Source: Blastococcus sp. URHD0036 (GTDB lineage: Bacteria > Actinomycetota > Actinomycetes > Mycobacteriales > Geodermatophilaceae). Taken from it: a stretch of DNA of 64,000 bases. The position numbers and the translations under genes are program-made. Of this stretch, positions 1-64,000 are shown in pieces. Below the pieces are notes generated by a model that ran no database searches, was not told where the DNA came from, and saw nothing but the letters and a program-made list of their open reading frames with translations. The stretch is from assembly GCF_000701365.1 (NCBI RefSeq), contig NZ_JNIK01000013.1, forward strand, positions 372,001 to 436,000, given 5' to 3'. Position 1 is the first letter of the stretch. Each line of letters starts with the position of its first letter.

Positions 1-57
1 GGCGGCGCGAGCGGGCGGGCGGCGGCACGCCGGCCATCCTCCCGGGGCGGGACGCGG

Positions 58-1518
58 TCAGCCGCGCGCCGCGCCCAGCCCGAGCAGCGCCGCGAGACCC
101 AGCGCGCTGCGCGGGGCGTAGGCGGTGCGCCAGAGCCCGCCGTGCACGGCGGCGTGCGCCTCGTCCTGCCAGGGGTGCTCGTGCCGGGGCCCGCCGCCGG
201 TCTGCAGGTCGTGGACGAGCAGCGCGGCCATGAGCACGTTGGAGGTCGCCGGCTCGAACACCTCGACGCCGAACCGGTGGGCACCGGCGTAGGCCGCCGC
301 CAGCGCCCGGTTCTTGAGCACGGAGCGGGTGCGGGTGGGCGGCGCGACGTTCATCGAGACCGTCGTCCCGGCCGCCCGCGCGGTGGTCGCCCGCCAGCGC
401 TGGAGCCGCTTGGCCAGCGCGTAGTTGGGCCCCTGCTGGGCGACGAGGCTGTCGTTGACCCCGGGTTCGGCACCGGGCACGTAGCCGCGCTGCAGCAGCC
501 GGCCGGCGGTGACCGTGCGCAACGGCCGGACGAGCAGCTTCGCGGGGGTCGACCGGCCGGCGTAGGCGCGCACCGAGTGCTCGACCGCCTCCCGCGGGAC
601 GGCGAAGACGTCGGTCGGCGTGGCGAGGAAGGCCAGGGCCAGGTCGGGGTGCTCCCGCTGCAGGCGCAGCGTCAGGGCGTCGACGGCGGTGGAGACGCGC
701 ACGTTGTCCGCGCCGTCGGCGTAGACGTAGTTGCCGAGCACCAGGCTCCCCGGCAGGGCTGCAATCCACTCGGCGACCGCGGGCACCTCCCGCACCAGGT
801 CGGCGCCGGCGGCCTCGGCGGGGTCGCCGTCGTCCCGGCCGGCCGGGACGACCAGCGTGCCCGCACCCCGGTCGGCGGTCTCCAGCACCCGCCGCCACAG
901 CGGCGCCCGCGGAAGGTCGACGGCGGCCACCCGGGCGCCCCAGCGGAGCAGCGCGGTCAGCGGCCCCATCTCCGCGCCGGCACCGAGCACGACGATCGTC
1001 CGGTCGGGGACGGCGAGCCACTCGGGGTGGGCGGCGACGGCGCGGACCGCCTCGGCCGCGGACGGCTCCAGTGCGCCGGCCGTGACCCAGGCATCGAGCC
1101 GGCGGGCCAGGTCGTCGCCCCGGAGCCGCGCGCCGCGGAACGGAAGGGAGAGCTCCCGCTCGGGCTCGGCGGTGCCCCGCACCTCCCGCGTGCCGAGCGT
1201 CCGTCCGGCCGGTTCCGCGTCGAGGGAGGCCAGGGGTCGCTCCTCGCCGTCGGCCGCGACGCGCATCCGGTCGTGCAGCGAGGCGAGCCCGGCCGCGGCC
1301 AGGGTGCGCGCCGCCGCCGGATCGGCCAGCCCGGCCTCGACCAGCCGGCGGAAGTGCACGAGGTAGCCGCCCCGCCAGTTCGTCTCCTGCTCCGCGGCCC
1401 GCGCACCGGGCGGGTCGACCGGCCGCAGCGCGTCGGCGACGACCGCACGGCCGACCGCGGCGGTGCTGCGCCGGCCCTCGAGGTCTGCCGGGAACACGAC
1501 GCCGTCGTCGTCGGCCAT
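58..1518 (-). CDS. Conserved hypothetical protein with Rossmann-type nucleotide-binding motif
   Basis: This 486-residue protein belongs to no family I can name. A glycine-rich stretch (VVLGAGAEMGPL, about residues 177-188) followed by an acidic strand end (AAVDLP) looks like a Rossmann beta-alpha-beta nucleotide or SAM site. The rest is alpha/beta without signal peptide or clear membrane spans. I chose the ATG at 1518 because a GGAGG sits 9 bases ahead inside the end of pepA, and the longer frame would overlap pepA by 38 bases. It follows pepA by one base, so the two are probably cotranscribed. A short-chain dehydrogenase-like or methyltransferase-like role is possible but unproven. Confidence 0.75.
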   Translation of the reverse strand: MADDDGVVFPADLEGRRSTAAVGRAVVADALRPVDPPGARAAEQETNWRGGYLVHFRRLVEAGLADPAAARTLAAAGLASLHDRMRVAADGEERPLASLDAEPAGRTLGTREVRGTAEPERELSLPFRGARLRGDDLARRLDAWVTAGALEPSAAEAVRAVAAHPEWLAVPDRTIVVLGAGAEMGPLTALLRWGARVAAVDLPRAPLWRRVLETADRGAGTLVVPAGRDDGDPAEAAGADLVREVPAVAEWIAALPGSLVLGNYVYADGADNVRVSTAVDALTLRLQREHPDLALAFLATPTDVFAVPREAVEHSVRAYAGRSTPAKLLVRPLRTVTAGRLLQRGYVPGAEPGVNDSLVAQQGPNYALAKRLQRWRATTARAAGTTVSMNVAPPTRTRSVLKNRALAAAYAGAHRFGVEVFEPATSNVLMAALLVHDLQTGGGPRHEHPWQDEAHAAVHGGLWRTAYAPRSALGLAALLGLGAARG

Positions 1519-1519
1519 G

Positions 1520-3043
1520 TCAGTCCTCCACGGTGGGCGTCGGGTCGACCGGCGCACCGGCCTCCAGCCAGCGCAGCAGCAGTCGGGCTCCGTACCCGGT
1601 GCCGCCCTTGACCACCTCGGCCTCGTCGGAGCCCGCGCGGGCCGGCCCGGCGATGTCGAGGTGGGCCCACGGCAGCTCCCCGGCGAAGGGCCTCAGGAAC
1701 AGCGCCGCCGTCGTCGCGCCGGGGTTGCCGGGTGCGTTGTTGGCGTCGGCGACGGTGCTCTCGAGGGTGTCGGCGTACTCCCCGGCCAACGGCATCCGCC
1801 ACACGCGTTCCCCGGAGTGGCCGGCGGCGGTGGTGAGGGCGTCGGCCAGCCCGTCGCTGGTGGCGTAGAGGCCCGCGGTGCGGGATCCCAGGGCGGACTT
1901 CATCGCGCCGGTGAGCGTGGCGACGTCGACCAGCACCGTCGCGCCCAGCTCCAGCCGCGCGTGGGCGAGGGCGTCGGCGAGCACCAGGCGGCCCTCGGCG
2001 TCGGTGTTCAGCACCTCGGTGGTCCGGCCGCCGACGTGCCGGACGACGTCCCCGGGCCGGTAGGAGTCGCCGGAGACGGCGTTCTCCGCGGCCGGGACCA
2101 CCGCGGTCACGGCGACCGGGAGCCCCAGCCGCGCCGCGGCGTCGACGGCGGCGAGGACGGCGGCGCCACCGGCCATGTCGGTCTTCATCTCGCGCATGCC
2201 GGCGTTCGTCTTGATGGAGAGACCACCGCTGTCGTAGGTGATGCCCTTGCCGACCAGGACCGGACGGCCGTCGGGCGCCCCGGCCGGCCGGTAGCGCGCG
2301 ACCACGACCCGGGGCCCTCGCGCCGAGCCGCCGCCCACGGCGAGCACGCCGCCGAAGCCCCCGGCTCGGAGCTCGTCGGGCCCGAGCACGGTGAGCGTGA
2401 CGGACTCGAGCCCGCCGAGTCGTTCCCGGGCCTGATCAGCGAGCCACTCCGGGCTCTTGGTGTTCGGGGCGGTGTTCACCAGGTCGCGGGCCCAGGCGAC
2501 GGACTCGCCGGTCACCCGGCCGGCGTGCGCCGCGGCGGCGACGCGGGGGTCCTGCGCGTCGGCGGCCACCACGAGCACCTCGGCGAGGCGCGGCGGGTGC
2601 GGCCGGCTGGTGTCCCGGAAGCGGTAGCCGGCGAGGAGCGCGGCCTCGACGGCGGCCCGCACCTCGTCTGCGCCGGCGGGGGCCACCCCGTCGAGCGGGA
2701 GCACCAGCCGGCGGGCGCCGAACTCGGCCAGGGTCTGCGCGCGCCGCACCGCGATGGCGACGTAGGAGCGCAGTTCCGGCAGCGTGCCGGAGCCGGTGCC
2801 GACCGCGACCACGCTGCGGGGTCGCCGTCCGGGCACCGGCAGGTTGGTGATCTTCCCCGTGGCGCCGGTGTTCCCGGTGTCGCGCAGCGCGCCGGCGAGC
2901 AGATCCGCGGGCACCGGCGCCGCCCGCGCGGGGTCCGGGTCCGTGAGCCAGCCGGGGAGCGTGCCGCCGGCACCCACCGGCACGGCGAGGACGTCGTCCT
3001 CACCGAGCACCGGCAGCGCGGCCAGCAGCTCGACCCCCGGCAA
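1520..3043 (-). CDS. pepA: Leucyl aminopeptidase (M17 family)
   Basis: Cytosolic di-metal exopeptidase that removes N-terminal residues, mainly leucine, from peptides. The 507 residues match the family length. The metal-site signature VGKGITYDSGG is at 264-274 and NTDAEGR at 346-352. Residues K266, D271, D289, D348 and E350 line up in order and spacing with the metal ligands known for E. coli PepA. The N-terminal domain (about 1-180) is the poorly conserved M17 cap domain. The gene runs away from the DUF3117 gene and directly into the unknown gene downstream. Confidence 0.95.
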   Translation of the reverse strand: MPGVELLAALPVLGEDDVLAVPVGAGGTLPGWLTDPDPARAAPVPADLLAGALRDTGNTGATGKITNLPVPGRRPRSVVAVGTGSGTLPELRSYVAIAVRRAQTLAEFGARRLVLPLDGVAPAGADEVRAAVEAALLAGYRFRDTSRPHPPRLAEVLVVAADAQDPRVAAAAHAGRVTGESVAWARDLVNTAPNTKSPEWLADQARERLGGLESVTLTVLGPDELRAGGFGGVLAVGGGSARGPRVVVARYRPAGAPDGRPVLVGKGITYDSGGLSIKTNAGMREMKTDMAGGAAVLAAVDAAARLGLPVAVTAVVPAAENAVSGDSYRPGDVVRHVGGRTTEVLNTDAEGRLVLADALAHARLELGATVLVDVATLTGAMKSALGSRTAGLYATSDGLADALTTAAGHSGERVWRMPLAGEYADTLESTVADANNAPGNPGATTAALFLRPFAGELPWAHLDIAGPARAGSDEAEVVKGGTGYGARLLLRWLEAGAPVDPTPTVED

Positions 3044-3132
3044 CGGCGCGGCCCCGGCCGCCGGCGTGATGCCGGCGGCCGGGGCCGCGTCGCCCGGTGC
3101 GGGGCCGCCCGGAGGCGGGCTTCCCGCGGTGT

Positions 3133-3300
3133 TCAGCTGGTCGCGCCCTTCAGTGCCTCGGAGAGCGCCGTCGCCTCGTCGGGCGACAACTCGACGACGA
3201 GACGCCCGCCGCCCTCGAGCGGTACGCGCATGACCAGGCCGCGCCCCTCCTTGGTGACCTCCAGGGGACCTTCACCCGTGCGCGGCTTCATGGCCGCCAT
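3133..3300 (-). CDS. DUF3117 small protein
   Basis: A 55-residue protein beginning MAAMKPRTGEGPLEVTKEGR and ending LSEALKGATS. It is the near-invariant actinobacterial DUF3117 family, found in M. tuberculosis as Rv1211. The start is supported by GGAGG seven bases ahead of the ATG at 3300. It contains a run of beta-forming residues and no cysteines. Its position between tag and pepA keeps the Rv1210-Rv1211 adjacency to the glycosylase gene. Its function is unknown. Confidence 0.9.
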   Translation of the reverse strand: MAAMKPRTGEGPLEVTKEGRGLVMRVPLEGGGRLVVELSPDEATALSEALKGATS

Positions 3301-3419
3301 GCGTGCCTCCTTCGCCGGCCACCCGCCACCGTGCTGGCGGCGGTGTGGCGTCCTTCAGTGCAGTGAGCTGTGCCCATGATCCCGTATGCCCGCCCCCGAG
3401 ACCAACCTGGGGACACCGT

Positions 3420-3968
3420 TCAGGTGAGCGCGCGGAAGCAGGTGGCCACGTGGTCGTCCACCATCCCGGTCGCCTGCATGAGCGCGTAGGCCGTCGTGGG
3501 GCCGACGAAGGCGAACCCGCGACGCTTCAGCTCCTTGGCCATGGCGACCGACTCGGGGGTCGTGGCGGGCACGTCGGCGAGGGTCGCCGGCCGTTCCCGG
3601 GGCCCCTCCGGGGCGAAGGACCACAGCAGTGCCGAGAGCCCCTCGGGCAGCCGCTGGGCGGCGCGCGCGTTCGTGATCGCGGCGTCCACCTTCGCGCGGT
3701 TGCGCACGATGCCGGCGTCGGCCATCAGCCGCGCGCGGTCCTCCTCGGTGAACTCCGCCACCGCGTCGATGTCGAAGCCGGCGAAGGCCGCGCGGAAGGC
3801 CGGCCGCTTGCGCAGGATGGTCAACCACGAGAGCCCCGACTGGAACGCCTCGAGGGTGAGCCGCTCGAAGAGGGCGTCGTCCCCGTGCAGCGGCACCCCC
3901 CACTCCTCGTCGTGGTAGGTGACGTACTCGGGGGCGCTGTCGCCCCAGGCGCATCGGATCCGGTCCAC
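3420..3968 (-). CDS. tag: DNA-3-methyladenine glycosylase I
   Basis: Base-excision repair enzyme that removes 3-methyladenine from alkylated DNA. The 182-residue protein starts MDRIRCAWG. C6, H19, H173 and C177 (HVATC near the C terminus) match the four zinc ligands of the Tag family. The conserved YHDEEWGVPLHGDD segment is at 18-31 and VGPTTAYALMQATG lies near the end. It corresponds to Rv1210 (tagA), and its DUF3117 neighbour is conserved too. A perfect hairpin lies upstream at 4047-4084, so the gene should have its own promoter in 3969-4046. Confidence 0.95.
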   Translation of the reverse strand: MDRIRCAWGDSAPEYVTYHDEEWGVPLHGDDALFERLTLEAFQSGLSWLTILRKRPAFRAAFAGFDIDAVAEFTEEDRARLMADAGIVRNRAKVDAAITNARAAQRLPEGLSALLWSFAPEGPRERPATLADVPATTPESVAMAKELKRRGFAFVGPTTAYALMQATGMVDDHVATCFRALT

Positions 3969-4046
3969 GCGCGGACGCTAGCCCGGCCGACCGACGGTCC
4001 TGTCCGCCGTCCACGGGAGGCGGCGTCCGGATCCCCCTTCCCGCTC

Positions 4047-4084
4047 GCTCGTGCTCTGCCCACGATGCTGGGCAGAGCACGAGC
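4047..4084. terminator. 16-bp perfect inverted repeat, likely terminator
   Basis: The arms GCTCGTGCTCTGCCCA and TGGGCAGAGCACGAGC are exactly complementary and enclose a 6-base loop. The hairpin sits 37 bases past the stop of the EamA gene and just ahead of tag, so it probably ends the EamA transcript. There is no T tract on either strand. Confidence 0.7.
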
Positions 4085-4120
4085 ACGCGGACCCCACGGA
4101 CAGCCGACGCGGTCGCGTCC

Positions 4121-5017
4121 TCAGGGGACGGGGGTCTCCACGGCCGGCTCGTCGGCGGCGCGCGGCTCGTTGCGGCGGGTGGCCAGCACGCAGCCCGCGA
4201 CCACGAGCGGCAGCCCCAGCGCCAGCCCGAGGGTGAACGGCTCGTCGAGCACGAGCACGCCGAGCAGGACCGCGACGGCGGGGTTGAGGAAGGTGATCAC
4301 CAGCGCCCGCTGCGGCCCGACCTCGCGGATGAGCGCGAAGAACAACGACAGCGCCAGGGCCGTGCAGACGACGCCCAGCACGGCCACCGACAGCAGCGCC
4401 GCCCCGTCCGCCCGACCCACCTCGTCCAGCCGGGTGAGCGCGAACGGTGCGTAGACGACCGCGGTCACCACCAGCGCGATCGAGCTCGCGGCCACGCCGG
4501 GGACGTCGGCCAGCTTCCGGGTCACGATCAGCGGCGCCGTCCCGTAGCCGATGACGGTGAGCGCGACGGCCAGCAGCGGGAGCAGCTGCGCGCCGCCGAC
4601 GTCCAGGCCGAGCAGCACCGCGATGCCGACGACGCCGAGCCCCATGCCGGCCAGCCGGACCGGCGTGAGCCGCTCCTCCCCCAGCACCCGCCCCGCGATC
4701 GCCGCCACGAAGGGCACCGCGGCCACCAGCAGTCCGGTCAGCGAGCTGGACAGGGAGGTCTCGGCGTAGGACAGCAGCAGCCAGGGCCCGGTCATCTCCA
4801 GCAGCGTGAAGGCCAGGAGCCACCGCCACTGCCGCAGCGCGGGGCGCAGGTGACCCCGGGCGATGGTCCAGGGCACCAGCAGGGCGGCGCCGATGGCGCA
4901 GCGGGCGAACACGACGACGACCGGCGACAGGTCCTCGACCGCCACCTTGATCAGCAGGTACGGCACGCCCCAGATGACCGACATGGCGAGGAAGAGCACC
5001 CAGCCGCGCCGGCTCAC
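4121..5017 (-). CDS. EamA-family (drug/metabolite transporter) permease
   Basis: A 298-residue inner-membrane protein with about ten hydrophobic segments arranged as two EamA repeats of roughly 140 residues each. It has the typical N terminus (LFLAMSVIWGVPYLLIKVAV) and a second-repeat FLNPAVAVLLGVLVLDEP motif. The family exports small metabolites or amino acids, and the substrate cannot be read from sequence. The C-terminal tail after the last helix is short and polar. The gene is divergent from the TfoX-like gene at 5053, with only 35 bases between the starts. Confidence 0.88.
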   Translation of the reverse strand: MSRRGWVLFLAMSVIWGVPYLLIKVAVEDLSPVVVVFARCAIGAALLVPWTIARGHLRPALRQWRWLLAFTLLEMTGPWLLLSYAETSLSSSLTGLLVAAVPFVAAIAGRVLGEERLTPVRLAGMGLGVVGIAVLLGLDVGGAQLLPLLAVALTVIGYGTAPLIVTRKLADVPGVAASSIALVVTAVVYAPFALTRLDEVGRADGAALLSVAVLGVVCTALALSLFFALIREVGPQRALVITFLNPAVAVLLGVLVLDEPFTLGLALGLPLVVAGCVLATRRNEPRAADEPAVETPVP

Positions 5018-5052
5018 CGATCCGCTCCGCAGACGTTCCGCACCCGGTCATC

Positions 5053-5391
5053 ATGACGGCCATGACCGACGACTCCCGACGCCGCCTCGCGGCGCTCGCC
5101 GATGCCCTGGCCGGCGAACCGGGCGTCCAGCTGCCCGGCGAGGGCGGCTCGCGCGGGTTCGGGTCCGGCGCGCTCAAGGCCGGTGGCTCGATCGTCGCGA
5201 TGTCCGTCGACGGCGCCCTGGTGCTCAAGCTGCCGCGGGCACGGGTGCAGGCCCTGGTGGCCGCGGGCGCGGGGACGCCCTTCCGCAACGGCCGGGGTGC
5301 CGCCATGCGCGAGTGGATCGCCCTCGGCCCGGACGACGCCGCCGACCTCGATCTCGCCCGTGAGTCCCTGGCCTTCGTGCGGGACGCTTAG
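5053..5391 (+). CDS. TfoX N-terminal-domain-like protein
   Basis: This 112-residue soluble protein contains FGSGALKAGGSIVAMSVDGALVLKLP and a later RGAAMREWIAL segment. The pattern resembles the TfoX-N / YjbR-like small domain. There is no sign of a competence role in this organism. The stop is 3 bases before the GTG of the LysE-type gene, so the two are probably cotranscribed. The family call is from pattern recall and moderately secure. Confidence 0.65.
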   Translation: MTAMTDDSRRRLAALADALAGEPGVQLPGEGGSRGFGSGALKAGGSIVAMSVDGALVLKLPRARVQALVAAGAGTPFRNGRGAAMREWIALGPDDAADLDLARESLAFVRDA

Positions 5392-5394
5392 CCG

Positions 5395-6018
5395 GTGTCG
5401 GGTTACGGCTCCTTCCTCGTGTTCGCCGCGGTCCTCGTCCTGGTGCCGGGACCGGACACGGCCGTAGTCATCCGCAACACGCTGGCGGGCGGCCGCAGCC
5501 GCGGCACGTGGAGCGCGTTCGGCATCGCCGCCTCCAACGCCGTCCAGGGAACGGCCGCGGCCGCCGGGCTGGCCGCCGTCATCGTCCGCGTCGAGCCGCT
5601 GTTCCAGACGATCCGGTGGCTCGGCATCGCCTACCTCGTGTTCCTGGGCCTGCAGGCGCTGCGCTCGGCCGTCCGCGGCGAGTACGCCGACCTGGCGGGC
5701 CGGGCGACCCCGGCCGACGGTGTCGCACTCCGCGGGTTCCGGCAGGGGTTCCTCAGCAACATCACCAACCCGAAGGTGCTGGCGTTCTACCTGGCCGTCC
5801 TCCCGCAGTTCCTCGGCCCGGACGCCGCGGTGCCCGTGCTGGTCGCCTTCGCCCTCACCCACGCCGTGATCGGGGTGGTGTGGTCGCTCGTCCTGGTCGC
5901 CGTCCTGCACCGGGCTCGTGGCGTGCTGGCCCGGCGGCCGGTGCGGCGGGCACTGGACGCCCTCACCGCCTGCGCGTTGCTCGGCTTCGGTGCCCGCCTC
6001 GCCCTCGACCGGGGCTGA
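5395..6018 (+). CDS. LysE/RhtB-family amino-acid exporter
   Basis: A 207-residue membrane protein with five to six hydrophobic segments. It shows the family signature VLVPGPDTAVVIRNTLAGG near residues 14-32 and the internal GFRQGFLSNITNPKVLAFYL motif around 115-134. Such proteins export lysine, homoserine, threonine or related compounds; the substrate here is undetermined. Translation begins at GTG 5395, three bases after the preceding stop. The C-terminal end has ALLGFGARLAL, as usual for the last helix. It converges on the AlkD gene with 5 bases between. Confidence 0.88.
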   Translation: MSGYGSFLVFAAVLVLVPGPDTAVVIRNTLAGGRSRGTWSAFGIAASNAVQGTAAAAGLAAVIVRVEPLFQTIRWLGIAYLVFLGLQALRSAVRGEYADLAGRATPADGVALRGFRQGFLSNITNPKVLAFYLAVLPQFLGPDAAVPVLVAFALTHAVIGVVWSLVLVAVLHRARGVLARRPVRRALDALTACALLGFGARLALDRG

Positions 6019-6023
6019 GGCGG

Positions 6024-6731
6024 TCAGACCCGGCCGGCGAGGTAGTCGCGGCGGCGGTCGGCGGGGAACCGCTCGATCGCGTACCGCAGCATCGTGCGCG
6101 GCATCCGGCGGTACCGCGGTCCGAGGAAGGCCTCCGCGCACGCGAGGTCCCGGTTGCCCACCTCGCGCAGCATCCATCCCACGGCCTTGTGCAGCAGGTC
6201 CTCGGGGTCGGTCAGCAGCCGGTCGGCGATCCGCAGGGTCGCCTCCGGGCGCCCGGCGCGGATCCCGGCGAAGGTGGCCATGACCGCGATCCGCCGGTCC
6301 CAGAGGGACGGCGACCCGGCGAGCTCGTCCAGCACGGAGTCGTCCCGGTCCAGCAACCACGGGCCGAGCAGGTAGGGCGCCGACGCGTCGACGAGGTCCC
6401 AGTTGTCCACCCGGTCCCGCCGGGCGAGGTACAGCTCGACGATCCGGGCCCGCTCGTCGTCGTCCCCCCGCTCGAAGCGGCGGACCAGCACGAACAGCGC
6501 GGTGAGCCGTTCCTCGTGCCACGAACTGCCGAGCAGCTCGCCGGCGTCGGCGAGCGGGGTCGTCGCGGCGTACCGCTTCGCGACCGCCCGCTGCGGGGGG
6601 ACGGCGATCCCGAGGAACCGGTCGCCCTCGCCGTAGCCACCCGGCCGGACCTGGAAGTAGCGGGCCATCCCGGCCGCCCGCTCGGGGTCGGCGAGTTCCG
6701 CCAGCTCGGTCCGGATCGCGGCGGCCGACAC
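6024..6731 (-). CDS. AlkD-like DNA alkylation repair protein
   Basis: This 235-residue protein consists of HEAT-like helical repeats. It contains the family segments RYFQVRPGGYGEGDRFLGI, WDLVDASAPYLLG and LLHKAVGWMLREVG. In AlkD these form a concave DNA-binding surface that excises bulky 3- and 7-alkylpurines. The start is GTG at 6731, three bases after the SRPBCC gene stop, so the two are probably translated from one message. With tag at 3420 this gives two alkylation glycosylases within 3 kb. Confidence 0.9.
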   Translation of the reverse strand: MSAAAIRTELAELADPERAAGMARYFQVRPGGYGEGDRFLGIAVPPQRAVAKRYAATTPLADAGELLGSSWHEERLTALFVLVRRFERGDDDERARIVELYLARRDRVDNWDLVDASAPYLLGPWLLDRDDSVLDELAGSPSLWDRRIAVMATFAGIRAGRPEATLRIADRLLTDPEDLLHKAVGWMLREVGNRDLACAEAFLGPRYRRMPRTMLRYAIERFPADRRRDYLAGRV

Positions 6732-6734
6732 GGC

Positions 6735-7202
6735 TCAGGCGCGGTAGGTCTGGGCGAAGGCGGCGAACCGGCGCAGCGAGAGGCGCACCCCGAGGGCGAC
6801 GAACGGCTTGGCCAGCGGCCAGCCGGCGACCCCGACGACGCCGAGGGGCAGCCACAGCTGCTCGGTCCAGACGAAGCTCGACGCCTCGCCACGCGGCTCC
6901 ACCTCGAAGATGCCCGGCCCCCGGACGACGCGGCCGGTGTGCTGGACGACCACGCGCCGCGGCGGCTCCCACTCGGTGATCACCATGGTGTCGAGGACGC
7001 CGACGTGCCGGCGCCGCCCGGGGAGCTTGAGCCCGGTCCGCGCGGCCAGCCGGCCCTTCACCCCCTGGGCGGGGCCGTCGACGGTCTCCACGTCGGTGGC
7101 GAGCATCCACTCGCCCTGCCGGGTCCAGTCGGTGAGCGCTGCCCACACCTGCTCGGGAGGCGCCTCGACGTCGATCCGCTCGGTCAGCTCACGCATGTGC
7201 AT
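6735..7202 (-). CDS. SRPBCC (START-like) family protein
   Basis: A 155-residue single-domain protein. It opens with RELTERIDVEAPPEQVWAAL and continues TDWTRQGEWM, typical of the polyketide cyclase/dehydrase SRPBCC fold that binds hydrophobic ligands in a deep pocket. Two ATGs are possible (7202 and 7196); both overlap the end of the DivIVA-domain gene. The C-terminal third is hydrophobic and could be the long helix of the fold or a membrane-associating stretch. The ligand is unknown. Confidence 0.85.
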   Translation of the reverse strand: MHMRELTERIDVEAPPEQVWAALTDWTRQGEWMLATDVETVDGPAQGVKGRLAARTGLKLPGRRRHVGVLDTMVITEWEPPRRVVVQHTGRVVRGPGIFEVEPRGEASSFVWTEQLWLPLGVVGVAGWPLAKPFVALGVRLSLRRFAAFAQTYRA

Positions 7203-7569
7203 CGGGGGACGCTCCGTTCCCGCTCGCGGCGGTGTCGGGGGAAGCAGTGCCGGGGCCCGGAGGGGGCGCCGGGGGAACGGACCGGCCGCGGAGCGCGGCG
7301 ATCTCCCGGTCGCGCTCCGCGATGGTCTCGGCGAGCTGGTCGAGCAACCAGTCGACCTCGGTCATCCGGTAGCCGCGGGCGGTGACGGAGATCCGCAGCG
7401 CCCGCACGTCGTCGGCCGTCACCGGGCGGTCGGCGGGCAGCTCCACCGGCGAGCGGTCCAGCTCGGCGGGGGGCCGGGTCTCCCCGCGGCCGAGCAGGAA
7501 CGACCCGAGCAGGAACAGCAGCCCGCCGACCAGCAGCACGCTGACGACGAAGACGACGGCGGACAGCAC
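7189..7569 (-). CDS. Membrane-anchored DivIVA-domain protein
   Basis: 126 residues. An N-terminal transmembrane helix (about 1-27, AVVFVVSVLLVGGLLFLLGS) is followed by a short linker. A DivIVA-type segment (TADDVRALRISVTARGYRM then VDWLLDQLAETIAERDREI) should form a short coiled coil. The tail is proline-rich. In M. tuberculosis a similar protein (Rv1209) lies near tag and the dap genes. The domain suggests polar or septal localisation, but no function is established. The gene is 9 bases downstream of the LOG-family gene. Confidence 0.82.
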   Translation of the reverse strand: MLSAVVFVVSVLLVGGLLFLLGSFLLGRGETRPPAELDRSPVELPADRPVTADDVRALRISVTARGYRMTEVDWLLDQLAETIAERDREIAALRGRSVPPAPPPGPGTASPDTAASGNGASPDAHA

Positions 7570-7578
7570 GGTCAGGCG

Positions 7579-8406
7579 TCAGGCATCGGACGGGCCGGTG
7601 GACAGCGGAGCGCGCATGCCACCGCCGCTGTCCCCCCACGTCTCCGACTCGCGGATCACCGCGAGGACCTCGTCGACGTCGTCGGTGAGGGTGATCAGGT
7701 CCAGGTCGGCCTCGTTGATCGTCCCGGCGGGGACCATGGTCGCCCGGATCCAGGCCAGCAGCCCGGTCCAGTACGAGACGCCGTAGAGGACGACGGGGAA
7801 GCGGGTGACCTTGCGGGTCTGGACCAGCGTCAGCGCCTCGAACAGCTCGTCGAGCGTGCCGAAGCCGCCGGGGAGGATGACGAAGGCCTGCGCGTACTTC
7901 ACGAACATCGTCTTGCGGACGAAGAAGTAGCGGAAGGCGATGCCGACGTCGACCCACTCGTTGAGCTCCTGCTCGAACGGCAGCTCGATGCCCAGCCCCA
8001 CCGACAGGCCCTCGGCCTCGCAGGCGCCGCGGTTGGCCGCCTCCATCGCGCCCGGCCCGCCACCGGTGATGACCGCGTACCCGGCCTTCGCCAGGGCGGC
8101 CCCGATCTCCACGCCCGCGTCGTAGTACGGGTCGTCGGGCTTGGTGCGCGCGCTGCCGAAGACGCTCACGGCCTTCGGCAGCTCGGCGAGCAGCCCGAAC
8201 CCCTCGACGAACTCGCTCTGGATGCGCAGCACGCGCCACGGGTCGGTGTGCACCCAGTCGGTCGGCCCGCGCCGGTCCAGCAGGCGCGCGTCGGTCGTCG
8301 TCCCCTGGGTGCGCGGGTCCGGCTCGCCGCCGCGCAGCATCACCGGCCCGCGGTGGCGGGTCGGCCGGGGGTTGCGGCCGCCGGCCGGCTCGGGCGTGGT
8401 CGTCAT
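7579..8406 (-). CDS. LOG-family nucleotide 5'-monophosphate phosphoribohydrolase (TIGR00730)
   Basis: A 275-residue Rossmann-fold protein with both LOG signatures: GGGPGAMEAANRG at 115-127 and PGGFGTLDE at 179-187. Family members cleave cytokinin riboside 5'-monophosphates, or more generally nucleotide monophosphates, to base plus ribose 5-phosphate. The M. tuberculosis homologue is Rv1205. The first 55 residues are a variable basic and proline-rich extension. The gene starts 24 bases beyond the dapE stop and is likely in the same transcript. The physiological substrate in bacteria remains uncertain. Confidence 0.9.
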   Translation of the reverse strand: MTTTPEPAGGRNPRPTRHRGPVMLRGGEPDPRTQGTTTDARLLDRRGPTDWVHTDPWRVLRIQSEFVEGFGLLAELPKAVSVFGSARTKPDDPYYDAGVEIGAALAKAGYAVITGGGPGAMEAANRGACEAEGLSVGLGIELPFEQELNEWVDVGIAFRYFFVRKTMFVKYAQAFVILPGGFGTLDELFEALTLVQTRKVTRFPVVLYGVSYWTGLLAWIRATMVPAGTINEADLDLITLTDDVDEVLAVIRESETWGDSGGGMRAPLSTGPSDA

Positions 8407-8430
8407 GCGGGCGCTCCTCCAGGGGGTGGG

Positions 8431-9534
8431 TCAGGCGGTCGGCGTCGACAGGTACGCGACGAGTGCGTCCTCGGCGGGCTGCAGGCGCTCGACGAGGACT
8501 GACTCCTCGCGGGTGTGCGCGAGCTGCGGATCGCCGGGGCCGTAGTTCACGGCGGGGATGCCGAAGGCGGCGAAGCGGGCGACGTCGGTCCAGCCCAGCT
8601 TGGCCCGGGGCGGGCGGCCCACCGCGGCGACGAACGCCGCGGCCGCGGGCTCGGCCAGCCCGGGGAGGGCTCCCCCGGCGTTGTCGACGACGGTCAGCGT
8701 GACGCCGGCGGCCAGCGCGTCGGCGAACACCTCGCGGACGTGGGCCTCCGCGGCGTCCTCGTCCCGGTCGGGCGCGTAGCGGAAGTTGACCGTCACCCGG
8801 CACTCGTCGGGGATGACGTTGCCCGCGACCCCGCCCTCGATCCGCACGGCGTTGAGGCCCTCGCGGTAGCGGCAGCCGTCGATGTCGACCTCGCGGGCGT
8901 CGTACCGGGCCAGGGTGGCCAGGATGCCGGCGGCACCGTGGACGGCGTTCACGCCCAGCCAGCTGCGTGCGCTGTGCGCCCGCGCGCCGGGGATCTCCAG
9001 CACCGCCCGCAGCGTGCCCTGGCAGCCGGCCTCGATCTCGCCGTCGGTGGGCTCGAGCAGGATCGCGAGGTCGCCGTAGAGCCAGCCGCGGCGCTCGCGG
9101 GCGACCCGGCCGAGGCCGTTCTTCACGGCCTCGACCTCCTCGTTGTCGTAGAGGACGAAGGTCAGGTCGTGCGCCGGCTCCGCGCCGGGGACGCCGAAGC
9201 GGGCAGCCAGCCGCAGGATCACCGCGTCGCCGGACTTCATGTCGCTGGTGCCGCAGCCGTACAGCCGGTCGCCGTCGAGCCGGCTCGGCACGTTGTCGGC
9301 GATCGGCACGGTGTCCAGGTGGCCGGCGAGCACGACGCGGGTGGGCCGGCCGAGGTTCGTGCGGGCCAGGACGGAGTCGCCGACCCGCTCGACCTCGAGC
9401 CCGCCGAGCGCGCGCAGCGCCGCCTCGACGGCACCGGCCAGCGCGGCCTCGTCGCCGGAGACCGACGGCGCGTCGACCAGGGCACGGGTGAGCGCGAGGA
9501 CGTCGGCCGACAGGTCGAGAGGGGGCACGCTCAC
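8431..9534 (-). CDS. dapE: Succinyl-diaminopimelate desuccinylase
   Basis: Hydrolyses N-succinyl-LL-diaminopimelate to LL-diaminopimelate plus succinate, a late step of lysine and peptidoglycan precursor synthesis. From the GTG at 9534 the protein is 367 residues. Di-zinc motifs of the M20 family are visible: GHLDTVP at 71-77, D98 in [10 protein letters not shown], the catalytic glutamate pair in DNEEVE at 130-135, and a distal HTRE histidine. The upstream frame stays open to 9759, but that would overlap dapD and adds unconserved sequence. GTG 9528 is an alternative start. It diverges from dapD across about 100 bases. Confidence 0.92.
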
Positions 9535-9634
9535 GGCTGCCGAGCCTATGCGCTGGTCCGGGGGGTCGTCGGCCACGGCACGGCGGGCCGGGTGAACGCT
9601 GGGTGGCCGGACGTCCTCGGTACCGTCGTCGACC

Positions 9635-10606
9635 GTGACCGACGCCCCCCGCTCCGCTGTCGCCGCCGGACTCGCCACCGTGACGCGGTCCGGCACCGTC
9701 CTCGACGTCTGGTATCCCGAGCCGCGGCTGGGCGCGCCCGCCGGCGCCGCCAACGGCACCGTGCAGCTCGGCGCGCTGGAGCTCTCCGGCGAGCTGGGCC
9801 CGGACTACGGCGGCCTGGTCCGCACCGACGACGCGCGGGGGGTCGAGGTCGTCGCCGTCCGCACGGTGATCACGGACCTGTCCGCGCCGCCGGTCGACAC
9901 CCACGACGTCTGGCTGCGGCTGCACCTGCTCTCCCACCGGCTGGTGACGCCGCGCAGCCTGAACCTGGACGGCATCTTCGGGCTGCTCACCAACGTGGCC
10001 TGGACCAGCGCCGGCCCGGTCGAGGCCGCCGGGTTCAACGCCCACCGGCTGCGCGCAGCCGTCGGGAACGTGACCGTCTTCGGCGTGGACAAGTTCCCCA
10101 AGATGACCGACTACGTCATCCCGTCCGGGGTCCGCATCGCCGACGCCGACCGGGTCCGTCTCGGCGCGCACCTCGCCGAGGGGACGACGGTCATGCACGA
10201 GGGCTTCGTCAACTACAACGCCGGCACGCTGGGCCCCTCCATGGTCGAGGGCCGGATCAGCGCGGGCGTCGTCGTCGGCGCCGACAGCGACATCGGCGGC
10301 GGCGCCTCGATCATGGGCACGCTGTCCGGCGGCGGCAAGGAGGTCGTCACCATCGGCAGCGGCTGCCTGCTCGGCGCCAACGCCGGCGTCGGCATCTCGC
10401 TCGGCGACGGCTGCGTCGTCGAGGCCGGCTGCTACGTGACGGCCGGTTCCGTGGTCACCCTGCCGGACGGGTCGACGACGAAGGCCCGCGAGCTGTCCGG
10501 TCGCAGCGGGCTGCTGTTCCGCCGCAACAGCGTCAGCGGCGCGCTCGAGGCGCTGCCCCGCGCCGGCGAGTGGGGCGCGCTGAACGCCGACCTGCACAAG
10601 AACTGA
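9635..10606 (+). CDS. dapD: Tetrahydrodipicolinate N-succinyltransferase (actinobacterial type)
   Basis: Transfers succinyl from succinyl-CoA to tetrahydrodipicolinate in the succinylase branch of lysine synthesis. The 323-residue protein has the actinobacterial DapD layout: an N-terminal domain (1 to about 120) followed by left-handed beta-helix hexapeptide repeats ([48 protein letters not shown]). Translation starts at GTG. It forms trimers in the family. It is divergently transcribed from dapE, and dapC is 1.2 kb further on, so three succinylase-branch genes lie within 4.6 kb. Confidence 0.95.
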
Positions 10607-10673
10607 CGGCTGTCGCCGACGCGACATCTCGGGTCCCGGGACCGACAGGACCGCCGACCTACAGTCGACGGCG

Positions 10674-11318
10674 ATGAGCCCCGCGAGCACGGTGGCCCGG
10701 CGCCCGTCGGCCGGTCCGCGCAAGAAGTCGGCGACGCGGTCGCGGGCCCGCCGTCGTCCCACCCGTGGTCGCCGGTCATCCGGGGTCCAGACGCTCGTCC
10801 GGGCGTGGTGGTGGCTGGCCGGTCTGGTCGCCGTCGTCCTCCTCGTCGCGATGACCTGGCGCGCGGACGGCGACCAGCCCGTCCCGCAGACCGCTGAGTG
10901 CACCCTGCCGGCCTCGGGGGTGCCGTTGACCGACGAGCAGATCGGCAACGCCCGCACGATCGCGCAGCTGGCGCGCGACCGCGGCCTCCCCCAGCGGGCG
11001 ACCGTCATCGCACTGGCGACGGCCATGCAGGAGTCCAGCCTGCGCAACCTCGACCACGGCGACCGGGACTCCCTCGGCCTGTTCCAGCAACGGCCCTCGC
11101 AGGGCTGGGGCACGCCCGAGCAGGTGCAGGACCCGCCCTACGCGGCCGGGATCTTCTACGACCGCCTGCTCCAGGTGCCGGGCTGGGACGCGATGCCTCT
11201 CACGGACGCCGCCCAGCTCGTGCAGCGCAGCGGATTCCCGCTCGCCTACGCCAAGTGGGAGGCCATGGCCGTCGAGCTGGCCACGACCCTGGACGCCGGC
11301 GCGTCCCCCTGCGGCTGA
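10674..11318 (+). CDS. Exported lysozyme-like / transglycosylase-fold protein
   Basis: 214 residues. A very basic N-terminal tail (about 1-40) precedes one transmembrane helix (about 43-62, WWWLAGLVAVVLLVAMTW). The extracytoplasmic domain contains ATAMQESSLRNLDHGD and SLGLFQQRPSQGWG, the pattern of the lysozyme-like domain widespread in actinobacteria, with a glutamate in QESS as candidate catalytic residue. It probably acts on or scans peptidoglycan. Some databases give this family unrelated metal-transporter names, which the sequence does not support. It converges on the DinB gene. Confidence 0.72.
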   Translation: MSPASTVARRPSAGPRKKSATRSRARRRPTRGRRSSGVQTLVRAWWWLAGLVAVVLLVAMTWRADGDQPVPQTAECTLPASGVPLTDEQIGNARTIAQLARDRGLPQRATVIALATAMQESSLRNLDHGDRDSLGLFQQRPSQGWGTPEQVQDPPYAAGIFYDRLLQVPGWDAMPLTDAAQLVQRSGFPLAYAKWEAMAVELATTLDAGASPCG

Positions 11319-11324
11319 CCGTCC

Positions 11325-11837
11325 TCACCAGTAGCCGGTGCGGCCGTCGATCAGCTCCCGGACGGCGTCGAGGTGGCCGACGTGCCGGGCGGTCTCCTCG
11401 ACCATGTGGGTGAGCACCCAGCGCAGGTGCACGCCCGGGCAGTACTCCTCGTTGCGGCAGACGGCGTCGAGGGCGGCCGCGGCCACGATCTCGTTCGACC
11501 GGGCGCACTGCCCGGCGTACTCGTCGAGCAGCCGGTCCAGCGGGACCCCGTCGACCTGCTTGTCGGCGTCCGGGCGCGACTCGTCGAACTGCACGTTGGT
11601 GTCCGTCGGCGCCCCGGCGAAGAGCACCTCGAACCAGCAGTGCTCGGTCCACCGCAGGTGCGACACGATGCCGGCCACCGTCATCAGCGGCGACGACGGG
11701 AGCACCGGCCGGTGCGCGTCGGCCTCGGTGAGGCCCTCGCACTTGTAGGGGACGAGCGCCCGCTGCAGGTCCAGCCAGCCGACGAGCTGGGCCCGCTCGT
11801 CCCCGTCGACGGGAGGGCGCAGCCGGGGTGGCGTCAT
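11325..11837 (-). CDS. DinB-family (DUF664) protein
   Basis: A 170-residue four-helix-bundle protein. It contains GIVSHLRWTEHCWFEVLFAG near the middle and LRWVLTHMVEETARHVGHLD towards the C terminus. These supply the three histidines that normally bind a metal in DinB/YfiT-like folds. In actinobacteria related proteins use mycothiol or other thiol cofactors; the mshB gene is 2.7 kb away, but a functional link is only conjecture. It ends 6 bases from the lysozyme-like gene on the other strand. Confidence 0.85.
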   Translation of the reverse strand: MTPPRLRPPVDGDERAQLVGWLDLQRALVPYKCEGLTEADAHRPVLPSSPLMTVAGIVSHLRWTEHCWFEVLFAGAPTDTNVQFDESRPDADKQVDGVPLDRLLDEYAGQCARSNEIVAAAALDAVCRNEEYCPGVHLRWVLTHMVEETARHVGHLDAVRELIDGRTGYW

Positions 11838-11846
11838 GCCCGGAAA

Positions 11847-12977
11847 CTAGTGGGCCGCCCCGGCGAGGCGCTCCACGGCCGCGTCGATCCGCTCGTCGGT
11901 GGCGGTCAGCGCCATGCGGACGTGGCGGGCGCCGGCCGGGCCGTAGAACGAGCCCGGCGCGGCGACGACGCCCAGATCCGCCAGCCAGTCGATCGTCGTC
12001 CAGCAGTCCTCGTCCCGGGTGACCCACAGGTACAGACCGGCCTGCGAGTGGTCGATGCGGGCGCCGGTGGCCCGCACGGCCGCGGCCAGCCGCTCCCGCC
12101 GGCCCCGGTAGCGCTCCCGCTGCTCGTCGACGTGCGCGTCGTCGGCCAGCGCAGCGGCCATCGCCGCCTGCACCGGCCCGGGGACGAGCAGGCCGAGGTG
12201 CCGGCGGACGTCCCAGATGCCGCGGACCAGTGCCGGGTCCCCGGAGAGCAGCCCCGCGCGGTACCCGGCGGCGGTGGACTGCTTGGACAGCGAGTGCACC
12301 GCGAGCAGGCCGGTGTGGTCGGCGCCGGCGATCTCCGGGTGCAGCAGCGAGCGGGGCTCGACGTCCCAGCCGAGCATCGCGTAGCACTCGTCGGCGACGA
12401 CCGGCACCCCGTGCTCGCGGCCCCAGGCGACCCAGGCACGCAGCTCGTCGTCGGAGAGGACCCGGCCGTGCGGGTTGCCCGGTGAGTTCAGCCAGACCAG
12501 CGCGGCGTCCCCGGGCTCGTCGGGCGGGACGTCGCTGCGCAGCACCGACAGGCCGGCCACCACCGCACCGACCTCGTAGGTCGGGTACGCGACCTCGGGG
12601 ATGACCACGGTGCCCGCCCGCAGCCGCAGCAGCGTCGGCAGCAGGGCGACCAGCTCCTTGGAGCCGACCGTGGGGATCACCGACGGGTCGGCGCCGAGCG
12701 GGTCGGCCAGTCGGACCCCCAGCCGGCGCTCCAGCCAGCCGGCGGCCGCGGTCCGCAGCTCCGCGGTGCCCAGCGCCGTCGGGTAGCCCGGCGAGTTGCC
12801 GGCCGCCGCGAGAGCGGCGGTCAGGACCTCAGGGGTGTCGTCGACCGGCGTCCCGATGGACAGGTCGACGACGCCCCCGGGGTGCTGCGCCGCCCGGGCA
12901 CGCGCGGCGCCCAGCGAGTCCCACGGGAAGTCCGGGAGCCCGCCGGGAACCGGTGGTCCCGCGTGCGAGGAGGTCAG
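11847..12977 (-). CDS. dapC: N-succinyldiaminopimelate aminotransferase, apparent CTG start
   Basis: PLP-dependent class I aminotransferase that makes N-succinyl-LL-2,6-diaminopimelate. The PLP lysine is K232 in SLSKQS, and NSPGNPHGRVL contains the family's asparagine ligand. The conserved N-terminal part (LPDFPWDSLG, then VDLSIGTPVDD) is in frame well upstream of the first ATG/GTG/TTG (GTG 12680). A TGA closes the frame 14 codons above the CTG at 12977, so CTG is the only plausible start. It overlaps the ferredoxin stop (C-TGA) and has AAGGA five bases ahead. This gives 376 residues, the usual DapC length. The ferredoxin-dapC order matches Rv1177-Rv1178. Confidence 0.88.
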   Translation of the reverse strand: MTSSHAGPPVPGGLPDFPWDSLGAARARAAQHPGGVVDLSIGTPVDDTPEVLTAALAAAGNSPGYPTALGTAELRTAAAGWLERRLGVRLADPLGADPSVIPTVGSKELVALLPTLLRLRAGTVVIPEVAYPTYEVGAVVAGLSVLRSDVPPDEPGDAALVWLNSPGNPHGRVLSDDELRAWVAWGREHGVPVVADECYAMLGWDVEPRSLLHPEIAGADHTGLLAVHSLSKQSTAAGYRAGLLSGDPALVRGIWDVRRHLGLLVPGPVQAAMAAALADDAHVDEQRERYRGRRERLAAAVRATGARIDHSQAGLYLWVTRDEDCWTTIDWLADLGVVAAPGSFYGPAGARHVRMALTATDERIDAAVERLAGAAH

Positions 12978-13300
12978 TGTCCTTCGCCCTGGGGCGGCAG
13001 CGCCGCGACCAGCGGGTGGTCACGGCCGACCTTGCCGGTCTTCGCCGCGCCGCCGGGGCTGCCCAGGTCGGAGAAGAACTCCACGTTGGCGTTGTAGAAG
13101 TCCTTCCACTTGTCCGGGACGTCGTCCTCGTAGTAGATGGCCTCCACCGGGCAGACCGGCTCGCACGCACCGCAGTCGACGCACTCGTCGGGGTGGATGT
13201 AGAGCATCCGGTCGCCCTCGTAGATGCAGTCCACCGGACACTCGTCGATACAGGCCTTGTCCAGGACGTCGACACAGGCCTGGGTGATCACGTAGGTCAC
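12974..13300 (-). CDS. fdxA: 7Fe ferredoxin
   Basis: A 108-residue electron-transfer protein. Cysteines C9, C17, C21, C40, C43, C46 and C50 have the spacing of a [3Fe-4S] plus [4Fe-4S] ferredoxin (CIDECPVDC and CVDCGACEPVCPVEAI). The start is GTG 13300, with GGGAGG seven bases ahead; earlier in-frame ATGs would add non-ferredoxin sequence. It corresponds to FdxC (Rv1177) beside dapC in mycobacteria. The C-terminal 45 residues are the usual actinobacterial extension. Possible partners include P450s or sulfite reductase, but none is proven. Confidence 0.95.
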   Translation of the reverse strand: MTYVITQACVDVLDKACIDECPVDCIYEGDRMLYIHPDECVDCGACEPVCPVEAIYYEDDVPDKWKDFYNANVEFFSDLGSPGGAAKTGKVGRDHPLVAALPPQGEGH

Positions 13301-13452
13301 GGTGTTGCCTCCCGAACACGCAGCTCGACCGGGGCTCCCGCGCCCGGTCACATCTCGTCGCACAGTATGACGTCCCGCCCGGTCGGCGGCGCGACCGGCC
13401 GCGCCGCCACCCCCCATCGGGTCGGGAAGCACCCCGCCCGGAGGATCGGGAC

Positions 13453-14211
13453 ATGGGACAGAGCCGCTCGCCACTGGGCGTGGTCGACCTCGAGCTCCTC
13501 GCCGCCCGCGGCTGGCGCGGCTGGGAGACCGGCCGGCTGGGCGACTGGCTGCTGCGCGCCGGCGGCGGCTTCACCGGCCGCGCCAACTCCGCCCTCGTCG
13601 TCGGCGACCCCGGCTGCGCACTGCCGCAGGCCGTGGACGCGGTCACCCGCTGGTACGCCGCGCGCGACCTGCGGCCGGCCGTCCAGCTGCCCGGCGTCCA
13701 GGCCCGCGCGGCCACGACCGCGTTCGCCGCGGCCGGCTGGGAGCGCGACGAGGACACCCTGGTCCTGACCGCGCCGCTGCCTCCCGCCCGCGACGACGCC
13801 CGGGTCGCGGTCGACCTCTCCCCCGCGCCCGACGACGCCTGGCTGGCCGGGTACCGGCACGGTGGCCGGGACCTCCCCCCGGCCGCCCGCCGGGTGCTCA
13901 CCGACGCCGAGGACGTCGTCTTCGCGTCGGTGCGCCTGGACCCGGCACCCGCGCCGCTCGCCGCGGTCGCCCGGGGCGTGGTGACCGACGGCTGGCTGGG
14001 CGTCGGCGCGGTGACGGTGGACGAGCCGCACCGCCGGCAGGGTCTGGCCTCGGCGGTGATGGCCGCGCTCTACCGGTGGGGTGCCGAGCGGGGCGCCCGG
14101 TGGTCCTACCTGCAGGTGGTCGAGTCGAACGCGGCGGCGCGGGCCCTCTACCGCCGGGACGGGTTCATCGAGCACCACCGCTACCACTACCGGCGGGCGC
14201 CACTCCCCTGA
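13453..14211 (+). CDS. GNAT-family N-acetyltransferase
   Basis: 252 residues. The C-terminal half (about 170-245) contains the acetyl-CoA site (VTVDEPHRRQGLASAVMAAL) and the end of the fold (VVESNAAARALYRRDGFIEH), both classical GNAT motifs. The N-terminal half (GWRGWETGRLGDWLLRAGGGFTGRANS) matches the degenerate first domain seen in many actinobacterial two-domain GNATs. The substrate is unknown. It starts about 150 bases from the ferredoxin, divergently. Its end overlaps the small membrane-protein gene on the opposite strand by 25 bases. Confidence 0.85.
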   Translation: MGQSRSPLGVVDLELLAARGWRGWETGRLGDWLLRAGGGFTGRANSALVVGDPGCALPQAVDAVTRWYAARDLRPAVQLPGVQARAATTAFAAAGWERDEDTLVLTAPLPPARDDARVAVDLSPAPDDAWLAGYRHGGRDLPPAARRVLTDAEDVVFASVRLDPAPAPLAAVARGVVTDGWLGVGAVTVDEPHRRQGLASAVMAALYRWGAERGARWSYLQVVESNAAARALYRRDGFIEHHRYHYRRAPLP

Positions 14212-14579
14212 GCCGGCCGCCCGGCGGGCATCCCGGGGGCGCCCAGCACGCGGCCCACGGCGAGCGAGGCGCCGAGCACGCCGAACAGCAGGAACGCCAG
14301 CCCGCGCCAGTCGCCGATCAGCAGGACGTCGCCCTCGGCCCGCTGCTGGCTCGCGGGGAGGACGACGACGAGCCAGACGACCGCGGGCAGCACCGCGGCG
14401 GCCCGCGACCCGGTGAGCCGGTGGGTCCCGGTGACCAGCAGCAGGTTGACGGCGACGGCCACGGGGATCGACAGCGGCACCGGGACGGACCCGAACTGCA
14501 GCGGCAGCCAGAACACCTCGAGGACGGCGAACCAGGCGGCCAGCAGGACCGCGAGAACTCCCCCGGCGACCGCTCTCAC
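14187..14579 (-). CDS. Small conserved membrane protein next to mshB
   Basis: 130 residues with about four hydrophobic segments ([68 protein letters not shown]). The GTG at 14579 overlaps the mshB stop as GTGA, indicating translational coupling. The position matches Rv1171 after mshB (Rv1170) in M. tuberculosis. The function is unknown; the conserved pairing suggests a link with mycothiol or with the cell envelope. The 3' end overlaps the convergent GNAT gene. Confidence 0.78.
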
Positions 14580-15478
14580 CCGGGCAGACCCGCGAACAGG
14601 TCGTCCTCCCACCCGTTCTCCGCCGCCCCCGCCGGGCCGCGCTCCCCGCGGACGAGCCGGTAGTACTCGACGCCGAGCACCTCCTGGCCGAAGTTGTTGG
14701 AGAGCGCGAAGAACGGCCCGTCGACGGTGATCTGGGTGGCGTGCGCACGCATCGCGGCGTCCTTGGCCCCGGCGTGCGCCCGGCCGTCGACCGCGGCGGT
14801 GACCACCTCGTCGGCGACCGCGAACGGGATGTCCTCGATCGCGCCGAGCTGCTCGAACGGCGAGGCCTCCCCCAGCGAGGCCATCTGCTCGGCCCCCGCC
14901 CGCAGCACCGACCTCGGGACGCAGCACCAGTAGACCTTGGCGACCTGCCACGGCTCGCCGAGCTCGGGCCGGTAGGCGGGGTCCGCGGCGGCCTCGACCG
15001 CGCCCATCGCCACCCGGTGGGCCTGGATGTGGTCGGGGTGGCCGTAGCCGCCGTTCTCGTCGTAGGTGACGACGACCTGCGGCCGGGTCTCGCGGACGAC
15101 GGCGACGGCGTGCCCGACGGCCTCGTCGAGGTCGGCGTTCCAGAAGGCCCGCGGGTTCGCGTTCGCCTCGGTGCCGATCATCCCGGAGTCGCGGTAGCGC
15201 CCGGCGCCGCCGAGGAACCGCCAGTCGGTCACCCCGAGGGCGGTCATCGCCGCGGAGAGCTCGCCGATCCGGAACCCGCCGAGCTGGTCGGCCTGGTCGG
15301 CGGCCAGCTGGGCCAGCTCCGGGACGAGGACCTCGCCCTCCTCGCCGAGCGTGCAGGTCAGCAGCGTGACCTGGGCGCCCTCGGCGACGTAGCGGGCCAT
15401 CGTCGCCCCGTTGTTGATCGTCTCGTCATCGGGATGCGCGTGCACCAGCAGCAGACGCCGCGAGGGGGTGGAGGTCAC
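14576..15478 (-). CDS. mshB: N-acetyl-myo-inositol-glucosamine deacetylase (mycothiol synthesis)
   Basis: Zinc enzyme that deacetylates GlcNAc-Ins to GlcN-Ins, the second enzymatic stage of mycothiol synthesis. The 300-residue protein has the LmbE-fold zinc motif HAHPDDE at 13-19 and the distal [13 protein letters not shown] segment supplying the third ligand. The family also includes the mycothiol conjugate amidase (Mca); the length and flanking membrane gene favour MshB. It begins just beyond a long hairpin at 15497-15556, so its promoter must lie within that short gap. Confidence 0.88.
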
Positions 15479-15496
15479 CGCGCCATCATCGCCTGT

Positions 15497-15556
15497 TGCG
15501 GTGTTCCTCCCGCTCCTGCGGTGCTGCAGCGCCGCAGGAGCACGAGGAACACCGCA
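15497..15556. terminator. Long two-part hairpin at the end of the peptide ABC operon
   Basis: The outer 13-bp arms (TGCGGTGTTCCTC and its complement) and inner 9-bp arms (CTCCTGCGG and its complement) are perfect. They are separated by a symmetric 3-base mismatch and enclose a 10-base loop. It lies 7 bases past the oppF-like stop and 18 bases ahead of the mshB start on the same strand. It could stop operon readthrough into mshB. Confidence 0.65.
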
Positions 15557-15563
15557 GGAGCGC

Positions 15564-16652
15564 CTACTCCGCGACCTCCACGGGGACGACCATCCGGGCC
15601 TCGGCGAAGTGGCAGGCGGCCGGGTGGCCCTGCCCGCGGTCGACGAGGGCAGGGGCCTCCTCGGCGCAGATGTCCTGGGCCTTCCAGCAGCGGGTCCGGA
15701 ACCGGCAGCCCGAGGGCGGGTCGGCCGGGCTCGGGACGTCGCCCTGCAGCAGGATCCGGTCCTTCTGGCCGCGCAGGTGCGGCTCGTGCAGCGGCACCGA
15801 CGACAGCAGCGCCTGCGTGTAGGGGTGCGAAGGCTGCGTGTAGACCTGCGCGTCGGTGCCCTCCTCGACGATCGAGCCGAGGTACATGACGGCGACCCGG
15901 TCGGAGATGTGCCGCACCACCGACAGGTCGTGGGCGATGAAGAGGTAGGACAGCCCCAGCTCGTCCTGCAGGTCCTCGAGCAGGTTCATCACCTGGGCCT
16001 GGACCGAGACGTCGAGCGCGGACACCGGCTCGTCGCAGACGATGACCTCCGGCTGCAGGGCGAGCGCCCGGGCGATGCCGATGCGCTGACGCTGACCGCC
16101 GGAGAACTGGTGCGGGTAGCGGTTCACGTAGTCCGGGTTGAGCCCGACCCGGTCCAGCAGCTCCTGGGTGCGCTTCAGCCGGCCCTTCCTAGGCGCGACG
16201 TCGGCGTGCACCGACCAGCCCTCGGCCACGATGTCGCCGACCGTCATCCGCGGGTTCAGCGAGGCGTAGGGGTCCTGGAAGATGATCTGGACCTCGCGCC
16301 GGTAGGCCTTGAGCGCCCGGCCGGAGAGCCCGGTGACGTCCTTGCCCTTGTAGACGATCGAGCCGCCGGTCGGCTTCTCCAGGGCCACGAGGAGCTTCGA
16401 GACCGTGGACTTGCCGCAGCCGGACTCCCCGACCAGGCCGACGGTCTCGCCGCGGTGCAGCGTCAGGTCCACGCCGTCGACCGCGCGGACGTGCCCGACG
16501 GTCCGCTGGAGGACGACGCCCTGGGTCAGCGGGAAGTACTTCTGCAGGCCCCGGATCTCCAGCAGGGTCTCGCCGATCGCGCCACGGGCGCCCGAGAGGG
16601 CGGCCGTCGAGGCGGTCGACACGGCGGTGGCTCCGGTGGTGGGCTCAGACAC
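15564..16652 (-). CDS. Oligopeptide/dipeptide ABC transporter ATPase (OppF/DppF type)
   Basis: 362 residues. Walker A (GESGCGKS), the ABC signature (SGGQRQR) and Walker B with D-loop ([14 protein letters not shown]) are all intact. A C-terminal oligopeptide/dipeptide extension carries [14 protein letters not shown]-type cysteines that bind an iron-sulfur cluster in some family members. It is the last gene of a five-gene importer and overlaps the preceding ATPase gene by 8 bases. It hydrolyses ATP to drive uptake through the two permeases encoded upstream. Confidence 0.93.
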
Positions 16653-17691
16653 CCAGGACCTCCTCGCTGTAGTGGCAGGCCGCCTCGCGGCCCGGCGCGA
16701 CCAGCCGCAGGGGCGGGTCGTCGGTGGCGCACTCGCGGCCCGGCGCCGCGGCGGCGCCGAGCCGGCGGTGCGCGCAGCGCGGGTGGAACGGGCAGCCGCT
16801 GGGGATGGCGGCCAGGTTCGGCGGCTGGCCGACGATCGGCTGCAGCCGGCCGCCCTTGGCCTCGACCTGGGGCACCGACTTCATCAGGCCCTCGGTGTAC
16901 GGGTGGGCGGGCCGGGTGAAGACGTCGTCCACCGTGCCGCGCTCGACGATCCGCCCGGCGTACATGACGGCGACGTCGTCGGCGACCTCGTTCACCACGC
17001 CGAGGTCGTGGGTGATGAGGATCAGCCCCATGCCGGTCTCCTGCTGCAGGTCCTTCAGCAGGTCCATGACCTGTGCCTGCACGGTGACGTCCAGCGCCGT
17101 CGTCGGCTCGTCGGCGATCAGGATGCGCGGGTCCAGGGCGATCGCCATGGCGATCATGACGCGCTGGCGCATGCCGCCGGAGAACTGGTGCGGGTAGTCG
17201 TTCACCCGCCGGGCCGCGGCCGGGATCCGCACCCGGTCCATCAGCTCGATCGCGCGCTGCTTGGCCTCCTTGCGGGAGGCCCCCTGGTGCACGCGGAACA
17301 TCTCGCCGATCTGCCAGCCGACGCTGTAGACGGGGTTCAGCGCCGACAGCGCGTCCTGGAAGATCATCGAGATGCCCGGACCGCGGATCTTGCGCTGGTC
17401 CTCGGGCTGCATCGCGAGCATGTCGCGGCCCTCGAAGCGGATGCCGCCGGTGATCACCGCGGGCGGCGTGTCGAGGATGCCCATGATCGCCTGCGCGGAG
17501 ACCGACTTGCCCGACCCGGACTCGCCGAGGATCGCGAGGGTCTGGCCCGGGGCCAGCGAGTAGCTGACGCCGTTGACGGCGTGCACCGTGCCCGAGCGCT
17601 GGCGGAACTCCACGTACAGGTCGTCGACCTCGAGCAGGGCGGCGCCGGTGGGCGCCGGCTCGGTGGAGGAGATGATCTCGGAGCGGGTCAT
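16645..17691 (-). CDS. Oligopeptide/dipeptide ABC transporter ATPase (OppD/DppD type)
   Basis: 348 residues starting [14 protein letters not shown] at the ATG 17691, which overlaps the permease stop as ATGA. It contains Walker A (GESGSGKS), signature SGGMRQR and Walker [15 protein letters not shown]. The C-terminal extension has [11 protein letters not shown], then CATDDPPL, a cysteine arrangement shared with the OppF partner. It pairs with the following ATPase as a heterodimer. The open frame extends further upstream, but that part only shadows the permease gene. Confidence 0.93.
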
Positions 17692-18659
17692 GCGCGCTGC
17701 CTCGGGTCCAGGGCGTCGCGCAGGGCGTCGCCCATCATGATGAAGGCCATCACGGTCAGGGTCAGGACGATGCTGGGGAACAGCACCAGGTGCGGGGCGG
17801 TGCGGATGCTGTCCTGCCCGGCCGCGATCTGCAGGCCCCACGAGATCGCCGGCCGCTGCAGCCCCACACCCAGGTAGGTGAGGGTCGCCTCGGCGGCGAT
17901 CAGCACGCCGATGGTGATGGTCGTGTAGACGAGCACCGGCGCGACGGCGTTCGGCATGATGTGCCGCACCAGGATCCGGGTGTTGGACGCGCCCATCGCG
18001 CGTGCCGCTGCCACGTAGTCCGAGCTCTTCACCGCGATCACCTGCGAGCGGACCAGCCGCATCGCCGTCATCCAGCCGAACAGCGCCAGCGCGAGCGCGA
18101 CGGCCCCGGGGCCGCGGGTGTTGATGATCGGGATGCTGGTCGACGGGCCCACCCGGAGCAGCACCAGGGCGCCGAGGATGAGCGGCAGCGCGTAGAAGAC
18201 GTCGGTGAGCCGGGACAGGATCCCGTCGGTCCAGCCGCCGAAGTACCCGGCGAGGGCCCCGACGAGCACGCCGAGCACCAGCACGACCAGCACCGCGACG
18301 ATGCCGATGATCAGCGAGTTGCGGGCGCCGTAGACCACGTTGGCCATGTAGTCGCAGCCCTGGACGTCGTAGCCGAACCAGTGCTCGGCCGACGGCAGCG
18401 CCTTGGAGTTCGCCAGGTCGCAGGCCCGCGGGTCCTGTCCGCGCGCGAACAACTGCGGGAACACCGCCATCACCGCGAACAGCACCGTGAGGACCGCGCC
18501 GATCCAGAAGAGCACGTTGCGGCGCAGCGAACCCCACGCGTCGGACCACAGGCTGTTCTGCCGGGCGCTGGTGACGTCGACCGACGGGCTCGCGAGGCCG
18601 GTGGTGGTCCCCGCCTCGACCTCGTCGTGGAGCAGGTCGCGCTGCTGCTGGTCAGTCAT
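17688..18659 (-). CDS. Peptide ABC transporter permease (OppC/DppC type)
   Basis: 323 residues with a cytoplasmic N-terminal tail (about 1-45), a first transmembrane helix ([20 protein letters not shown]) and a large periplasmic loop. Four or five more helices carry the EAA-like coupling segment ([22 protein letters not shown]). The loop contains [21 protein letters not shown], typical of DppC. It overlaps the upstream permease by 8 bases and the downstream ATPase by 4. Confidence 0.92.
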
Positions 18660-19575
18660 AGCGGATCCTCGGGTCGAGGACGGCGTAGAGCACGTCCACG
18701 ATCAGGTTGAAGAAGATGAAGAAGAACACCATCAGCGTCACGATCCCGACGACGACGGCCCCTTCCTGCGCCTTGATGGAGTCGAACAGCTCGCGGCCGA
18801 TGCCGGGGAGGTTGAAGACGGTCTCGGTGACGATGGCGCCGCCGAGCAGGGCCCCGATGTCGGCCCCGATGAAGGTGACGACCGGGATCAGGCTGTTGCG
18901 CAGGGTGTGCCGGAGGATGACGCGGCTCGGCGGCAGCCCCTTGGCCTTGGCCGTCCGGACGTAGTCCGCCCGCATGTTCTCCGCGATGCTCGTCCGGGTC
19001 AGCCGGGCCACGTAGGCCAGCGAGCCGGAGGCGAGGACCAGCCCGGGGAGCACGTAGCTGTACCAGCCGTCCCGGGTCCCGGCGATCGGGAACCACCCCA
19101 GCTTCAGGCCGAAGAGCAGCTGGGCGAGGAAGGCCAGCACGAGGATCGGGATCGACACGATCACGGTGGTGGAGACCAGCACCAGGTTGTCGAAGTAGCC
19201 GTTGCGCCGGATACCGGCCAGCACACCGGCGATGAGCCCGATCACGGCCTCGAAGATGACCGCGACGATCGTCAGCCGGATGGTCACCGGGAGGGTGCGC
19301 TCGATGGTGTCCAGGACGGGACGGCCGCGGAAGTCGGTGCCGAGGTCGCCCGAGAGCAGGCCCTTCAGGTACTCCCAGTACTGCACGAACAGCGGGTCGT
19401 CGAGGTGGAACCGGTCGGTCAGCACCTGGACGACGGCCGGCGAGATCGGCCGGTCGCCGGCGAGTGCGCGGATCGGGTCGCCGGGCAGGGCGTAGACCAT
19501 CGCGAAGATCAGGATGGACGCGCCCACCAGTGTCGGGATCGCGATCAGGAGTCGGCGCGCGATGTAGCGGCCCAT
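18652..19575 (-). CDS. Peptide ABC transporter permease (OppB/DppB type)
   Basis: 307 residues starting MGRYIARRLLIAIPTLVGAS at ATG 19575, with GGAGGGGG directly upstream. It has six hydrophobic segments. The DppB hallmarks are MVYALPGDPIRAL early and the coupling motif YVRTAKAKGLPPSRVILRHT followed by LRNSLIPVVTF. The frame is open 31 codons further upstream, but that part lacks similarity. The gene lies about 170 bases after the binding-protein gene, with a hairpin between. Confidence 0.92.
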   Translation of the reverse strand: MGRYIARRLLIAIPTLVGASILIFAMVYALPGDPIRALAGDRPISPAVVQVLTDRFHLDDPLFVQYWEYLKGLLSGDLGTDFRGRPVLDTIERTLPVTIRLTIVAVIFEAVIGLIAGVLAGIRRNGYFDNLVLVSTTVIVSIPILVLAFLAQLLFGLKLGWFPIAGTRDGWYSYVLPGLVLASGSLAYVARLTRTSIAENMRADYVRTAKAKGLPPSRVILRHTLRNSLIPVVTFIGADIGALLGGAIVTETVFNLPGIGRELFDSIKAQEGAVVVGIVTLMVFFFIFFNLIVDVLYAVLDPRIRYD

Positions 19576-19674
19576 GGTCCCCCTCCGGGGTGTGTGCGCC
19601 TCAGGTCGACTGGGACGCCGGTGTCCATCGTGCCGGTCCGAACGCGTGCGCGCTGTTCGGGAGCGCACGCGCCA

Positions 19675-19711
19675 CCGGGGGCGGCCGTCCGGCTCGGACG
19701 GTCGCCCCCGG
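19675..19711 (-). terminator. Intra-operon hairpin between binding-protein and permease genes
   Basis: Two 17-base arms (CCGGGGGCGGCCGTCCG against CGGACGGTCGCCCCCGG) pair with a single G-T wobble and a 3-base loop. It lies 31 bases past the binding-protein stop and 100 bases before the first permease gene. It could act as a partial terminator or a 3'-end stabiliser, making the binding protein more abundant than the membrane components. Confidence 0.6.
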
Positions 19712-19741
19712 CGGGTGGTGCGTCAGCTGGCCCGGGTCAGG

Positions 19742-21358
19742 TCAGTTGACGGTGACCTCGGACCACACGGGCCGCTGGAACAGGTCGATCCGGACGTTGC
19801 TCACGTGGTCGGTGTGCACGGTCTGGATCTGGGTGAAGAACAGCGGCGCCATCGGCATGTCCTCGGCGACGAGGTCCTCCGCCTGCTGGTACAGCTCGAT
19901 GGCCTCTTCCTCGGTGCCCGCCTGGTCACCCTGCTGGATCAGGTCGGTGACCTCGGGGTTCTCGTAGAACGGGTAGTTGGAGCCCACCGGCGGGAAGGAC
20001 TGCGGGGTGAAGAGCGGGGTCAGGTAGCTCTCCGCGGCCGGGTAGTCGAAGCTCCAGCCGTAGCGGAACGGCCCGGTGAAGCCCTTCTCCTCGCCGAGGG
20101 GCAGGTACTGGGCGAAGTCCAGGTCGCCGCGCAGCTGGAAGTCCACGCCGAGGTTCTGCCGCAGCTGGTTGCCCACTGCCTCGATCCACGCGTCGTGACC
20201 GGCGCCGGCGTTGAACCACAGGTCGATCGGCTGGCTGCGGTCGAAGCCGGCCTCGTCGAGCAGGTCGTTGGCCTGGTCGGGGTCGAACTCGCAGTACGTG
20301 CACGAGCCCTCGCGGTAGCCGTCGACGACCGGCGAGATGAACGAGTCGGCCGCGGTACGGGTGCCGGAGAAGATCGCCGTGGAGATGGCGTCCCGGTCGA
20401 TCGCCATCGAGATGGCCTGCCGCACCCGCGGGTCGGCGAAGCGCGCGTCGTACGTCGGGAACCCGAGGTAGGTGATCTGCGAGACCTCGGTGTTGATGAA
20501 GTTGTCGCCGAACTCGGACTGGGCCGACTCGATGACGTCGGGCGGGATGACGTCGACGATGTCGACGTTGCCGTCCTCGGCGTCGGTGTAGGCGGTCGCC
20601 TGGTCGGCGTAGACGACGAACTCCATGCCGTCGGCCTGGGCGGCGTCGTCACCGGCGTAGTCGTCGTACCGGGTCAGCGTGATGCCCTGGCCGGGCACGT
20701 ACTCGCTGTCGGCCTGGAACGGGCCGTTGCCGATCGGGTTGGTGCCGAAGGCCTCCGGGTCGTCGAAGAAGACGTCCGGGAGCGGGTTGAACGCGTCGTA
20801 GCCCACGACCGCCGGGAACAGCGCGAACGGCGTCTCCAGCTGGACCGTGAAGGTGAGGTCGTCGACGACCGCCAGGCCGCTGAGCTCGGTCGCCGCACCG
20901 GACTCGAGGTCGGCGAACCCGGCGATGCGGGACAGGTAGGAGCCGCCGTCCTGCGCGTTCTGCGGGTTGGCGGTGTAGTTCCACGCGTCGACGAAGGACT
21001 GCGCGTCAACCGGCGTCCCGTCGTGGAAGGTCCAGCCGTCCTTCAGCGTGATCGTCCAGTTCTGGTTGTCGTCGGACTCGATCGACTCGGCGACGCCGTC
21101 GTAGGTCACGGCGCCGTCCTCGTCGTACCCGACCAGACCGGTCCAGAGCGCGGAGATGACCTTCGCGCCCTCGCTCTCGGTGGTGTTGCCGGGCACGAGT
21201 GGGCTCTTCGGCTCACCGATGTAGGCGGTGAAGGTGCCACCGCCGTCACCGCCGCCGCCGGAACCGGAGTCGTCGTCGCCACCACCACAGGCGGACAGCG
21301 TCAGCGCGGTGGCCGCAGCCATCGCGATGAGCGCGAGTGGGCGCTTGTTGAGCTTCAC
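19742..21358 (-). CDS. Peptide-binding lipoprotein (SBP family 5)
   Basis: 538 residues starting at GTG 21358. The lipoprotein signal KLNKRPLALIAMAAATALTL ends in lipobox LSAC, followed by a glycine/aspartate-rich linker (about 22-40). The mature part is an SBP_bac_5 extracytoplasmic receptor: WTITLKDGWTFHDGTPVDA, VRQAISMAIDRDAI and a C-terminal YQQAEDLVAEDMPMAPLF stretch. It captures oligopeptides or related solutes for the permease genes downstream. The frame is open to 21880, but no similarity extends past the signal peptide. Confidence 0.93.
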   Translation of the reverse strand: MKLNKRPLALIAMAAATALTLSACGGGDDDSGSGGGGDGGGTFTAYIGEPKSPLVPGNTTESEGAKVISALWTGLVGYDEDGAVTYDGVAESIESDDNQNWTITLKDGWTFHDGTPVDAQSFVDAWNYTANPQNAQDGGSYLSRIAGFADLESGAATELSGLAVVDDLTFTVQLETPFALFPAVVGYDAFNPLPDVFFDDPEAFGTNPIGNGPFQADSEYVPGQGITLTRYDDYAGDDAAQADGMEFVVYADQATAYTDAEDGNVDIVDVIPPDVIESAQSEFGDNFINTEVSQITYLGFPTYDARFADPRVRQAISMAIDRDAISTAIFSGTRTAADSFISPVVDGYREGSCTYCEFDPDQANDLLDEAGFDRSQPIDLWFNAGAGHDAWIEAVGNQLRQNLGVDFQLRGDLDFAQYLPLGEEKGFTGPFRYGWSFDYPAAESYLTPLFTPQSFPPVGSNYPFYENPEVTDLIQQGDQAGTEEEAIELYQQAEDLVAEDMPMAPLFFTQIQTVHTDHVSNVRIDLFQRPVWSEVTVN

Positions 21359-21713
21359 GAGGAAGGCCTCTCTCGTCCCGCGTTCGCGGGGTCTTCGGAC
21401 GGGTAGACCAGGAGCCGGCGCGAGGCACTCGACCCTGGCGGTCAGCTGTCGAGAACGTGAACGGAGAGGGATCACTCCGTGCACGGCTGACAACGCTAGG
21501 GAGCCTTCGGACGGCGTGCCACCGGCGTTGTCCATTTGTGACCTTGGATAAGGATCCCACAGAGCCACGGGAGGGTGTCCGCGGGGAGGGCATCCGCACG
21601 GGACGTGTTGCGGCCACCATCCCCGTCGCCCGGACGGATTACGGTCTCGCCCGGTGGTGTCGTCGCAGGCCGTGACGGGTACGGCAGCTCCTGATCGACG
21701 AGAGGAGCTGACC
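21359..21713. other. Divergent intergenic region between peptide importer and csbD
   Basis: These 355 bases hold no convincing gene. The part at about 21520-21560 is less GC-rich than its surroundings. On the minus strand TAGCGT (21498-21493) fits an actinobacterial TANNNT -10 for the importer, with no good -35. On the plus strand the right end carries the stress-type promoter described separately. Confidence 0.5.
21657..21682 (+). promoter_or_regulatory. Sigma-B-like stress promoter of csbD
   Basis: GTGT, a 16-base spacer and GGGTAC end 31 bases before the csbD ATG. This matches the GNNT-N14-16-GGGTAY consensus of actinobacterial SigB-type promoters. CsbD itself is a sigma-B-controlled stress protein in Bacillus. 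The call is by eye and untested. Confidence 0.5.
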
Positions 21714-21884
21714 ATGAGCAGCGACGACAAGATCGCCAACAAGGCCCAGGAACTGGGCGGCCGCGCCAAGGAGACCCTGGGTGCCGCCACCCACGACCGT
21801 GACCTGGAGGCCGAGGGCAAGAAGGACTCGGCGGCCGGCAACCTGAAGCAGGCGGGCGAGAAGATCAAGGACGCCTTCAAGTGA
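21714..21884 (+). CDS. CsbD-family general stress protein
   Basis: A 56-residue, highly charged alpha-helical protein (SSDDKIANKAQELGGRAKET and later GNLKQAGEKIKDAFK). This is the CsbD pattern in which K/E-rich helices are punctuated by glycines. The ATG at 21714 has GAGGAG seven bases ahead. CsbD proteins accumulate under osmotic, heat or starvation stress; their biochemical role is unknown. Two strong hairpins follow the stop. Confidence 0.92.
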   Translation: MSSDDKIANKAQELGGRAKETLGAATHDRDLEAEGKKDSAAGNLKQAGEKIKDAFK

Positions 21885-21890
21885 TCGGCT

Positions 21891-21915
21891 GACCCCGGCC
21901 CGATCGGCCGGGGTC
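21891..21915 (+). terminator. Hairpin terminator after csbD
   Basis: Perfect 10-bp arms GACCCCGGCC and GGCCGGGGTC flank a 5-base loop, 6 bases beyond the csbD stop. It is the first of two consecutive hairpins. Confidence 0.8.
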
Positions 21916-21917
21916 GG

Positions 21918-21957
21918 GACGAGGGGGGTGCGGGCCGCGGCCCGCACCCCCCTCGTC
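21918..21957. terminator. Perfect 40-base palindrome, bidirectional terminator
   Basis: Twenty bases are followed immediately by their exact complement with no spacer. The arm is GACGAGGGGGGTGCGGGCCG. It lies between the convergent csbD and SRPBCC-Nudix genes, 7 bases from the latter's stop, so it can serve both directions. Confidence 0.75.
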
Positions 21958-21964
21958 CGCGCGT

Positions 21965-22735
21965 TCAGGCCCCGACCATCCGGTCCAGCAAGCGGACGAC
22001 GGCGGGCAGCAGCGGCCGGTCCGCGGCGATCCAGTCCAGCCCGGCGAGCTCGCCGGCCCGCACCCAGCGCAGCTCGGTGTGCTCGTGCGGCGTCACGGTG
22101 CCGGCGGTCACCCGACCCGACCAGACCCGCAGCGTGGACGATCCCGGCTCACCACCTGCGACCACGCCGTCCAGCGGCACCTCGCCGAGGAAGGCCTGCG
22201 GCGCCACCTCCACGCCGAGCTCCTCGCGGCACTCCCGGACCAGGCCCTCGAGGTCGGTCTCGCCCGGCTCGACCTTGCCGCCCGGGAACTCCCACTGGCC
22301 GGCGAACGGCCCGTCCGCGCGCTGGGCCACCAGCACCCGGTCGCCGTCGACCAGGGCCACGCCGACCACCTGCACGACGTCCTCCGCCCGGCGGGCGGCC
22401 GCTGCCGCGTAGGCGTCCAGGTGGGCCTGCATCGCCCGCAGCACGCGCCGGCGCCCGACCAGCCGGTGCGCCACCGCGCCGAGCACGCCGGGGATCGAGG
22501 GCGCCCAGTCCACCTGCTCCTCCACGAGGGTGCCGGCACCGGTGGCCGAGAACCGGCGGGAGTGGGTCACGCGGGGACCCCGCCGGCCCGGGGCGGCGGT
22601 GTGGACGTCGCGGTACGGCCGCTCCGAGACGACTTCCACCAGCGGCTCGCGCCAGGGTCGCCCGAGCGCCCGCGCGACGTCGAAGGCGACGGTCAGCGGC
22701 GCCGCCACCACGGTGCTGAATCGCAGCTGGTGCAC
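21965..22735 (-). CDS. SRPBCC-Nudix fusion (MutT-like pyrophosphohydrolase)
   Basis: 256 residues in two domains. Residues 1 to about 120 resemble an SRPBCC ligand-binding domain (RFSTVVAAPLTVAFDVARAL, then PRVTHSRRFSATGAGTLVEE). Residues about 122-250 are a MutT-type Nudix hydrolase, with the complete box GGKVEPGETDLEGLVRECRE continuing ELGVE. The Nudix part opens VVGVALVDGDRVLVAQRADG, as in oxidised-nucleotide sanitisers. MutT enzymes usually consist of the second domain alone, so the N-terminal domain is an unusual addition. The gene is 43 bases from the divergent Rrf2 regulator. Confidence 0.85.
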   Translation of the reverse strand: MHQLRFSTVVAAPLTVAFDVARALGRPWREPLVEVVSERPYRDVHTAAPGRRGPRVTHSRRFSATGAGTLVEEQVDWAPSIPGVLGAVAHRLVGRRRVLRAMQAHLDAYAAAAARRAEDVVQVVGVALVDGDRVLVAQRADGPFAGQWEFPGGKVEPGETDLEGLVRECREELGVEVAPQAFLGEVPLDGVVAGGEPGSSTLRVWSGRVTAGTVTPHEHTELRWVRAGELAGLDWIAADRPLLPAVVRLLDRMVGA

Positions 22736-22778
22736 GGCTCAACCCTGACAGAGGCCCCCGAGGCGGCAAGATGGGGCG

Positions 22779-23252
22779 ATGCGCATCACCGCCCGGGTCG
22801 ACTACGCCGTCCGCGCCGCCCTCGAGCTGGCCGCCGCGGCGCCCGGCGCACTCACCTGCGACAAGATCGCCACCGCGCAGGACATCCCGTCGCGCTTCCT
22901 GCAGTCGATCCTCGGCGACCTGCAGCACGCGCGGCTGGTGACCAGCCAGCGGGGCCGGGAGGGCGGCTACCGGCTGGCGCTGCCGGCGGAGGAGATCTCC
23001 ATCGCCCGGGTCATGCGCGTCGAGCAGGGGTTCCTCGCCGAGGTGCACGGTCAGCGCCCCGAGGACGTCGTCTACCCCGGCACCGCCGAGCCGCTCGCCG
23101 CGGTCTGGGTCGCCGCGCGCGCCGCGTACCGGCGGGTGCTCGAGGAGGTCACCCTCGCCGACGTCGTCGCCGGGAAGCTGCCGGCCGAGGTGACCGAGCT
23201 GGCCGACGTCGAGAGCGCCTGGCGCTCGTTCGGAGACGCCCCCGGGGCCTGA
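22779..23252 (+). CDS. Rrf2-family transcriptional regulator
   Basis: 157 residues. The N-terminal winged helix (MRITARVDYAVRAALELAAA, then IPSRFLQSILGDL and VTSQRGREGGYRLALPAEEI) is typical of Rrf2. Only one cysteine (in TCDKI) is present, so the three-cysteine iron-sulfur cluster of IscR/NsrR is absent. This resembles CymR-type members that sense cysteine metabolism through partner proteins. It sits 30 bases ahead of cysC on the same strand, making sulfur-gene control the likeliest role, by inference. Confidence 0.9.
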   Translation: MRITARVDYAVRAALELAAAAPGALTCDKIATAQDIPSRFLQSILGDLQHARLVTSQRGREGGYRLALPAEEISIARVMRVEQGFLAEVHGQRPEDVVYPGTAEPLAAVWVAARAAYRRVLEEVTLADVVAGKLPAEVTELADVESAWRSFGDAPGA

Positions 23253-23282
23253 CGCCGTGGCGCCGGGCGGGAGGATGACGGC

Positions 23283-23846
23283 ATGAGCAGTCCTGCCCCC
23301 GCCGGCGTGACCGTCTTCCTGACCGGGCTCTCCGGCGCCGGGAAGTCCACGATCGCCGACGCCCTGGTGGCGCAGCTGGAGGCCGAGGACCGGCCGGTCA
23401 CCGTGCTCGACGGCGACGTGGTGCGCACCCACCTCTCCAGCGAGCTGGACTTCAGCCGCGAGCACCGCGACCTCAACATCCGCCGCATCGGCTTCGTCGC
23501 CGGCGAGGTCGTCCGGCACGGCGGCATCGTCGTCGTCGCGGCGATCGCCCCCTACGAGGAGGCGCGCGAGCAGGCCCGCGAGCTGGTGGAACGGCACGGC
23601 CGCTTCCTGCTGGTGCACCTGTCCACGCCGCTGGAGGTCTGCGAGGACCGCGACGTGAAGGGCCTCTACGCCCGGGCCCGCGCCGGGGAGATCACCGGCT
23701 TCACCGGCATCGACGACCCCTACGAGCTGCCGGCCCGGCCGGACCTCGTCATCGACACCTCGGTCACCCCGCTGGCGGAGTCCGTGGCGCGGATCCGCGC
23801 CGCCGTGCAGGCCGCGCAGAACGGGGCACCGGCCCCGGTCGCCTGA
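23283..23846 (+). CDS. cysC: Adenylylsulfate kinase
   Basis: Phosphorylates APS to PAPS using ATP. The 187 residues include the P-loop GLSGAGKST at 15-23, the APS-binding DGDVVRTHLSSELDFSREHR and the lid KGLYARARAGEITGFTGIDD. It is the first enzyme gene of this sulfate-assimilation cluster. The reductase encoded downstream (cysH) has APS-reductase cysteines, so CysC may serve sulfation or a parallel PAPS route. Sulfate adenylyltransferase genes (cysD/cysN) are not in this window. Confidence 0.95.
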   Translation: MSSPAPAGVTVFLTGLSGAGKSTIADALVAQLEAEDRPVTVLDGDVVRTHLSSELDFSREHRDLNIRRIGFVAGEVVRHGGIVVVAAIAPYEEAREQARELVERHGRFLLVHLSTPLEVCEDRDVKGLYARARAGEITGFTGIDDPYELPARPDLVIDTSVTPLAESVARIRAAVQAAQNGAPAPVA

Positions 23847-23886
23847 GTCACACCGGCGGCCCGCGGCGGTGTGAGACCATCAGGGC

Positions 23887-23973
23887 GTGACCGGTGGTGG
23901 CGTACTCCTCGTCGCGCGCCGGCACATCGACCTGGCGCGCGTGAGCAGCGCGGTCTGTCACGCCGCGCGCTGA
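23887..23973 (+). CDS. Cysteine-ending leader peptide upstream of sulfite reductase
   Basis: A 28-residue ORF from GTG 23887 to TGA 23971-23973 encodes a peptide ending ARRHIDLARVSSAVCHAAR. The xRxHxDLxRxSSAxC pattern matches the short putative leader peptides known ahead of sulfur genes in Streptomyces and relatives. The lone cysteine codon is TGT, the rarer form in this GC-rich genome, four codons before the stop. It lies 98 bases upstream of the sulfite-reductase GTG. Ribosome stalling at this codon under cysteine shortage is the expected control. It is too short for routine gene finders. Confidence 0.8.
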   Translation: MTGGGVLLVARRHIDLARVSSAVCHAAR

Positions 23974-24071
23974 CACCAGTCCTCCCGCAGCACCTGCTGC
24001 GCTCGATCCCTGGCAGCGCCTCCCGACCGGGGCTGATCCCGGCGGACGACGGCGCAGGAAGAAGTGCCTCC

Positions 24072-25745
24072 GTGTCCTCCCCCACGCGAACCAGCAACCG
24101 ACCCCAGCGGGGTCAGGGCCAGTGGGCGCTCGGCTACCGGGAGCCGCTGAACCCGAACGAGCGGATGAAGAAGGACTCCGACGGCCTCGAGGTCCGCCAG
24201 CGGATCATCGACATCTACGCGAAGGCCGGCTTCGAGTCCATCGACCCGCAGGACCTGCGCGGCCGGATGCGCTGGATGGGGCTCTACACCCAGCGCGCCC
24301 AGGGCATCCCCGGCGGCAAGACCGCCGTGCTGGAGCCCGAGGAGCTCGAGGACTCGTACTTCATGATGCGCGTCCGTATCGACGGCGGGCAGCTCACCAG
24401 CGACGCGCTGCGGGTCATCGGCGGCATCAGCACCGAGTTCGGCCGCGACGTCGCCGACGTGACCGACCGGCAGAACGTGCAGTACCACTGGATCCGCATC
24501 GAGGACGTGCCCGAGATCTGGGAGCGCCTGGCGTCCGTGGGGCTGTCCAGCATGGAGGCCTGCGGCGACGTCCCGCGCGTCATGCTCGGCTGCCCGCTGG
24601 CCGGGATCCTCGAGGACGAGGTCCTCGACGCGACCGACGTGATCGCCGCGACCGTCGAGAAGTACGTCGGCAACCCGGAGTTCTCGAATCTCCCGCGCAA
24701 GTGGAAGACGTCGATGTCGGGGTGCGTGGACCACTGCACCGAGCCCGAGATCGACGACGTCGCCTTCGTCGGCGTCCGCAACGAGGCCGGCGAGGCCGGC
24801 TACGACCTCCTCGTCGGCGGCGGGCTCTCGACCAACCCCATGTTCGGCCAGCGGGTCGGCGTCTTCGTCCGTCCCGACCAGGTGACCGACGTCTGGGCGG
24901 CCTGCACCTCGGTCTTCCGCGACTACGGCTACCGCCGGCAGCGCAACCGCGCCCGCATCAAGTTCCTGATGGCCGACTGGGGCCCGGAGAAGTTCCGCCA
25001 GGTGCTGCAGGACGAGTACCTGCACGAGCAGTTGCCCGACGGCCCGGCGCCCGCCCCCGCCAAGCACGACCAGCGCGACCACGTCGGCGTCGCGAAGCAG
25101 AAGGACGGCAACAACGCCGTGGGCTTCGCGCTGCGCACCGGCCGGATCAGCGGCTCGCTGCTCAGCACGATCGCGGACCTGGCCGACGAGTACGGCCAGG
25201 GCCGCATCCGGACGACGACCCAGCAGAAGCTGGTCATCCTCGACGTCCCGGACGAGAAGGTGGAGGCCCTGGTCGCCGCGCTCGCCGAGCACGACCTCCA
25301 GGTCCGGCCGAGCGCCTTCCGCCGCGGCACGATGGCCTGCACCGGCCTGGAGTTCTGCAAGCTGGCGATCGTCGAGACCAAGCAGCACGCGCAGGACCTC
25401 TACGCGGAGCTGGAGAAGCGCCTGCCGGACTTCGACGTGCCGATCGGCATCAACGTCAACGGCTGCCCGAACAGCTGCGCCCGCTTCCAGACCGCCGACA
25501 TCGGGTTCAAGGGCTCGATGGTCAAGGACGACTCGGGCGAGATGGTCGAGGGCTTCCAGGTGCACCTGGGTGGCCACCTCGGCGTCGAGGCGTCGTTCGG
25601 CCGCAAGTTCCGCGGCCACAAGGTGACCAAGGCCGAGACGGCGGACTACTGCGAGCGCGTGCTGCGCGGCTTCCAGGAGCGCCGGACCGACGGCGAGTCG
25701 TTCGCGCACTACGTCTCCCGGGCCGAGGAGGCCTGGCTCCTGTGA
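24072..25745 (+). CDS. sir: Ferredoxin-dependent sulfite reductase
   Basis: Reduces sulfite to sulfide with six electrons from ferredoxin. From GTG 24072 the protein is 557 residues, the family length. The siroheme/[4Fe-4S] cysteines are C423 and C429 (TGLEFCK) and C465 and C469 (NGCPNSCARF), in the C-x5-C...C-x3-C layout. The two ferrite-like repeats are visible. Nitrite reductases share this fold; the neighbouring cysC and cysH genes decide for sulfite. AGGAAG lies ahead of the GTG. The frame is open upstream to 23871, but that stretch overlaps the leader peptide in another frame. Confidence 0.93.
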   Translation: MSSPTRTSNRPQRGQGQWALGYREPLNPNERMKKDSDGLEVRQRIIDIYAKAGFESIDPQDLRGRMRWMGLYTQRAQGIPGGKTAVLEPEELEDSYFMMRVRIDGGQLTSDALRVIGGISTEFGRDVADVTDRQNVQYHWIRIEDVPEIWERLASVGLSSMEACGDVPRVMLGCPLAGILEDEVLDATDVIAATVEKYVGNPEFSNLPRKWKTSMSGCVDHCTEPEIDDVAFVGVRNEAGEAGYDLLVGGGLSTNPMFGQRVGVFVRPDQVTDVWAACTSVFRDYGYRRQRNRARIKFLMADWGPEKFRQVLQDEYLHEQLPDGPAPAPAKHDQRDHVGVAKQKDGNNAVGFALRTGRISGSLLSTIADLADEYGQGRIRTTTQQKLVILDVPDEKVEALVAALAEHDLQVRPSAFRRGTMACTGLEFCKLAIVETKQHAQDLYAELEKRLPDFDVPIGINVNGCPNSCARFQTADIGFKGSMVKDDSGEMVEGFQVHLGGHLGVEASFGRKFRGHKVTKAETADYCERVLRGFQERRTDGESFAHYVSRAEEAWLL

Positions 25746-25921
25746 GTGAGGAGGGCGGCGGGTCGGGAAGGCAGCGCCAGCTCCCGGTGTTCCACTGCCC
25801 GTACTGCGGGGACGAGGACCTCACCCCGTACGAGGACGAGAAGACCTCGGGCTGGCGCTGCGGCGCCTGCCTGCGGGCCTTCGCGGTCCGCCTGATCGGA
25901 ACGGGAGTGCACCCAGGATGA
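25742..25921 (+). CDS. Zinc-ribbon miniprotein between sir and cysH
   Basis: 59 residues from GTG 25742, which overlaps the sir stop as GTGA; its own TGA overlaps the cysH ATG as ATGA. Cysteines C19, C22, C40 and C43 (HCPYCGDED and RCGACLRAF) form a zinc-ribbon-like pair of CxxC knuckles. Streptomyces carries a comparable small gene between sulfite reductase and cysH (SCO6101, from memory). The tight coupling suggests a helper for assembly or electron transfer in sulfate reduction. No function is proven. Confidence 0.85.
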   Translation: MSEEGGGSGRQRQLPVFHCPYCGDEDLTPYEDEKTSGWRCGACLRAFAVRLIGTGVHPG

Positions 25922-26628
25922 CCACCGCCATCGCCGCGACACCGGAGCTCGCCGCCGAGGCCGACGCCCGGTTCGAGGGCATCGCGGACCCGGTCGAGCA
26001 GGCGCTGGCCGTCCTCACCTGGGCCGGCGAGACCTTCGGGGACTCCTTCGCCGTGACCTCCTCGATGGCCGACGGGCTGCTGGCGCACCTGGCGTCGCGC
26101 GCCGTCCCGGGCGTGAACGTCGTGTTCCTCGACACCGGCTACCACTTCGCCGAGACGATCGGTACCCGTGACTGGGTCAGCGGCGTCATGCCCCTCACCC
26201 TGGTGAACGTCACGGCGCCGCAGACCGTCGCCGAGCAGGACGCGGAGTACGGGCCGCGGCTGCACGAGCGCGATCCCGACCTGTGCTGCTCGCTGCGCAA
26301 GGTGCAGCCGCTGGCGGAGGCCCTGGCCGGCTATGCCGCCTGGGGTTCGGGCGTGCGCCGCGACGAGTCCCCGACCCGCACCGGCACCCGGGTCGTCGAC
26401 TGGGACGCCAAGCGCGGCATGGTGAAGGTCAACCCGCTGGCCGCGTGGACCGACGCCGACGTCGACGCCTACATCGCCGAGCACCAGGTGCCGGTGAACC
26501 CGCTGCAGGAGATCGGCTACGCCTCCATCGGGTGCGCTCCCTGCACCCGGCCGGTCGCCCCGGGCGAGGACCCGCGCGCGGGTCGCTGGGCCGGCCGCGG
26601 CAAGACCGAGTGCGGCCTGCACACGTGA
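25918..26628 (+). CDS. cysH: Adenylyl-sulfate (APS) reductase, CysH family
   Basis: Reduces APS to sulfite and AMP using thioredoxin. 236 residues. C123-C124 (DLCCSLRKV) plus C206 and C209 (IGCAPCTRP) are the four ligands of the [4Fe-4S] cluster that marks APS reductases rather than PAPS reductases. The catalytic cysteine is C232 in KTECGLH at the C terminus. SSMADGLLAHLA is the nucleotide-binding loop region. It is the last gene of the translationally coupled sir-miniprotein-cysH unit. Confidence 0.94.
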   Translation: MTTAIAATPELAAEADARFEGIADPVEQALAVLTWAGETFGDSFAVTSSMADGLLAHLASRAVPGVNVVFLDTGYHFAETIGTRDWVSGVMPLTLVNVTAPQTVAEQDAEYGPRLHERDPDLCCSLRKVQPLAEALAGYAAWGSGVRRDESPTRTGTRVVDWDAKRGMVKVNPLAAWTDADVDAYIAEHQVPVNPLQEIGYASIGCAPCTRPVAPGEDPRAGRWAGRGKTECGLHT

Positions 26629-26652
26629 TCTGACGGCGGCACACTGACCGTC

Positions 26653-26946
26653 GTGCCCCGACCCCCACGCCTGTCCCCCGGCGAGCTCACCACCGCCCTC
26701 GCCGACCTGCCGCTCTGGTCCGGGGACGGGGACGGGCTGCGGCGCAGCATCGAGTTGCCGTCGTTCGCCGACGCCGTCGCCGCGGTCGTCCGGATCGGCT
26801 TCGTCGCCGAGCAGCTGGACCACCACCCCGACGTCGACCTCCGCTGGCGCACGCTGCACCTGATGCTGGTCAGCCACTCCGCCGGCGGGGTCAGCGAGCT
26901 CGACCTCGACCTCGCCCGCCGGATCGACGCGCTCCACCCCGGCTGA
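26653..26946 (+). CDS. 4a-hydroxytetrahydrobiopterin dehydratase (PCD/DCoH family)
   Basis: 97 residues. The active-site segment AEQLDHHPDVDLRWRTLHLM and the closing SAGGVSELDLDLARRID are classic for pterin-4a-carbinolamine dehydratase, which recycles pterin cofactor after aromatic amino-acid hydroxylation. In bacteria without such hydroxylases the family may serve other pterin chemistry, including molybdopterin enzymes. It starts at GTG, 25 bases past cysH, perhaps by readthrough. The end overlaps the convergent DUF3995 gene by 56 bases. Confidence 0.9.
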   Translation: MPRPPRLSPGELTTALADLPLWSGDGDGLRRSIELPSFADAVAAVVRIGFVAEQLDHHPDVDLRWRTLHLMLVSHSAGGVSELDLDLARRIDALHPG

Positions 26947-27406
26947 GCCGCCGCCGGGCCAGTCCCGCGAGCATCAGCAGGAGACCCCAGAGCAGGAACC
27001 AGGGGTCCCACAGCAGCACGTGCCAGCGCAGCGCATGCGGATCCGCCGGCTCGCCCAGCACGCCGGTGAGCGCCACCGCACCGACGACGGCCAGCACACC
27101 GCCGTAGAACGCGAGGAGCGCCCCGGCTCCGATCGCGGTCCGCTCCAGCAGTCCCGCCGGCAGCCGTGATCCCCCCGGTCGGACGAGTGCCAGGGCGAGC
27201 AGCCCACCGGCCACCTTGAGCGCGGCGGTCGTGGAACCGACGGCGACGGCGACGCCGCCACCGCGCCGGGCGGCCTCCTCGATCGAGCCGCCCACGGTGT
27301 CGAGCAGCGCGGTGCCACCCACCGTCCAGTAGACGCTCCAGGCGGCGGAGCCGAACGCGAGCAGGGCGGCGCCGTAGGCCGCGGCGGGCAGCGGGCGCGT
27401 CGCTAT
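26891..27406 (-). CDS. DUF3995 membrane protein, start codon uncertain
   Basis: About 171 residues with four hydrophobic segments. The first is YGAALLAFGSAAWSVYWTVG, followed by GG and a later ADPHALRWHVLLWDPWFLLW, typical of DUF3995. No ATG, GTG or TTG lies between the upstream DUF3037 coding sequence and the first helix. The proposed ATA at 27406 would overlap the DUF3037 stop as ATAG. The alternatives are an ATG 190 bases upstream, deep inside DUF3037, or a later GTG that removes the first helix. The coding call is firmer than the start. Confidence 0.6.
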   Translation of the reverse strand: MATRPLPAAAYGAALLAFGSAAWSVYWTVGGTALLDTVGGSIEEAARRGGGVAVAVGSTTAALKVAGGLLALALVRPGGSRLPAGLLERTAIGAGALLAFYGGVLAVVGAVALTGVLGEPADPHALRWHVLLWDPWFLLWGLLLMLAGLARRRLSRGGARRSGGRGRGRAR

Positions 27407-27837
27407 CCCGCCTGATCCGTCACGGGCAGGACGAGCAGGCGCAGCAACCGGTCGGCCTCGGCGTCGGGATCCGCGGTCAGCCCGGTGTGCACCGGACCGG
27501 TCTGGACGACGGTGCTGCGCGGCGCGGTCAACCAGCGGAACCGCGAGCCCAGCGCCTCCCGGCCGGCCGCCCCCGCGGCGCCGTCCGCGGCGCACACGTC
27601 GGCGATCGCCTGCAGCGCCCGGGCGATCGCCTCGACGTCGGCGGTCGGGTGCAGGGCGCGCAGCCGCTCGGGGTCCAGGTGCAGGCGGGTGCCGAGGTAG
27701 TCCCGCTGCCGGCAGTAGACGATCACGCCGGCGTTGAGGAACTCCCCGCGTTCGACCCGCGGCACCACCCGCAGGACGGCGTACTCGAACGTCTCGCGCT
27801 TCACCGTTGTGCTGTCCCGCTCCGATTCGTCCCTCAC
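27403..27837 (-). CDS. DUF3037 protein
   Basis: 144 residues from GTG 27837, which overlaps the HipA-like stop as GTGA; GTG 27804 is an alternative start closer to the conserved KRETFEYAVLRVVPRVERGE. The next conserved part is FLNAGVIVYCRQRDYLGTRL. DUF3037 genes are commonly paired with HipA-like kinase genes, as here. The function is unknown; a partner or target of the kinase is a reasonable guess. No signal peptide or membrane segment is present. Confidence 0.83.
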   Translation of the reverse strand: MRDESERDSTTVKRETFEYAVLRVVPRVERGEFLNAGVIVYCRQRDYLGTRLHLDPERLRALHPTADVEAIARALQAIADVCAADGAAGAAGREALGSRFRWLTAPRSTVVQTGPVHTGLTADPDAEADRLLRLLVLPVTDQAG

Positions 27838-28691
27838 CGCTGGGTCACGCCCTCGGGCGGCGGCGGCCCCAGCCAGGCCGGGCGGTTCTGGCCCACCCGC
27901 GGTCGCGTGCGGCCGGCCCCGCCCGTGGCCGCGGCGGCGAGCAGGCCGGGCAGCCACGCGTCGCGCGCGTCCAGGCGGCCCAGCAGCTGCGCGACGTAGC
28001 GCTCGCGGACGGCGGCGGGCGGCTCGTCGGGCTCGGGACCCTCCAGCCACTCGTCGGGCACCTGGGCCAGGACCTGTTCGAGCAGCGGCCGGGTCACCCG
28101 CGGGGCGAGGTCGGCGTCGGCGGCGGAGAGGTCCGGGGAGCACTCGACGAGCGCGTGCTGGGCGGCGTCGTAGGGCCGGGCGACGGCGGCCGGCGCACCG
28201 GGCCAGTTGTGGTGGAAGGTCAGCGCGGCGCCGTGGTCGATCAGCTGCAGCCGGCCGTGCCAGAACAGCATGTTCGGGTTGCGCCAGGAGCGGTCCACGT
28301 TGCCGATCAGCGCGTCGAACCACAGCACCCGGCCGGCCAGACCGGCGTCGACCTCGCCCACGCCGGCCTCGAAGTCCAGGGCGCCGGGCAGGTAGTCCAG
28401 CCCCAGGTTCACCCCGGCCGAACGCTGCAGGAGCTCCTGGACCTCCTGGTCGGGCTCCCCCACCGCGAGCTCCGCGGCGACGTCCACCGTGACCAGCGCG
28501 GGCACCGGCAGCGACAGCGCCCGGGCCAGCTCGCCGCAGACGACCTCGGCGACGAGCACCCGCACGCCCTGCCCGGCGGCCCGCCACTTGACGACGTAGG
28601 TTCCCAGGTCGTCGGCCTCCATGAGCCCCGGCAGCGAGCCGCCCTCGCGCAGCGGGGTGACGTAGCGGGTGGCGGTGACGGCGGGCAGCAC
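27834..28691 (-). CDS. HipA-like kinase family protein
   Basis: 285 residues from GTG 28691 (TTG 28703 is an alternative). A kinase-type core is visible: YVVKWRAAGQG with a candidate ATP lysine, catalytic-loop-like FDALIGNVDRSWRNPNMLFW (D-x-x-x-G-N-x-D-R-x-x-x-N) and a metal-binding LIDHG. It is shorter than HipA toxins (about 440 residues) and lacks a HipB-like antitoxin gene alongside. The neighbour is DUF3037 instead. Phosphorylation of some protein or small molecule is likely from the fold, but the substrate is unknown. Confidence 0.8.
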   Translation of the reverse strand: MLPAVTATRYVTPLREGGSLPGLMEADDLGTYVVKWRAAGQGVRVLVAEVVCGELARALSLPVPALVTVDVAAELAVGEPDQEVQELLQRSAGVNLGLDYLPGALDFEAGVGEVDAGLAGRVLWFDALIGNVDRSWRNPNMLFWHGRLQLIDHGAALTFHHNWPGAPAAVARPYDAAQHALVECSPDLSAADADLAPRVTRPLLEQVLAQVPDEWLEGPEPDEPPAAVRERYVAQLLGRLDARDAWLPGLLAAAATGGAGRTRPRVGQNRPAWLGPPPPEGVTQR

Positions 28692-28745
28692 AGTGCCGGT
28701 CAACCTATCCGGTGACCTCGGCGGTCGCGGCGCAGACTCGGCCGC

Positions 28746-29291
28746 ATGGGACTGCTCCGCGCCGTGACCCCGGCCGACCTGGCCGACGTGCCGTTCACCT
28801 ATCCGGAGGTGGGCGGCACCGCCGATCCGGAGCTGCCGGCCGGCTACCGGCACTCCGAGCACACGATCGCCGTGGGCACGGGGCGGGAGGTGTTCGACCG
28901 GTGCGTCGCCGCGGTGTTCGGCTGGCGGGCCCAGCACGGCGTCGGGATGCGGATCCGCGCCACCGGACCGGCCACGGAGCCGGGCACGGTCGTCGTCCTC
29001 ACCGCGGGGCTGGACCGGTTCGGCGTCGACATCCCGTGCCGCGTGGTGTGGGCGCGCACCGGGGGCGACGAGCAGGGCTTCGCCTACGGCACGCTGCCCG
29101 GGCACCCGGAGAGCGGCGAGGAGGCCTTCCTCGTGCGGATCGCCCCCTCCGGAGAGGTGACCGTGGTGCTGCGGGTGTTCTCCCGGCTGGCCTCGCCGGC
29201 CGCCCGGCTGGCCGGTCCGCTCGCGTGGGGCGTGCAGTCCCTGGCCACCCGCCGGTACCTCGCCACCTTCCGCCGGGCGGCCCGCGGTTGA
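28746..29291 (+). CDS. DUF1990 family protein
   Basis: 181 residues with the family's opening FTYPEVGGTADPELPAGYRH, a central RATGPATEPGTVVVLTAGLD region and the closing ARLAGPLAWGVQSLATRRYL. Members occur widely in actinobacteria and are predicted to adopt an SRPBCC-like ligand-binding fold. No catalytic residues are evident. It is divergent from the HipA-like gene by 54 bases and ends 4 bases from the convergent DUF1801 gene. Confidence 0.87.
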   Translation: MGLLRAVTPADLADVPFTYPEVGGTADPELPAGYRHSEHTIAVGTGREVFDRCVAAVFGWRAQHGVGMRIRATGPATEPGTVVVLTAGLDRFGVDIPCRVVWARTGGDEQGFAYGTLPGHPESGEEAFLVRIAPSGEVTVVLRVFSRLASPAARLAGPLAWGVQSLATRRYLATFRRAARG

Positions 29292-29295
29292 GCCG

Positions 29296-29646
29296 TCAGC
29301 CCTCGCGGCGGGCGGCGACCGCGGCCGCGATGCGCTCGACGAGGTCCAGCGGCAGCGGCCGCCCGTAGCGCAGGTGGACGGCGTCCTTCCCCGACCGGAG
29401 GGGCGCCACCTCGGTCTCCAGGTCCCCCTCGAACACCGGCACCGGGTAGAGCGCCGCGTGCTTCTTCCAGGCGGCGAAGTGCAGGCCGTACCGACCGCCC
29501 AGCATCGCCGCCGGCATGCCGTACCGGATCGTCTCGGTCGCCCCGGGCATGCCGCGGAGGACGGCGGCCCGCACCTCCGTCAGCGCCGCCCGCGCGTCCT
29601 CCGGCAGGGCTGCCAGGTACTCGTCGACGGTGGTCGGTGGGGTCAC
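29296..29646 (-). CDS. DUF1801 (YdhG-like) protein
   Basis: 116 residues starting at GTG 29646, with GAGGAG seven bases ahead. The core is the family signature: ALTEVRAAVLRGMPGATETI, RYGMPAAML and FAAWKKHAALYPV, followed by a KDAVHLRYGRPLP lysine-containing loop. The fold resembles frataxin-like/YdhG proteins, but an iron-chaperone role is not established. Longer upstream reading would run into the divergent serine-hydrolase leader. Confidence 0.87.
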   Translation of the reverse strand: MTPPTTVDEYLAALPEDARAALTEVRAAVLRGMPGATETIRYGMPAAMLGGRYGLHFAAWKKHAALYPVPVFEGDLETEVAPLRSGKDAVHLRYGRPLPLDLVERIAAAVAARREG

Positions 29647-29730
29647 GGCACGCTCCTCGGTCGGGTACCGCCGATGAATCGCGGCTCCGGCGCCCGTCCT
29701 ACCAGGGAACGCGACGACGAGGAGAGCGGC

Positions 29731-30885
29731 ATGGGACTGACGGAGGACGTCGAGGCGGTGGTGGCCGGCGCGGTCGCCGACGGCCAGGTGCCGGGCGCGG
29801 CCTGGTGGGTGTCGCGGGACGGCGAGGTCGGCTCCGGCGCCGCGGGCACCCACACGCCGGGCGGAGCCGACGCCGTGCGCCCGGACGCCGTCTTCCGCAT
29901 CTCCTCCATGACCAAGCCGGTCGTGGCGGCGGCCGCCCTCGTCCTGGTCGACGACGGCGTCCTGGCCCTCGACGAACCGGTGGACGGGCTGCTGCCCGAG
30001 CTGGCCGACCGCGTCGTGCTCGCCGACCCCGCCGACGCCTCCGCGGGGACCGTGCCCGCGCGCCGGCCGATCTCCGTGCGCGACCTCCTGACGTTCCGGC
30101 TGGGCCTGGGCATCGACTTCACCGCCCCCTGGCCCACGCCGACCCTCGAGGCCCTGGCGGCGACCGGGCTGCCCGCCGGACCGCCGCAGCCGCAGGCCGC
30201 TCCCCCGCCCGACGAGTGGCTGCGCCTCGTGGCCGGCGTGCCCCTGGCGTACCAGCCGGGCGAGCGCTGGCTCTACCACGTGGGCGCGAGCGTGCTCGGC
30301 GTCCTGGTCGCACGGGCGGTGGGCCGGCCCCTGCCCGAGGTGCTCACTGACCGGGTCCTCGACCCGCTGGGCATGCGGGACACGGGCTTCGGCGTGCCGG
30401 CGCACGCCCGCGACCGGCTGGGGCCGCACTGGACGCCGCCGGGGGACGACGGCCGGCGTGACTGCTACGACCCCGCCGACGGCCAGTGGGCCGCCCCACC
30501 GGCGTTCCCCGACGGCGGTGACGGGCTGGCCTCGACCGCGGCCGACGTCGCCGCGTTCGCCGCGATGCTGTGCGCCGGCGGCCGGGCCCCGGACGGCACG
30601 CCGGTGCTCGCCGAGCCCACCGTCGCCGCGATGCTCACCGAGCAGTCGGGGCCGGTCGACGACGAGGGCGGCGGCTGGGGTCTCGGGCTCGGCGTCCGCC
30701 GGGAGGACGAGCCCGGTGGACGGTCGGCCGGCTCCTTCGGCTGGGACGGCGGCCTGGGCAGCTCCTGGTGGACCGACCCGGTCACCGGGACGACGGCGGT
30801 GCTGCTGACCAACCAGATGTGGGCCTCGCCGCAGCCGCCCGCGGTGTTCGACGCGTTCCGCGCGGCGGCGTTCGGACCCCGCTGA
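29731..30885 (+). CDS. Serine hydrolase of the beta-lactamase / penicillin-binding fold
   Basis: 384 residues from ATG 29731 with GGAGAG ahead. The class C-like SxxK motif is S59-M-T-K62 (FRISSMTKPV). The second motif is degenerate: LYHVGASVLGVLVARAVG has tyrosine but not the usual YxN. The third is SFGWDGGLGSSWW in place of a canonical KTG/HxG. There is no signal peptide, so it is probably a cytosolic esterase or peptidase rather than an antibiotic-destroying lactamase. The substrate is unknown. Confidence 0.88.
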   Translation: MGLTEDVEAVVAGAVADGQVPGAAWWVSRDGEVGSGAAGTHTPGGADAVRPDAVFRISSMTKPVVAAAALVLVDDGVLALDEPVDGLLPELADRVVLADPADASAGTVPARRPISVRDLLTFRLGLGIDFTAPWPTPTLEALAATGLPAGPPQPQAAPPPDEWLRLVAGVPLAYQPGERWLYHVGASVLGVLVARAVGRPLPEVLTDRVLDPLGMRDTGFGVPAHARDRLGPHWTPPGDDGRRDCYDPADGQWAAPPAFPDGGDGLASTAADVAAFAAMLCAGGRAPDGTPVLAEPTVAAMLTEQSGPVDDEGGGWGLGLGVRREDEPGGRSAGSFGWDGGLGSSWWTDPVTGTTAVLLTNQMWASPQPPAVFDAFRAAAFGPR

Positions 30886-30886
30886 C

Positions 30887-31255
30887 TCAGCCGACGATCT
30901 TCCAGTAGGAGTCCTTGCGGCGGATCCGGCCGTCCGGCGCCAGGTCGAACAGGTCGCACCCGCGGACCCGGATGTGCTCCCCCGCCGTCGACGTCCCGGT
31001 GAGCAGCCAGCGGGAGACCGCGTGCTCGCCGCAGGCCCAGTGCTCGTCCTCCCCGTAGTGGACGTCCGGGATCCCGGCGAACCGCCCGGAGAGCCCCTCC
31101 CGCACGGCCGCGCGCCCGCTGAAGCGCGTTCCCCAGGGATCGGGCCCGCGGGGGGTCTCCAGGACGCAGTCGTCGGTGAAGAAGGCCATGATCCGGTCGA
31201 GGTCGTGGGCGTTGAACGCCTCCACCAGCCCCTGCAGTGCCTGCTCGTCGGTCAC
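30887..31255 (-). CDS. SnoaL/NTF2-like protein
   Basis: 122 residues with a cone-shaped NTF2-like fold pattern: LVEAFNAHDLDRIMAFFTDD, then GRAAVREGLSGRFAGIPDVH, and the C-terminal GRIRRKDSYWKIVG. Such proteins are either small-molecule isomerases/hydrolases or ligand-binding subunits. No dedicated pathway is evident nearby. It converges with the serine hydrolase with one base between the stops. Confidence 0.87.
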   Translation of the reverse strand: MTDEQALQGLVEAFNAHDLDRIMAFFTDDCVLETPRGPDPWGTRFSGRAAVREGLSGRFAGIPDVHYGEDEHWACGEHAVSRWLLTGTSTAGEHIRVRGCDLFDLAPDGRIRRKDSYWKIVG

Positions 31256-31301
31256 GCCGCCCAGGCTCCGCCGGCGCGTGCCGGCGCACGAGAGCCCTTG
31301 G

Positions 31302-32033
31302 TCAGAGGTCGCGGCGCTCCAGCAGCAGCGCGCCGAGGACCCACGCCCCGACGGCCCACGCCCCGGCGACGGCCAGACCGACCGGCCAGGTCGTCGTCAC
31401 GGCGAGGAACGACTCCCGGCCGACGCGCAGCGCCGGCAGGGCCTGCGACCCGAGGGACGTCCAGCGGCTCCCACCCACCGCCAGGACCGGCGGCAGGACG
31501 AACACCAGCGCGATGCCCAGCCCGACCCCACCGGCCGTCGACCGCAGCAGCACCCCCAGCCCGACCGCGAGCACGGTGACCAGGACCGCGCCGGCCACCT
31601 GCAGACCCAGGTCCTGGAGGACCGCCGGATCGGTCAGCGACACCCCGCCCGGCACGGCGACGAGGGCCCGCGCGGCGACCGCGCAGCCCACCGCGACCAG
31701 GGCGGTGACCAGTGCCGCCCAGGCCACGACGACGGCGGTGGTGGCGGCCAGCCACGCCGTCCGCCGGGGCACCGCGACCAGCGCGGAGACCGCGCTGCCG
31801 GTGCCGAACTCCGCGCTCACCGCGAGCACCCCCAGCACGACCAGCGCCAGCTGGGCGAAGCCGAAGCCGGTGAGCGCCACCTCGACGGCGACGTCGGCCC
31901 GGGACGACGACGGGGTACCGGCCGCCGCGAGCCAGCCGAAACCGGCCGCCACGACGACGTAGACCGCGCTGCACCACCAGGTGGAACGCACCGAGCGCAG
32001 GCGGATCCAGCCACTGGCCGTCAGGTCGATCAC
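31302..32033 (-). CDS. ABC-2-type exporter permease
   Basis: 243 residues with about six hydrophobic segments (for example AVYVVVAAGFGWLAAAG and LALVVLGVLAVSAEFGTGS). The layout is that of the membrane component of two-gene drug, lantibiotic or lipid exporters. The E-F-G-T-G-S-A segment after the second helix is typical of ABC-2 permeases. Its ATG overlaps the ATPase gene end by 4 bases. The substrate is unknown. Confidence 0.85.
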   Translation of the reverse strand: MIDLTASGWIRLRSVRSTWWCSAVYVVVAAGFGWLAAAGTPSSSRADVAVEVALTGFGFAQLALVVLGVLAVSAEFGTGSAVSALVAVPRRTAWLAATTAVVVAWAALVTALVAVGCAVAARALVAVPGGVSLTDPAVLQDLGLQVAGAVLVTVLAVGLGVLLRSTAGGVGLGIALVFVLPPVLAVGGSRWTSLGSQALPALRVGRESFLAVTTTWPVGLAVAGAWAVGAWVLGALLLERRDL

Positions 32034-32932
32034 GGCAGCCCGGCCCGGAACTCGACCTCGCCGCCGGTGAGCGCCAGGTAGGCCGCCTCCAGCGAGGGGA
32101 CCACCCGCGTCAGCTCGTGCACCGGCACCCCGGCGGCGAACGCGACGTCCCCGACACCAGGCGGGTCGATGCCCTCGACCCGCAGGGCGCCGTCCAGCTC
32201 GAGGGTCACCGCCGCACCTGCCCGCCGCAGGGCCGAGGCCAGCAGCGGCGCGGCCGGGCTCCGCACCCGGACCGCGGCCGACGCCCCCAGCAGCTCGGCC
32301 ATCGGCAGGTCGGCCAGCAGCCGGCCACGGCCGAGCACGACCAGGTGGTCGGCGGTGTCCTCCATCTCGCTCATCAGGTGACTGGAGACCAGCACGGTGC
32401 GCCCCTCGGCCGCGAGCGCCCGGAGGAGCTCGCGGACCCAGCGGATCCCCTCGGGGTCCAGGCCGTTGACCGGCTCGTCGAGCAGCAGCACCTCGGGGTC
32501 GCCCAGCAGCGCGGCGGCGATGCCCAGCCGCTGGCCCATGCCGAGGGAGAACCCGCCGACCCGGTCCGCGGCCACGGCGTCGAGTCCCACGAGGTCGATC
32601 ACCTCGGTCACGCGGGCCCGCGGCAGGCCGTTGGAGCGGGCCAGGGCCAGCAGGTGCGCGTACGCCGTCCGGCCGGGGTGACGGGCGCGGGGATCGACGA
32701 GCGCACCGACGCGGCAGAGCGGCCGGCGCAGCCGCCGGTAGGGGACGCCCAGCACGGTCGCCGTGCCGGACGTGGGCCGGGCGAGGCCGAGCACGCAGCG
32801 CATCGTCGTCGTCTTGCCGGAGCCGTTGGGGCCGAGGAAGCCGGTGACGCGACCGGGCTCGATGCGCACGGTCAGGTCGTCGACGGCGACGCGGTCCCCG
32901 AAGACCTTCGTCAGCCCGTCGAGCTCGATCAC
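32030..32932 (-). CDS. ABC exporter ATPase
   Basis: 300 residues from GTG 32932. It has Walker A GPNGSGKTT, Q-loop region DPRARHPGRTAY, a modified signature FSLGMGQRLG in place of LSGGQ, and Walker B EVLLLDEPVNGLDPEG with the switch histidine in VSSHLMSEME. The last 80 residues form a regulatory tail seen in the DrrA/CcmA-type subfamily. It forms an exporter with the following permease. No dedicated regulator is adjacent. Confidence 0.92.
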   Translation of the reverse strand: MIELDGLTKVFGDRVAVDDLTVRIEPGRVTGFLGPNGSGKTTTMRCVLGLARPTSGTATVLGVPYRRLRRPLCRVGALVDPRARHPGRTAYAHLLALARSNGLPRARVTEVIDLVGLDAVAADRVGGFSLGMGQRLGIAAALLGDPEVLLLDEPVNGLDPEGIRWVRELLRALAAEGRTVLVSSHLMSEMEDTADHLVVLGRGRLLADLPMAELLGASAAVRVRSPAAPLLASALRRAGAAVTLELDGALRVEGIDPPGVGDVAFAAGVPVHELTRVVPSLEAAYLALTGGEVEFRAGLP

Positions 32933-33010
32933 CCCGCGATCATGGCGATCCGCGTGGGTCGCAGCGGGAAGGCGCGACGGTGGTCCCCGTCCCACCTGCA
33001 GGGACGGTCC

Positions 33011-33035
33011 GGTTCCGCTGCGGCCCCGGGGGTAG
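33011..33035 (+). promoter_or_regulatory. Sigma-B-like stress promoter of the catalase gene
   Basis: GGTT, a 15-base spacer and GGGTAG end 43 bases before the catalase ATG. It differs from the GNNT-N14-16-GGGTAY consensus only at the last base. The same elements and spacing precede the YtxH-like gene at 47786. Confidence 0.45.
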
Positions 33036-33077
33036 GTGGCGGGGGTCGAGGTCGACGACCCACCGTCTGGAGAACCC

Positions 33078-35198
33078 ATGCCCCCCGCACGCCAGCCCGA
33101 CCAGTCCGCACCCACGACGGTCAGCCCGACCGGAGTGACCTATGAGGGACCTCGGGAGGGCCGCGACCCGCGCGCGCAGGCCGGCGACTTCCTGACCTCG
33201 GGGACGGGGGTGCGGCTCCCCGACACCGACCACTCGCTGAAGGCCGGCCGCCGCGGCCCCGTCCTGCTCCAGGACTTCCACCTGCGCGAGAAGATCAACG
33301 CCTTCGACCACGAGCGGATCCCGGAGCGGGTGGTGCACGCCCGCGGCGCCGCGGCGCACGGCGTCTTCACCGCCTACGGCACGGCCGGGAAGCTGACCCG
33401 CGCCGCCGTCATGGCCGAGAAGGGCCTGGAGACCCCGGTGTTCGTGCGCTTCAGCACGGTGCTGGGCTCCCGCGGCTCGGCCGACACCGTCCGCGACACC
33501 CGCGGGTTCGCGACGAAGTTCTACACGAAGGAGGGCATCTGGGACCTGGTCGGCAACAACATCCCGGTCTTCTTCATCCAGGACGCCATCAAGTTCCCCG
33601 ACATCATCCACGCCGGGAAGCCGCACCCCGACCGGGAGATCCCGCAGGCCCAGTCCGCGCACGACACCTTCTGGGACTTCGTCACCCAGCACACCGAGGC
33701 GACCCACCACACGATCTGGAACATGAGCGACCGGGGCATCCCGCGCAGCTACCGGACGATGGAGGGCTTCGGCGTCCACACCTTCCGGCTGGTGAACGCC
33801 GACCGGGAGACCTGCCTGGTCAAGTTCCACTGGAAGCCCGTCCTGGGCGTGCACTCCCTGACCTGGGAGGAGGCGCAGCTGGCCGCCGGGTTCGACCCCG
33901 ACTTCCACCGCCGCGACCTCGCCGACGCCATCGAGAACGGCGCCTTCCCCGAGTGGGAGCTCGGCGTGCAGGTCTTCCCGGACAACGAGGAGCAGACCTT
34001 CGAGGGCATCGACCTGCTCGACTCGACCAAGATCGTGCCCGAGGAGCTCGCGCCGGTGCAGCCGATCGGCAAGCTGGTGCTCAACGGCAACCCGACGAAC
34101 TACTTCGCCGAGACCGAGCAGGTGGCGTTCAACACCAACCACGTCGTCCCCGGCATCGAGTTCACGAACGACCCGCTGCTGCAGGGGCGCAACTTCTCCT
34201 ACCTCGACACGCAGCTGACCCGCCTCGGCGGGCCGAACTGGCGGCAGATCCCGATCAACCGCAGCCACTCCCCGCTGAACGACAACCTGCGCGACGGCTT
34301 CCACCAGGACGCCGTCCACGAGGGGCAGGCGCCCTACCTGCCCAACACGGTCGACGCCGGCAGCCCCGTGCCCGCCGACTGGTCCGACGGCGGGTACGTG
34401 GAGGTGCCGCGCCCGGTCCAGGGCGAGATCGTGCGGGAGACCCACGTGTCCTTCGAGGACCACTTCTCGCAGGCCGCGATGTTCTACGCCAGCCTGACCA
34501 GCATCGAGCAGCAGCACATCGCCGACGCGTACACCTTCGAGCTCGGCAAGGTCTACGAGCAGGCGATCAAGGAGCGGGCGCTGACCGTGCTGGCGACGAT
34601 CGACGCCGACCTGGTCGCCCAGGTCGCGACCGGTCTCGGCCTCCCCGCGCCGGCGCCAGAACCGGTGGAGCCCGGGGTCCTCTCCCCCACGCTGCGCCAG
34701 ATCAAGCCGGAGCCCTTCCCGATCACCGGCCGGATCGTCGGCGTCGTGGCCGGCCCGGGCGCGGACCTCAAGGGCATCGCGAAGCTGCGGAAGGCGCTGG
34801 AGGCCGAGGGCGCGCTGCTGCGGGTCATCGCCCCGCACGGCGGTCAGCTCGTCGACGGCAAGGACGTCGAGATCGTCGAGCGCACCTTCGCCACCGGCCG
34901 GTCGATCGAGTTCGACGCGATCGTCGTCGCCGACGGCGCACCCAAGGACGGCGACTTCCGGGCCGTCGTGATGCTGCAGGAGGCCTTCCGCCACCTGAAG
35001 GGCATCGGCGCGTGGGGGGACGGCGTGGAGGTGCTGCGCGCCGCCGGCATCGACCCGGAGGCGCCGGGTGTCATCACCGGGCCGTCGGCGAACGCCGCGA
35101 TGGCCGCGGAGACCGTCGCCGCGCTCGGCATGCACCGGGCCTGGGACCGCACGCCCCTGGTCACCAACAGCGTGGTGCCGCCGGCACCGGCTGCCTGA
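33078..35198 (+). CDS. katE: Large-subunit (clade 2, HPII-type) catalase
   Basis: 706 residues from ATG 33078 with GGAGAA ahead; the frame is open slightly further upstream. Catalytic His87 lies in [14 protein letters not shown] and heme-ligand Tyr375 in [14 protein letters not shown]. Residues about 570-700 form the extra C-terminal DJ-1/glutaminase-like domain ([20 protein letters not shown]) that marks the large clade 2 catalases. It destroys hydrogen peroxide in the cytosol. HPII catalases are usually stationary-phase or stress induced, which fits the upstream promoter. Confidence 0.95.
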
Positions 35199-35201
35199 AC
35201 C

Positions 35202-35240
35202 GACGCGGGGAGGGCTGCCACCGGGCGCCCTCCCCGCGTC
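35202..35240. terminator. Bidirectional terminator between katE and GNAT genes
   Basis: Perfect 14-bp arms GACGCGGGGAGGGC and GCCCTCCCCGCGTC surround an 11-base loop. It begins 4 bases past the katE stop, and its right arm overlaps the stop codon of the convergent GNAT gene by two bases. Confidence 0.8.
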
Positions 35241-35757
35241 ACAGGCGGCAGAGGAGCAGGACCTCGTCGCGGTCGTCGCCGGGCGCCACCCGGATCGCCC
35301 CCGGCATCCGGCCGAAGACCTCGTACCCGAGCCGCTCGTAGAAGCCCTCGAGCCCGTAACCACCCCGCACGGTGAGGTGCAGGAACTCCAGGCCGCGCGC
35401 CCGGGCGATGTCGTGCACGCCGAGCATCAGCACCCGGCCCAGCCCCTGCCCCTGGCGCGCCGGGTCCACCTGCACCCGCAGCACCGTCGCCCAGTGCCGG
35501 CGCAGCGGGCTGACCGACGTGGAGAGCACGGCGAAGCCGGCCACCTCGCCGTCGACCCGGAGCACACACAGGACCTGCGTCCCGGCGTGGACGCGCTCGA
35601 CGAGGCCGTCGAGGACCGGCGCGACGACGTCCGGCGTCACCGGGGCGACGAAGCCGACCGCGCCGCCGGCGTTCGTGACGTCGGTCCACAGCTGCAGGAG
35701 GATGCTGCGGAGGTCGTCGTCCACACGGGTGGTCGCGGTGACCTCGGCCGACGGCAT
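35239..35757 (-). CDS. GNAT-family N-acetyltransferase
   Basis: 172 residues from ATG 35757. The acetyl-CoA loop VQVDPARQGQGLGRVLMLGV and the terminal GLEGFYERLGYEVFGRMPGA are typical GNAT motifs A and B. The first 60 residues (LRSILLQLWTDVTNAGGAVG) are the substrate-side helices. The substrate is unknown. It lies tail to tail with katE and divergent from the metallopeptidase gene. Confidence 0.87.
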   Translation of the reverse strand: MPSAEVTATTRVDDDLRSILLQLWTDVTNAGGAVGFVAPVTPDVVAPVLDGLVERVHAGTQVLCVLRVDGEVAGFAVLSTSVSPLRRHWATVLRVQVDPARQGQGLGRVLMLGVHDIARARGLEFLHLTVRGGYGLEGFYERLGYEVFGRMPGAIRVAPGDDRDEVLLLCRL

Positions 35758-35864
35758 GCACCGATTCTCCCGTCCGCCGGGGACGGCACCGCGCGGGGGC
35801 CCCTGGGCACCGTCGACCGGGTGCGGCAGGCTCGGCGGCTCCGACGGACAGGCGAGGGATCCAG

Positions 35865-37316
35865 GTGGCACGCGGGCGAGCAGCACGGGCCGGGTCGGCG
35901 GTCGTCGCCGGCCTCGTCGTCGGCACGGCGGTACTGGCCGGGTGCACCTCGGAGGTCGCCGGCTCGGCGACCGCCGCGGTCCCCGGCGCCGACGGGTACG
36001 GCGACCCCTACTACCCGCTCGACGGCAACGGCGGGTACGACGTCGACGGCTACGAGCTCGAGCTGCGCTTCGACCCCGACAGCGGGGTCCTCGGCGGCAC
36101 CGCCACCGTCACCGCGACCGCCACGCAGACCCTGTCGGCGTTCAACCTGGACTTCCTGGGCTTCGAGATCTCCTCGGTGACCGTGGACGGCGAGGACGCG
36201 GCCACCGCCCGGGACGGGGGCGAGCTGACCGTCACGCCCGCGCGGCCCCTGGTCGACGGGGACACGTTCACCACCGTCGTGTCCTACGAGGGGGTCCCCG
36301 AGGAACTGGATGACGGGCTGGGCGCCGCCGGCTTCCTGCAGACCGGCGACGGCGCCCTCGCGGTCGGCCAGCCCGACGTGGCCGCCAGCTGGTTCCCGGT
36401 CAACGACCATCCCGCCGACGCCGCGACGGTGGATCTGTCGATCACCGTGCCGGAGGGCCTGGAGGCCGTGTCCAACGGGGCCCTCGTCGACTCGGTGACC
36501 GAGGACGGGGAGACCACCTGGCGGTGGGCGACCGAGGACCCCCTGGCGCCGTACCTCCTCACGCTCGCCGTCGGGGAGTTCCGCATCGACGAGTACGACG
36601 AGGGCGGCGTCCACTTCCTCGACGCGATCGACCCCGCGCTGGACGAGGGGGACGGGGCCACCATCGGCGGGATCGCGGACGCGTCGTTCGACCGCCAGCC
36701 GGAGGTGCTCGACTTCCTGTCGCGCTGGTTCGGCCCGTACCCGTTCGGCCAGTCCGGCGGGATCGTCGACGACGTCGACCTCGGGTTCGCGCTGGAGACG
36801 CAGACCCGGCCGGTCTACTCCCCGGTGTTCTTCACCGACGTGGAGTCCGGCACGGCCGTGGTGGTGCACGAGCTGGCGCACCAGTGGGCCGGCGACAGCG
36901 TCCGCCTCGGCGGCTGGCAGCACATCTGGCTCAACGAGGGCTTCGCCACCTACGCCGAGTGGCTGTGGGCCCAGCACGAGGGGACCTCGACGCCGCAGCA
37001 GGAGTTCGACCGGCTGGCCGCCCGCCCCGCCGGCAGCAGCTTCTGGAGCATCCCGATCGGCGACCCCGGCCCCGACGCCGGCCAGCTCTTCTCCGACGCC
37101 GTCTACCAGCGCGGCGCCATGACGCTGCAGGCGCTGCGCACCGAGGTCGGCGACGACGACTTCGCCGAGATCCTCCGCGAGTGGTTCGGCACCGAGGCCG
37201 GCCACGCGGTCACCACCGACGACTTCGTCGCCCTGGCCGAGGAGGTCTCCGGAGCCGACCTCGACGACCTGTTCGCCGAGTGGCTCGGCGCGGGCCGGCC
37301 GGCCTCCCTCGGCTAG
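35865..37316 (+). CDS. M1-family zinc metallopeptidase lipoprotein
   Basis: 483 residues from GTG 35865. The signal peptide (GSAVVAGLVVGTAVLAGC) ends in lipobox LAGC, so the protein is probably anchored outside the membrane. The N-terminal beta domain (about 55-230) is followed by the catalytic domain with HELAH at 335-339 and the third zinc ligand E358 in NEGFATYAE. It lacks the large C-terminal domain of aminopeptidase N. Its exopeptidase substrates are unknown. Its TAG stop interlocks with the stop of the convergent reductase gene within the palindrome CTAG. Confidence 0.93.
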   Translation: MARGRAARAGSAVVAGLVVGTAVLAGCTSEVAGSATAAVPGADGYGDPYYPLDGNGGYDVDGYELELRFDPDSGVLGGTATVTATATQTLSAFNLDFLGFEISSVTVDGEDAATARDGGELTVTPARPLVDGDTFTTVVSYEGVPEELDDGLGAAGFLQTGDGALAVGQPDVAASWFPVNDHPADAATVDLSITVPEGLEAVSNGALVDSVTEDGETTWRWATEDPLAPYLLTLAVGEFRIDEYDEGGVHFLDAIDPALDEGDGATIGGIADASFDRQPEVLDFLSRWFGPYPFGQSGGIVDDVDLGFALETQTRPVYSPVFFTDVESGTAVVVHELAHQWAGDSVRLGGWQHIWLNEGFATYAEWLWAQHEGTSTPQQEFDRLAARPAGSSFWSIPIGDPGPDAGQLFSDAVYQRGAMTLQALRTEVGDDDFAEILREWFGTEAGHAVTTDDFVALAEEVSGADLDDLFAEWLGAGRPASLG

Positions 37317-38035
37317 CCGGACGGACCGAAGCGCTCCACCCGGATGGCCGACTCGGGCACCCCGAGCCCGGTGAGCACCCGCGTCGCCGACTCGGCGAAC
37401 GGCGTCGACCCGCAGACGTAGACGTCCTGCCCCGGCTCCCACAGCGGCACGAGGTCCGCGGCGGTGAGCCGCCCGGCCGGCCGGATCCCGGACGCCTCCC
37501 GCGTCGTCTGCACCACCGCGCCGGCCGCCTCCAGCTCCGCGAGGTACGGCAGCTCGGCGCGCGTGCGCGTGGACACGGCCACCCGCAGCAGCTCCGGACG
37601 GCCCAGCTCGGCCGCGGTGCGCGCCATCGCCACGAACGGGACGACGCCGGTGCCGCCACCGACCAGCAGCGCCGGGGCGTCGCCCTCCCAGACGAACCAG
37701 CCGCCGATCGGCCCGCGGACCTCGAGCTCGTCCCCGGGTTCGACGACGTCGGCGAGGTAGCTCGACACCTCCCCGTCGTCCAGCCGCTCCACGAGCAGCT
37801 CCACCAGCGGGTCGCCCGGGGACGACGCCAGCGAGTAGGACCGCTGGGCGCGGTACCCGTCCTCGGCGGTCAGCCGGACGACGTAGTGCTGACCGGCGAG
37901 GTGGTCGATCCGGTCCGGCACCTCGAGTCGCAGCCGCACCGTGCGCGGGGTCGGCCGGTCGACCTCCCGCACCGTCGCCGTCCGCCAGCCGCCGGCCGGG
38001 GCTCGGCCACCGGCACCCAGCATCGTCTCGGCCAC
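37313..38035 (-). CDS. FAD/NAD(P)-binding oxidoreductase (ferredoxin-reductase-like)
   Basis: 240 residues from GTG 38035 (ATG 38023 is an alternative). The FAD domain has QRSYSLASSPGD, matching the RxYS motif, and GPIGGWFVWEG. The NAD(P) domain has LLVGGGTGVVPFVAMARTA and a final YVCGSTPFAESATRVL. There is no [2Fe-2S] domain. It follows the molybdenum oxidoreductase gene by 5 bases, suggesting that it supplies electrons to or accepts them from that protein. Confidence 0.88.
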   Translation of the reverse strand: MAETMLGAGGRAPAGGWRTATVREVDRPTPRTVRLRLEVPDRIDHLAGQHYVVRLTAEDGYRAQRSYSLASSPGDPLVELLVERLDDGEVSSYLADVVEPGDELEVRGPIGGWFVWEGDAPALLVGGGTGVVPFVAMARTAAELGRPELLRVAVSTRTRAELPYLAELEAAGAVVQTTREASGIRPAGRLTAADLVPLWEPGQDVYVCGSTPFAESATRVLTGLGVPESAIRVERFGPSG

Positions 38036-38040
38036 GCCGC

Positions 38041-38649
38041 TCAGTCGCCCTGGTAGCGCTGCTCGAGCCACGGGTCGCCACGGTCGTGGTACCCGTTCTG
38101 CTCCCAGAAGCCCGGCTGGTCGCGCTCCATCAGCGTGAGCCGGGTGACCCACTTGGCGCTCTTCCAGAAGTAGAGGTGCGGCACCAGCAGCCGGACCGGG
38201 CCACCGTGCTCGATCGGCAGCGGGCCGCCCTCGTACTCCCAGACCACCCACGCCTTGCCGCCGGTGACGTCGGCCAGGGGGAGGTTGGTCGTGTAGCCGG
38301 TCTTGGACGTCGCCATGACGAAGTGCGCCTCGGCGGTCGGGCGGGCGGCCTCCAGCAGGGTGTCCACGCTGATCCCGGCGAACCAGGTGCCGAACTTCGA
38401 CCACGTGGTCACGCAGTGGATGTCGCCGCGGTACTCGGCCCGCGGCAGCGCGTGCGCCTCGTCCCAGTCCCAGGTGGTCGGATGCTCGACCCGGCCGTCG
38501 ACCGTGATGCTCCACGTCTCGGGGCTGATCCGCGGCGTGGGCTCGGCGGTGAGCACCGGCCAGTCCTTGCCGGCGTCGTACTGGCCCGGGGGGAGCCGCG
38601 GATCGCGCTCCCGGCGGCGGCCCAGGAAGCCGCGGGTGGGTCCGGTCAC
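38041..38649 (-). CDS. Sulfite-oxidase-like molybdopterin oxidoreductase
   Basis: 202 residues from GTG 38649. The molybdenum-ligand cysteine lies in RGDIHCVTTWSKFGTWFAGI, and the cofactor-binding region continues with TGGKAWVVWEYEGGPLPIEH and GGPVRLLVPHLYFWKSAKWV. It is a compact single-domain member resembling the catalytic core of sulfite oxidase/MsrP. No signal peptide is present, so it appears cytosolic. The substrate is uncertain; neither sulfite nor methionine sulfoxide is excluded. It is paired with the downstream FAD reductase. Confidence 0.87.
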   Translation of the reverse strand: MTGPTRGFLGRRRERDPRLPPGQYDAGKDWPVLTAEPTPRISPETWSITVDGRVEHPTTWDWDEAHALPRAEYRGDIHCVTTWSKFGTWFAGISVDTLLEAARPTAEAHFVMATSKTGYTTNLPLADVTGGKAWVVWEYEGGPLPIEHGGPVRLLVPHLYFWKSAKWVTRLTLMERDQPGFWEQNGYHDRGDPWLEQRYQGD

Positions 38650-38760
38650 GGTCGTCGTCCTCTCGTCGTTCGCCTCGCGGTGCCGGACGCCAGCCTCCCG
38701 CATGGTCGGAAGGGTCACGATTCGGACACCGGCGCACCGATTCTCCGCGTGGAGCAGGGA

Positions 38761-38779
38761 TTAGGGCAGCCTTACATGA
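38761..38779. promoter_or_regulatory. Iron-box-like (DtxR/IdeR) site upstream of sdhCAB
   Basis: TTAGGGCAGCCTTACATGA agrees at 14 of 19 positions with the IdeR/DtxR consensus TTAGGTTAGSCTAACCTAA, and its left half is strongest. It lies about 60-75 bases before the proposed SdhC start. Succinate dehydrogenase is an iron-rich enzyme, so iron control is plausible. Binding is not shown. Confidence 0.4.
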
Positions 38780-38824
38780 GCTGAGTCACCGTGTGTTTAC
38801 CTGGCCGCAATGGGGCACTGGACC

Positions 38825-38838
38825 TACCTTCGTGCTCG
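38825..38838 (+). promoter_or_regulatory. -10 element for a probable leaderless sdhC transcript
   Basis: TACCTT (38825-38830) fits the actinobacterial TANNNT -10 and is followed seven bases later by GTG 38838, in frame with SdhC. No ribosome-binding site precedes any candidate start here, which suits leaderless translation. No good -35 is visible. Confidence 0.45.
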
Positions 38839-39545
38839 TGGTGACGGTGACGACGGAGTCGGGCCAGCGCAGGGCGCCCAAGGCCGCGAAGACCAGTTCG
38901 GTCTTCAAGAAGGCGGTGATGGCGGTCAGCGGCATCATCCTGGTGCTGTACCTGATCGCGCACATGATCGGGAACCTCAAGGCCTTCGCCGGCCGCGAGG
39001 ACTTCAACCACTACTCGGAGTGGCTCCGCACGATCGGCAACCCGGCACTGCCGGGCGCGACCACGCTGTGGATCATCCGGATCGTCCTGCTGGTCGCCGT
39101 CGGCGCCCACATCTGGGCGGCCGTCTCCCTGTGGCGGCAGGCCAAGCGAGCCCGGCCGCACGGGTACGTGACGAAGAAGGCCGTGGCCCAGAGCTACGCC
39201 TCCCGCACGATGCGCTGGGGCGGCGTGATCATCGCCGCCTTCATCATCTGGCACCTGCTCGACCTCACCTTCGGCGCGGTGAACAAGGAGGGCCACGCGG
39301 GCACGCCGTACGACCGCGTGCTCGCCAGCTTCCAGAACCCCGTCGTCACCATCTGGTACGCGATCGCGCTGATCCTGCTGGGCATGCACCTGCGGCACGG
39401 CATCTGGAGCGCCACGCAGACCCTCGGGCAGAGCAACCGGCGTCGCGAGGTCACCGTGAACTACGCCGCGACGGCGATCGCCACGGTGATCACCGTCGGG
39501 TTCCTGCTCACGCCCTTCGCCGTCCTCTTCGGCCTGATCGACTGA
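38838..39545 (+). CDS. sdhC: Succinate dehydrogenase cytochrome b subunit (B-type SdhC)
   Basis: 235 residues from GTG 38838, with 38841, 38847 or an ATG at 38793 possible. Five transmembrane helices carry histidines (LIAHMIGNLKAF, VGAHIWAAVSLW, FIIWHLLDL, GMHLRHGIWS) consistent with a di-heme membrane anchor of the Bacillus/Wolinella B-type complex. It anchors SdhAB and reduces the quinone pool (menaquinone in actinobacteria). It is first in a C-A-B operon; the stop is 6 bases before the sdhA ATG. No separate sdhD gene is present, as expected for B-type enzymes. Confidence 0.92.
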   Translation: MVTVTTESGQRRAPKAAKTSSVFKKAVMAVSGIILVLYLIAHMIGNLKAFAGREDFNHYSEWLRTIGNPALPGATTLWIIRIVLLVAVGAHIWAAVSLWRQAKRARPHGYVTKKAVAQSYASRTMRWGGVIIAAFIIWHLLDLTFGAVNKEGHAGTPYDRVLASFQNPVVTIWYAIALILLGMHLRHGIWSATQTLGQSNRRREVTVNYAATAIATVITVGFLLTPFAVLFGLID

Positions 39546-39551
39546 GTCTCC

Positions 39552-41519
<1,968 letters not shown>

Positions 41520-41538
41520 CGAACCAGCGGAGCCAGCG

Positions 41539-42369
41539 ATGACGATGACCGAGGACCCGACCCGGGCCACCACGGCGCCCCACCAGGAGCGCACCATGCG
41601 GATCACGCTGCGGGTCTGGCGCCAGCCGGACGCGAGGTCCGCGGGCAAGATGGTCAGCTACAAGCTGAACGACGTCTCGCCGGACATGTCCTTCCTCGAG
41701 ATGCTCGACGTGCTCAACGAGCAGCTGATCATGGACGGCGAGGACCCGGTCGCGTTCGACCACGACTGCCGCGAGGGCATCTGTGGCATGTGCGGCGTCA
41801 TGATCAACGGGCGGGCGCACGGCAACGGCCTGCACGACGGCGCGGTCCAGACCACCACGTGCCAGCTGCACATGCGGTCGTTCAAGGACGGCGACACGAT
41901 CGACGTCGAGCCGTGGCGCGCGTCGGCCTTCCCGGTGATCAAGGACCTCGCGGTCGACCGGCGGTCCTTCGACCGGATCATCCAGGCCGGCGGCTACATC
42001 AGCGTCCCGACCGGGACCGCCCCCGAGGCCCACGCGACGCCGGTGCCGAAGAAGGACGCCGACTTCGCCTTCGACGCGGCGACCTGCATCGGCTGCGGCG
42101 CCTGTGTCGCGGCCTGCCCGAACGCGTCGTCGATGCTGTTCACCGCGGCCAAGGTGACCCACCTGGGGCTGCTGCCGCAGGGCCAGCCGGAGCGCAACGA
42201 CCGCGTGGTGAACATGGTGGCCCAGCAGGACGCCGAGGGCTTCGGCGGCTGCACCAACATCGGCGAGTGCTCCGCGTCCTGCCCGAAGGGCATCTCGATG
42301 GAGACCATCTCGCGGCTCAACCACGACCTGCTCGGCGCCCTGCGCGCGGGGACGCGCCCCAAGAGCTAG
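41539..42369 (+). CDS. sdhB: Succinate dehydrogenase iron-sulfur subunit (B-type)
   Basis: 276 residues. The [2Fe-2S] motif is [20 protein letters not shown], the [4Fe-4S] motif [16 protein letters not shown], and the [3Fe-4S] motif [15 protein letters not shown]. It passes electrons from the flavin to the membrane heme. The ATG at 41539 gives a short unconserved N-terminal tail; an ATG at 41596 begins exactly at the conserved [10 protein letters not shown] and may be the true start. It ends the C-A-B operon, followed by two strong hairpins. Confidence 0.94.
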
Positions 42370-42388
42370 GTCCAGCACCACCCACGCC

Positions 42389-42424
42389 GGAGGGCGGGGA
42401 ACCCACTCGGGGTCCCCGCCCTCC
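42389..42424 (+). terminator. Terminator of the sdhCAB operon
   Basis: GGAGGGCGGGGA pairs perfectly with TCCCCGCCCTCC, and three further G-C pairs close a 4-base loop after one mismatch. It lies 20 bases after the sdhB stop. Confidence 0.8.
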
Positions 42425-42445
42425 GTCGTCCGCACCGGCCCTGGG

Positions 42446-42510
42446 CGAGGCATAGGAAGCTATGCGCACGTCCTGGGACGGGAGACGTGGGTATTGCTTC
42501 CTATGCCTCG
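42446..42510. terminator. Long imperfect hairpin with 15-bp perfect outer arms
   Basis: CGAGGCATAGGAAGC (42446-42460) pairs with GCTTCCTATGCCTCG (42496-42510). An inner CACGTC/GACGTG stem and partly paired bases between them make an almost continuous stem around an 11-base loop. It lies between convergent sdhB and the thiolase gene, 12 bases from the latter's stop. The arms are less GC-rich than the surroundings. Confidence 0.65.
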
Positions 42511-42521
42511 GGGGTCAGGGG

Positions 42522-43721
42522 TCAGAGGCGCTCGAGGATCGTGGCGTTGGCCAGTCCGCCGGCCTCGCACATCGTCTGCAGCCCGTAGCGGGCACCGCGC
42601 TGGTGCAGCGCGTCGACCAGCGTCGTCATGATCCGGGCGCCGCTGGCCCCCAGCGGGTGCCCGATCGAGATGCCGCCGCCGTGCACGTTCACCTTGTCGG
42701 TGGTCACGCCCGTCTCGGCCTGCCACGCGAGGACGACGGAGGCGAACGCCTCGTTGACCTCGAACAGGTCGATGTCGTCGATGGACAGGCCGGCCCGGCG
42801 CAGCGCCTTCTCCGTCGCCGGGATGACCGCGGTGAGCATCATCTGCGGGTCGTCGCCGACGACGGTCATGGTGTGGATCCGCGCCCGCGGCGTGAGGCCC
42901 AGCTCGCGCGCCTTCTCGCTGGTCATGACCAGGAGTGCCGCGGCGCCGTCGTTGAGCGGGCTGCTGTTGCCCGCGGTGACGCGCCAGTCGGTGATCTGCG
43001 GGAAGCGGGCGGCGACCGCGTCGTCGGCGAAGGCCGGCCGCAGGCCCGCGAGGGTCTCGACGTCGGTGCCCGGTCGCACGGTCTCGTCGGTGCCCACCAG
43101 CGCGAGCGACCCGTCGGCCTGCCGGGCCTTGACCGGCACGACCTGGTCGGCGAACAGGCCGGCGCGCCACGCCTCGGCGGCGCGGGCGTGGCTGCGGGCG
43201 GCGTATCCGTCCAGCTGCGACCGGGACAGGCCCCACTTGGCAGCGATCAGCTCGGCGGCCACGCCCTGGCTCACGCCACCCTCCGGGTAGCGCGCGGCGT
43301 ACCGCTCCCCCATCACGTCCTCGACGCCCCGCGCCGCGCTGCCCATGGGCACCCGGCTCATCGACTCGACACCGCCCACCACGGCGATGTCGTAGGAGCC
43401 GGCGATCACGCCCTGTGCAGCGAAGTGCACCGCCTGCTGGCTGCTGCCGCACTGCCGGTCGACCGTCGTCCCGGGGACGTGCTCCGGGAAGCCCGCCCCC
43501 AGGAGCGCGCGACGGGCGATGTTGGCCGCCTGCTCCCCCGACTGCGACACGCACCCGACGATCACGTCGTCGACGACCGCCGGGTCGATGCCGGCGCGGT
43601 CGACCACGCTCTCCAGCACCCCGGCGAGCAGATCGGCCGGGTGCACCCCCGACAGCGAGCCGCCGGGCTTGCCCTTGCCGACCGGCGTGCGGACGGCCTC
43701 CACGATCACCGCGTCACGCAT
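42522..43721 (-). CDS. Acetyl-CoA C-acyltransferase (thiolase)
   Basis: 399 residues from ATG 43721 with AGGAGG eight bases ahead. The nucleophilic cysteine lies in TVDRQCGSSQQAVHFAAQGV. The second site is VNVHGGGISIGHPLGASGAR, and the final catalytic cysteine is in LQTMCEAGGLANATILE. It either condenses two acetyl-CoA or cleaves 3-ketoacyl-CoA; sequence alone does not decide. It is divergent from an HxlR regulator and a thioesterase gene and shares their operator region, suggesting a small acyl-CoA module. Confidence 0.93.
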   Translation of the reverse strand: MRDAVIVEAVRTPVGKGKPGGSLSGVHPADLLAGVLESVVDRAGIDPAVVDDVIVGCVSQSGEQAANIARRALLGAGFPEHVPGTTVDRQCGSSQQAVHFAAQGVIAGSYDIAVVGGVESMSRVPMGSAARGVEDVMGERYAARYPEGGVSQGVAAELIAAKWGLSRSQLDGYAARSHARAAEAWRAGLFADQVVPVKARQADGSLALVGTDETVRPGTDVETLAGLRPAFADDAVAARFPQITDWRVTAGNSSPLNDGAAALLVMTSEKARELGLTPRARIHTMTVVGDDPQMMLTAVIPATEKALRRAGLSIDDIDLFEVNEAFASVVLAWQAETGVTTDKVNVHGGGISIGHPLGASGARIMTTLVDALHQRGARYGLQTMCEAGGLANATILERL

Positions 43722-43735
43722 GACGGGCCTCCTGA

Positions 43736-43791
43736 GTTTGACGATCGAACTGACCATCGGAAGCTAGCGCGCCTCGGTTTGATATGCAAAC
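43736..43791. promoter_or_regulatory. Paired HxlR-type operators between thiolase and regulator genes
   Basis: GTTTGACGATCGAAC (43736-43750) and GTTTGATATGCAAAC (43777-43791) share the pattern GTTTGA-N4-C-N-AAC, an imperfect inverted repeat. Their centres are 41 bases apart, about four helical turns. The second ends 2 bases before the regulator ATG and the first is 15 bases ahead of the thiolase ATG, so one dimeric regulator could control both directions. Confidence 0.6.
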
Positions 43792-43793
43792 CT

Positions 43794-44306
43794 ATGGGGG
43801 TGACCGCCGTTCCGTTCCCCCTGCCCCGTGGCGCCTGCTCGATCGCCGCCTCCCTGGAGCTGGTCGGGGAGCGCTGGTCGCTGCTGGTCATCCGCGAGGT
43901 CGCGTGGGGCAGCCACCGCTTCAGCGACATCGCCCGCGGCACCGGCGCACCCCGCGACCGGCTGACCGCACGGCTCAACTCCCTGGTCGCCGCCGGGGTG
44001 CTGGAGAAGCGCGCCTACAGCGACGCCCCGCCCCGGTCCGGCTACCACCTGACGGCGGCCGGCCGGGACCTGCTGCCGGTCCTGCAGGCGCTGCTGCAGT
44101 GGGGCGACAAGTGGGTCGCGGACGAGCCTCCCGTCCTGCTCAAGCACGCCCCCGCGGGCCACGCGGAGCACCCGGTCGACGCGGAGTGGATCTGCCGCAC
44201 CTGCGGCGAGCCGGCGATCGGCTCCCGGGTCACGCGCGAGCTCACCCCCGCCGGCCGGGTGCTGTCCGGCCTGCCTGCCGACGAGGAGCACGACCATGAG
44301 CACTGA
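43794..44306 (+). CDS. HxlR-family winged-helix regulator
   Basis: 170 residues from ATG 43794. The winged helix is characteristic: CSIAASLELVGERWSLLVIR, FSDIARGTGAPRDRLTARLN and LEKRAYSDAPPRSGYHLTAA. The C-terminal part adds a CRTCGEP segment and an acidic/histidine tail (DEEHDHEH), which might bind metal. It probably represses itself and the divergent thiolase through the two palindromes upstream. The thioesterase gene overlaps its end by 11 bases. Confidence 0.9.
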   Translation: MGVTAVPFPLPRGACSIAASLELVGERWSLLVIREVAWGSHRFSDIARGTGAPRDRLTARLNSLVAAGVLEKRAYSDAPPRSGYHLTAAGRDLLPVLQALLQWGDKWVADEPPVLLKHAPAGHAEHPVDAEWICRTCGEPAIGSRVTRELTPAGRVLSGLPADEEHDHEH

Positions 44307-44838
44307 CCTGACCCCGGCCACCGACGAGGTACCCGCCGCCTGGGGCGAGCCGCGGTCGCGCACCGTCACCTGGTACGACCCGCTGCTCACCGCGGCCGCC
44401 TCGATGGGGCGGTCCGGGCTGGAGGCCCTCGAGGCGATACGCGACGGCGTCCTCGCCCCGCCGCCGATCGCGCAGCTGATGCAGTTCGGCATGATCGCCG
44501 TCGAGGCGGGCCGCGTCGAGTTCTCCTGCACCGTCGACGAGTCGGCCTACAACCCGATCGGCGTCGTCCACGGCGGGCTGGTGTGCACGCTGCTGGACAC
44601 CGTGGCCGGGTGCGCCGTCCACTCCACGCTGCCGCAGGGCACCGGGTACACCTCGATCGAGATCAAGGTGACCTACCTGCGCCCCGTGACCGCCGAGAGC
44701 GGGCCGCTGCGCGCGGTCGGCCGGGTGGTCAAGCCGGGCCGGCGCGTGGCCTTCGCCGAGGGCGAGGTCTTCGACGCGGCCGGGCGCAGCGTGGCCACGG
44801 CCTCGAGCTCCCTGCTGGTCTTCCCGATCCCGGCCTGA
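44296..44838 (+). CDS. PaaI-type hotdog-fold thioesterase
   Basis: 180 residues with the hotdog signature NPIGVVHGGLVCTLLDTVAG followed by YTSIEIKVTYLRPVT and RRVAFAEGEVFDAAGRSVAT. This matches PaaI/YdiI-like acyl-CoA thioesterases. The N-terminal 60 residues are a helical extension. Cotranscription with the HxlR regulator and divergence from a thiolase point to acyl-CoA turnover. The specific acyl group is unknown. Confidence 0.9.
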   Translation: MSTDLTPATDEVPAAWGEPRSRTVTWYDPLLTAAASMGRSGLEALEAIRDGVLAPPPIAQLMQFGMIAVEAGRVEFSCTVDESAYNPIGVVHGGLVCTLLDTVAGCAVHSTLPQGTGYTSIEIKVTYLRPVTAESGPLRAVGRVVKPGRRVAFAEGEVFDAAGRSVATASSSLLVFPIPA

Positions 44839-44841
44839 CCT

Positions 44842-45735
44842 TTACCCGGGCAGGATCCGGGCCATGAGGTCCGGGTCGACGAGGCCGGCGGAGCCGAACC
44901 GCCGTCCCACCTCGACGAACTGCGGTGCCACGCCGGCCAGCTCGGTCAGCAGGGCCCGGGCGGCGTCCTCCCGCCCGGCCAGGCCCGCCACCACGGCCCG
45001 CCACAGCACGTGGTCGGGCTCCGTGTGCGGGTCCGGCAGCCGCAGCTCCTCGAGCACGCGGTCGGCGGTGACCGGGTCGCCGCCGATGGCCTGCTGGAAG
45101 GCACGGACGACGTCCTGGTAGCGGCTCAGCCGGACCACCAGTGCGTCGAGCTCGGCCACGGGGTCGTCGGAGTCGTCGACCCGCAGGTCCACGACCGTGT
45201 CCCGCCACGGGCGGCCGGTCGTGCTCGCGCGCACCACGAACACGGCCGCCGAGCGCCGCCCGCGCAGGTCACCGCCGGAGTCCTCCCCCGCGTGCAGCGC
45301 GAGGAGCAGCCGGTGGGCCAGGGGTCCCTCGGAGGTCTCGAAGGTGGCGACCATCGACTCCCACACCTGCGGCCCGGCCACCATGTTGCCCAGCGCGACG
45401 CAGCCCTCCCCCACCATGTGCCCGCCGTCGGCCACGCAGGCCTCACCGGTGTAGGCCGCCAGGTCGCCGGTGACGGCGAGGACGGCGACCTGCCGGAGTT
45501 CGGGGTTCGGGTCCACGCTGCGCAGCGCCGTGAGCACCTCCTGGGCGGTGAACCCGCCGCGCAGCAGGTCCAGCCCGATCTGGCCGTACATCGGCTCACC
45601 CATCGACTGGCTGGCGATGACGCCCTGGCCGGGCAGCGCGAACGGGACACCGCTGCCGACGGCGAAGGCCTGCGACTGGGTGGCGACGCCCATCTCCCCG
45701 GTCGTGGTGTCCCGGGCGACGATCGAGTAGGTCAC
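44842..45735 (-). CDS. DUF1028 (Ntn-hydrolase-like) protein
   Basis: 297 residues from GTG 45735. The core begins TYSIVARDTTTGEMGVATQS, then GVIASQSMGEPMYGQIGLDL and GHMVGEGCVALGNMVAG, the DUF1028 pattern with a predicted Ntn-hydrolase fold. A C-terminal region of about 75 residues (DDPVAELDALVVRLSRYQ onward) is the peptidoglycan-binding-like or helical tail found in many members. No activity is established. It is convergent with the thioesterase gene (3 bases). Confidence 0.87.
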   Translation of the reverse strand: MTYSIVARDTTTGEMGVATQSQAFAVGSGVPFALPGQGVIASQSMGEPMYGQIGLDLLRGGFTAQEVLTALRSVDPNPELRQVAVLAVTGDLAAYTGEACVADGGHMVGEGCVALGNMVAGPQVWESMVATFETSEGPLAHRLLLALHAGEDSGGDLRGRRSAAVFVVRASTTGRPWRDTVVDLRVDDSDDPVAELDALVVRLSRYQDVVRAFQQAIGGDPVTADRVLEELRLPDPHTEPDHVLWRAVVAGLAGREDAARALLTELAGVAPQFVEVGRRFGSAGLVDPDLMARILPG

Positions 45736-45891
45736 GCGGTCCGGCCTGCCCGCCCCGGCGTCCCCTGCAAACCCCCGGCCGGGTTCTTGCGGAGACCTTG
45801 CGGGAGCGCGGCGGGTGGCGTGCGGTTCGGGGCCGAGAGTCCTCCCTGTCGGCGGAAACAGCCCGTCGCGAACCCACCGGAGGAACTCCTG

Positions 45892-46506
45892 ATGACGTCT
45901 TCCCGCAGCGTCGTCGCCCGCCGCCGCACCCAGGTGCTCGGCTCGCTGGGCGTCATGGCCGCAGCCGCCGCCGTGGCCGGCCTGGGCACGTTCGGCACGT
46001 TCACCGACAGCACCACCCCGCTCTCCACCGGCGTCTCGAGCGGCACCGTCTCGATCGACGTGAGCCAGCGGGGCGCCACCATCCCGGCGACCACGGCGAA
46101 CTTCGTGCCGGGCGACTCGATGACCCGCGCCGTGGACCTCGTCAACGACGGCACCTCGCCGCTGGGCCGGGTCAGCCTGGCCTCCACGGCGAGCGCCGCC
46201 AGCGTGCTGACCACCGACGCCGCCAACGGCCTCCAGCTGTCCGTCCGCTCCTGCCCGGTGGCCTGGACCCAGGGCGGCACCGCGTCGGCGCCGACCTACA
46301 CCTGCGCCGGCCCGACGACCCTCTACTCGGGTCGGGCCGTCATGGACGCCGCGCTCCCGGGCGTCGCCAGCCTGCAGCCGGGCGGGATCGACCACCTGGT
46401 CGTCACCGTGTCCCTGCCGTCGTCGGCCGGGACCGCCTTCCAGGACAAGAGCGCCACGCTCGGACTGACCTTCACCGGCGTCCAGACCGACGGCACCGCT
46501 CGCTGA
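45892..46506 (+). CDS. TasA/camelysin-like secreted protein
   Basis: 204 residues from ATG 45892 with GGAGG ahead. A basic N terminus and hydrophobic stretch (QVLGSLGVMAAAAAVAGLG) are followed by TFGTFTDSTTPLSTGVSSGT, the SipW-dependent TasA/CalY pattern in which a threonine-rich strand follows the signal. The mature domain is rich in S, T and V, with two cysteines (RSCPVAWTQ, YTCAGPTTL). TasA proteins form extracellular fibres; no SipW signal peptidase gene is nearby. Tandem hairpins follow the stop. Confidence 0.8.
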   Translation: MTSSRSVVARRRTQVLGSLGVMAAAAAVAGLGTFGTFTDSTTPLSTGVSSGTVSIDVSQRGATIPATTANFVPGDSMTRAVDLVNDGTSPLGRVSLASTASAASVLTTDAANGLQLSVRSCPVAWTQGGTASAPTYTCAGPTTLYSGRAVMDAALPGVASLQPGGIDHLVVTVSLPSSAGTAFQDKSATLGLTFTGVQTDGTAR

Positions 46507-46510
46507 CCCG

Positions 46511-46604
46511 CCTGCCCCCGCCCCGCCGACCGCGGGGTGTCGACGGAGGGGGCAGGTGATGACGACGCCCCCCGCTCCCCCTGACCCGGGAGCGGGGGGC
46601 GTCG
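46511..46604 (+). terminator. Tandem hairpins after the TasA-like gene
   Basis: The first hairpin (46511-46556) pairs CCTGCCCCC with GGGGGCAGG around an inner CCCCG/CGGGG stem. The second (46563-46604) has perfect 17-bp arms, CGACGCCCCCCGCTCCC and its complement, with an 8-base loop. Together they fill the gap to the convergent gene at 46625. Confidence 0.8.
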
Positions 46605-46624
46605 CCGCGTCCCCGGCCGGTCCC

Positions 46625-46996
46625 TCAGCCCACCGGCGTCTGGGTGTAGAGCGCCAGTCGCCACCCGTCAGGCGTCCGGACGTAGGTGCTGGTCATGGCG
46701 CAGACGAACGGCTCGCCACCCGCCTCCCGCCAGGCCCGCCCGGTGTAGACCATCGCCGCGCCGTCGGTGCCCACGGGGACGACCATGACGTCGGCCAGCT
46801 CGTAGGACGCCCAGGCCGGCGACCCGGCGAGCGCGGTCACCACCTCGTCCCTCGACATCACCGCGCCGTTCGCCAGCACCATGACCCCGCCCGGGGTCAT
46901 CGTCTGGCCGTAGAAGTCGGCGGCCGAGCCGTCGCAGAGCGCGTCCCACCCGCGGCGCTCGAGGCCGAGCAGGTCCTCACGCAGGTCATCGGTCAT
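46625..46996 (-). CDS. NTF2-like (DUF4440) protein
   Basis: 123 residues with the NTF2-like order of elements: LLGLERRGWDALCDGSAADF, MTPGGVMVLANGAVMSRDEV, YELADVMVVPVGTDGAAMVY and a closing YVRTPDGWRLALYTQTPVG. It is probably a ligand-binding or stand-alone protein of unknown role. It converges on the TasA-like gene, and its 5' side faces a stretch with no firm gene. Confidence 0.85.
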   Translation of the reverse strand: MTDDLREDLLGLERRGWDALCDGSAADFYGQTMTPGGVMVLANGAVMSRDEVVTALAGSPAWASYELADVMVVPVGTDGAAMVYTGRAWREAGGEPFVCAMTSTYVRTPDGWRLALYTQTPVG

Positions 46997-47155
46997 GCCC
47001 GAGGGTTCCGCCGACGGCGCGGAGATGTCAACGCCGCCGGTTGAGCTGCCTGTCCTCCACGCGGGTCCCTCTACGGTGCCCCGGTGCGCGGCGGGACGGG
47101 CCGGGCGACCGGTGCGATCCGGTCCCGTTCAGCGGGGGCCGGGCCTGGCCGGTGA

Positions 47156-47401
47156 CCGCTTCGCCGATCGGGTGACGGCACCGTCGTCAACGCGCACCCC
47201 ACGCTGCCGCGGCCCGAGCGGGACGCCCTGCGGGCCCTGCCGCACAACTGCGCCACGCGGGGCTGGCGGACCCAGGTCCGCGACCGCGACCCGGAGACGT
47301 TCCGCGACCACGTCCTGGGCCGGGTGGCCTGGGCGGCGTCGGTCGACCCGGCGCTCGGCGTCCGGCTGCGCGTCCTGGCCGCCGGGATCGACTGGTCCTG
47401 A
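47156..47401 (+). pseudogene. Coding-like remnant without a start codon
   Basis: The frame ending at TGA 47399-47401 reads about 80 residues (VVNAHPTLPRPERDALRALP, HNCATRGWRTQVRDRD, then RVAWAASVDPALGVRLRVLA) with strong G/C at third codon positions. It is preceded by a TGA at 47153 and has no ATG, GTG or TTG before the last 27 codons. A CTG at 47204 is the only early candidate. It may be the 3' end of a decayed or frameshifted gene, or a real gene with an odd start. I do not recognise the family. Confidence 0.35.
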
Positions 47402-47404
47402 CCC

Positions 47405-47722
47405 TCAGGCCGGCGGTTCCGGCGTCCCCTCGAGAGCCCGCAGGCGCTGCTCGACGGAGACCAGCCGCTGCTCGACCGACTCCCCGCCCACCTCGTCGGC
47501 GCCAGGCGGCTGCACCATCCCGGCCAGCGCCGCGGACAACCGGCCGACCAGGGACGCGGCCTCCTCGGGGGTGAGGTGGACGCTGCCTGCGCAGCGGTCC
47601 TCCCGCCAGAAGCTGACCGCCAGCAGGCCGGCGTCCGCGTGGGGCGAGACTCGGACGGCGCGACTGGACCCGCGCGCGCTCTCCCAGGTCCACCTGCCGG
47701 CGGGGAACGGGACGACCGTCAT
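47405..47722 (-). CDS. Hypothetical protein with C-terminal SVEQRL duplication
   Basis: 105 residues. The N-terminal part (FPAGRWTWESARGSSRAVRV and LLAVSFWREDRCAGSVHLTP) looks like a small beta domain. A helical EEAASLVGRLSAALAGM segment follows, and the tail contains SVEQRLVSVEQRLRALEG, a short coiled-coil-like repeat. No family is recognised. It is a single gene, convergent with the remnant at 47156-47401. Confidence 0.7.
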   Translation of the reverse strand: MTVVPFPAGRWTWESARGSSRAVRVSPHADAGLLAVSFWREDRCAGSVHLTPEEAASLVGRLSAALAGMVQPPGADEVGGESVEQRLVSVEQRLRALEGTPEPPA

Positions 47723-47785
47723 GGGCCGAGCGTGACCCGCCGACCGCCCGGCGTCAACGACCCCGCACGCGGGTCGCGACCTGCG

Positions 47786-47810
47786 GGTTCACCTCCGCCA
47801 GGAGGGGTAG
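47786..47810 (+). promoter_or_regulatory. Sigma-B-like stress promoter of the YtxH-like gene
   Basis: GGTT, a 15-base spacer and GGGTAG end 54 bases before the ATG at 47864. The elements and spacing are identical to those ahead of katE (33011-33035). It supports a shared stress regulon; the last base departs from the usual GGGTAY. Confidence 0.45.
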
Positions 47811-47863
47811 GGCGATGGGGATCAGGACATCGACGGCCGCAGGGCCGGAACAGGAGCTGACTC

Positions 47864-48337
47864 ATGGGCAAGCTGTCGTTCGCACTCGGTCTGGGCGCGG
47901 GCTACGTGCTCGGCTCCCGCGCAGGGCACGCACGGTACGAGCAGATCCAGCAGGCCGCGGCCCGGCTGTCCGGCCGCCCGGAGGTCCAGGACGCCGTCGG
48001 CAAGGTGCGCGACAGCCTGCCGGCGCCGCTGCAGGGCACCGTGGACGGGCTGGTCCAGAAGGCCGGCGGGAGCACCGCCGGGTCCGGGGGTGGCTCGGCG
48101 AGCGGTCCCACCGTCACCGGGTCGTTCCCGATGGAGGACGACGAGGAGGTCGTGGTGCAGACCTTCTCGGCCATGCGCGGGCGCTCCGGCGACGAGCCGG
48201 CGACGGAGGACCCGGGCAACACGGCCGGCCCCGTGCCCGTGAACGCCGCCGCCGAGGACGAGGACCCGGTCGCGCAGACCTTCTCCGCCTTCACCGAGCG
48301 GACCGCGGACGAGCCGGCCACCGAGCACACCCGGTAG
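47864..48337 (+). CDS. YtxH-like membrane-associated protein with internal repeat
   Basis: 157 residues. The N terminus MGKLSFALGLGAGYVLGSRA with GHARYEQIQ is the glycine-zipper-like helix common in actinobacterial YtxH-type stress proteins. An amphipathic helix reaches about residue 65, followed by a glycine-rich linker. The acidic C-terminal half contains two copies of a D-E-x-x-V-x-QTFSA unit (VVVQTFSAMRGRSGDEPATE and PVAQTFSAFTERTADEPATE) about 43 residues apart. The function is unknown; a role in envelope stress is inferred from the promoter. Confidence 0.78.
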   Translation: MGKLSFALGLGAGYVLGSRAGHARYEQIQQAAARLSGRPEVQDAVGKVRDSLPAPLQGTVDGLVQKAGGSTAGSGGGSASGPTVTGSFPMEDDEEVVVQTFSAMRGRSGDEPATEDPGNTAGPVPVNAAAEDEDPVAQTFSAFTERTADEPATEHTR

Positions 48338-48343
48338 CAGTGC

Positions 48344-48374
48344 CCCCGGCGCCCGCCTCCGGGCGGCGCCGGGG
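48344..48374 (+). terminator. Hairpin terminator after the YtxH-like gene
   Basis: CCCCGGCGCC pairs with GGCGCCGGGG around an 11-base interior that can itself pair in part (CCCG/CGGG). It begins 6 bases past the stop. Confidence 0.7.
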
Positions 48375-48481
48375 CCCGCCGGCCGCCACTCCCGCAACCC
48401 CTTCCCCTCCGGCCCGCCTCCGTGGTCGACTGCGCCCCACCGCCACGCGGCGGCGCGTCAGCAACGTTGCTGGAGGCGCTC

Positions 48482-48574
48482 ATGGACGACATGTCGTTGG
48501 AGGCGGACGCCGGGGCTCATCCCCGCCGCGTCCCCGGGGCGCCGCGGCGGACATCGCCGCACTGCCGGCCGTGA
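48482..48574 (+). CDS. Possible 30-codon upstream ORF coupled to the Sdh1 anchor gene
   Basis: ATG 48482 has GGAGG five bases ahead, the best ribosome site in this gap. The frame runs 30 codons (starting MDDMSLEADAGAHPRR) to a TGA that overlaps the anchor GTG 48571 as GTGA. The anchor gene itself has no ribosome site, so translation of this ORF could deliver ribosomes to it. The peptide has no recognisable domain. It may be a regulatory uORF, or chance. Confidence 0.45.
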   Translation: MDDMSLEADAGAHPRRVPGAPRRTSPHCRP

Positions 48575-49401
48575 CCGCGACCGCTCCGCGCAGAACCGGG
48601 GCGGTCACCCCCGGGCGCGGGACCTCCGAGACCCCGCCCCGCCGCGCCGCCATCGCGGCCCGCACCCTGCGCACCGACCGTTGGTGGCTGCAGCCGCTGA
48701 TCACCGTCACGGTCCTGGTGCTCTTCATCGCCTACTCGACGGTGCGGGCGTTCCAGAACGCGAACTACTTCTCCGAGCCCTACATCTCGCCGTTCTACTC
48801 GCCCTGCATCACCACCGACTGCGAGGGCGACACCTTCCCGGAGCTGTTCACCGGGCCGTCCTGGATCTCGCCGGCCATCTACATCCTGGTCGTGCCGCTG
48901 GGCTTCCGGCTGACCTGCTACTACTACCGCAAGGCCTACTACCGGTCGTTCTGGCTCTCCCCGCCGGCCTGCGCGGTCGGCGAGCCGCACCGCCGCTACA
49001 CGGGGGAGACCCGCCTGCCGCTGCTCGGGCAGAACATCCACCGGTACTTCTTCTACGCGGGCCTGGTCTTCAACCTGATCCTGACCTACGACGCCGTCTT
49101 CGCCTTCCGCGACGAGACCGGCGCGTGGGGGCACATGGGGCTCGGCACGCTGGTGCTGCTGGCGAACGCGACGCTCCTGTGGCTCTACTCGCTGTCCTGC
49201 CACTCCTGCCGGCACATCGTCGGCGGCCGGCTCAACTCCTTCTCGCGACATCCGCTGCGGTACCGCTTCTGGACCGTCGTCTCGAAGCTCAACGCCCACC
49301 ACATGAAGTTCGCCTGGATCTCCCTCTTCGGCGTCGCGTTCGCCGACTTCTACGTCCTGCTGCTGGCGACCGACACGATCTCGGATCTGAGGTTCTTCTG
49401 A
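48571..49401 (+). CDS. Succinate dehydrogenase membrane anchor (Sdh1 type)
   Basis: 276 residues from GTG 48571. About five hydrophobic segments are separated by conserved loops: PYISPFYSPCITTDCEGDTF, FRLTCYYYRKAYYRSFW and LSCHSCRHIVGGRLNSFS. This is the actinobacterial anchor equivalent to Rv0249c of M. tuberculosis, which joins Rv0248c/Rv0247c as the Sdh1 complex. The conserved cysteines and histidines suggest cofactor or quinone-site roles. Its TGA overlaps the flavoprotein ATG (TGATG). No ribosome site precedes the GTG. Confidence 0.85.
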   Translation: MTATAPRRTGAVTPGRGTSETPPRRAAIAARTLRTDRWWLQPLITVTVLVLFIAYSTVRAFQNANYFSEPYISPFYSPCITTDCEGDTFPELFTGPSWISPAIYILVVPLGFRLTCYYYRKAYYRSFWLSPPACAVGEPHRRYTGETRLPLLGQNIHRYFFYAGLVFNLILTYDAVFAFRDETGAWGHMGLGTLVLLANATLLWLYSLSCHSCRHIVGGRLNSFSRHPLRYRFWTVVSKLNAHHMKFAWISLFGVAFADFYVLLLATDTISDLRFF

Positions 49402-51200
49402 TGGAGCTCGAGCGGCACGAGTACGACGTCGTCGTGGTGGGGGCCGGCGGTGCCGGCCTGCGGGCGGCGATCGAGGCGCACGAGCGCGGCGCGCGGACGG
49501 CGGTGGTGTGCAAGTCGCTGCTGGGCAAGGCGCACACCGTCATGGCCGAGGGCGGCATCGCCGCGGCGATGGCGAACCTCTACCCGGAGGACAACTGGCG
49601 GGTGCACTTCCGGGACACCATGCGCGGCGGGAAGATGCTCAACCACTGGCGGATGGCGCAGCTACACGCGCAGGAGGCCCCGGACCGGGTCCGCGAGCTC
49701 GAGGACTGGGGCGCGCTGTTCGACCGCACCCCCGACGGGCTGATCAGCCAGCGCGACTTCGGCGGCCACCGGTACGCGCGGCTCGCCCACGTCGGGGACC
49801 GCACGGGGCTGGAGCTGATCCGCACCCTGCAGCAGCGCACCGTTGCGCTCGGCATCGACGTCTACATGGAGTGCACGGTCACCCGCCTGCTCACCGACGA
49901 GAACGGCGTGACCGGCGCCTTCGGCTACTGGCGCGAGTCCGGCCGGTTCGTCGCCTGGTCGGCCCCGTCGGTCGTGCTGGCCACCGGCGGCATCGGCAAG
50001 TCCTACAAGGTCACCTCGAACTCGTGGGAGTACACCGGCGACGGGCACTCGCTGGCACTGCAGGCCGGGGCGACGCTGGTGAACATGGAGTTCGTCCAGT
50101 TCCACCCGACGGGGATGGTCTGGCCGCCGTCGGTGCGCGGGATCCTCGTGACCGAGAGCGTCCGCGGCGACGGCGGGATCCTGAAGAACTCGGCCGGCAA
50201 CCGGTTCATGTTCGACTACATCCCGGACTTCTTCCGCAAGGAGACCGCGGAGACCGAGGACGAGGCCGACCGCTGGTACGAGGACAAGAAGAACAACCGG
50301 CGGCCGCCGGAGCTGCTCCCCCGCGACGAGGTCGCCCGGGCCATCAACAGCGAGGTGAAGGCCGGCCGTGGGACGCCGCACGGTGGCGTCTTCCTCGACA
50401 TCGCCTCGCGCCGGACGCCGGAGTACATCCGCAAGCGGCTGCCCTCGATGTACCACCAGTTCAAGGAGCTGGCGGAGGTCGACATCACCGCCGAGGCGAT
50501 GGAGGTCGGGCCGACCTGCCACTACGTGATGGGCGGCGTGGAGGTGGACCCCGACAGCGAGGCCGCCCGCGTGCCAGGGCTGTTCGCCGCCGGCGAGGTG
50601 GCCGGCGGCATGCACGGGTCGAACCGGCTCGGCGGCAACTCCCTGTCCGACCTCCTGGTGTTCGGACGGCGGGCCGGGCTCGCGGCCGCCGAGCACGCCG
50701 CGGGCCACCCGGACCGGGCCCCGCTGCCGGACGACGCCCTGGCCGACGCCGCGCGGGCGGCGCTCGCACCCTTCGAACGGGAGGGCGGCGAGAACCCGTA
50801 CACCGTGCAGCACGACCTGCAGCAGACGATGCACGACCTGGTCGGGATCATCCGTACCGAGGCCGAGATGGAGCAGGCGCTGGCGCGGATCGCGGCGCTG
50901 AAGGAGCGGGTCGCCAACCTCTCGGTGGAGGGCCACCGGCAGTACAACCCGGGCTGGCACCTCGCGCTGGACCTGCCGCACATGCTGCTGGTCAGCGAGT
51001 GCATCGCGAAGGCGGCCCTGGAGCGGCAGGAGAGCCGCGGCGGGCACACCCGCGACGACTTCCCGGGGCCGGTGCCGGAGTGGGGGAAGACGAACCTCAT
51101 CTGCTCCCGGGCACCGGACGGCTCGGTGGCGCTCACCCGCCAACCGCTGCCCGAGATGCCGGCCGACCTCGCCGAGGTGTTCGAGGAGGTGCCGGCATGA
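49401..51200 (+). CDS. Succinate dehydrogenase flavoprotein subunit (Sdh1 type)
   Basis: 599 residues. FAD fold YDVVVVGAGGAGLRAAIEAH; covalent FAD histidine in KAHTVMAEGGIAAAMANLY; substrate-site VQFHPTGMVWPPSVRGILVT; and CHYVMGGVEVDP with HGSNRLGGNSLSDLLVFG. It most resembles the Rv0248c class and differs throughout from the B-type SdhA at 39552. It oxidises succinate to fumarate. It is translationally coupled to the anchor before it and to the iron-sulfur subunit after it (ATGA). Confidence 0.94.
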   Translation: MELERHEYDVVVVGAGGAGLRAAIEAHERGARTAVVCKSLLGKAHTVMAEGGIAAAMANLYPEDNWRVHFRDTMRGGKMLNHWRMAQLHAQEAPDRVRELEDWGALFDRTPDGLISQRDFGGHRYARLAHVGDRTGLELIRTLQQRTVALGIDVYMECTVTRLLTDENGVTGAFGYWRESGRFVAWSAPSVVLATGGIGKSYKVTSNSWEYTGDGHSLALQAGATLVNMEFVQFHPTGMVWPPSVRGILVTESVRGDGGILKNSAGNRFMFDYIPDFFRKETAETEDEADRWYEDKKNNRRPPELLPRDEVARAINSEVKAGRGTPHGGVFLDIASRRTPEYIRKRLPSMYHQFKELAEVDITAEAMEVGPTCHYVMGGVEVDPDSEAARVPGLFAAGEVAGGMHGSNRLGGNSLSDLLVFGRRAGLAAAEHAAGHPDRAPLPDDALADAARAALAPFEREGGENPYTVQHDLQQTMHDLVGIIRTEAEMEQALARIAALKERVANLSVEGHRQYNPGWHLALDLPHMLLVSECIAKAALERQESRGGHTRDDFPGPVPEWGKTNLICSRAPDGSVALTRQPLPEMPADLAEVFEEVPA

Positions 51201-51955
51201 GCTATGACGGGACGTTCCGGGTGTGGCGCGGCGACGCCGGCGGCGGGGACCTGCAGACCTTCACGGTCGAGGTGAACGAGGGCGAGGTCGTGCTCGACAT
51301 CGTCCACCGGCTGCAGGCCACCCAGGCAGGCGACCTCGCCGTCCGGTGGAACTGCAAGGCCGGCAAGTGCGGGTCCTGCAGCGCGGAGATCAACGGCCGC
51401 CCCCGGCTGATGTGCATGACCCGGATGGGCACGTTCGCCGAGGACGAGACGGTGACGGTGACGCCGCTCCGGACGTTCCCGGTGATCCGCGACCTGGTCA
51501 CCGACGTCTCCTACAACTACGAGAAGGCGGCGCAGATCCCGGCCTTCACGCCCCGGGCGCGGGAGGCCGACGGCAGTCACCGGATGCAGCAGGTCGACGT
51601 CGAGCGCTCGCAGGAGTTCCGCAAGTGCATCGAGTGCTTCCTCTGCCAGGACACCTGCCACGTGATCCGCGACCACGAGGAGAACAAGGCCGTCTTCGCC
51701 GGTCCGCGCTTCCTCATCCGGCTGGCCGAGCTCGACATGCACCCGCTGGACGACGTCGACCGCCGGTCCGTGGCACAGGACGAGTTCGGGCTCGGCTACT
51801 GCAACATCACCAAGTGCTGCAGCGAGGTCTGCCCGGAGGGGATCCACCTCACCGACAACGGGATCATCCCGCTGAAGGAACGGGTGGTGGACCGCCGGTA
51901 CGACCCGCTCACCTGGCTCGGCTCGAAGATCCGCCGGCGGCGCGCGGAGGACTGA
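51197..51955 (+). CDS. Succinate dehydrogenase iron-sulfur subunit (Sdh1 type)
   Basis: 252 residues. Cluster motifs are CKAGKCGSCSAEINGRPRLM followed by C for [2Fe-2S], CIECFLCQDTC for [4Fe-4S] and CNITKCCSEVCPEGI for [3Fe-4S]. The NITKCC and CFLCQDTCHVI sequences separate it from the B-type SdhB. The ATG lies inside the flavoprotein stop (ATGA). It is the last gene of the Sdh1 operon, and no strong terminator follows. Confidence 0.94.
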   Translation: MSYDGTFRVWRGDAGGGDLQTFTVEVNEGEVVLDIVHRLQATQAGDLAVRWNCKAGKCGSCSAEINGRPRLMCMTRMGTFAEDETVTVTPLRTFPVIRDLVTDVSYNYEKAAQIPAFTPRAREADGSHRMQQVDVERSQEFRKCIECFLCQDTCHVIRDHEENKAVFAGPRFLIRLAELDMHPLDDVDRRSVAQDEFGLGYCNITKCCSEVCPEGIHLTDNGIIPLKERVVDRRYDPLTWLGSKIRRRRAED

Positions 51956-52075
51956 GGAGCCACCTCGGTGTCACCCTCCAGCGCTCCTGTCGCGGTGCGT
52001 CGCGACGGGACCGCTGCGCGGTGACGGTCTGCACCCGGCGGCCCCGCGTGGCCACCGTCCCCCGCACCCGAGGCG

Positions 52076-52657
52076 TCAGTACATCCCGTCGCCGGCGACC
52101 AACCCGGCCGCGGGCAGCGGACGGCGGACCACGGGGCGGACCCGCCGGGCGGCCGCCAGCCGGCGGGTGTAGCTCTCGGCGTTGCCGCGGATGTGGGCGA
52201 GGTCCTCCTCGGTGGCGGCCCGGACCACCCGCGCCGGGACCCCCGCCACGACCGACCACGGTGGGACCTGGGTGCCCGGGGTGACCACCGCGCCCGCCGC
52301 CACGATCGAGGCGCCGCCGATCTGCGCGCCGTTCATCACGATGCTGCCCATGCCGACGAGGACGTCGTCGTCGATGCGGGCGCCGTGCAGCACCACCCGG
52401 TGGCCGACGGTGACCCCGCGGCCGACCACCAGCGGGAAGCCCGGGTCCGAGTGCAGCGCGCACCCGTCCTGCACGTTCGAGTCGGCGCCGATCACGATCT
52501 GCTCCTCGTCGGCTCGGGCCACCGAGCCGTACCAGATGCTCGACCGGGGCCCGAGGGTGACGGCGCCGACGACCACCGCCGTCGGCGCGACGAACGCCTC
52601 CTCGTCGATGTCGGGCCTGCCGTACGGCAGCTCCGCGATGTAGTTGTCCCTGTCCAT
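52076..52657 (-). CDS. Gamma-class carbonic anhydrase family protein
   Basis: 193 residues from ATG 52657, with GGGAG upstream. It is a left-handed beta-helix with hexapeptide repeats. The zinc ligands of gamma carbonic anhydrases are recognisable: a histidine in QDGCALHSDPGFPLVVG and the GHRVVLHGARIDDDVLVG pair. The active-site N/Q context (DSNVQDG) is retained. It may be an active carbonic anhydrase or one of the related acyltransferase-like paralogues. It converges with the Sdh1 operon across 120 bases. Confidence 0.88.
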   Translation of the reverse strand: MDRDNYIAELPYGRPDIDEEAFVAPTAVVVGAVTLGPRSSIWYGSVARADEEQIVIGADSNVQDGCALHSDPGFPLVVGRGVTVGHRVVLHGARIDDDVLVGMGSIVMNGAQIGGASIVAAGAVVTPGTQVPPWSVVAGVPARVVRAATEEDLAHIRGNAESYTRRLAAARRVRPVVRRPLPAAGLVAGDGMY

Positions 52658-52771
52658 GTCGCGCTCCCGGTCCGGTCGTCGGGCGCGCCCCCGCGCCGGC
52701 ACCGTGCCGCTCCCCGACCCGGGAGCAGAGTGGCGTGGATCACACCGGGTCGGGAAGGGTCTTCGGCGCGA

Positions 52772-54196
52772 TCAGTCCTGCTCGGGGCGGGAGGGGATGA
52801 ACAGCGCGGCGGTGGCGGCGGCCAGCGCGGCGAGCGCGCAGATGACGAACAGCACCCGGTAGGCGGTCAGCGAGGGCAGCGCGTAGGCACCGACCGAGAT
52901 CGTGATGGCGGCCAGCAGGCTCCCACCGACGGCGCTGGCCAGCGAGCTGCCCAGGGACCGGATGAGCATGTTGAGGCCGTTGGCGGCGGCGATCTCCTCG
53001 CGCGGCGTGAACTGGTTGATCAACGCCGGCATCGACGCGTAGCCGATGCTGGTGCCGATGCCCACCACGGTCGCGCCGAGCACCACCTGGGTCAGCGAAC
53101 CGGTGAACACGATGCGCCCCAGCCAGCCGAGCGCCACGATGACGCCGCCCACCGCGAGCACCTGGTTCGCGCCCCGCCAGGCGATGAGGCGCGCGGAGAC
53201 CGGGGCGAACAGCAGCATGCAGAGGCCACCGGGCAGCATCGCCAGGCCGCCGACGACGATCGACGAGCCGAAGCCGTAGCCGCTGGACACGGGCGCCTGG
53301 ACGTAGGAGGCGGTGCCGATCAGCGAGGCGAACAGCGCGAAGCCGAAGAACAGCGTGGCGATGTTGGTCAGCACGAGGGGACGACGACGCAGGGTCGAGA
53401 GATCGACCAGCGGCGACGCGATCCGGGTCTGCGACCAGCCGAAGGCGACCAGCAGGACGACCGCGAGCGCGAGCAGCCCGATCGTCTTCCCCGAGCTCCA
53501 GCCCCAGTCCGAGCCCTCCGCGAGCGGGAGCAGCAGCGAGACGAGGGTGCCGGCCAGCAGGACGGCGCCGATGACGTCGACCCGGCCACCGCTGCGGAAC
53601 GGGCTCTCCGGCACGGCGAGCCAGATGCCGGCGAAGGCCATCGCCGCGGCCGCGCCGGTGATCCAGAACAGCACGTGGAAGTCGAAGTGCTCGGCGATGA
53701 TCCCCGCGAAGGGCAGCCCGAGCGCACCGCCGACCCCGAGCATGGCGCTGATGAGCGCGATCGCGCTGCCGGACCGCTCGCGCGGGAGCAGGGAGCTCAG
53801 CAGCCCGATGCCGAGCGGGATGGCCGCGGCCGAGACGCCCTGGATCGCCCGGCCGGCGATCAGCACCGCGACGTTCGTGCTGGTCGCGGTGACGACCGAG
53901 CCGACGACGAGTGCCCCGATGGCGACCAGCAGCATCCGGCGCGGACCGAACATGTCGCCCAGCCGGCCGAACAGCGGGACCGAGACGGCGGCCACGAGCA
54001 GCGTCGAGGTGAGCAGCCACTGGACGGTGTCCGCCGAGGTGTCCAGCGTCGCGGGCAGCGTCGCCAGCACCGGGATGAGCAGCGACTGGGCGAGGGACAC
54101 GACGAGGGCCCCCAGCCCGACGAACAGCAACCACGGCCAGGTGCGTGCCGCGGGCTCGGTGGTGGGGGCGGGGACGGCGAGGGTCTGGGTGGTCAT
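52772..54196 (-). CDS. MFS drug-type transporter (14-TM family)
   Basis: 474 residues from ATG 54196. Fourteen hydrophobic segments include the motif A region GRLGDMFGPRRMLLVAIGAL and motif C-like GVGGALGLPFAGIIAEH. This is the DHA2-like layout of multidrug proton antiporters. A divergent TetR gene and two palindromic operators lie upstream, the usual arrangement for a ligand-induced exporter. The substrate is unknown. Confidence 0.92.
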   Translation of the reverse strand: MTTQTLAVPAPTTEPAARTWPWLLFVGLGALVVSLAQSLLIPVLATLPATLDTSADTVQWLLTSTLLVAAVSVPLFGRLGDMFGPRRMLLVAIGALVVGSVVTATSTNVAVLIAGRAIQGVSAAAIPLGIGLLSSLLPRERSGSAIALISAMLGVGGALGLPFAGIIAEHFDFHVLFWITGAAAAMAFAGIWLAVPESPFRSGGRVDVIGAVLLAGTLVSLLLPLAEGSDWGWSSGKTIGLLALAVVLLVAFGWSQTRIASPLVDLSTLRRRPLVLTNIATLFFGFALFASLIGTASYVQAPVSSGYGFGSSIVVGGLAMLPGGLCMLLFAPVSARLIAWRGANQVLAVGGVIVALGWLGRIVFTGSLTQVVLGATVVGIGTSIGYASMPALINQFTPREEIAAANGLNMLIRSLGSSLASAVGGSLLAAITISVGAYALPSLTAYRVLFVICALAALAAATAALFIPSRPEQD

Positions 54197-54299
54197 GCGG
54201 AAGAGAGCTCCTCGGACGCTGGGCTGAACGGTGGAACGGCGGGACCGGCAGCGTCGCCGGGGGCCAAGACTCGTTGCTCGGAGCAACTACTACCGCGTA

Positions 54300-54338
54300 G
54301 TCAACGCCGTTGACCAACGCCTTGTCAACGACGTTGAC
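54300..54338. promoter_or_regulatory. Twin TetR operators between MFS and tetR genes
   Basis: GTCAACGCCGTTGAC (54300-54314) and GTCAACGACGTTGAC (54324-54338) are perfect 15-base palindromes around one central base and differ only at that base. Their centres are 24 bases apart. They lie in the divergent promoter region between the exporter and regulator genes. Confidence 0.75.
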
Positions 54339-54358
54339 AGGTGTGCGACCGTGATGAG

Positions 54359-54925
54359 GTGACCATCACAGCGACCGGCGCGGGTGCCACCACCCGGAGC
54401 GCCATCGCGGCGAGCGCGCTCGCGCTGTTCGAGGAGCGCGGTTTCGCCGCCACGTCCGTCCGGGCGATCGCGGCGGCCGCCGGGGTCGATCCCGCGCTGG
54501 TGATCCGCCACTTCGGGTCCAAGGAGCAGTTGTTCGTCGAAGTGGTCGGCGGCAACCGCGGCGCCGGGCCCGAGCTCGACGGCCCGCTGGAGACCCTGGG
54601 CCGGCGGCTCGTCGAGCACGCCCTCGACCCCGCGCGGGACCGCGAGCGGCGCGCCTACGCGGCGATGGTCCGGGCGTCGGACCACGACGGGGTCCGCGAC
54701 AGCCTGCGGCAGGCCGCCCGGTCGACCTTCATCGACGGGCTGACCGCCCTGCTGACCGGCCCGTGCGTCGCCGCCCGCGCCGAGCTCATCGGAGCGCAGG
54801 TCGGCGGGCTCATGCAGGCCTGGCCCACCGTGGGCGAGGAGTTGCTGGCCACCGTCGGCCGCGAGCGGGTCATCGACCTCTACGGCGCCGCGATCCAGGC
54901 ACTGGTGGACTCCCCCGCCTCCTGA
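54359..54925 (+). CDS. TetR-family transcriptional repressor
   Basis: 188 residues from GTG 54359 (GTG 54341 would add six residues). The DNA-binding domain is standard: IAASALALFEERGFAATSVR then AIAAAAGVDPALVIRHFGSK. The variable C-terminal domain should bind an inducer. Divergence from the MFS exporter and the two palindromes just upstream indicate that it represses the exporter and itself. The inducer is unknown. Confidence 0.9.
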   Translation: MTITATGAGATTRSAIAASALALFEERGFAATSVRAIAAAAGVDPALVIRHFGSKEQLFVEVVGGNRGAGPELDGPLETLGRRLVEHALDPARDRERRAYAAMVRASDHDGVRDSLRQAARSTFIDGLTALLTGPCVAARAELIGAQVGGLMQAWPTVGEELLATVGRERVIDLYGAAIQALVDSPAS

Positions 54926-54976
54926 ACCGACCGCTCGGGACGCGCGGGAGCGACCGCCCGTCGTACCGTCGAGCAG

Positions 54977-56443
54977 GTGACCACCGCCCCGCCGTCGACC
55001 GTCTCCCTCGGCGACCGGTTCGCCCGCGAGCTGCCGGAGATGGCGCTCCCCTGGCAGGCCGAGGAGGCGCCGGACCCCCGGCTGCTCGTGCTCAACGAGC
55101 CGCTGGCGGCCGAGCTCGGGCTCGACCCGGACTCGCTGCGCAGCGGCGAGGGCGTGCGCCTCCTCGTCGGGGACGCCGTCCCCGACGGAGCGCACCCGGT
55201 GGCGCAGGCCTACGCGGGCCACCAGTTCGGCGGGTACAACCCGCGCCTGGGCGACGGGCGGGCGCTGCTGCTCGGCGAGCTGACCGGACCCGACGGCCAG
55301 CTGCACGACCTGCACCTCAAGGGGTCCGGACCGACCCCCTTCTCCCGGGGTGGCGACGGGTTCGCCGCCGTCGGCCCGATGCTGCGCGAGTACGTGATCA
55401 GCGAGGCCATGCACGCGCTCGGCAGCCCCACGACCCGCGCGCTGGCGGTGGTGGCGACCGGCCGGCCGGTCTACCGGGAGACCGCCCTCCCGGGGGCGGT
55501 GTTGGCGCGGATCGCGAGCAGCCACCTGCGGGTCGGCAGCTTCCAGTTCGCCCGGTCCACCGGGGACGTCGACCTGCTCCGCCGGCTGGCCGACATGGCG
55601 ATCGAGCGGCACCATCCGGCGGCGGCTTCCGCCGACAACCGGTACCTGGCGCTGTACGAGGCCGTCGTCGCCGCGCAGGCATCGCTCGTCGCGCAGTGGA
55701 TGCTCGTCGGCTTCATCCACGGCGTGATGAACACCGACAACACCACCATCTCCGGCGAGACCATCGACTACGGGCCGTGCGCGTTCATGGAGGCCGTCGA
55801 CCCGGACACGGTCTACAGCTCGATCGACTCGGGCGGCCGCTACCGGTTCGGCAACCAGCCGCTGGTCATCGAGTGGAACCTCGCCCGGCTCGCCGAGGCC
55901 CTGCTGCCGCTCTTCGCCGACGAGCAGGAGCGGGCGGTCGAGATCGCCGTCGAGGCGCTCAAGGGCTTCCGCCCGCGGTACGGCGCCGCCTGGGCCGCCG
56001 GCATGCGCGCCAAGCTGGGCCTGCCCGAGGGTCTGGACGACGAGGCGACGACCGCGCTCGCCGACGACCTCCTGGCGCTGCTGCAGGCGGGGCACGTCGA
56101 CCACACGACGTTCTTCCGGGCCCTGGGCTCGGCGGCCCGCGGCGACGCCGACCCCGCGCGCAACCTGTTCCTCGACCTGGCCGGCTTCGACGCCTGGGCC
56201 CAACGGTGGCGCGCCCTCGCGCCGGACGGCGACGCGATGGACCGGGTCAACCCCGTCTACATCCCGCGCAACCACCTCGTCGAGGAGGCCCTCGACGCAG
56301 CGACGGCCGGCGACCTCGAGCCGCTGGGCCGGCTGCTCACCGCGGTGACCCGCCCGTTCGAGCAGCGGGAGGGCCTGGAGCGCTACGCGGCGCCCGCGCC
56401 GGAGGAGTTCGGCGCCGCCTACCGGACCTTCTGCGGCACCTGA
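54977..56443 (+). CDS. selO: Protein adenylyltransferase SelO (YdiU/UPF0061)
   Basis: 488 residues from GTG 54977. The pseudokinase-derived SelO signatures are present: [55 protein letters not shown] and [20 protein letters not shown]. SelO transfers AMP from ATP to Ser/Thr/Tyr residues of target proteins and affects redox homeostasis in E. coli and yeast. The length is typical of bacterial members, and no selenocysteine or C-terminal extension is seen. It stands alone, after the tetR gene. Confidence 0.94.
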
Positions 56444-56450
56444 CCGACCC

Positions 56451-56669
56451 TCAGCGGAGGACGTCGCGCGAGACCTCGGTGACGATCGCGCGGAAGGTCG
56501 TGGTGTCCACCTCGTCGTCCACGGTCACCCGGACGACGTCGGCGACCTGCTGCTCGTCGGTCGGGCAGAGAGCGGCGGCGCGGGCGGCGGCCACGAGGTG
56601 CAGGTAGCGGAGGCGGTGGGCGTCCTCGGCGGACGGGGTGCCGGCGGTGGAGATGCGGTGCTCGTGCAT
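56451..56669 (-). CDS. Small hypothetical protein
   Basis: 72 residues from ATG 56669, ending seven bases from the selO stop. It is predicted helical (SAEDAHRLRYLHLVAAARAA then CPTDEQQVADVVRVTVDDEV) with no recognised family. Codon third positions are G/C-rich as in real genes, but there is no clear ribosome site ahead of the ATG. An upstream in-frame start would run through a low-quality stretch. It could be an actinobacterial small protein of unknown role. Confidence 0.55.
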   Translation of the reverse strand: MHEHRISTAGTPSAEDAHRLRYLHLVAAARAAALCPTDEQQVADVVRVTVDDEVDTTTFRAIVTEVSRDVLR

Positions 56670-56814
56670 GGGACGACGGTGACACCGGTCACCGGCGCGT
56701 CCCGGGACGCGGGCGGGCGTGGCGGACCGATCCGTCCACCGCGTCCCACCCGCCCCGCCGGTCCCCGCGGCCCGGCCCTTCCCAACCGGCCGGTGCCCTG
56801 CCGATGAGGAGGGC

Positions 56815-57126
56815 ATGCGCGCCAGCCACCTCGCCACCGCCCTGACCGCCTTCGCCGCCGGCCTGTCGGCCGCGACCGTGCTGCACCGCCGTGCCGAGCG
56901 GGAGCAGCACACCGCGGCCTCCGCCACGCCCGCCCCGGCGCCGATCGAGACCCCCGCTCCGGAGGTCCCGGGCGTCGTCCTGCCGTTCCTGCGCTCGGTG
57001 ACCGCTGCCGCGCCGGCCACCCCGGCCCGCTGCGGGGACAACGGCGGTCTCACCAAGGCCGGCACCCCCTGCGCCGCCCGCGCCACCGGCGGCGGCCGCT
57101 GCCACCACCACCGGCTCGCCGCCTAG
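56815..57126 (+). CDS. Small exported or membrane protein with C-terminal cysteine/histidine motif
   Basis: 103 residues from ATG 56815 with GAGGAGGG directly ahead. One N-terminal hydrophobic helix (HLATALTAFAAGLSAATVL) could be a membrane anchor. A proline/alanine linker leads to the tail RCGDNGGLTKAGTPCAARAT then GGGRCHHHR. The C-x13-C-x8-C-HHH arrangement suggests metal binding. I recognise a similar GTPC-to-CxxH tail in other small actinobacterial proteins but no function. It ends 4 bases into the convergent gene. Confidence 0.65.
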   Translation: MRASHLATALTAFAAGLSAATVLHRRAEREQHTAASATPAPAPIETPAPEVPGVVLPFLRSVTAAAPATPARCGDNGGLTKAGTPCAARATGGGRCHHHRLAA

Positions 57127-57515
57127 GACGGGTCGGGGGTGAACGTGCGCCGGGCGATCCGCCAGGCGCCGTCCACCCGGCGGAACTCGTCGTGCACCCG
57201 GCCGGCGCTGACCACGGCGGTGCCGGCCAGCACCACGATCGAGGACCGGCACCCGGCGGTGTCGCCGTCCACGTCGATGACGTGGTTCAGCGACAGCCGG
57301 TGCGTGGACCCGACCGCGAGACCGGCCGCGAACTCCAGGAGCGCCTCCCGGCCGACGACGTCGTCCCCACCGGTGCCGCCACCGACGAAGACGCCGTCCT
57401 CGGCGTAGAGCGAGGCGAAGGTCGCCGCGTCCCCCGTGTCGAGGGACAGCACGTACCGGGCGTAGAGGTCGCGGATGGCGTCACGGTCGTCGGCGAGAGA
57501 GGGCACGGCCGGCAT
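57123..57515 (-). CDS. SnoaL/NTF2-like protein
   Basis: 130 residues from ATG 57515. The sequence RDAIRDLYARYVLSLDTGDA, then FASLYAEDGVFVGGGTGGDD and GRVHDEFRRVDGAWRIARRT, follows the NTF2-like bile-acid-dehydratase/SnoaL_4 pattern. The histidine in STHRLSLNHV and acidic D-G residues could line a pocket. It lies 23 bases after the alpha/beta hydrolase gene on the same strand, so the two may act in one catabolic or detoxifying step. Confidence 0.85.
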   Translation of the reverse strand: MPAVPSLADDRDAIRDLYARYVLSLDTGDAATFASLYAEDGVFVGGGTGGDDVVGREALLEFAAGLAVGSTHRLSLNHVIDVDGDTAGCRSSIVVLAGTAVVSAGRVHDEFRRVDGAWRIARRTFTPDPS

Positions 57516-57538
57516 GCTCGCACCTCGCGGCGGCGCGC

Positions 57539-58480
57539 TCAGCCCTCGCGGGTCGCCAGCAGGCGCTGGGAGAGCACCGAGTCGGCGAAGGACTCCAGCC
57601 GGGCCCACACCCGGTGCCGGGTCGGGGCGAAGTTGTGCATGTGGGCACTGCGCGGGACCAGCAGCAGCGACAGGTCCGGCGCCGAGCGGAAGACCCCGAG
57701 GTCGGCCAGGGGCTCGACGGTGACGTCCTGCTCGCCGTAGACCAGCAGGACCGGCACGCGGACCGCCGCCGCCTGCCGGGCGACCGCGAAGGGCTCCATG
57801 AGCTCGACGGCGCAGTCCGGCACGGTCGCCGACCGCCAGGGCGCGAGGTGCTCGGCGTCCATGTCGGCGGCGACGAGCTCTGGCGGCTCCTCGGGCCAGT
57901 GGAAGCTGGCGACGAAGTCGACGTCGCCCATCGCCGCGTACACAGCGTCCATCCCGTCCCCGCGGAACGCCGGCCGGCTCCCCGGCCGCCCCGTCAGCCG
58001 GGTCTGGGTGAAGCTGCTGCCCAGTGCGCCGACCGCGGCGAAGGTGCCGTGGGCGGCCTGCGTCCAGACCACGATGTGGCCGCCCATCGACTGGCCGGCG
58101 CCGACCGCCACCGCCCCGGGCGCCGCGGGCAGGTCGGGATCCAGGTCTCCGGCACGCACCTGCTCCAGCACCGCGCGGACGGCGGTGTCGCCGGCCGACG
58201 CCACCTCGGCGAAGCCCAGCGGGTGCCCGGGCACGGTGCTGTCGCCGACGCCGAGGTGGTCGACGGTGACGGTGAGCTGCCCGCGGTCGGCGTGCCACCG
58301 GGCCTGGCTGTGGCCGGGGTGGCCGTCGAGGTCCAGGTCGAAGTAGCGCCGGCCGTAGCCGCCGCCCGGGAAGAGGAAGAGGACGGCGTCGCTGCGCACC
58401 GTGTCCGGCACGTAGATGGTGACGGCGAGCTGGGCTCCCCCGCCGACGTCGATCCGGCGGTCCACGCTACGGCTGGGCAT
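57539..58480 (-). CDS. Alpha/beta hydrolase
   Basis: 313 residues from ATG 58480 (ATG 58495 is an alternative). The nucleophile elbow is GAGQSMGGH. The oxyanion region is FPGGGYGRRYFDLDLDG, and the acid and histidine candidates are in YGEQDVTVEPLADL and VPRSAHMHNFAPTRHRV. No signal peptide is present. It is probably an esterase or related hydrolase of a small lipophilic substrate. It is divergent from the LLM oxidoreductase gene. Confidence 0.88.
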   Translation of the reverse strand: MPSRSVDRRIDVGGGAQLAVTIYVPDTVRSDAVLFLFPGGGYGRRYFDLDLDGHPGHSQARWHADRGQLTVTVDHLGVGDSTVPGHPLGFAEVASAGDTAVRAVLEQVRAGDLDPDLPAAPGAVAVGAGQSMGGHIVVWTQAAHGTFAAVGALGSSFTQTRLTGRPGSRPAFRGDGMDAVYAAMGDVDFVASFHWPEEPPELVAADMDAEHLAPWRSATVPDCAVELMEPFAVARQAAAVRVPVLLVYGEQDVTVEPLADLGVFRSAPDLSLLLVPRSAHMHNFAPTRHRVWARLESFADSVLSQRLLATREG

Positions 58481-58537
58481 GACCGATGAGTACACGGCCG
58501 GGATGACCTACCGGAAGGGGTGCGAGAGGATTGCCGC

Positions 58538-59383
58538 ATGGACATCGGACCCCGCGGCGTGTGGCTCTCCCATCTCCCGGAGGGCACCGCCGACCTGCCC
58601 CGCGCAGTGGAGGACGCCGGCTACGACGTGCTGTGGATGGCGGGAGGGATCCGGCCCGGCGTCTTCGACCAGATCGAGCAGGTCCTGGCCGCCACCGACC
58701 GGATCACCATCGGCATCGGGATCGTCAACATCTGGATGGAGACGGCCGAGTCGGTGACCGCGGGCTGGCACCGGACCGAGGAGCGCTGGCCGGGCCGGCT
58801 GCTGGTGGGCCTGGGCATCAGCCACGCGCCGCTGGTGGACAACCTCACCGACCAGACCTACCGGCGCCCCGTGGCGACGATGCGCTCGTTCCTGGACGGC
58901 CTGGACGCGCAGACCGACCCGCTGCCGCCGGAGCGCCGGGTGCTCGGTGCGCTGGGCCCGAAGATGCTCGCCCTGGCCGCCGAGCGCACGGCCGGCACGC
59001 ACCCGTACCACGTGACCGTGGCCAACACGGCCGCCGCACGGGCCGGGGTGGGTCCCGGCCGGCTCGTCGCGCCGGAGCTGCCCGTCGTCCTCACGTCCGA
59101 CGTAGCGACCGGGCGGGAGACGGCCCGCGAGGCGCTGGCGCCGTACCTGGGCCTGCCCAACTACACGAACAACTGGCTCCGCTCGGGCTTCACCGAGGAC
59201 GACCTCGCCGGCGGTGGCAGCGACCGCCTCGTCGACGCGATCGTGGCCATCGGGGACGTCGATGCGATCGCGGCGCGGGTCCGGGAACACCGCGACGCCG
59301 GGGCCGACCACGTCTGCCTGCAGGTCCTGGGTCCGCGGTCCCACGACGCGGGCGCCTACCGGGAGCTGGCGACCGTCCGCTGA
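58538..59383 (+). CDS. F420-dependent-type LLM class oxidoreductase (TIGR03620-like)
   Basis: 281 residues from ATG 58538 with GAGAGGA ahead. It is a bacterial-luciferase-like TIM barrel: DVLWMAGGIRPGVFDQIEQV, IGIGIVNIWMETAESVTAGW, RLLVGLGISHAPLVDNLTDQ and AERTAGTHPYHVTVANTAA. The family commonly uses the deazaflavin F420, though FMN cannot be excluded. The substrate is unknown. It ends 6 bases before the convergent ferredoxin. Confidence 0.87.
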   Translation: MDIGPRGVWLSHLPEGTADLPRAVEDAGYDVLWMAGGIRPGVFDQIEQVLAATDRITIGIGIVNIWMETAESVTAGWHRTEERWPGRLLVGLGISHAPLVDNLTDQTYRRPVATMRSFLDGLDAQTDPLPPERRVLGALGPKMLALAAERTAGTHPYHVTVANTAAARAGVGPGRLVAPELPVVLTSDVATGRETAREALAPYLGLPNYTNNWLRSGFTEDDLAGGGSDRLVDAIVAIGDVDAIAARVREHRDAGADHVCLQVLGPRSHDAGAYRELATVR

Positions 59384-59389
59384 CCCGGG

Positions 59390-59587
59390 TCAGCCCTCGC
59401 GGAGCGTGATCACCGACGCCGGGCAGGCCACCGCGGCCGCCCGGGCGGCGGCCTCCTGCCCGGGTGCGGGCGACGGCTCCAGGAGGAGGACCAGCCCCTC
59501 GTCCTCGTCCTGGTCGAACAGGTCGGGGGCGTTGAGCACGCACTGACCGGCGCCGATGCACCGGCCCCGGTCGGTCTCGACGATCAC
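59390..59587 (-). CDS. 3Fe-4S ferredoxin, partner of the P450
   Basis: 65 residues from GTG 59587 with GAGGAG eight bases ahead. C10, C16 (RCIGAGQC) and C55 (AVACPASV) are the three cluster ligands. Alanine at position 13 replaces the fourth cysteine, giving a [3Fe-4S] ferredoxin. Small ferredoxins of this type donate electrons to bacterial P450s. It is divergent from the P450 gene and shares the twin-operator region. Confidence 0.93.
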   Translation of the reverse strand: MIVETDRGRCIGAGQCVLNAPDLFDQDEDEGLVLLLEPSPAPGQEAAARAAAVACPASVITLREG

Positions 59588-59609
59588 GGCAGCTCCTCGT
59601 CTCTCATTC

Positions 59610-59642
59610 GATGCACGTCGTGCATCTATGCACGGCGTGCAT
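59610..59642. promoter_or_regulatory. Twin palindromic operators between ferredoxin and P450 genes
   Basis: ATGCACGTCGTGCAT (59611-59625) and ATGCACGGCGTGCAT (59628-59642) are perfect 15-base palindromes around one central base and differ only at that base. The centres are 17 bases apart, close packing like cooperative TetR-family pairs. The adjacent TetR gene at 61023 is the obvious candidate to bind them and control both genes. Confidence 0.78.
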
Positions 59643-59696
59643 GACCAGACTAGCGTCCTCCTCGACGTCCGACGGCCCGGAGAAGAGGACACCCCG

Positions 59697-61010
59697 ATGA
59701 CCACCGACGACACGCAGACGAGCACCGTCGAGCCGCACCTGATCGAGATGCGCCGCCCGCTCGAGGCCGACATGGTGGAGCACCCGCCCGGCTGCCCGTT
59801 CGACCCGGCTCCGGGGCTGCTCGCCCGGCGCGGGCAGGGGCCGGTGCAGCCGATCTCGCTGACCAACGGCCTGACCGTGTACCTGGTGACCGGCTTCGAC
59901 GAGGGCCGGGCCGTGCTCGCCGACCAGCGGTTCAGCGCCGACAAGTTCCGCAACCGCGACGTCACCGCGATGCAGCCCGAGGAGGTCGCGGCCCTGGGCA
60001 AGGAGGCGGCCGGGCGGGGCGTGTGCCCGGTGATCCCGTTCGAGGACGCGCCGCCGCGCACCGACGGCTACTTCATCTTCATGGACCCGCCCGAGCACAC
60101 CCGGCTGCGCCGGCTGCTCACCGGCCAGTTCACCGTGCGCCGCATGAAGCAGCTGGAGTCCCGGGTGCGGGAGATCGCCGCGGAGCACATCGAGGCGATG
60201 CAGGCCGCCGGAACCGGGGCCGACCTCGTCCCGGCCTTCGCGATGCCCATCCCCTCGCTGATGATCTGCGAGCTGCTCGGCGTCGACTACGCCGACCGGG
60301 AGGAGTTCCAGGAGTACACGTCCGTGAGCACCAACGTGCTCGCCAGCGACGAGGAGAAGGCGGCCTCGGCCGCCGGGCAGTACGCCTTCATGGGCAAGCT
60401 GGTCGCACAGAAGCGGGCCACCCCCGGCGACGACCTCATCTCGGGGCTGATCCAGGTCAGCGACCCGGCGCTGACCGACTCCGAGCTGATCGACATCTCC
60501 CTCACGCTGCTCGGCGCCGGCCACGAGACGACGGCGAACATGCTCGGGCTGGGTGCGCTGGCGTTGCTGTCCCACCCCGAGCAGCTCGCCGCGCTGCGGG
60601 CGGACCCGACGCTGTTCGACAACGCCGTCGAGGAGCTGCTGCGCTACCTGAGCATCATCCAGCTCGGCGTCACCCGGATCGCCATGGACGACGTCACCCT
60701 GGCCGGGGTCGACATCCCCAAGGGCGCGACCGTCATGCTCGCCGCCCCGGAGGCCAACCGGGACCCGGCGCACTTCGACCACCCCGACCAGCTGGACGTG
60801 ACCCGCCCGCGACCGCCGCACCTGACGTTCGGCCACGGCGTGCACCAGTGCCTGGGTCAGCAGCTGGCGCGGATCGAGATGAGCATCGGCCTGCAGGTGC
60901 TGTTCGAGCAGCTGCCCGAACTGCGCCTGGCCGTGCCGGTGGAGGAGGTCCCCGTGAAGAACGAGATGCTCCTCTTCGGCGTGCGCTCCCTGCCGGTGAC
61001 CTGGGCATGA
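59697..61010 (+). CDS. Cytochrome P450
   Basis: 437-residue soluble monooxygenase. The I-helix oxygen-activation motif GAGHETT is at 273-279. The ExxR motif lies in EELLRYLSII, and the heme-ligand cysteine is C385 in FGHGVHQCLGQQLA. The N-terminal DPPEHTRLRRLLTGQFTVRR is also conserved. It hydroxylates an unknown substrate with electrons from the divergent 3Fe-4S ferredoxin; no ferredoxin reductase is adjacent. Expression is probably repressed by the TetR protein encoded 12 bases downstream. Confidence 0.95.
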   Translation: MTTDDTQTSTVEPHLIEMRRPLEADMVEHPPGCPFDPAPGLLARRGQGPVQPISLTNGLTVYLVTGFDEGRAVLADQRFSADKFRNRDVTAMQPEEVAALGKEAAGRGVCPVIPFEDAPPRTDGYFIFMDPPEHTRLRRLLTGQFTVRRMKQLESRVREIAAEHIEAMQAAGTGADLVPAFAMPIPSLMICELLGVDYADREEFQEYTSVSTNVLASDEEKAASAAGQYAFMGKLVAQKRATPGDDLISGLIQVSDPALTDSELIDISLTLLGAGHETTANMLGLGALALLSHPEQLAALRADPTLFDNAVEELLRYLSIIQLGVTRIAMDDVTLAGVDIPKGATVMLAAPEANRDPAHFDHPDQLDVTRPRPPHLTFGHGVHQCLGQQLARIEMSIGLQVLFEQLPELRLAVPVEEVPVKNEMLLFGVRSLPVTWA

Positions 61011-61022
61011 CAGGCAGCTGAC

Positions 61023-61676
61023 GTGGCGGTTGGTACACAGGTCGCCGTGGAGAACGAGGCGGCCGGGCGGCGGGAGCGGAAGAAGACCGCGACGCGGGCC
61101 GCGATCCGCGATGCGGCGATCCGGCTCGCTCTCCGCGACGGCGTCGAGCGGGTGACGCTGGAGCAGATCACCGCCGAGGCCGACATCGCCCTGCGCACGT
61201 TCTTCAACTACTTCTCCAGCAAGGAGGAGGCGGTCGTCGCCGGCGCCGCGGGCGACTTCCGCGCCTTCGTGGCCGAGTTCCGGGTGCGGCCGCGCAGCGA
61301 GTCGGTGCTCCGGGCGCTGCACGAGGCGGCACTCGTCGTGCTCGACCGGGCGTCGGGAGACGGGCAGGACCACATCACCGCCCTGGTGGTGATCCGCGGC
61401 GAGCGGTCCCTGGTCCCGCAGCTCCTCGCCGCCCTGGCGGCGCAGGAGTCGGCGCTCGCCGAGGCCATCGCCGAACGGGTGGACGCCGCGGAGGACGACG
61501 GCTACCCGCGACTGTGCGCCGCGATCGCTCTGGCGGGGCTGCGGGTCACGCTGGACCAGTGGCTGGAGACCGCCCGCGAGGGCGTCGTCCCCTCGCTCAG
61601 GGACCTGCGCGGCGGGCTGGAGCGGACCCTGACGGAGCTCTCGGGCGGCCTCGACCGCCCGAGCGCACCGGAGTGA
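61023..61676 (+). CDS. TetR-family regulator of the P450/ferredoxin pair
   Basis: 217 residues from GTG 61023 (GTG 61047 is an alternative). DNA-binding domain: ATRAAIRDAAIRLALRDGVE, RVTLEQITAEADIALRTFFN and YFSSKEEAV, with the recognition helix followed by the usual F-x-Y-F. The C-terminal domain should bind an inducer, perhaps the P450 substrate. It is in the same direction as and just after the P450 gene, so it is likely cotranscribed and autoregulated through the operators at 59611-59642. Confidence 0.9.
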   Translation: MAVGTQVAVENEAAGRRERKKTATRAAIRDAAIRLALRDGVERVTLEQITAEADIALRTFFNYFSSKEEAVVAGAAGDFRAFVAEFRVRPRSESVLRALHEAALVVLDRASGDGQDHITALVVIRGERSLVPQLLAALAAQESALAEAIAERVDAAEDDGYPRLCAAIALAGLRVTLDQWLETAREGVVPSLRDLRGGLERTLTELSGGLDRPSAPE

Positions 61677-61704
61677 CCCGGGGGGCGCGTCGGCGCCCCC
61701 CGGG
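61677..61704. terminator. Terminator after the tetR gene
   Basis: Perfect 12-bp arms CCCGGGGGGCGC and GCGCCCCCCGGG close a 4-base loop immediately after the stop. The convergent SDR gene ends 9 bases further on, so both can use it. Confidence 0.82.
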
Positions 61705-61712
61705 GACCGGGA

Positions 61713-62483
61713 TCAGGCGCCGAAGCGCAGGCCGCCGTCGAGGCGGATGACGTAGCCGTTGAGGTAGTCGTTCTCGGCGATCTGGTAGGCCAGCTTCGCG
61801 TACTCCGCGGGGCGGCCCATGCGCTTGGGGTTGAGCACCATCTTGCCGAAGGTCTCGTCGGCCTTGACCGGGTCCGGGAACGCCGGGGTCAGGAAGGTGC
61901 CGGGCGCGATGCCCATGACGCGGATGCCGGCCGGAGCGAGGTCGCGGGCCGCGGCCAGGGTCAGGGCGATGACGCCGCCCTTGGCCATCGCGTAGCTGGT
62001 CTGGCCGGGCGCGGCCTCGAAGCCGGCGATGCTCGCGGTCATGATCACGACGCCGCGCTGGTTGTCCTCGAGCGGCTCGTTGCCCTGCATCGACGCGGCC
62101 GCGCGGGACAGCACCCGGTAGGTGGCCGTGTAGTAGTACTCGGTCGTCTGGAGGAAGGCCTCCATCGGCATCGGCTTGCCGTCGCGGGAGACGATCCGCT
62201 GGGCGGCACCTCCACCGGGGCCGCCGTTGACGATGACGGTCACGCGGAGGGTGCCGAGGGACTGGGCCTTGGCGATGGCGGCGTCGACCGACTCGTCGCT
62301 GGTGACGTCGGTGTGCACGAACACGACGTTCTCGCCCAGCTCCGCCGCGATGGCGTTGGCCTTCTCCTCGGCGACGTCGGCGATGACGACCTTGAGGCCC
62401 TCGGCCGCGTACTTGCGCACGGTCTGCTCGCCGAACCCGCCGGCGCCGCCGACGACGAGTGCTGATGCTCCAGTGAGGTCCAA
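61713..62483 (-). CDS. Short-chain dehydrogenase/reductase
   Basis: 256 residues from a TTG at 62483, with GGAGAG nine bases ahead. The conserved N terminus DLTGASALVVGGAGGFGEQT begins right after it; the only ATG upstream adds unconserved sequence. The cofactor site is GGAGGFG, the D-V acidic segment after beta-4 is HTDVTSDES, and the catalytic serine and Tyr-Lys pair are in MTASIAGFEA and TSYAMAKGG. It resembles 3-hydroxyacyl-CoA dehydrogenase-like SDRs. The substrate is unknown. Confidence 0.88.
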   Translation of the reverse strand: MDLTGASALVVGGAGGFGEQTVRKYAAEGLKVVIADVAEEKANAIAAELGENVVFVHTDVTSDESVDAAIAKAQSLGTLRVTVIVNGGPGGGAAQRIVSRDGKPMPMEAFLQTTEYYYTATYRVLSRAAASMQGNEPLEDNQRGVVIMTASIAGFEAAPGQTSYAMAKGGVIALTLAAARDLAPAGIRVMGIAPGTFLTPAFPDPVKADETFGKMVLNPKRMGRPAEYAKLAYQIAENDYLNGYVIRLDGGLRFGA

Positions 62484-62905
62484 CGGTCTCTCCGCTCTCC
62501 GGGACGCGTACCACCGACACGTCGCGCCCGGCACTGTAAGTGGCCGCGATCACGCGGCGCGACGTCCGTCCTCGATCGAGGGCCGTCCGGATGCGAGCGT
62601 GCCCGCCCCGTACGGGCGGATCGGGTGGCCCGCGGTCCGCAACGGGCTCCTCGGGCGCCGTGGCGGCCGGTCGGCGCGGGGATCCGGGTGCTTGACCGAG
62701 GCGATCCCCCGGCGGTGCGACGGGACCGTGGACACCGGGACGCGCAGGAGCCCCGCTCACCAGCCCTCCCCCGAGGCGGTGAGCGGGGCTCCTGCGTGCA
62801 TCCCCCGTGTGTGTCCCCGTTCCCCCCGTGACCCGGTGACGAGAGGGACTCTGCCGCCCGTGCCGCAGGATCCGCGCACCGGTTCCGCACGATTCCCGCA
62901 CGACC
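62484..62905. other. Intergenic region without a convincing gene
   Basis: These 422 bases show no codon pattern or family match on either strand. They hold a 10-base palindrome CCCGTACGGG (62607-62616), the probable SDR promoter at the left end and the hairpin described separately at the right. Short open frames here look like chance in GC-rich DNA. Confidence 0.5.
62743..62796. terminator. 18-bp perfect hairpin downstream of the F420-reductase-like gene
   Basis: CGCAGGAGCCCCGCTCAC (62743-62760) pairs exactly with GTGAGCGGGGCTCCTGCG (62779-62796) around an 18-base loop. It lies about 110 bases past the stop of the minus-strand gene at 62906 and is the most likely transcript end there. Confidence 0.65.
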
Positions 62906-63595
62906 TCACATGTCGCGGTACCGCTTCGCGGCGGCCAGCTTCTCGCGGAGGATCTCGGCCGTGGCCGGTCGGCCGGGACCGGGGAACTCGGTGCCCGGGG
63001 CGAGGTAGACGCCGGCGTAGGCCGCGGTGTCACGCTGGAACCGCCAGCCCTCGGCCAGCGGGCCGACGTCGTAGGCGTCGTAGCCGATCGAGTCGAGGAA
63101 CTCCGTGACGGTCCGCTTCGCCTCGGCGTCGTCGCCCGCGATCGCGATGAGGGACCGCTCGGGGTCCCCGGCGGGGCGCCCCAGCTTGCCCAGGTGCTCG
63201 AAGTAGATGTTGTTGAAGCCCTTCACCACGCGGGACTCCGGCAGGTGCGCCTGGAGCAGTTCGCTGACCGTCGTCGACTCGTCGTCGAGCTCGGCGATGT
63301 GGCCATCGCGCTCGGGGTAGTAGTTGTTCGTGTCGATCACGACCTTGCCGCGCAGCGGCTCGACCGGGACGTCGCGGTAGGCCTTCAGCGGCACGGTCAC
63401 GACCACGAGGTCACCCGCCTCCGCGGCCTCCGCCGGGGTCGCCGCCCGCGCCCGCGGCCCGAGTTCGGCCACGAGGTCGGCGAGGGTGTCCGGCCCGCGC
63501 CGGTTGCTCAGGACGACGTCGTGGCCGGCGTCGACCGCCAGCCGCGCGAGGGTCCCGCCGATGTGTCCGCTGCCGATGAGTCCGAGAGTCGTCAT
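62906..63595 (-). CDS. NADPH-dependent F420 reductase-like dinucleotide-binding protein
   Basis: 229 residues from ATG 63595. N-terminal Rossmann motif TLGLIGSGHIGGTLARLAVD followed by LSNRRGPDTLADLV, the S-N-R segment usual for NADP-phosphate recognition. Later DLVVVTVPLKAYRDVPVEPL and VVIDTNNYYPERDG match the YqfB/Fno-like family. The family contains F420:NADP oxidoreductases and metalloreductase-like proteins; a real F420 role is not proven. The F420-type oxidoreductase at 58538 is in the same region. Confidence 0.82.
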   Translation of the reverse strand: MTTLGLIGSGHIGGTLARLAVDAGHDVVLSNRRGPDTLADLVAELGPRARAATPAEAAEAGDLVVVTVPLKAYRDVPVEPLRGKVVIDTNNYYPERDGHIAELDDESTTVSELLQAHLPESRVVKGFNNIYFEHLGKLGRPAGDPERSLIAIAGDDAEAKRTVTEFLDSIGYDAYDVGPLAEGWRFQRDTAAYAGVYLAPGTEFPGPGRPATAEILREKLAAAKRYRDM

Positions 63596-63759
63596 GCACG
63601 CGCCAAGTCCGAGGCGAGGGACCACATTCCCGCCCCGAGCGGATCCGCTCCGCCGGGTGTTGGGGGCCCGCTCGTCCGCTGTGCCCCCACCGCACTCCCG
63701 GAGGTCATCCGCCGGCCGGATTCTCGTCCTGCCGGACAGACCCGACCCTGGAGGAAGCC

Positions 63760-64000
63760 ATGACCACGCCGAAGCAGAAGTCGCCCACCACGCCCGCGGA
63801 CGGACCGCACACCGACGAGCAGGCTCCGCACACCGACTCCGATGGGACGGCCGCGGGCCCCGAGCTGACGGAGCTCAGCCGTACGCGCGACGAGGCGGAG
63901 GACCGGGCGCGTGAGCTGCTCGCTGCCGAGGTGCTCCAGGCCACGCGCAACGGCTCCCAGGACGAGCGGGCCCGCCAGCTGGTCCTGGCCGTCCGCCGCG
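63760..64000 (+). CDS. Partial hypothetical protein, truncated by the window edge
   Basis: The ATG at 63760 has GGAGGAAG just ahead and the frame stays open for 80 codons to the end of the window. The visible part is hydrophilic and low-complexity (TPKQKSPTTPADGPHTDEQA), then a charged helix (LTELSRTRDEAEDRARELLA). No family can be named from this fragment. It is divergent from the F420-reductase-like gene. Confidence 0.65.
   Translation, partial: MTTPKQKSPTTPADGPHTDEQAPHTDSDGTAAGPELTELSRTRDEAEDRARELLAAEVLQATRNGSQDERARQLVLAVRR

Follow-up and report, generated by a model that had tools for sequence, protein, structure and literature searches.

A leader peptide with a near-invariant UGU codon as a candidate cysteine sensor upstream of the sulfite reductase gene in Blastococcus

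INTRODUCTION

Short polycysteine ORFs of Mycobacterium smegmatis mediate cysteine-responsive attenuation, according to papers that cite this work (PMC13236596, PMC9094748, PMC9031893). These mycobacterial attenuators have several consecutive Cys codons close to where the ORF ends. Ms4527A is said to have been among the ORFs tested by Canestrari in 2020. Leaders of cys genes with runs of Cys codons were predicted earlier in Mycobacterium and a few other bacteria, with no clear terminator noted in that study's treatment of them (Seliverstov 2005; PMC1262725). A reannotation of S. lividans lists eight leader peptides, none of which is presented as cysteine-dependent in the passages devoted to them (PMC8079986). 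Outside the phylum, the Rhodobacterales cysS leader uORFC-8-2 has two tandem Cys codons, predominantly UGC, and an intrinsic terminator (PMC8632094). As for the choice among synonymous regulatory codons, the isoacceptor-charging theory offers an account of the codons used in attenuators, and codon choice alters sensitivity (PMC1183508).

An initial annotation of a 64,000-nucleotide stretch of the Blastococcus sp. URHD0036 genome (hereafter the window, i.e., the whole stretch analyzed) proposed that a short upstream ORF (uORF) encodes a cysteine-responsive leader peptide controlling the sulfite reductase gene sir. Like uORFC-8-2, this uORF places Cys coding before a cysteine gene; it differs in having neither tandem Cys codons nor an intrinsic terminator, in its codon (uORFC-8-2 uses mostly UGC), and in belonging to another phylum. 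It also differs from the polycysteine mycobacterial attenuators in having a single Cys codon, TGT. Here, we describe the uORF as an ordinary member of a known leader peptide family whose one candidate regulatory codon is under an unusually sharp constraint, and we propose how it may control sir.

RESULTS

The uORF (plus strand, 23887..23973) encodes a 28-amino-acid product, MTGGGVLLVARRHIDLARVSSAVCHAAR, from a GTG start codon at 23887 to a TGA stop codon at 23971-23973; 98 nt separate this stop from the assumed GTG start of sir at 24072, which agrees with the spacing given in the initial annotation. It sits in a sulfur gene cluster where Pfam and NCBIfam matches identify an Rrf2-type regulator (22779-23252) and cysC (23283-23846) upstream. 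Downstream lie sir, encoding a ferredoxin-type nitrite/sulfite reductase (24072..25745, plus strand; Pfam NIR_SIR, 4e-57), and cysH, encoding a (phospho)adenylyl-sulfate reductase (25918..26628, plus strand; NCBIfam NF002537, 1e-73). Between them, a small zinc-ribbon-like ORF (25742-25921), with weak Pfam and NCBIfam matches only, overlaps the sir stop codon. Among the matches listed, the closest named relative of sir is from Blastococcus, at 95% identity.

The uORF peptide matches the NCBIfam model NF042934, "putative leader peptide" (cis_reg_atten), with 35.3 bits against a cut-off of 27 (E value of 6e-9) over all 19 model positions, so that the HxDLxRxSSAxC pattern was rightly said to be common to short leaders of other actinobacteria. 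In keeping with what NF042934 requires, it is a short ORF directly upstream of a controllable gene, and we found no difference between it and an ordinary member. It is also related to the Ms4527A-type polycysteine leaders, scoring 30.2 bits with NF042936 (Ms4527A Cys-rich leader peptide), under the curated cut-off of 45. The comparison of sir upstream regions suggested by the initial annotation relied on one scan with the sir protein, from which the best 80 of at least 575 confirmed loci were taken. The leader motif was present upstream of sir in 80/80 of these relatives and was in each the top-scoring 14-residue window, with scores of 41-70 against 6-27 for the next best. No Rfam element matched the window at gathering thresholds.

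The family is widespread within the class. The genome itself holds five matches at E values up to 0.01, three of them over the cut-off, and the other four members precede genes for a cysteine dioxygenase, a DUF4395 protein, a family 5 solute-binding protein, and a TauE-type exporter. Matches at E values up to 0.01 occur in 111 of 112 genomes of the same taxonomic family (104 over the cut-off), and those at E values up to 1e-4 in 181 of 296 genomes sampled across the class (177 over the cut-off). A sample of 296 genomes from the phylum yielded 16 with matches, all from the same class, and thus no member beyond it. For comparison across the family, we collected, for the most part, the top-scoring loci from each search (up to 30) and added 59 hand-picked for spread, which is not a random sample; L276 was excluded. 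Of 147 such loci, 142 were placed, the script leaving out L018, L128, L139, L142, and L145. The sets of 142 family members and 81 sir leaders (the window plus the 80 relatives) partly overlap and are not phylogenetically independent.

The ORFs behind the 142 members were chosen by script and then searched against Pfam. The commonest domains were rhodanese (27), DUF4395 (25), and sulfite/nitrite reductase (22), with 25 of 39 families listed, followed by cysteine dioxygenase (11), PLP-dependent enzyme (7), PAPS reductase (4), and sulfatase (3); the ORF behind L141, looked up singly, is cysteine-synthase-like. The position of DUF4395 behind 25/142 leaders (e.g., L003) points to a role of this protein in sulfur metabolism. 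Among four polycysteine-type leaders looked up singly, a sulfurtransferase-like gene follows L126 and L131, whereas sir follows here, and the genes behind L119 and L127 have no NCBIfam match. The family match, the motif before sir, and the protein-level selection described below rule out a chance ORF. The uORF is therefore a real leader peptide of an already known kind, since the mycobacterial polycysteine leaders have been published as cysteine-responsive attenuators.

The protein-level NF042934 model is blind to the codon that encodes the motif cysteine and to the RNA segments around it. The sole Cys codon of the uORF is TGT at 23956..23958 (plus strand), followed by four codons and the stop. 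The initial annotation had singled it out as the rarer form, and the wider comparison bears this out: TGT accounts for none of the 21 Cys codons that the five cluster genes contain and, among the sir genes of the window and the best 80 of at least 575 relatives (the sequences of L101 and L117 being incomplete), for 22 of 722, whereas the motif Cys codon is TGT in 81/81 leaders of that same set and in 138/142 family members. Of the unplaced loci, L128, L142, and L145 also carry TGT. Elsewhere in the sir leaders, Cys is always encoded by TGC (39/39, with the same frames counted from ten codons upstream of the motif through to their end); Fisher's test gives a P value of about 2e-32, uncorrected for relatedness. 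The bias persists without the 15 polycysteine-type rows, a script pattern having set these rows and the labels "polycysteine" and "mycobacterial" denoting resemblance: in the remaining 127 members, the motif codon is TGT in 124, while the other Cys codons are TGC in 122 of 130 and TGT in 8. The 15 rows themselves have TGT at position 13 in 14 cases and further TGT codons within the run.

The four TGC exceptions are L013, L014, L189, and L244, the last of which precedes a sir-like gene. L013 and L014 are close leaders before an FAD-NAD(P)-binding-like protein (a family found behind 5/142 members), which in L013 has no NCBIfam match; with TGC and a downstream gene of less obvious sulfur role, these two may have changed function. 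The AGC codon at the second Ser of the motif also appeared fixed at first sight, as the sir leaders use AGY for 76 of their 77 Ser residues there. We rejected it as an invariant, and it is not a rule, because TCN, GGN, and ACN occur at that position in the wider family.

We considered that TGT could be fixed through RNA pairing rather than decoding. The uORF hairpin is indeed more stable than that of shuffled sequences in leaders of Blastococcus/Geodermatophilus (mean z of -1.07, n = 34) and Frankia (-1.51, n = 7), and the TGT codon occupies the hairpin loop in the examples inspected; values of -0.7 and -0.6 were obtained for 16 Modestobacter/Klenkia and three Streptomyces leaders, respectively. 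The codon has no steady partner, however (mean pairing of 0.42 with A and 0.16 with G), and replacing its T with C makes the ensemble energy fall by more than 0.5 in 32 of 81 leaders but rise in 21. Nor does the wider family show a hairpin signal in the 141 of 142 members tested, one being skipped for length (mean z of 0.04 for 108 outside and -0.12 for 33 inside the taxonomic family), and Nocardiopsis leaders (z of +0.62, n = 9) keep TGT nonetheless. The missing steady partner and family-wide hairpin led us to discard pairing as the cause of the TGT rule, an explanation we deem quite improbable.

ARAGORN, run at all 47 tRNA matches in the genome, identified a single tRNA-Cys gene, with anticodon GCA; UGU thus requires wobble decoding, which leaves the isoacceptor-charging theory unable to discriminate between the Cys codons here. 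Our literature search, whose reach ended short of the experimental paper on polycysteine leaders (Canestrari 2020), turned up no title devoted to a UGU rule. This constraint is unusually sharp for an otherwise ordinary leader and merits experiment.

The conserved peptide motif, RRHIDLARVSSAVC, is encoded at 23917..23958 (plus strand). Counting from its first codon as 0, codons 0-8 show a pN/pS of 0.16 in the 34 Blastococcus/Geodermatophilus-type leaders. In codons 9-12 of these leaders, the ratio is 0.69 and pS is lower; beyond the Cys codon, codons 14-16 reach 2.15 with a pS of 0.12. Over all 81 sir leaders, the values are 0.36 for codons 0-8 and 0.99 for codons 9-12. R0 and D4 are present in 81/81 and the His residue at position 2 in 80/81 of these leaders, while third bases vary. 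To judge from these substitution patterns, codons 0-8 are held at the protein level, and the later uORF codons look constrained as RNA.

Classical attenuators require only their regulatory codons, and a motif lying 1-13 residues ahead of the stall point suits an arrest peptide. It is thus conceivable, if not the reading we would favor, that RxHxDLxRxSSA slows the ribosome itself from within the exit tunnel, so that one UGU is enough and the leader works as a nascent-chain-assisted attenuator. The contrast between codons 0-8 and those after the Cys codon in the 34 leaders argues for such an arrest peptide, as do the near-invariant R0, D4, and His residues with their varying third bases. The same conservation could also reflect the needs of a free peptide or of translation rate, and selection looks weaker over the whole set of 81. 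Protein-level selection on the motif would also be expected of a small functional peptide, or of a conserved ORF with no role in sir control, but the position before sir and other sulfur genes, the TGT rule, and the reduced synonymous change at codons 9-12 and 14-16 make this very unlikely.

The RNA between the uORF and sir was compared in an alignment of 34 of the 81 sir leaders, obtained by removing from 45 rows the 11 Modestobacter-type leaders after these had proved to lack the third segment described here. The stretch from the uORF through to the ribosome-binding site contains four complementary segments. Segment 1 (CAGCGC, 23946..23951), within the uORF, and segment 2 (GCGCTG, 23967..23972), over its last codon and stop, are each invariant in 34/34 leaders, as is the CAGCGC (24014-24019) of segment 3 (CAGCGCC, 24014..24020) in the noncoding spacer. 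Segment 2 can form six of six pairs with either segment 1 or segment 3, and both pairings are complete in 34/34 leaders. Segment 4 (GGCGC, 24051..24055) can pair with segment 3, forming five pairs in 16/34 leaders and GCGC:GCGC in 33/34. It abuts, without pairing to it, the Shine-Dalgarno region of sir, AGGAAGAAG (24056..24064), where AGGAAG is found in 27/34 spacers and which GCGC adjoins in 33/34 leaders. A further hairpin, H2 (CGCAGC-ACCT-GCTGCG, 23986..24001), keeps all six pairs in 25/34; these features are all on the plus strand. CAGCGC is the only 6-mer found in 34/34 spacers, with a chance of 0.14 per shuffled spacer.

Unaided, RNAalifold predicts the pairings 1:2 and 3:4 as well as H2. 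Covariation is small, being confined to H2 (5 cells changed on both sides) and two pairs around UGU in hairpin 1:2, and its near absence follows from segments 1-4 being nearly invariant. With the ribosome edge placed at UGU+10, pairing 2:3 is favored over 3:4 in 27/34 leaders. In the naked full-length RNA, the model favors 2:3 over 1:2 plus 3:4 in 30/34, so the off state apparently requires that a ribosome occupy the stop codon. The mean cost of opening the Shine-Dalgarno site, some sites being misassigned, was 5.1 kcal/mol for the full RNA, 4.2 for the stalled state, and 4.5 with the ribosome at the stop codon; with the same misassignments, opening was easier in the stalled than in the at-stop state in 20 of 45 leaders and harder in 14. 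Because these differences are so small and some sites misassigned, we do not take accessibility as proof of switching.

This arrangement suggests translational attenuation. The initial annotation had named a CCGGG/CCCGG hairpin (24027..24042, plus strand) as an example of small hairpins that could act as the switch; it is present, but its columns vary in the alignment, and the blocks at 23946-23951, 23967-23972, 24014-24020, and 24051-24055 are better candidates. The 11 Modestobacter-type leaders have segment 1 in 11/11 and segment 2 in 10/11 but no segment 3, with CAGCGC nowhere in the spacer of 10 and only at the ribosome-binding site in L079; other clades show different folds. The RNA part is thus clade-specific, whereas the peptide and its UGU codon are class-wide.

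Control could alternatively act on transcription, for example through Rho binding the untranslated spacer once the ribosome leaves at the stop codon. The spacer is C-rich, and an involvement of Rho in the cys leaders of mycobacteria has been put forward as a weak prediction (Seliverstov 2005; PMC1262725). We nevertheless consider this unlikely, given that the conserved pairing converges on the ribosome-binding site. We found no intrinsic terminator at 23800-24140, which sets the sir leader apart from a classical transcription attenuator, though it is irrelevant to Rho.

Upstream of the uORF, a promoter-like block, TGTGAGACCAT (23870..23880, plus strand), ends 6 nt before the start codon. The block, TGTGnnAnnAT, lies 5-8 nt before the start codon in 51/51 leaders (the window and 50 relatives), scored with a pattern (T[GA]TG.[GC]A..[AC]T plus 5-8 nt to the start) derived from these same sequences; L085, without a start codon at the expected place, was dropped. 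The pattern occurred in 0 of 1,020 dinucleotide shuffles. A Shine-Dalgarno-like motif precedes the uORF in 14/51, and a sigma-70 consensus scan found nothing. The block would fit a leaderless uORF transcript of the kind reported for short ORFs in mycobacteria. An inverted repeat, CACACCG...CGGTGTG (23850-23874), lies just before and extends into it; its CACAC...GTGTG arms look similar by eye in some relatives, and it may be an operator, at which the upstream-encoded Rrf2-type regulator perhaps acts.

DISCUSSION

We infer that the sir leader responds to cysteine. Sensing of this amino acid is supported by family membership, the place before sir, the sulfur genes downstream of other members, selection on the motif, the near-invariant TGT, and the mycobacterial precedent. 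The uORF thus probably encodes a leader peptide that senses cysteine and governs the translation of sir, in all likelihood together with that of the genes behind it. This retains the sensor peptide of the initial annotation, on the grounds of family, position, selection, and TGT, and replaces the hairpin it had put forward as a possible switch.

In the mechanism that we propose, the 5' end of the transcript would coincide with the uORF start codon or lie close to it. Under a shortage of Cys-tRNA, the ribosome would stall with UGU in the A site and cover segment 1, leaving segment 2 to pair with segment 3, so that segment 4 and the Shine-Dalgarno sequence would stay open and sir would be made. 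When Cys-tRNA is plentiful, the ribosome would reach the stop codon and cover segment 2; segments 3 and 4 would then pair beside the Shine-Dalgarno sequence, and sir would be held down. UGU may be retained because a codon decoded by G-U wobble would be read more slowly and so make a sharp sensor of a single codon. As in the enterobacterial trp, his, and leu attenuators, ribosome position would set the choice between competing RNA segments; unlike them, the sir leader would act at the ribosome-binding site, with a conserved peptide and one tRNA-Cys gene.

Against this mechanism stand the TGC codon of the sir leader L244, the scarce covariation, the preference of naked RNA for pairing 2:3, the small changes in the cost of opening the Shine-Dalgarno site, the 11 Modestobacter-type leaders that lack segment 3, and the 11 of 142 members that precede cysteine dioxygenase, where control switched on by starvation makes little sense. 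One of them, L002 (C13:225167-225220, minus strand), is a TGT-bearing member in the same genome. Because turning on cysteine breakdown under cysteine scarcity would serve little purpose, the control logic at L002 may be reversed.

More broadly, we tentatively suggest, with rather less than even confidence, that a class-wide set of actinobacterial sulfur regulators senses cysteine through a near-fixed UGU codon that closes a conserved nascent-chain motif and is read by wobble by one tRNA-Cys, and that codon kinetics and the nascent chain, not isoacceptor charging, would set their sensitivity. With one half of the ORF constrained as protein and the other as RNA, simple reporter mutants could tell the two roles apart, and a near-invariant UGU read by a single tRNA isoacceptor offers a direct test of why attenuators prefer one synonym.
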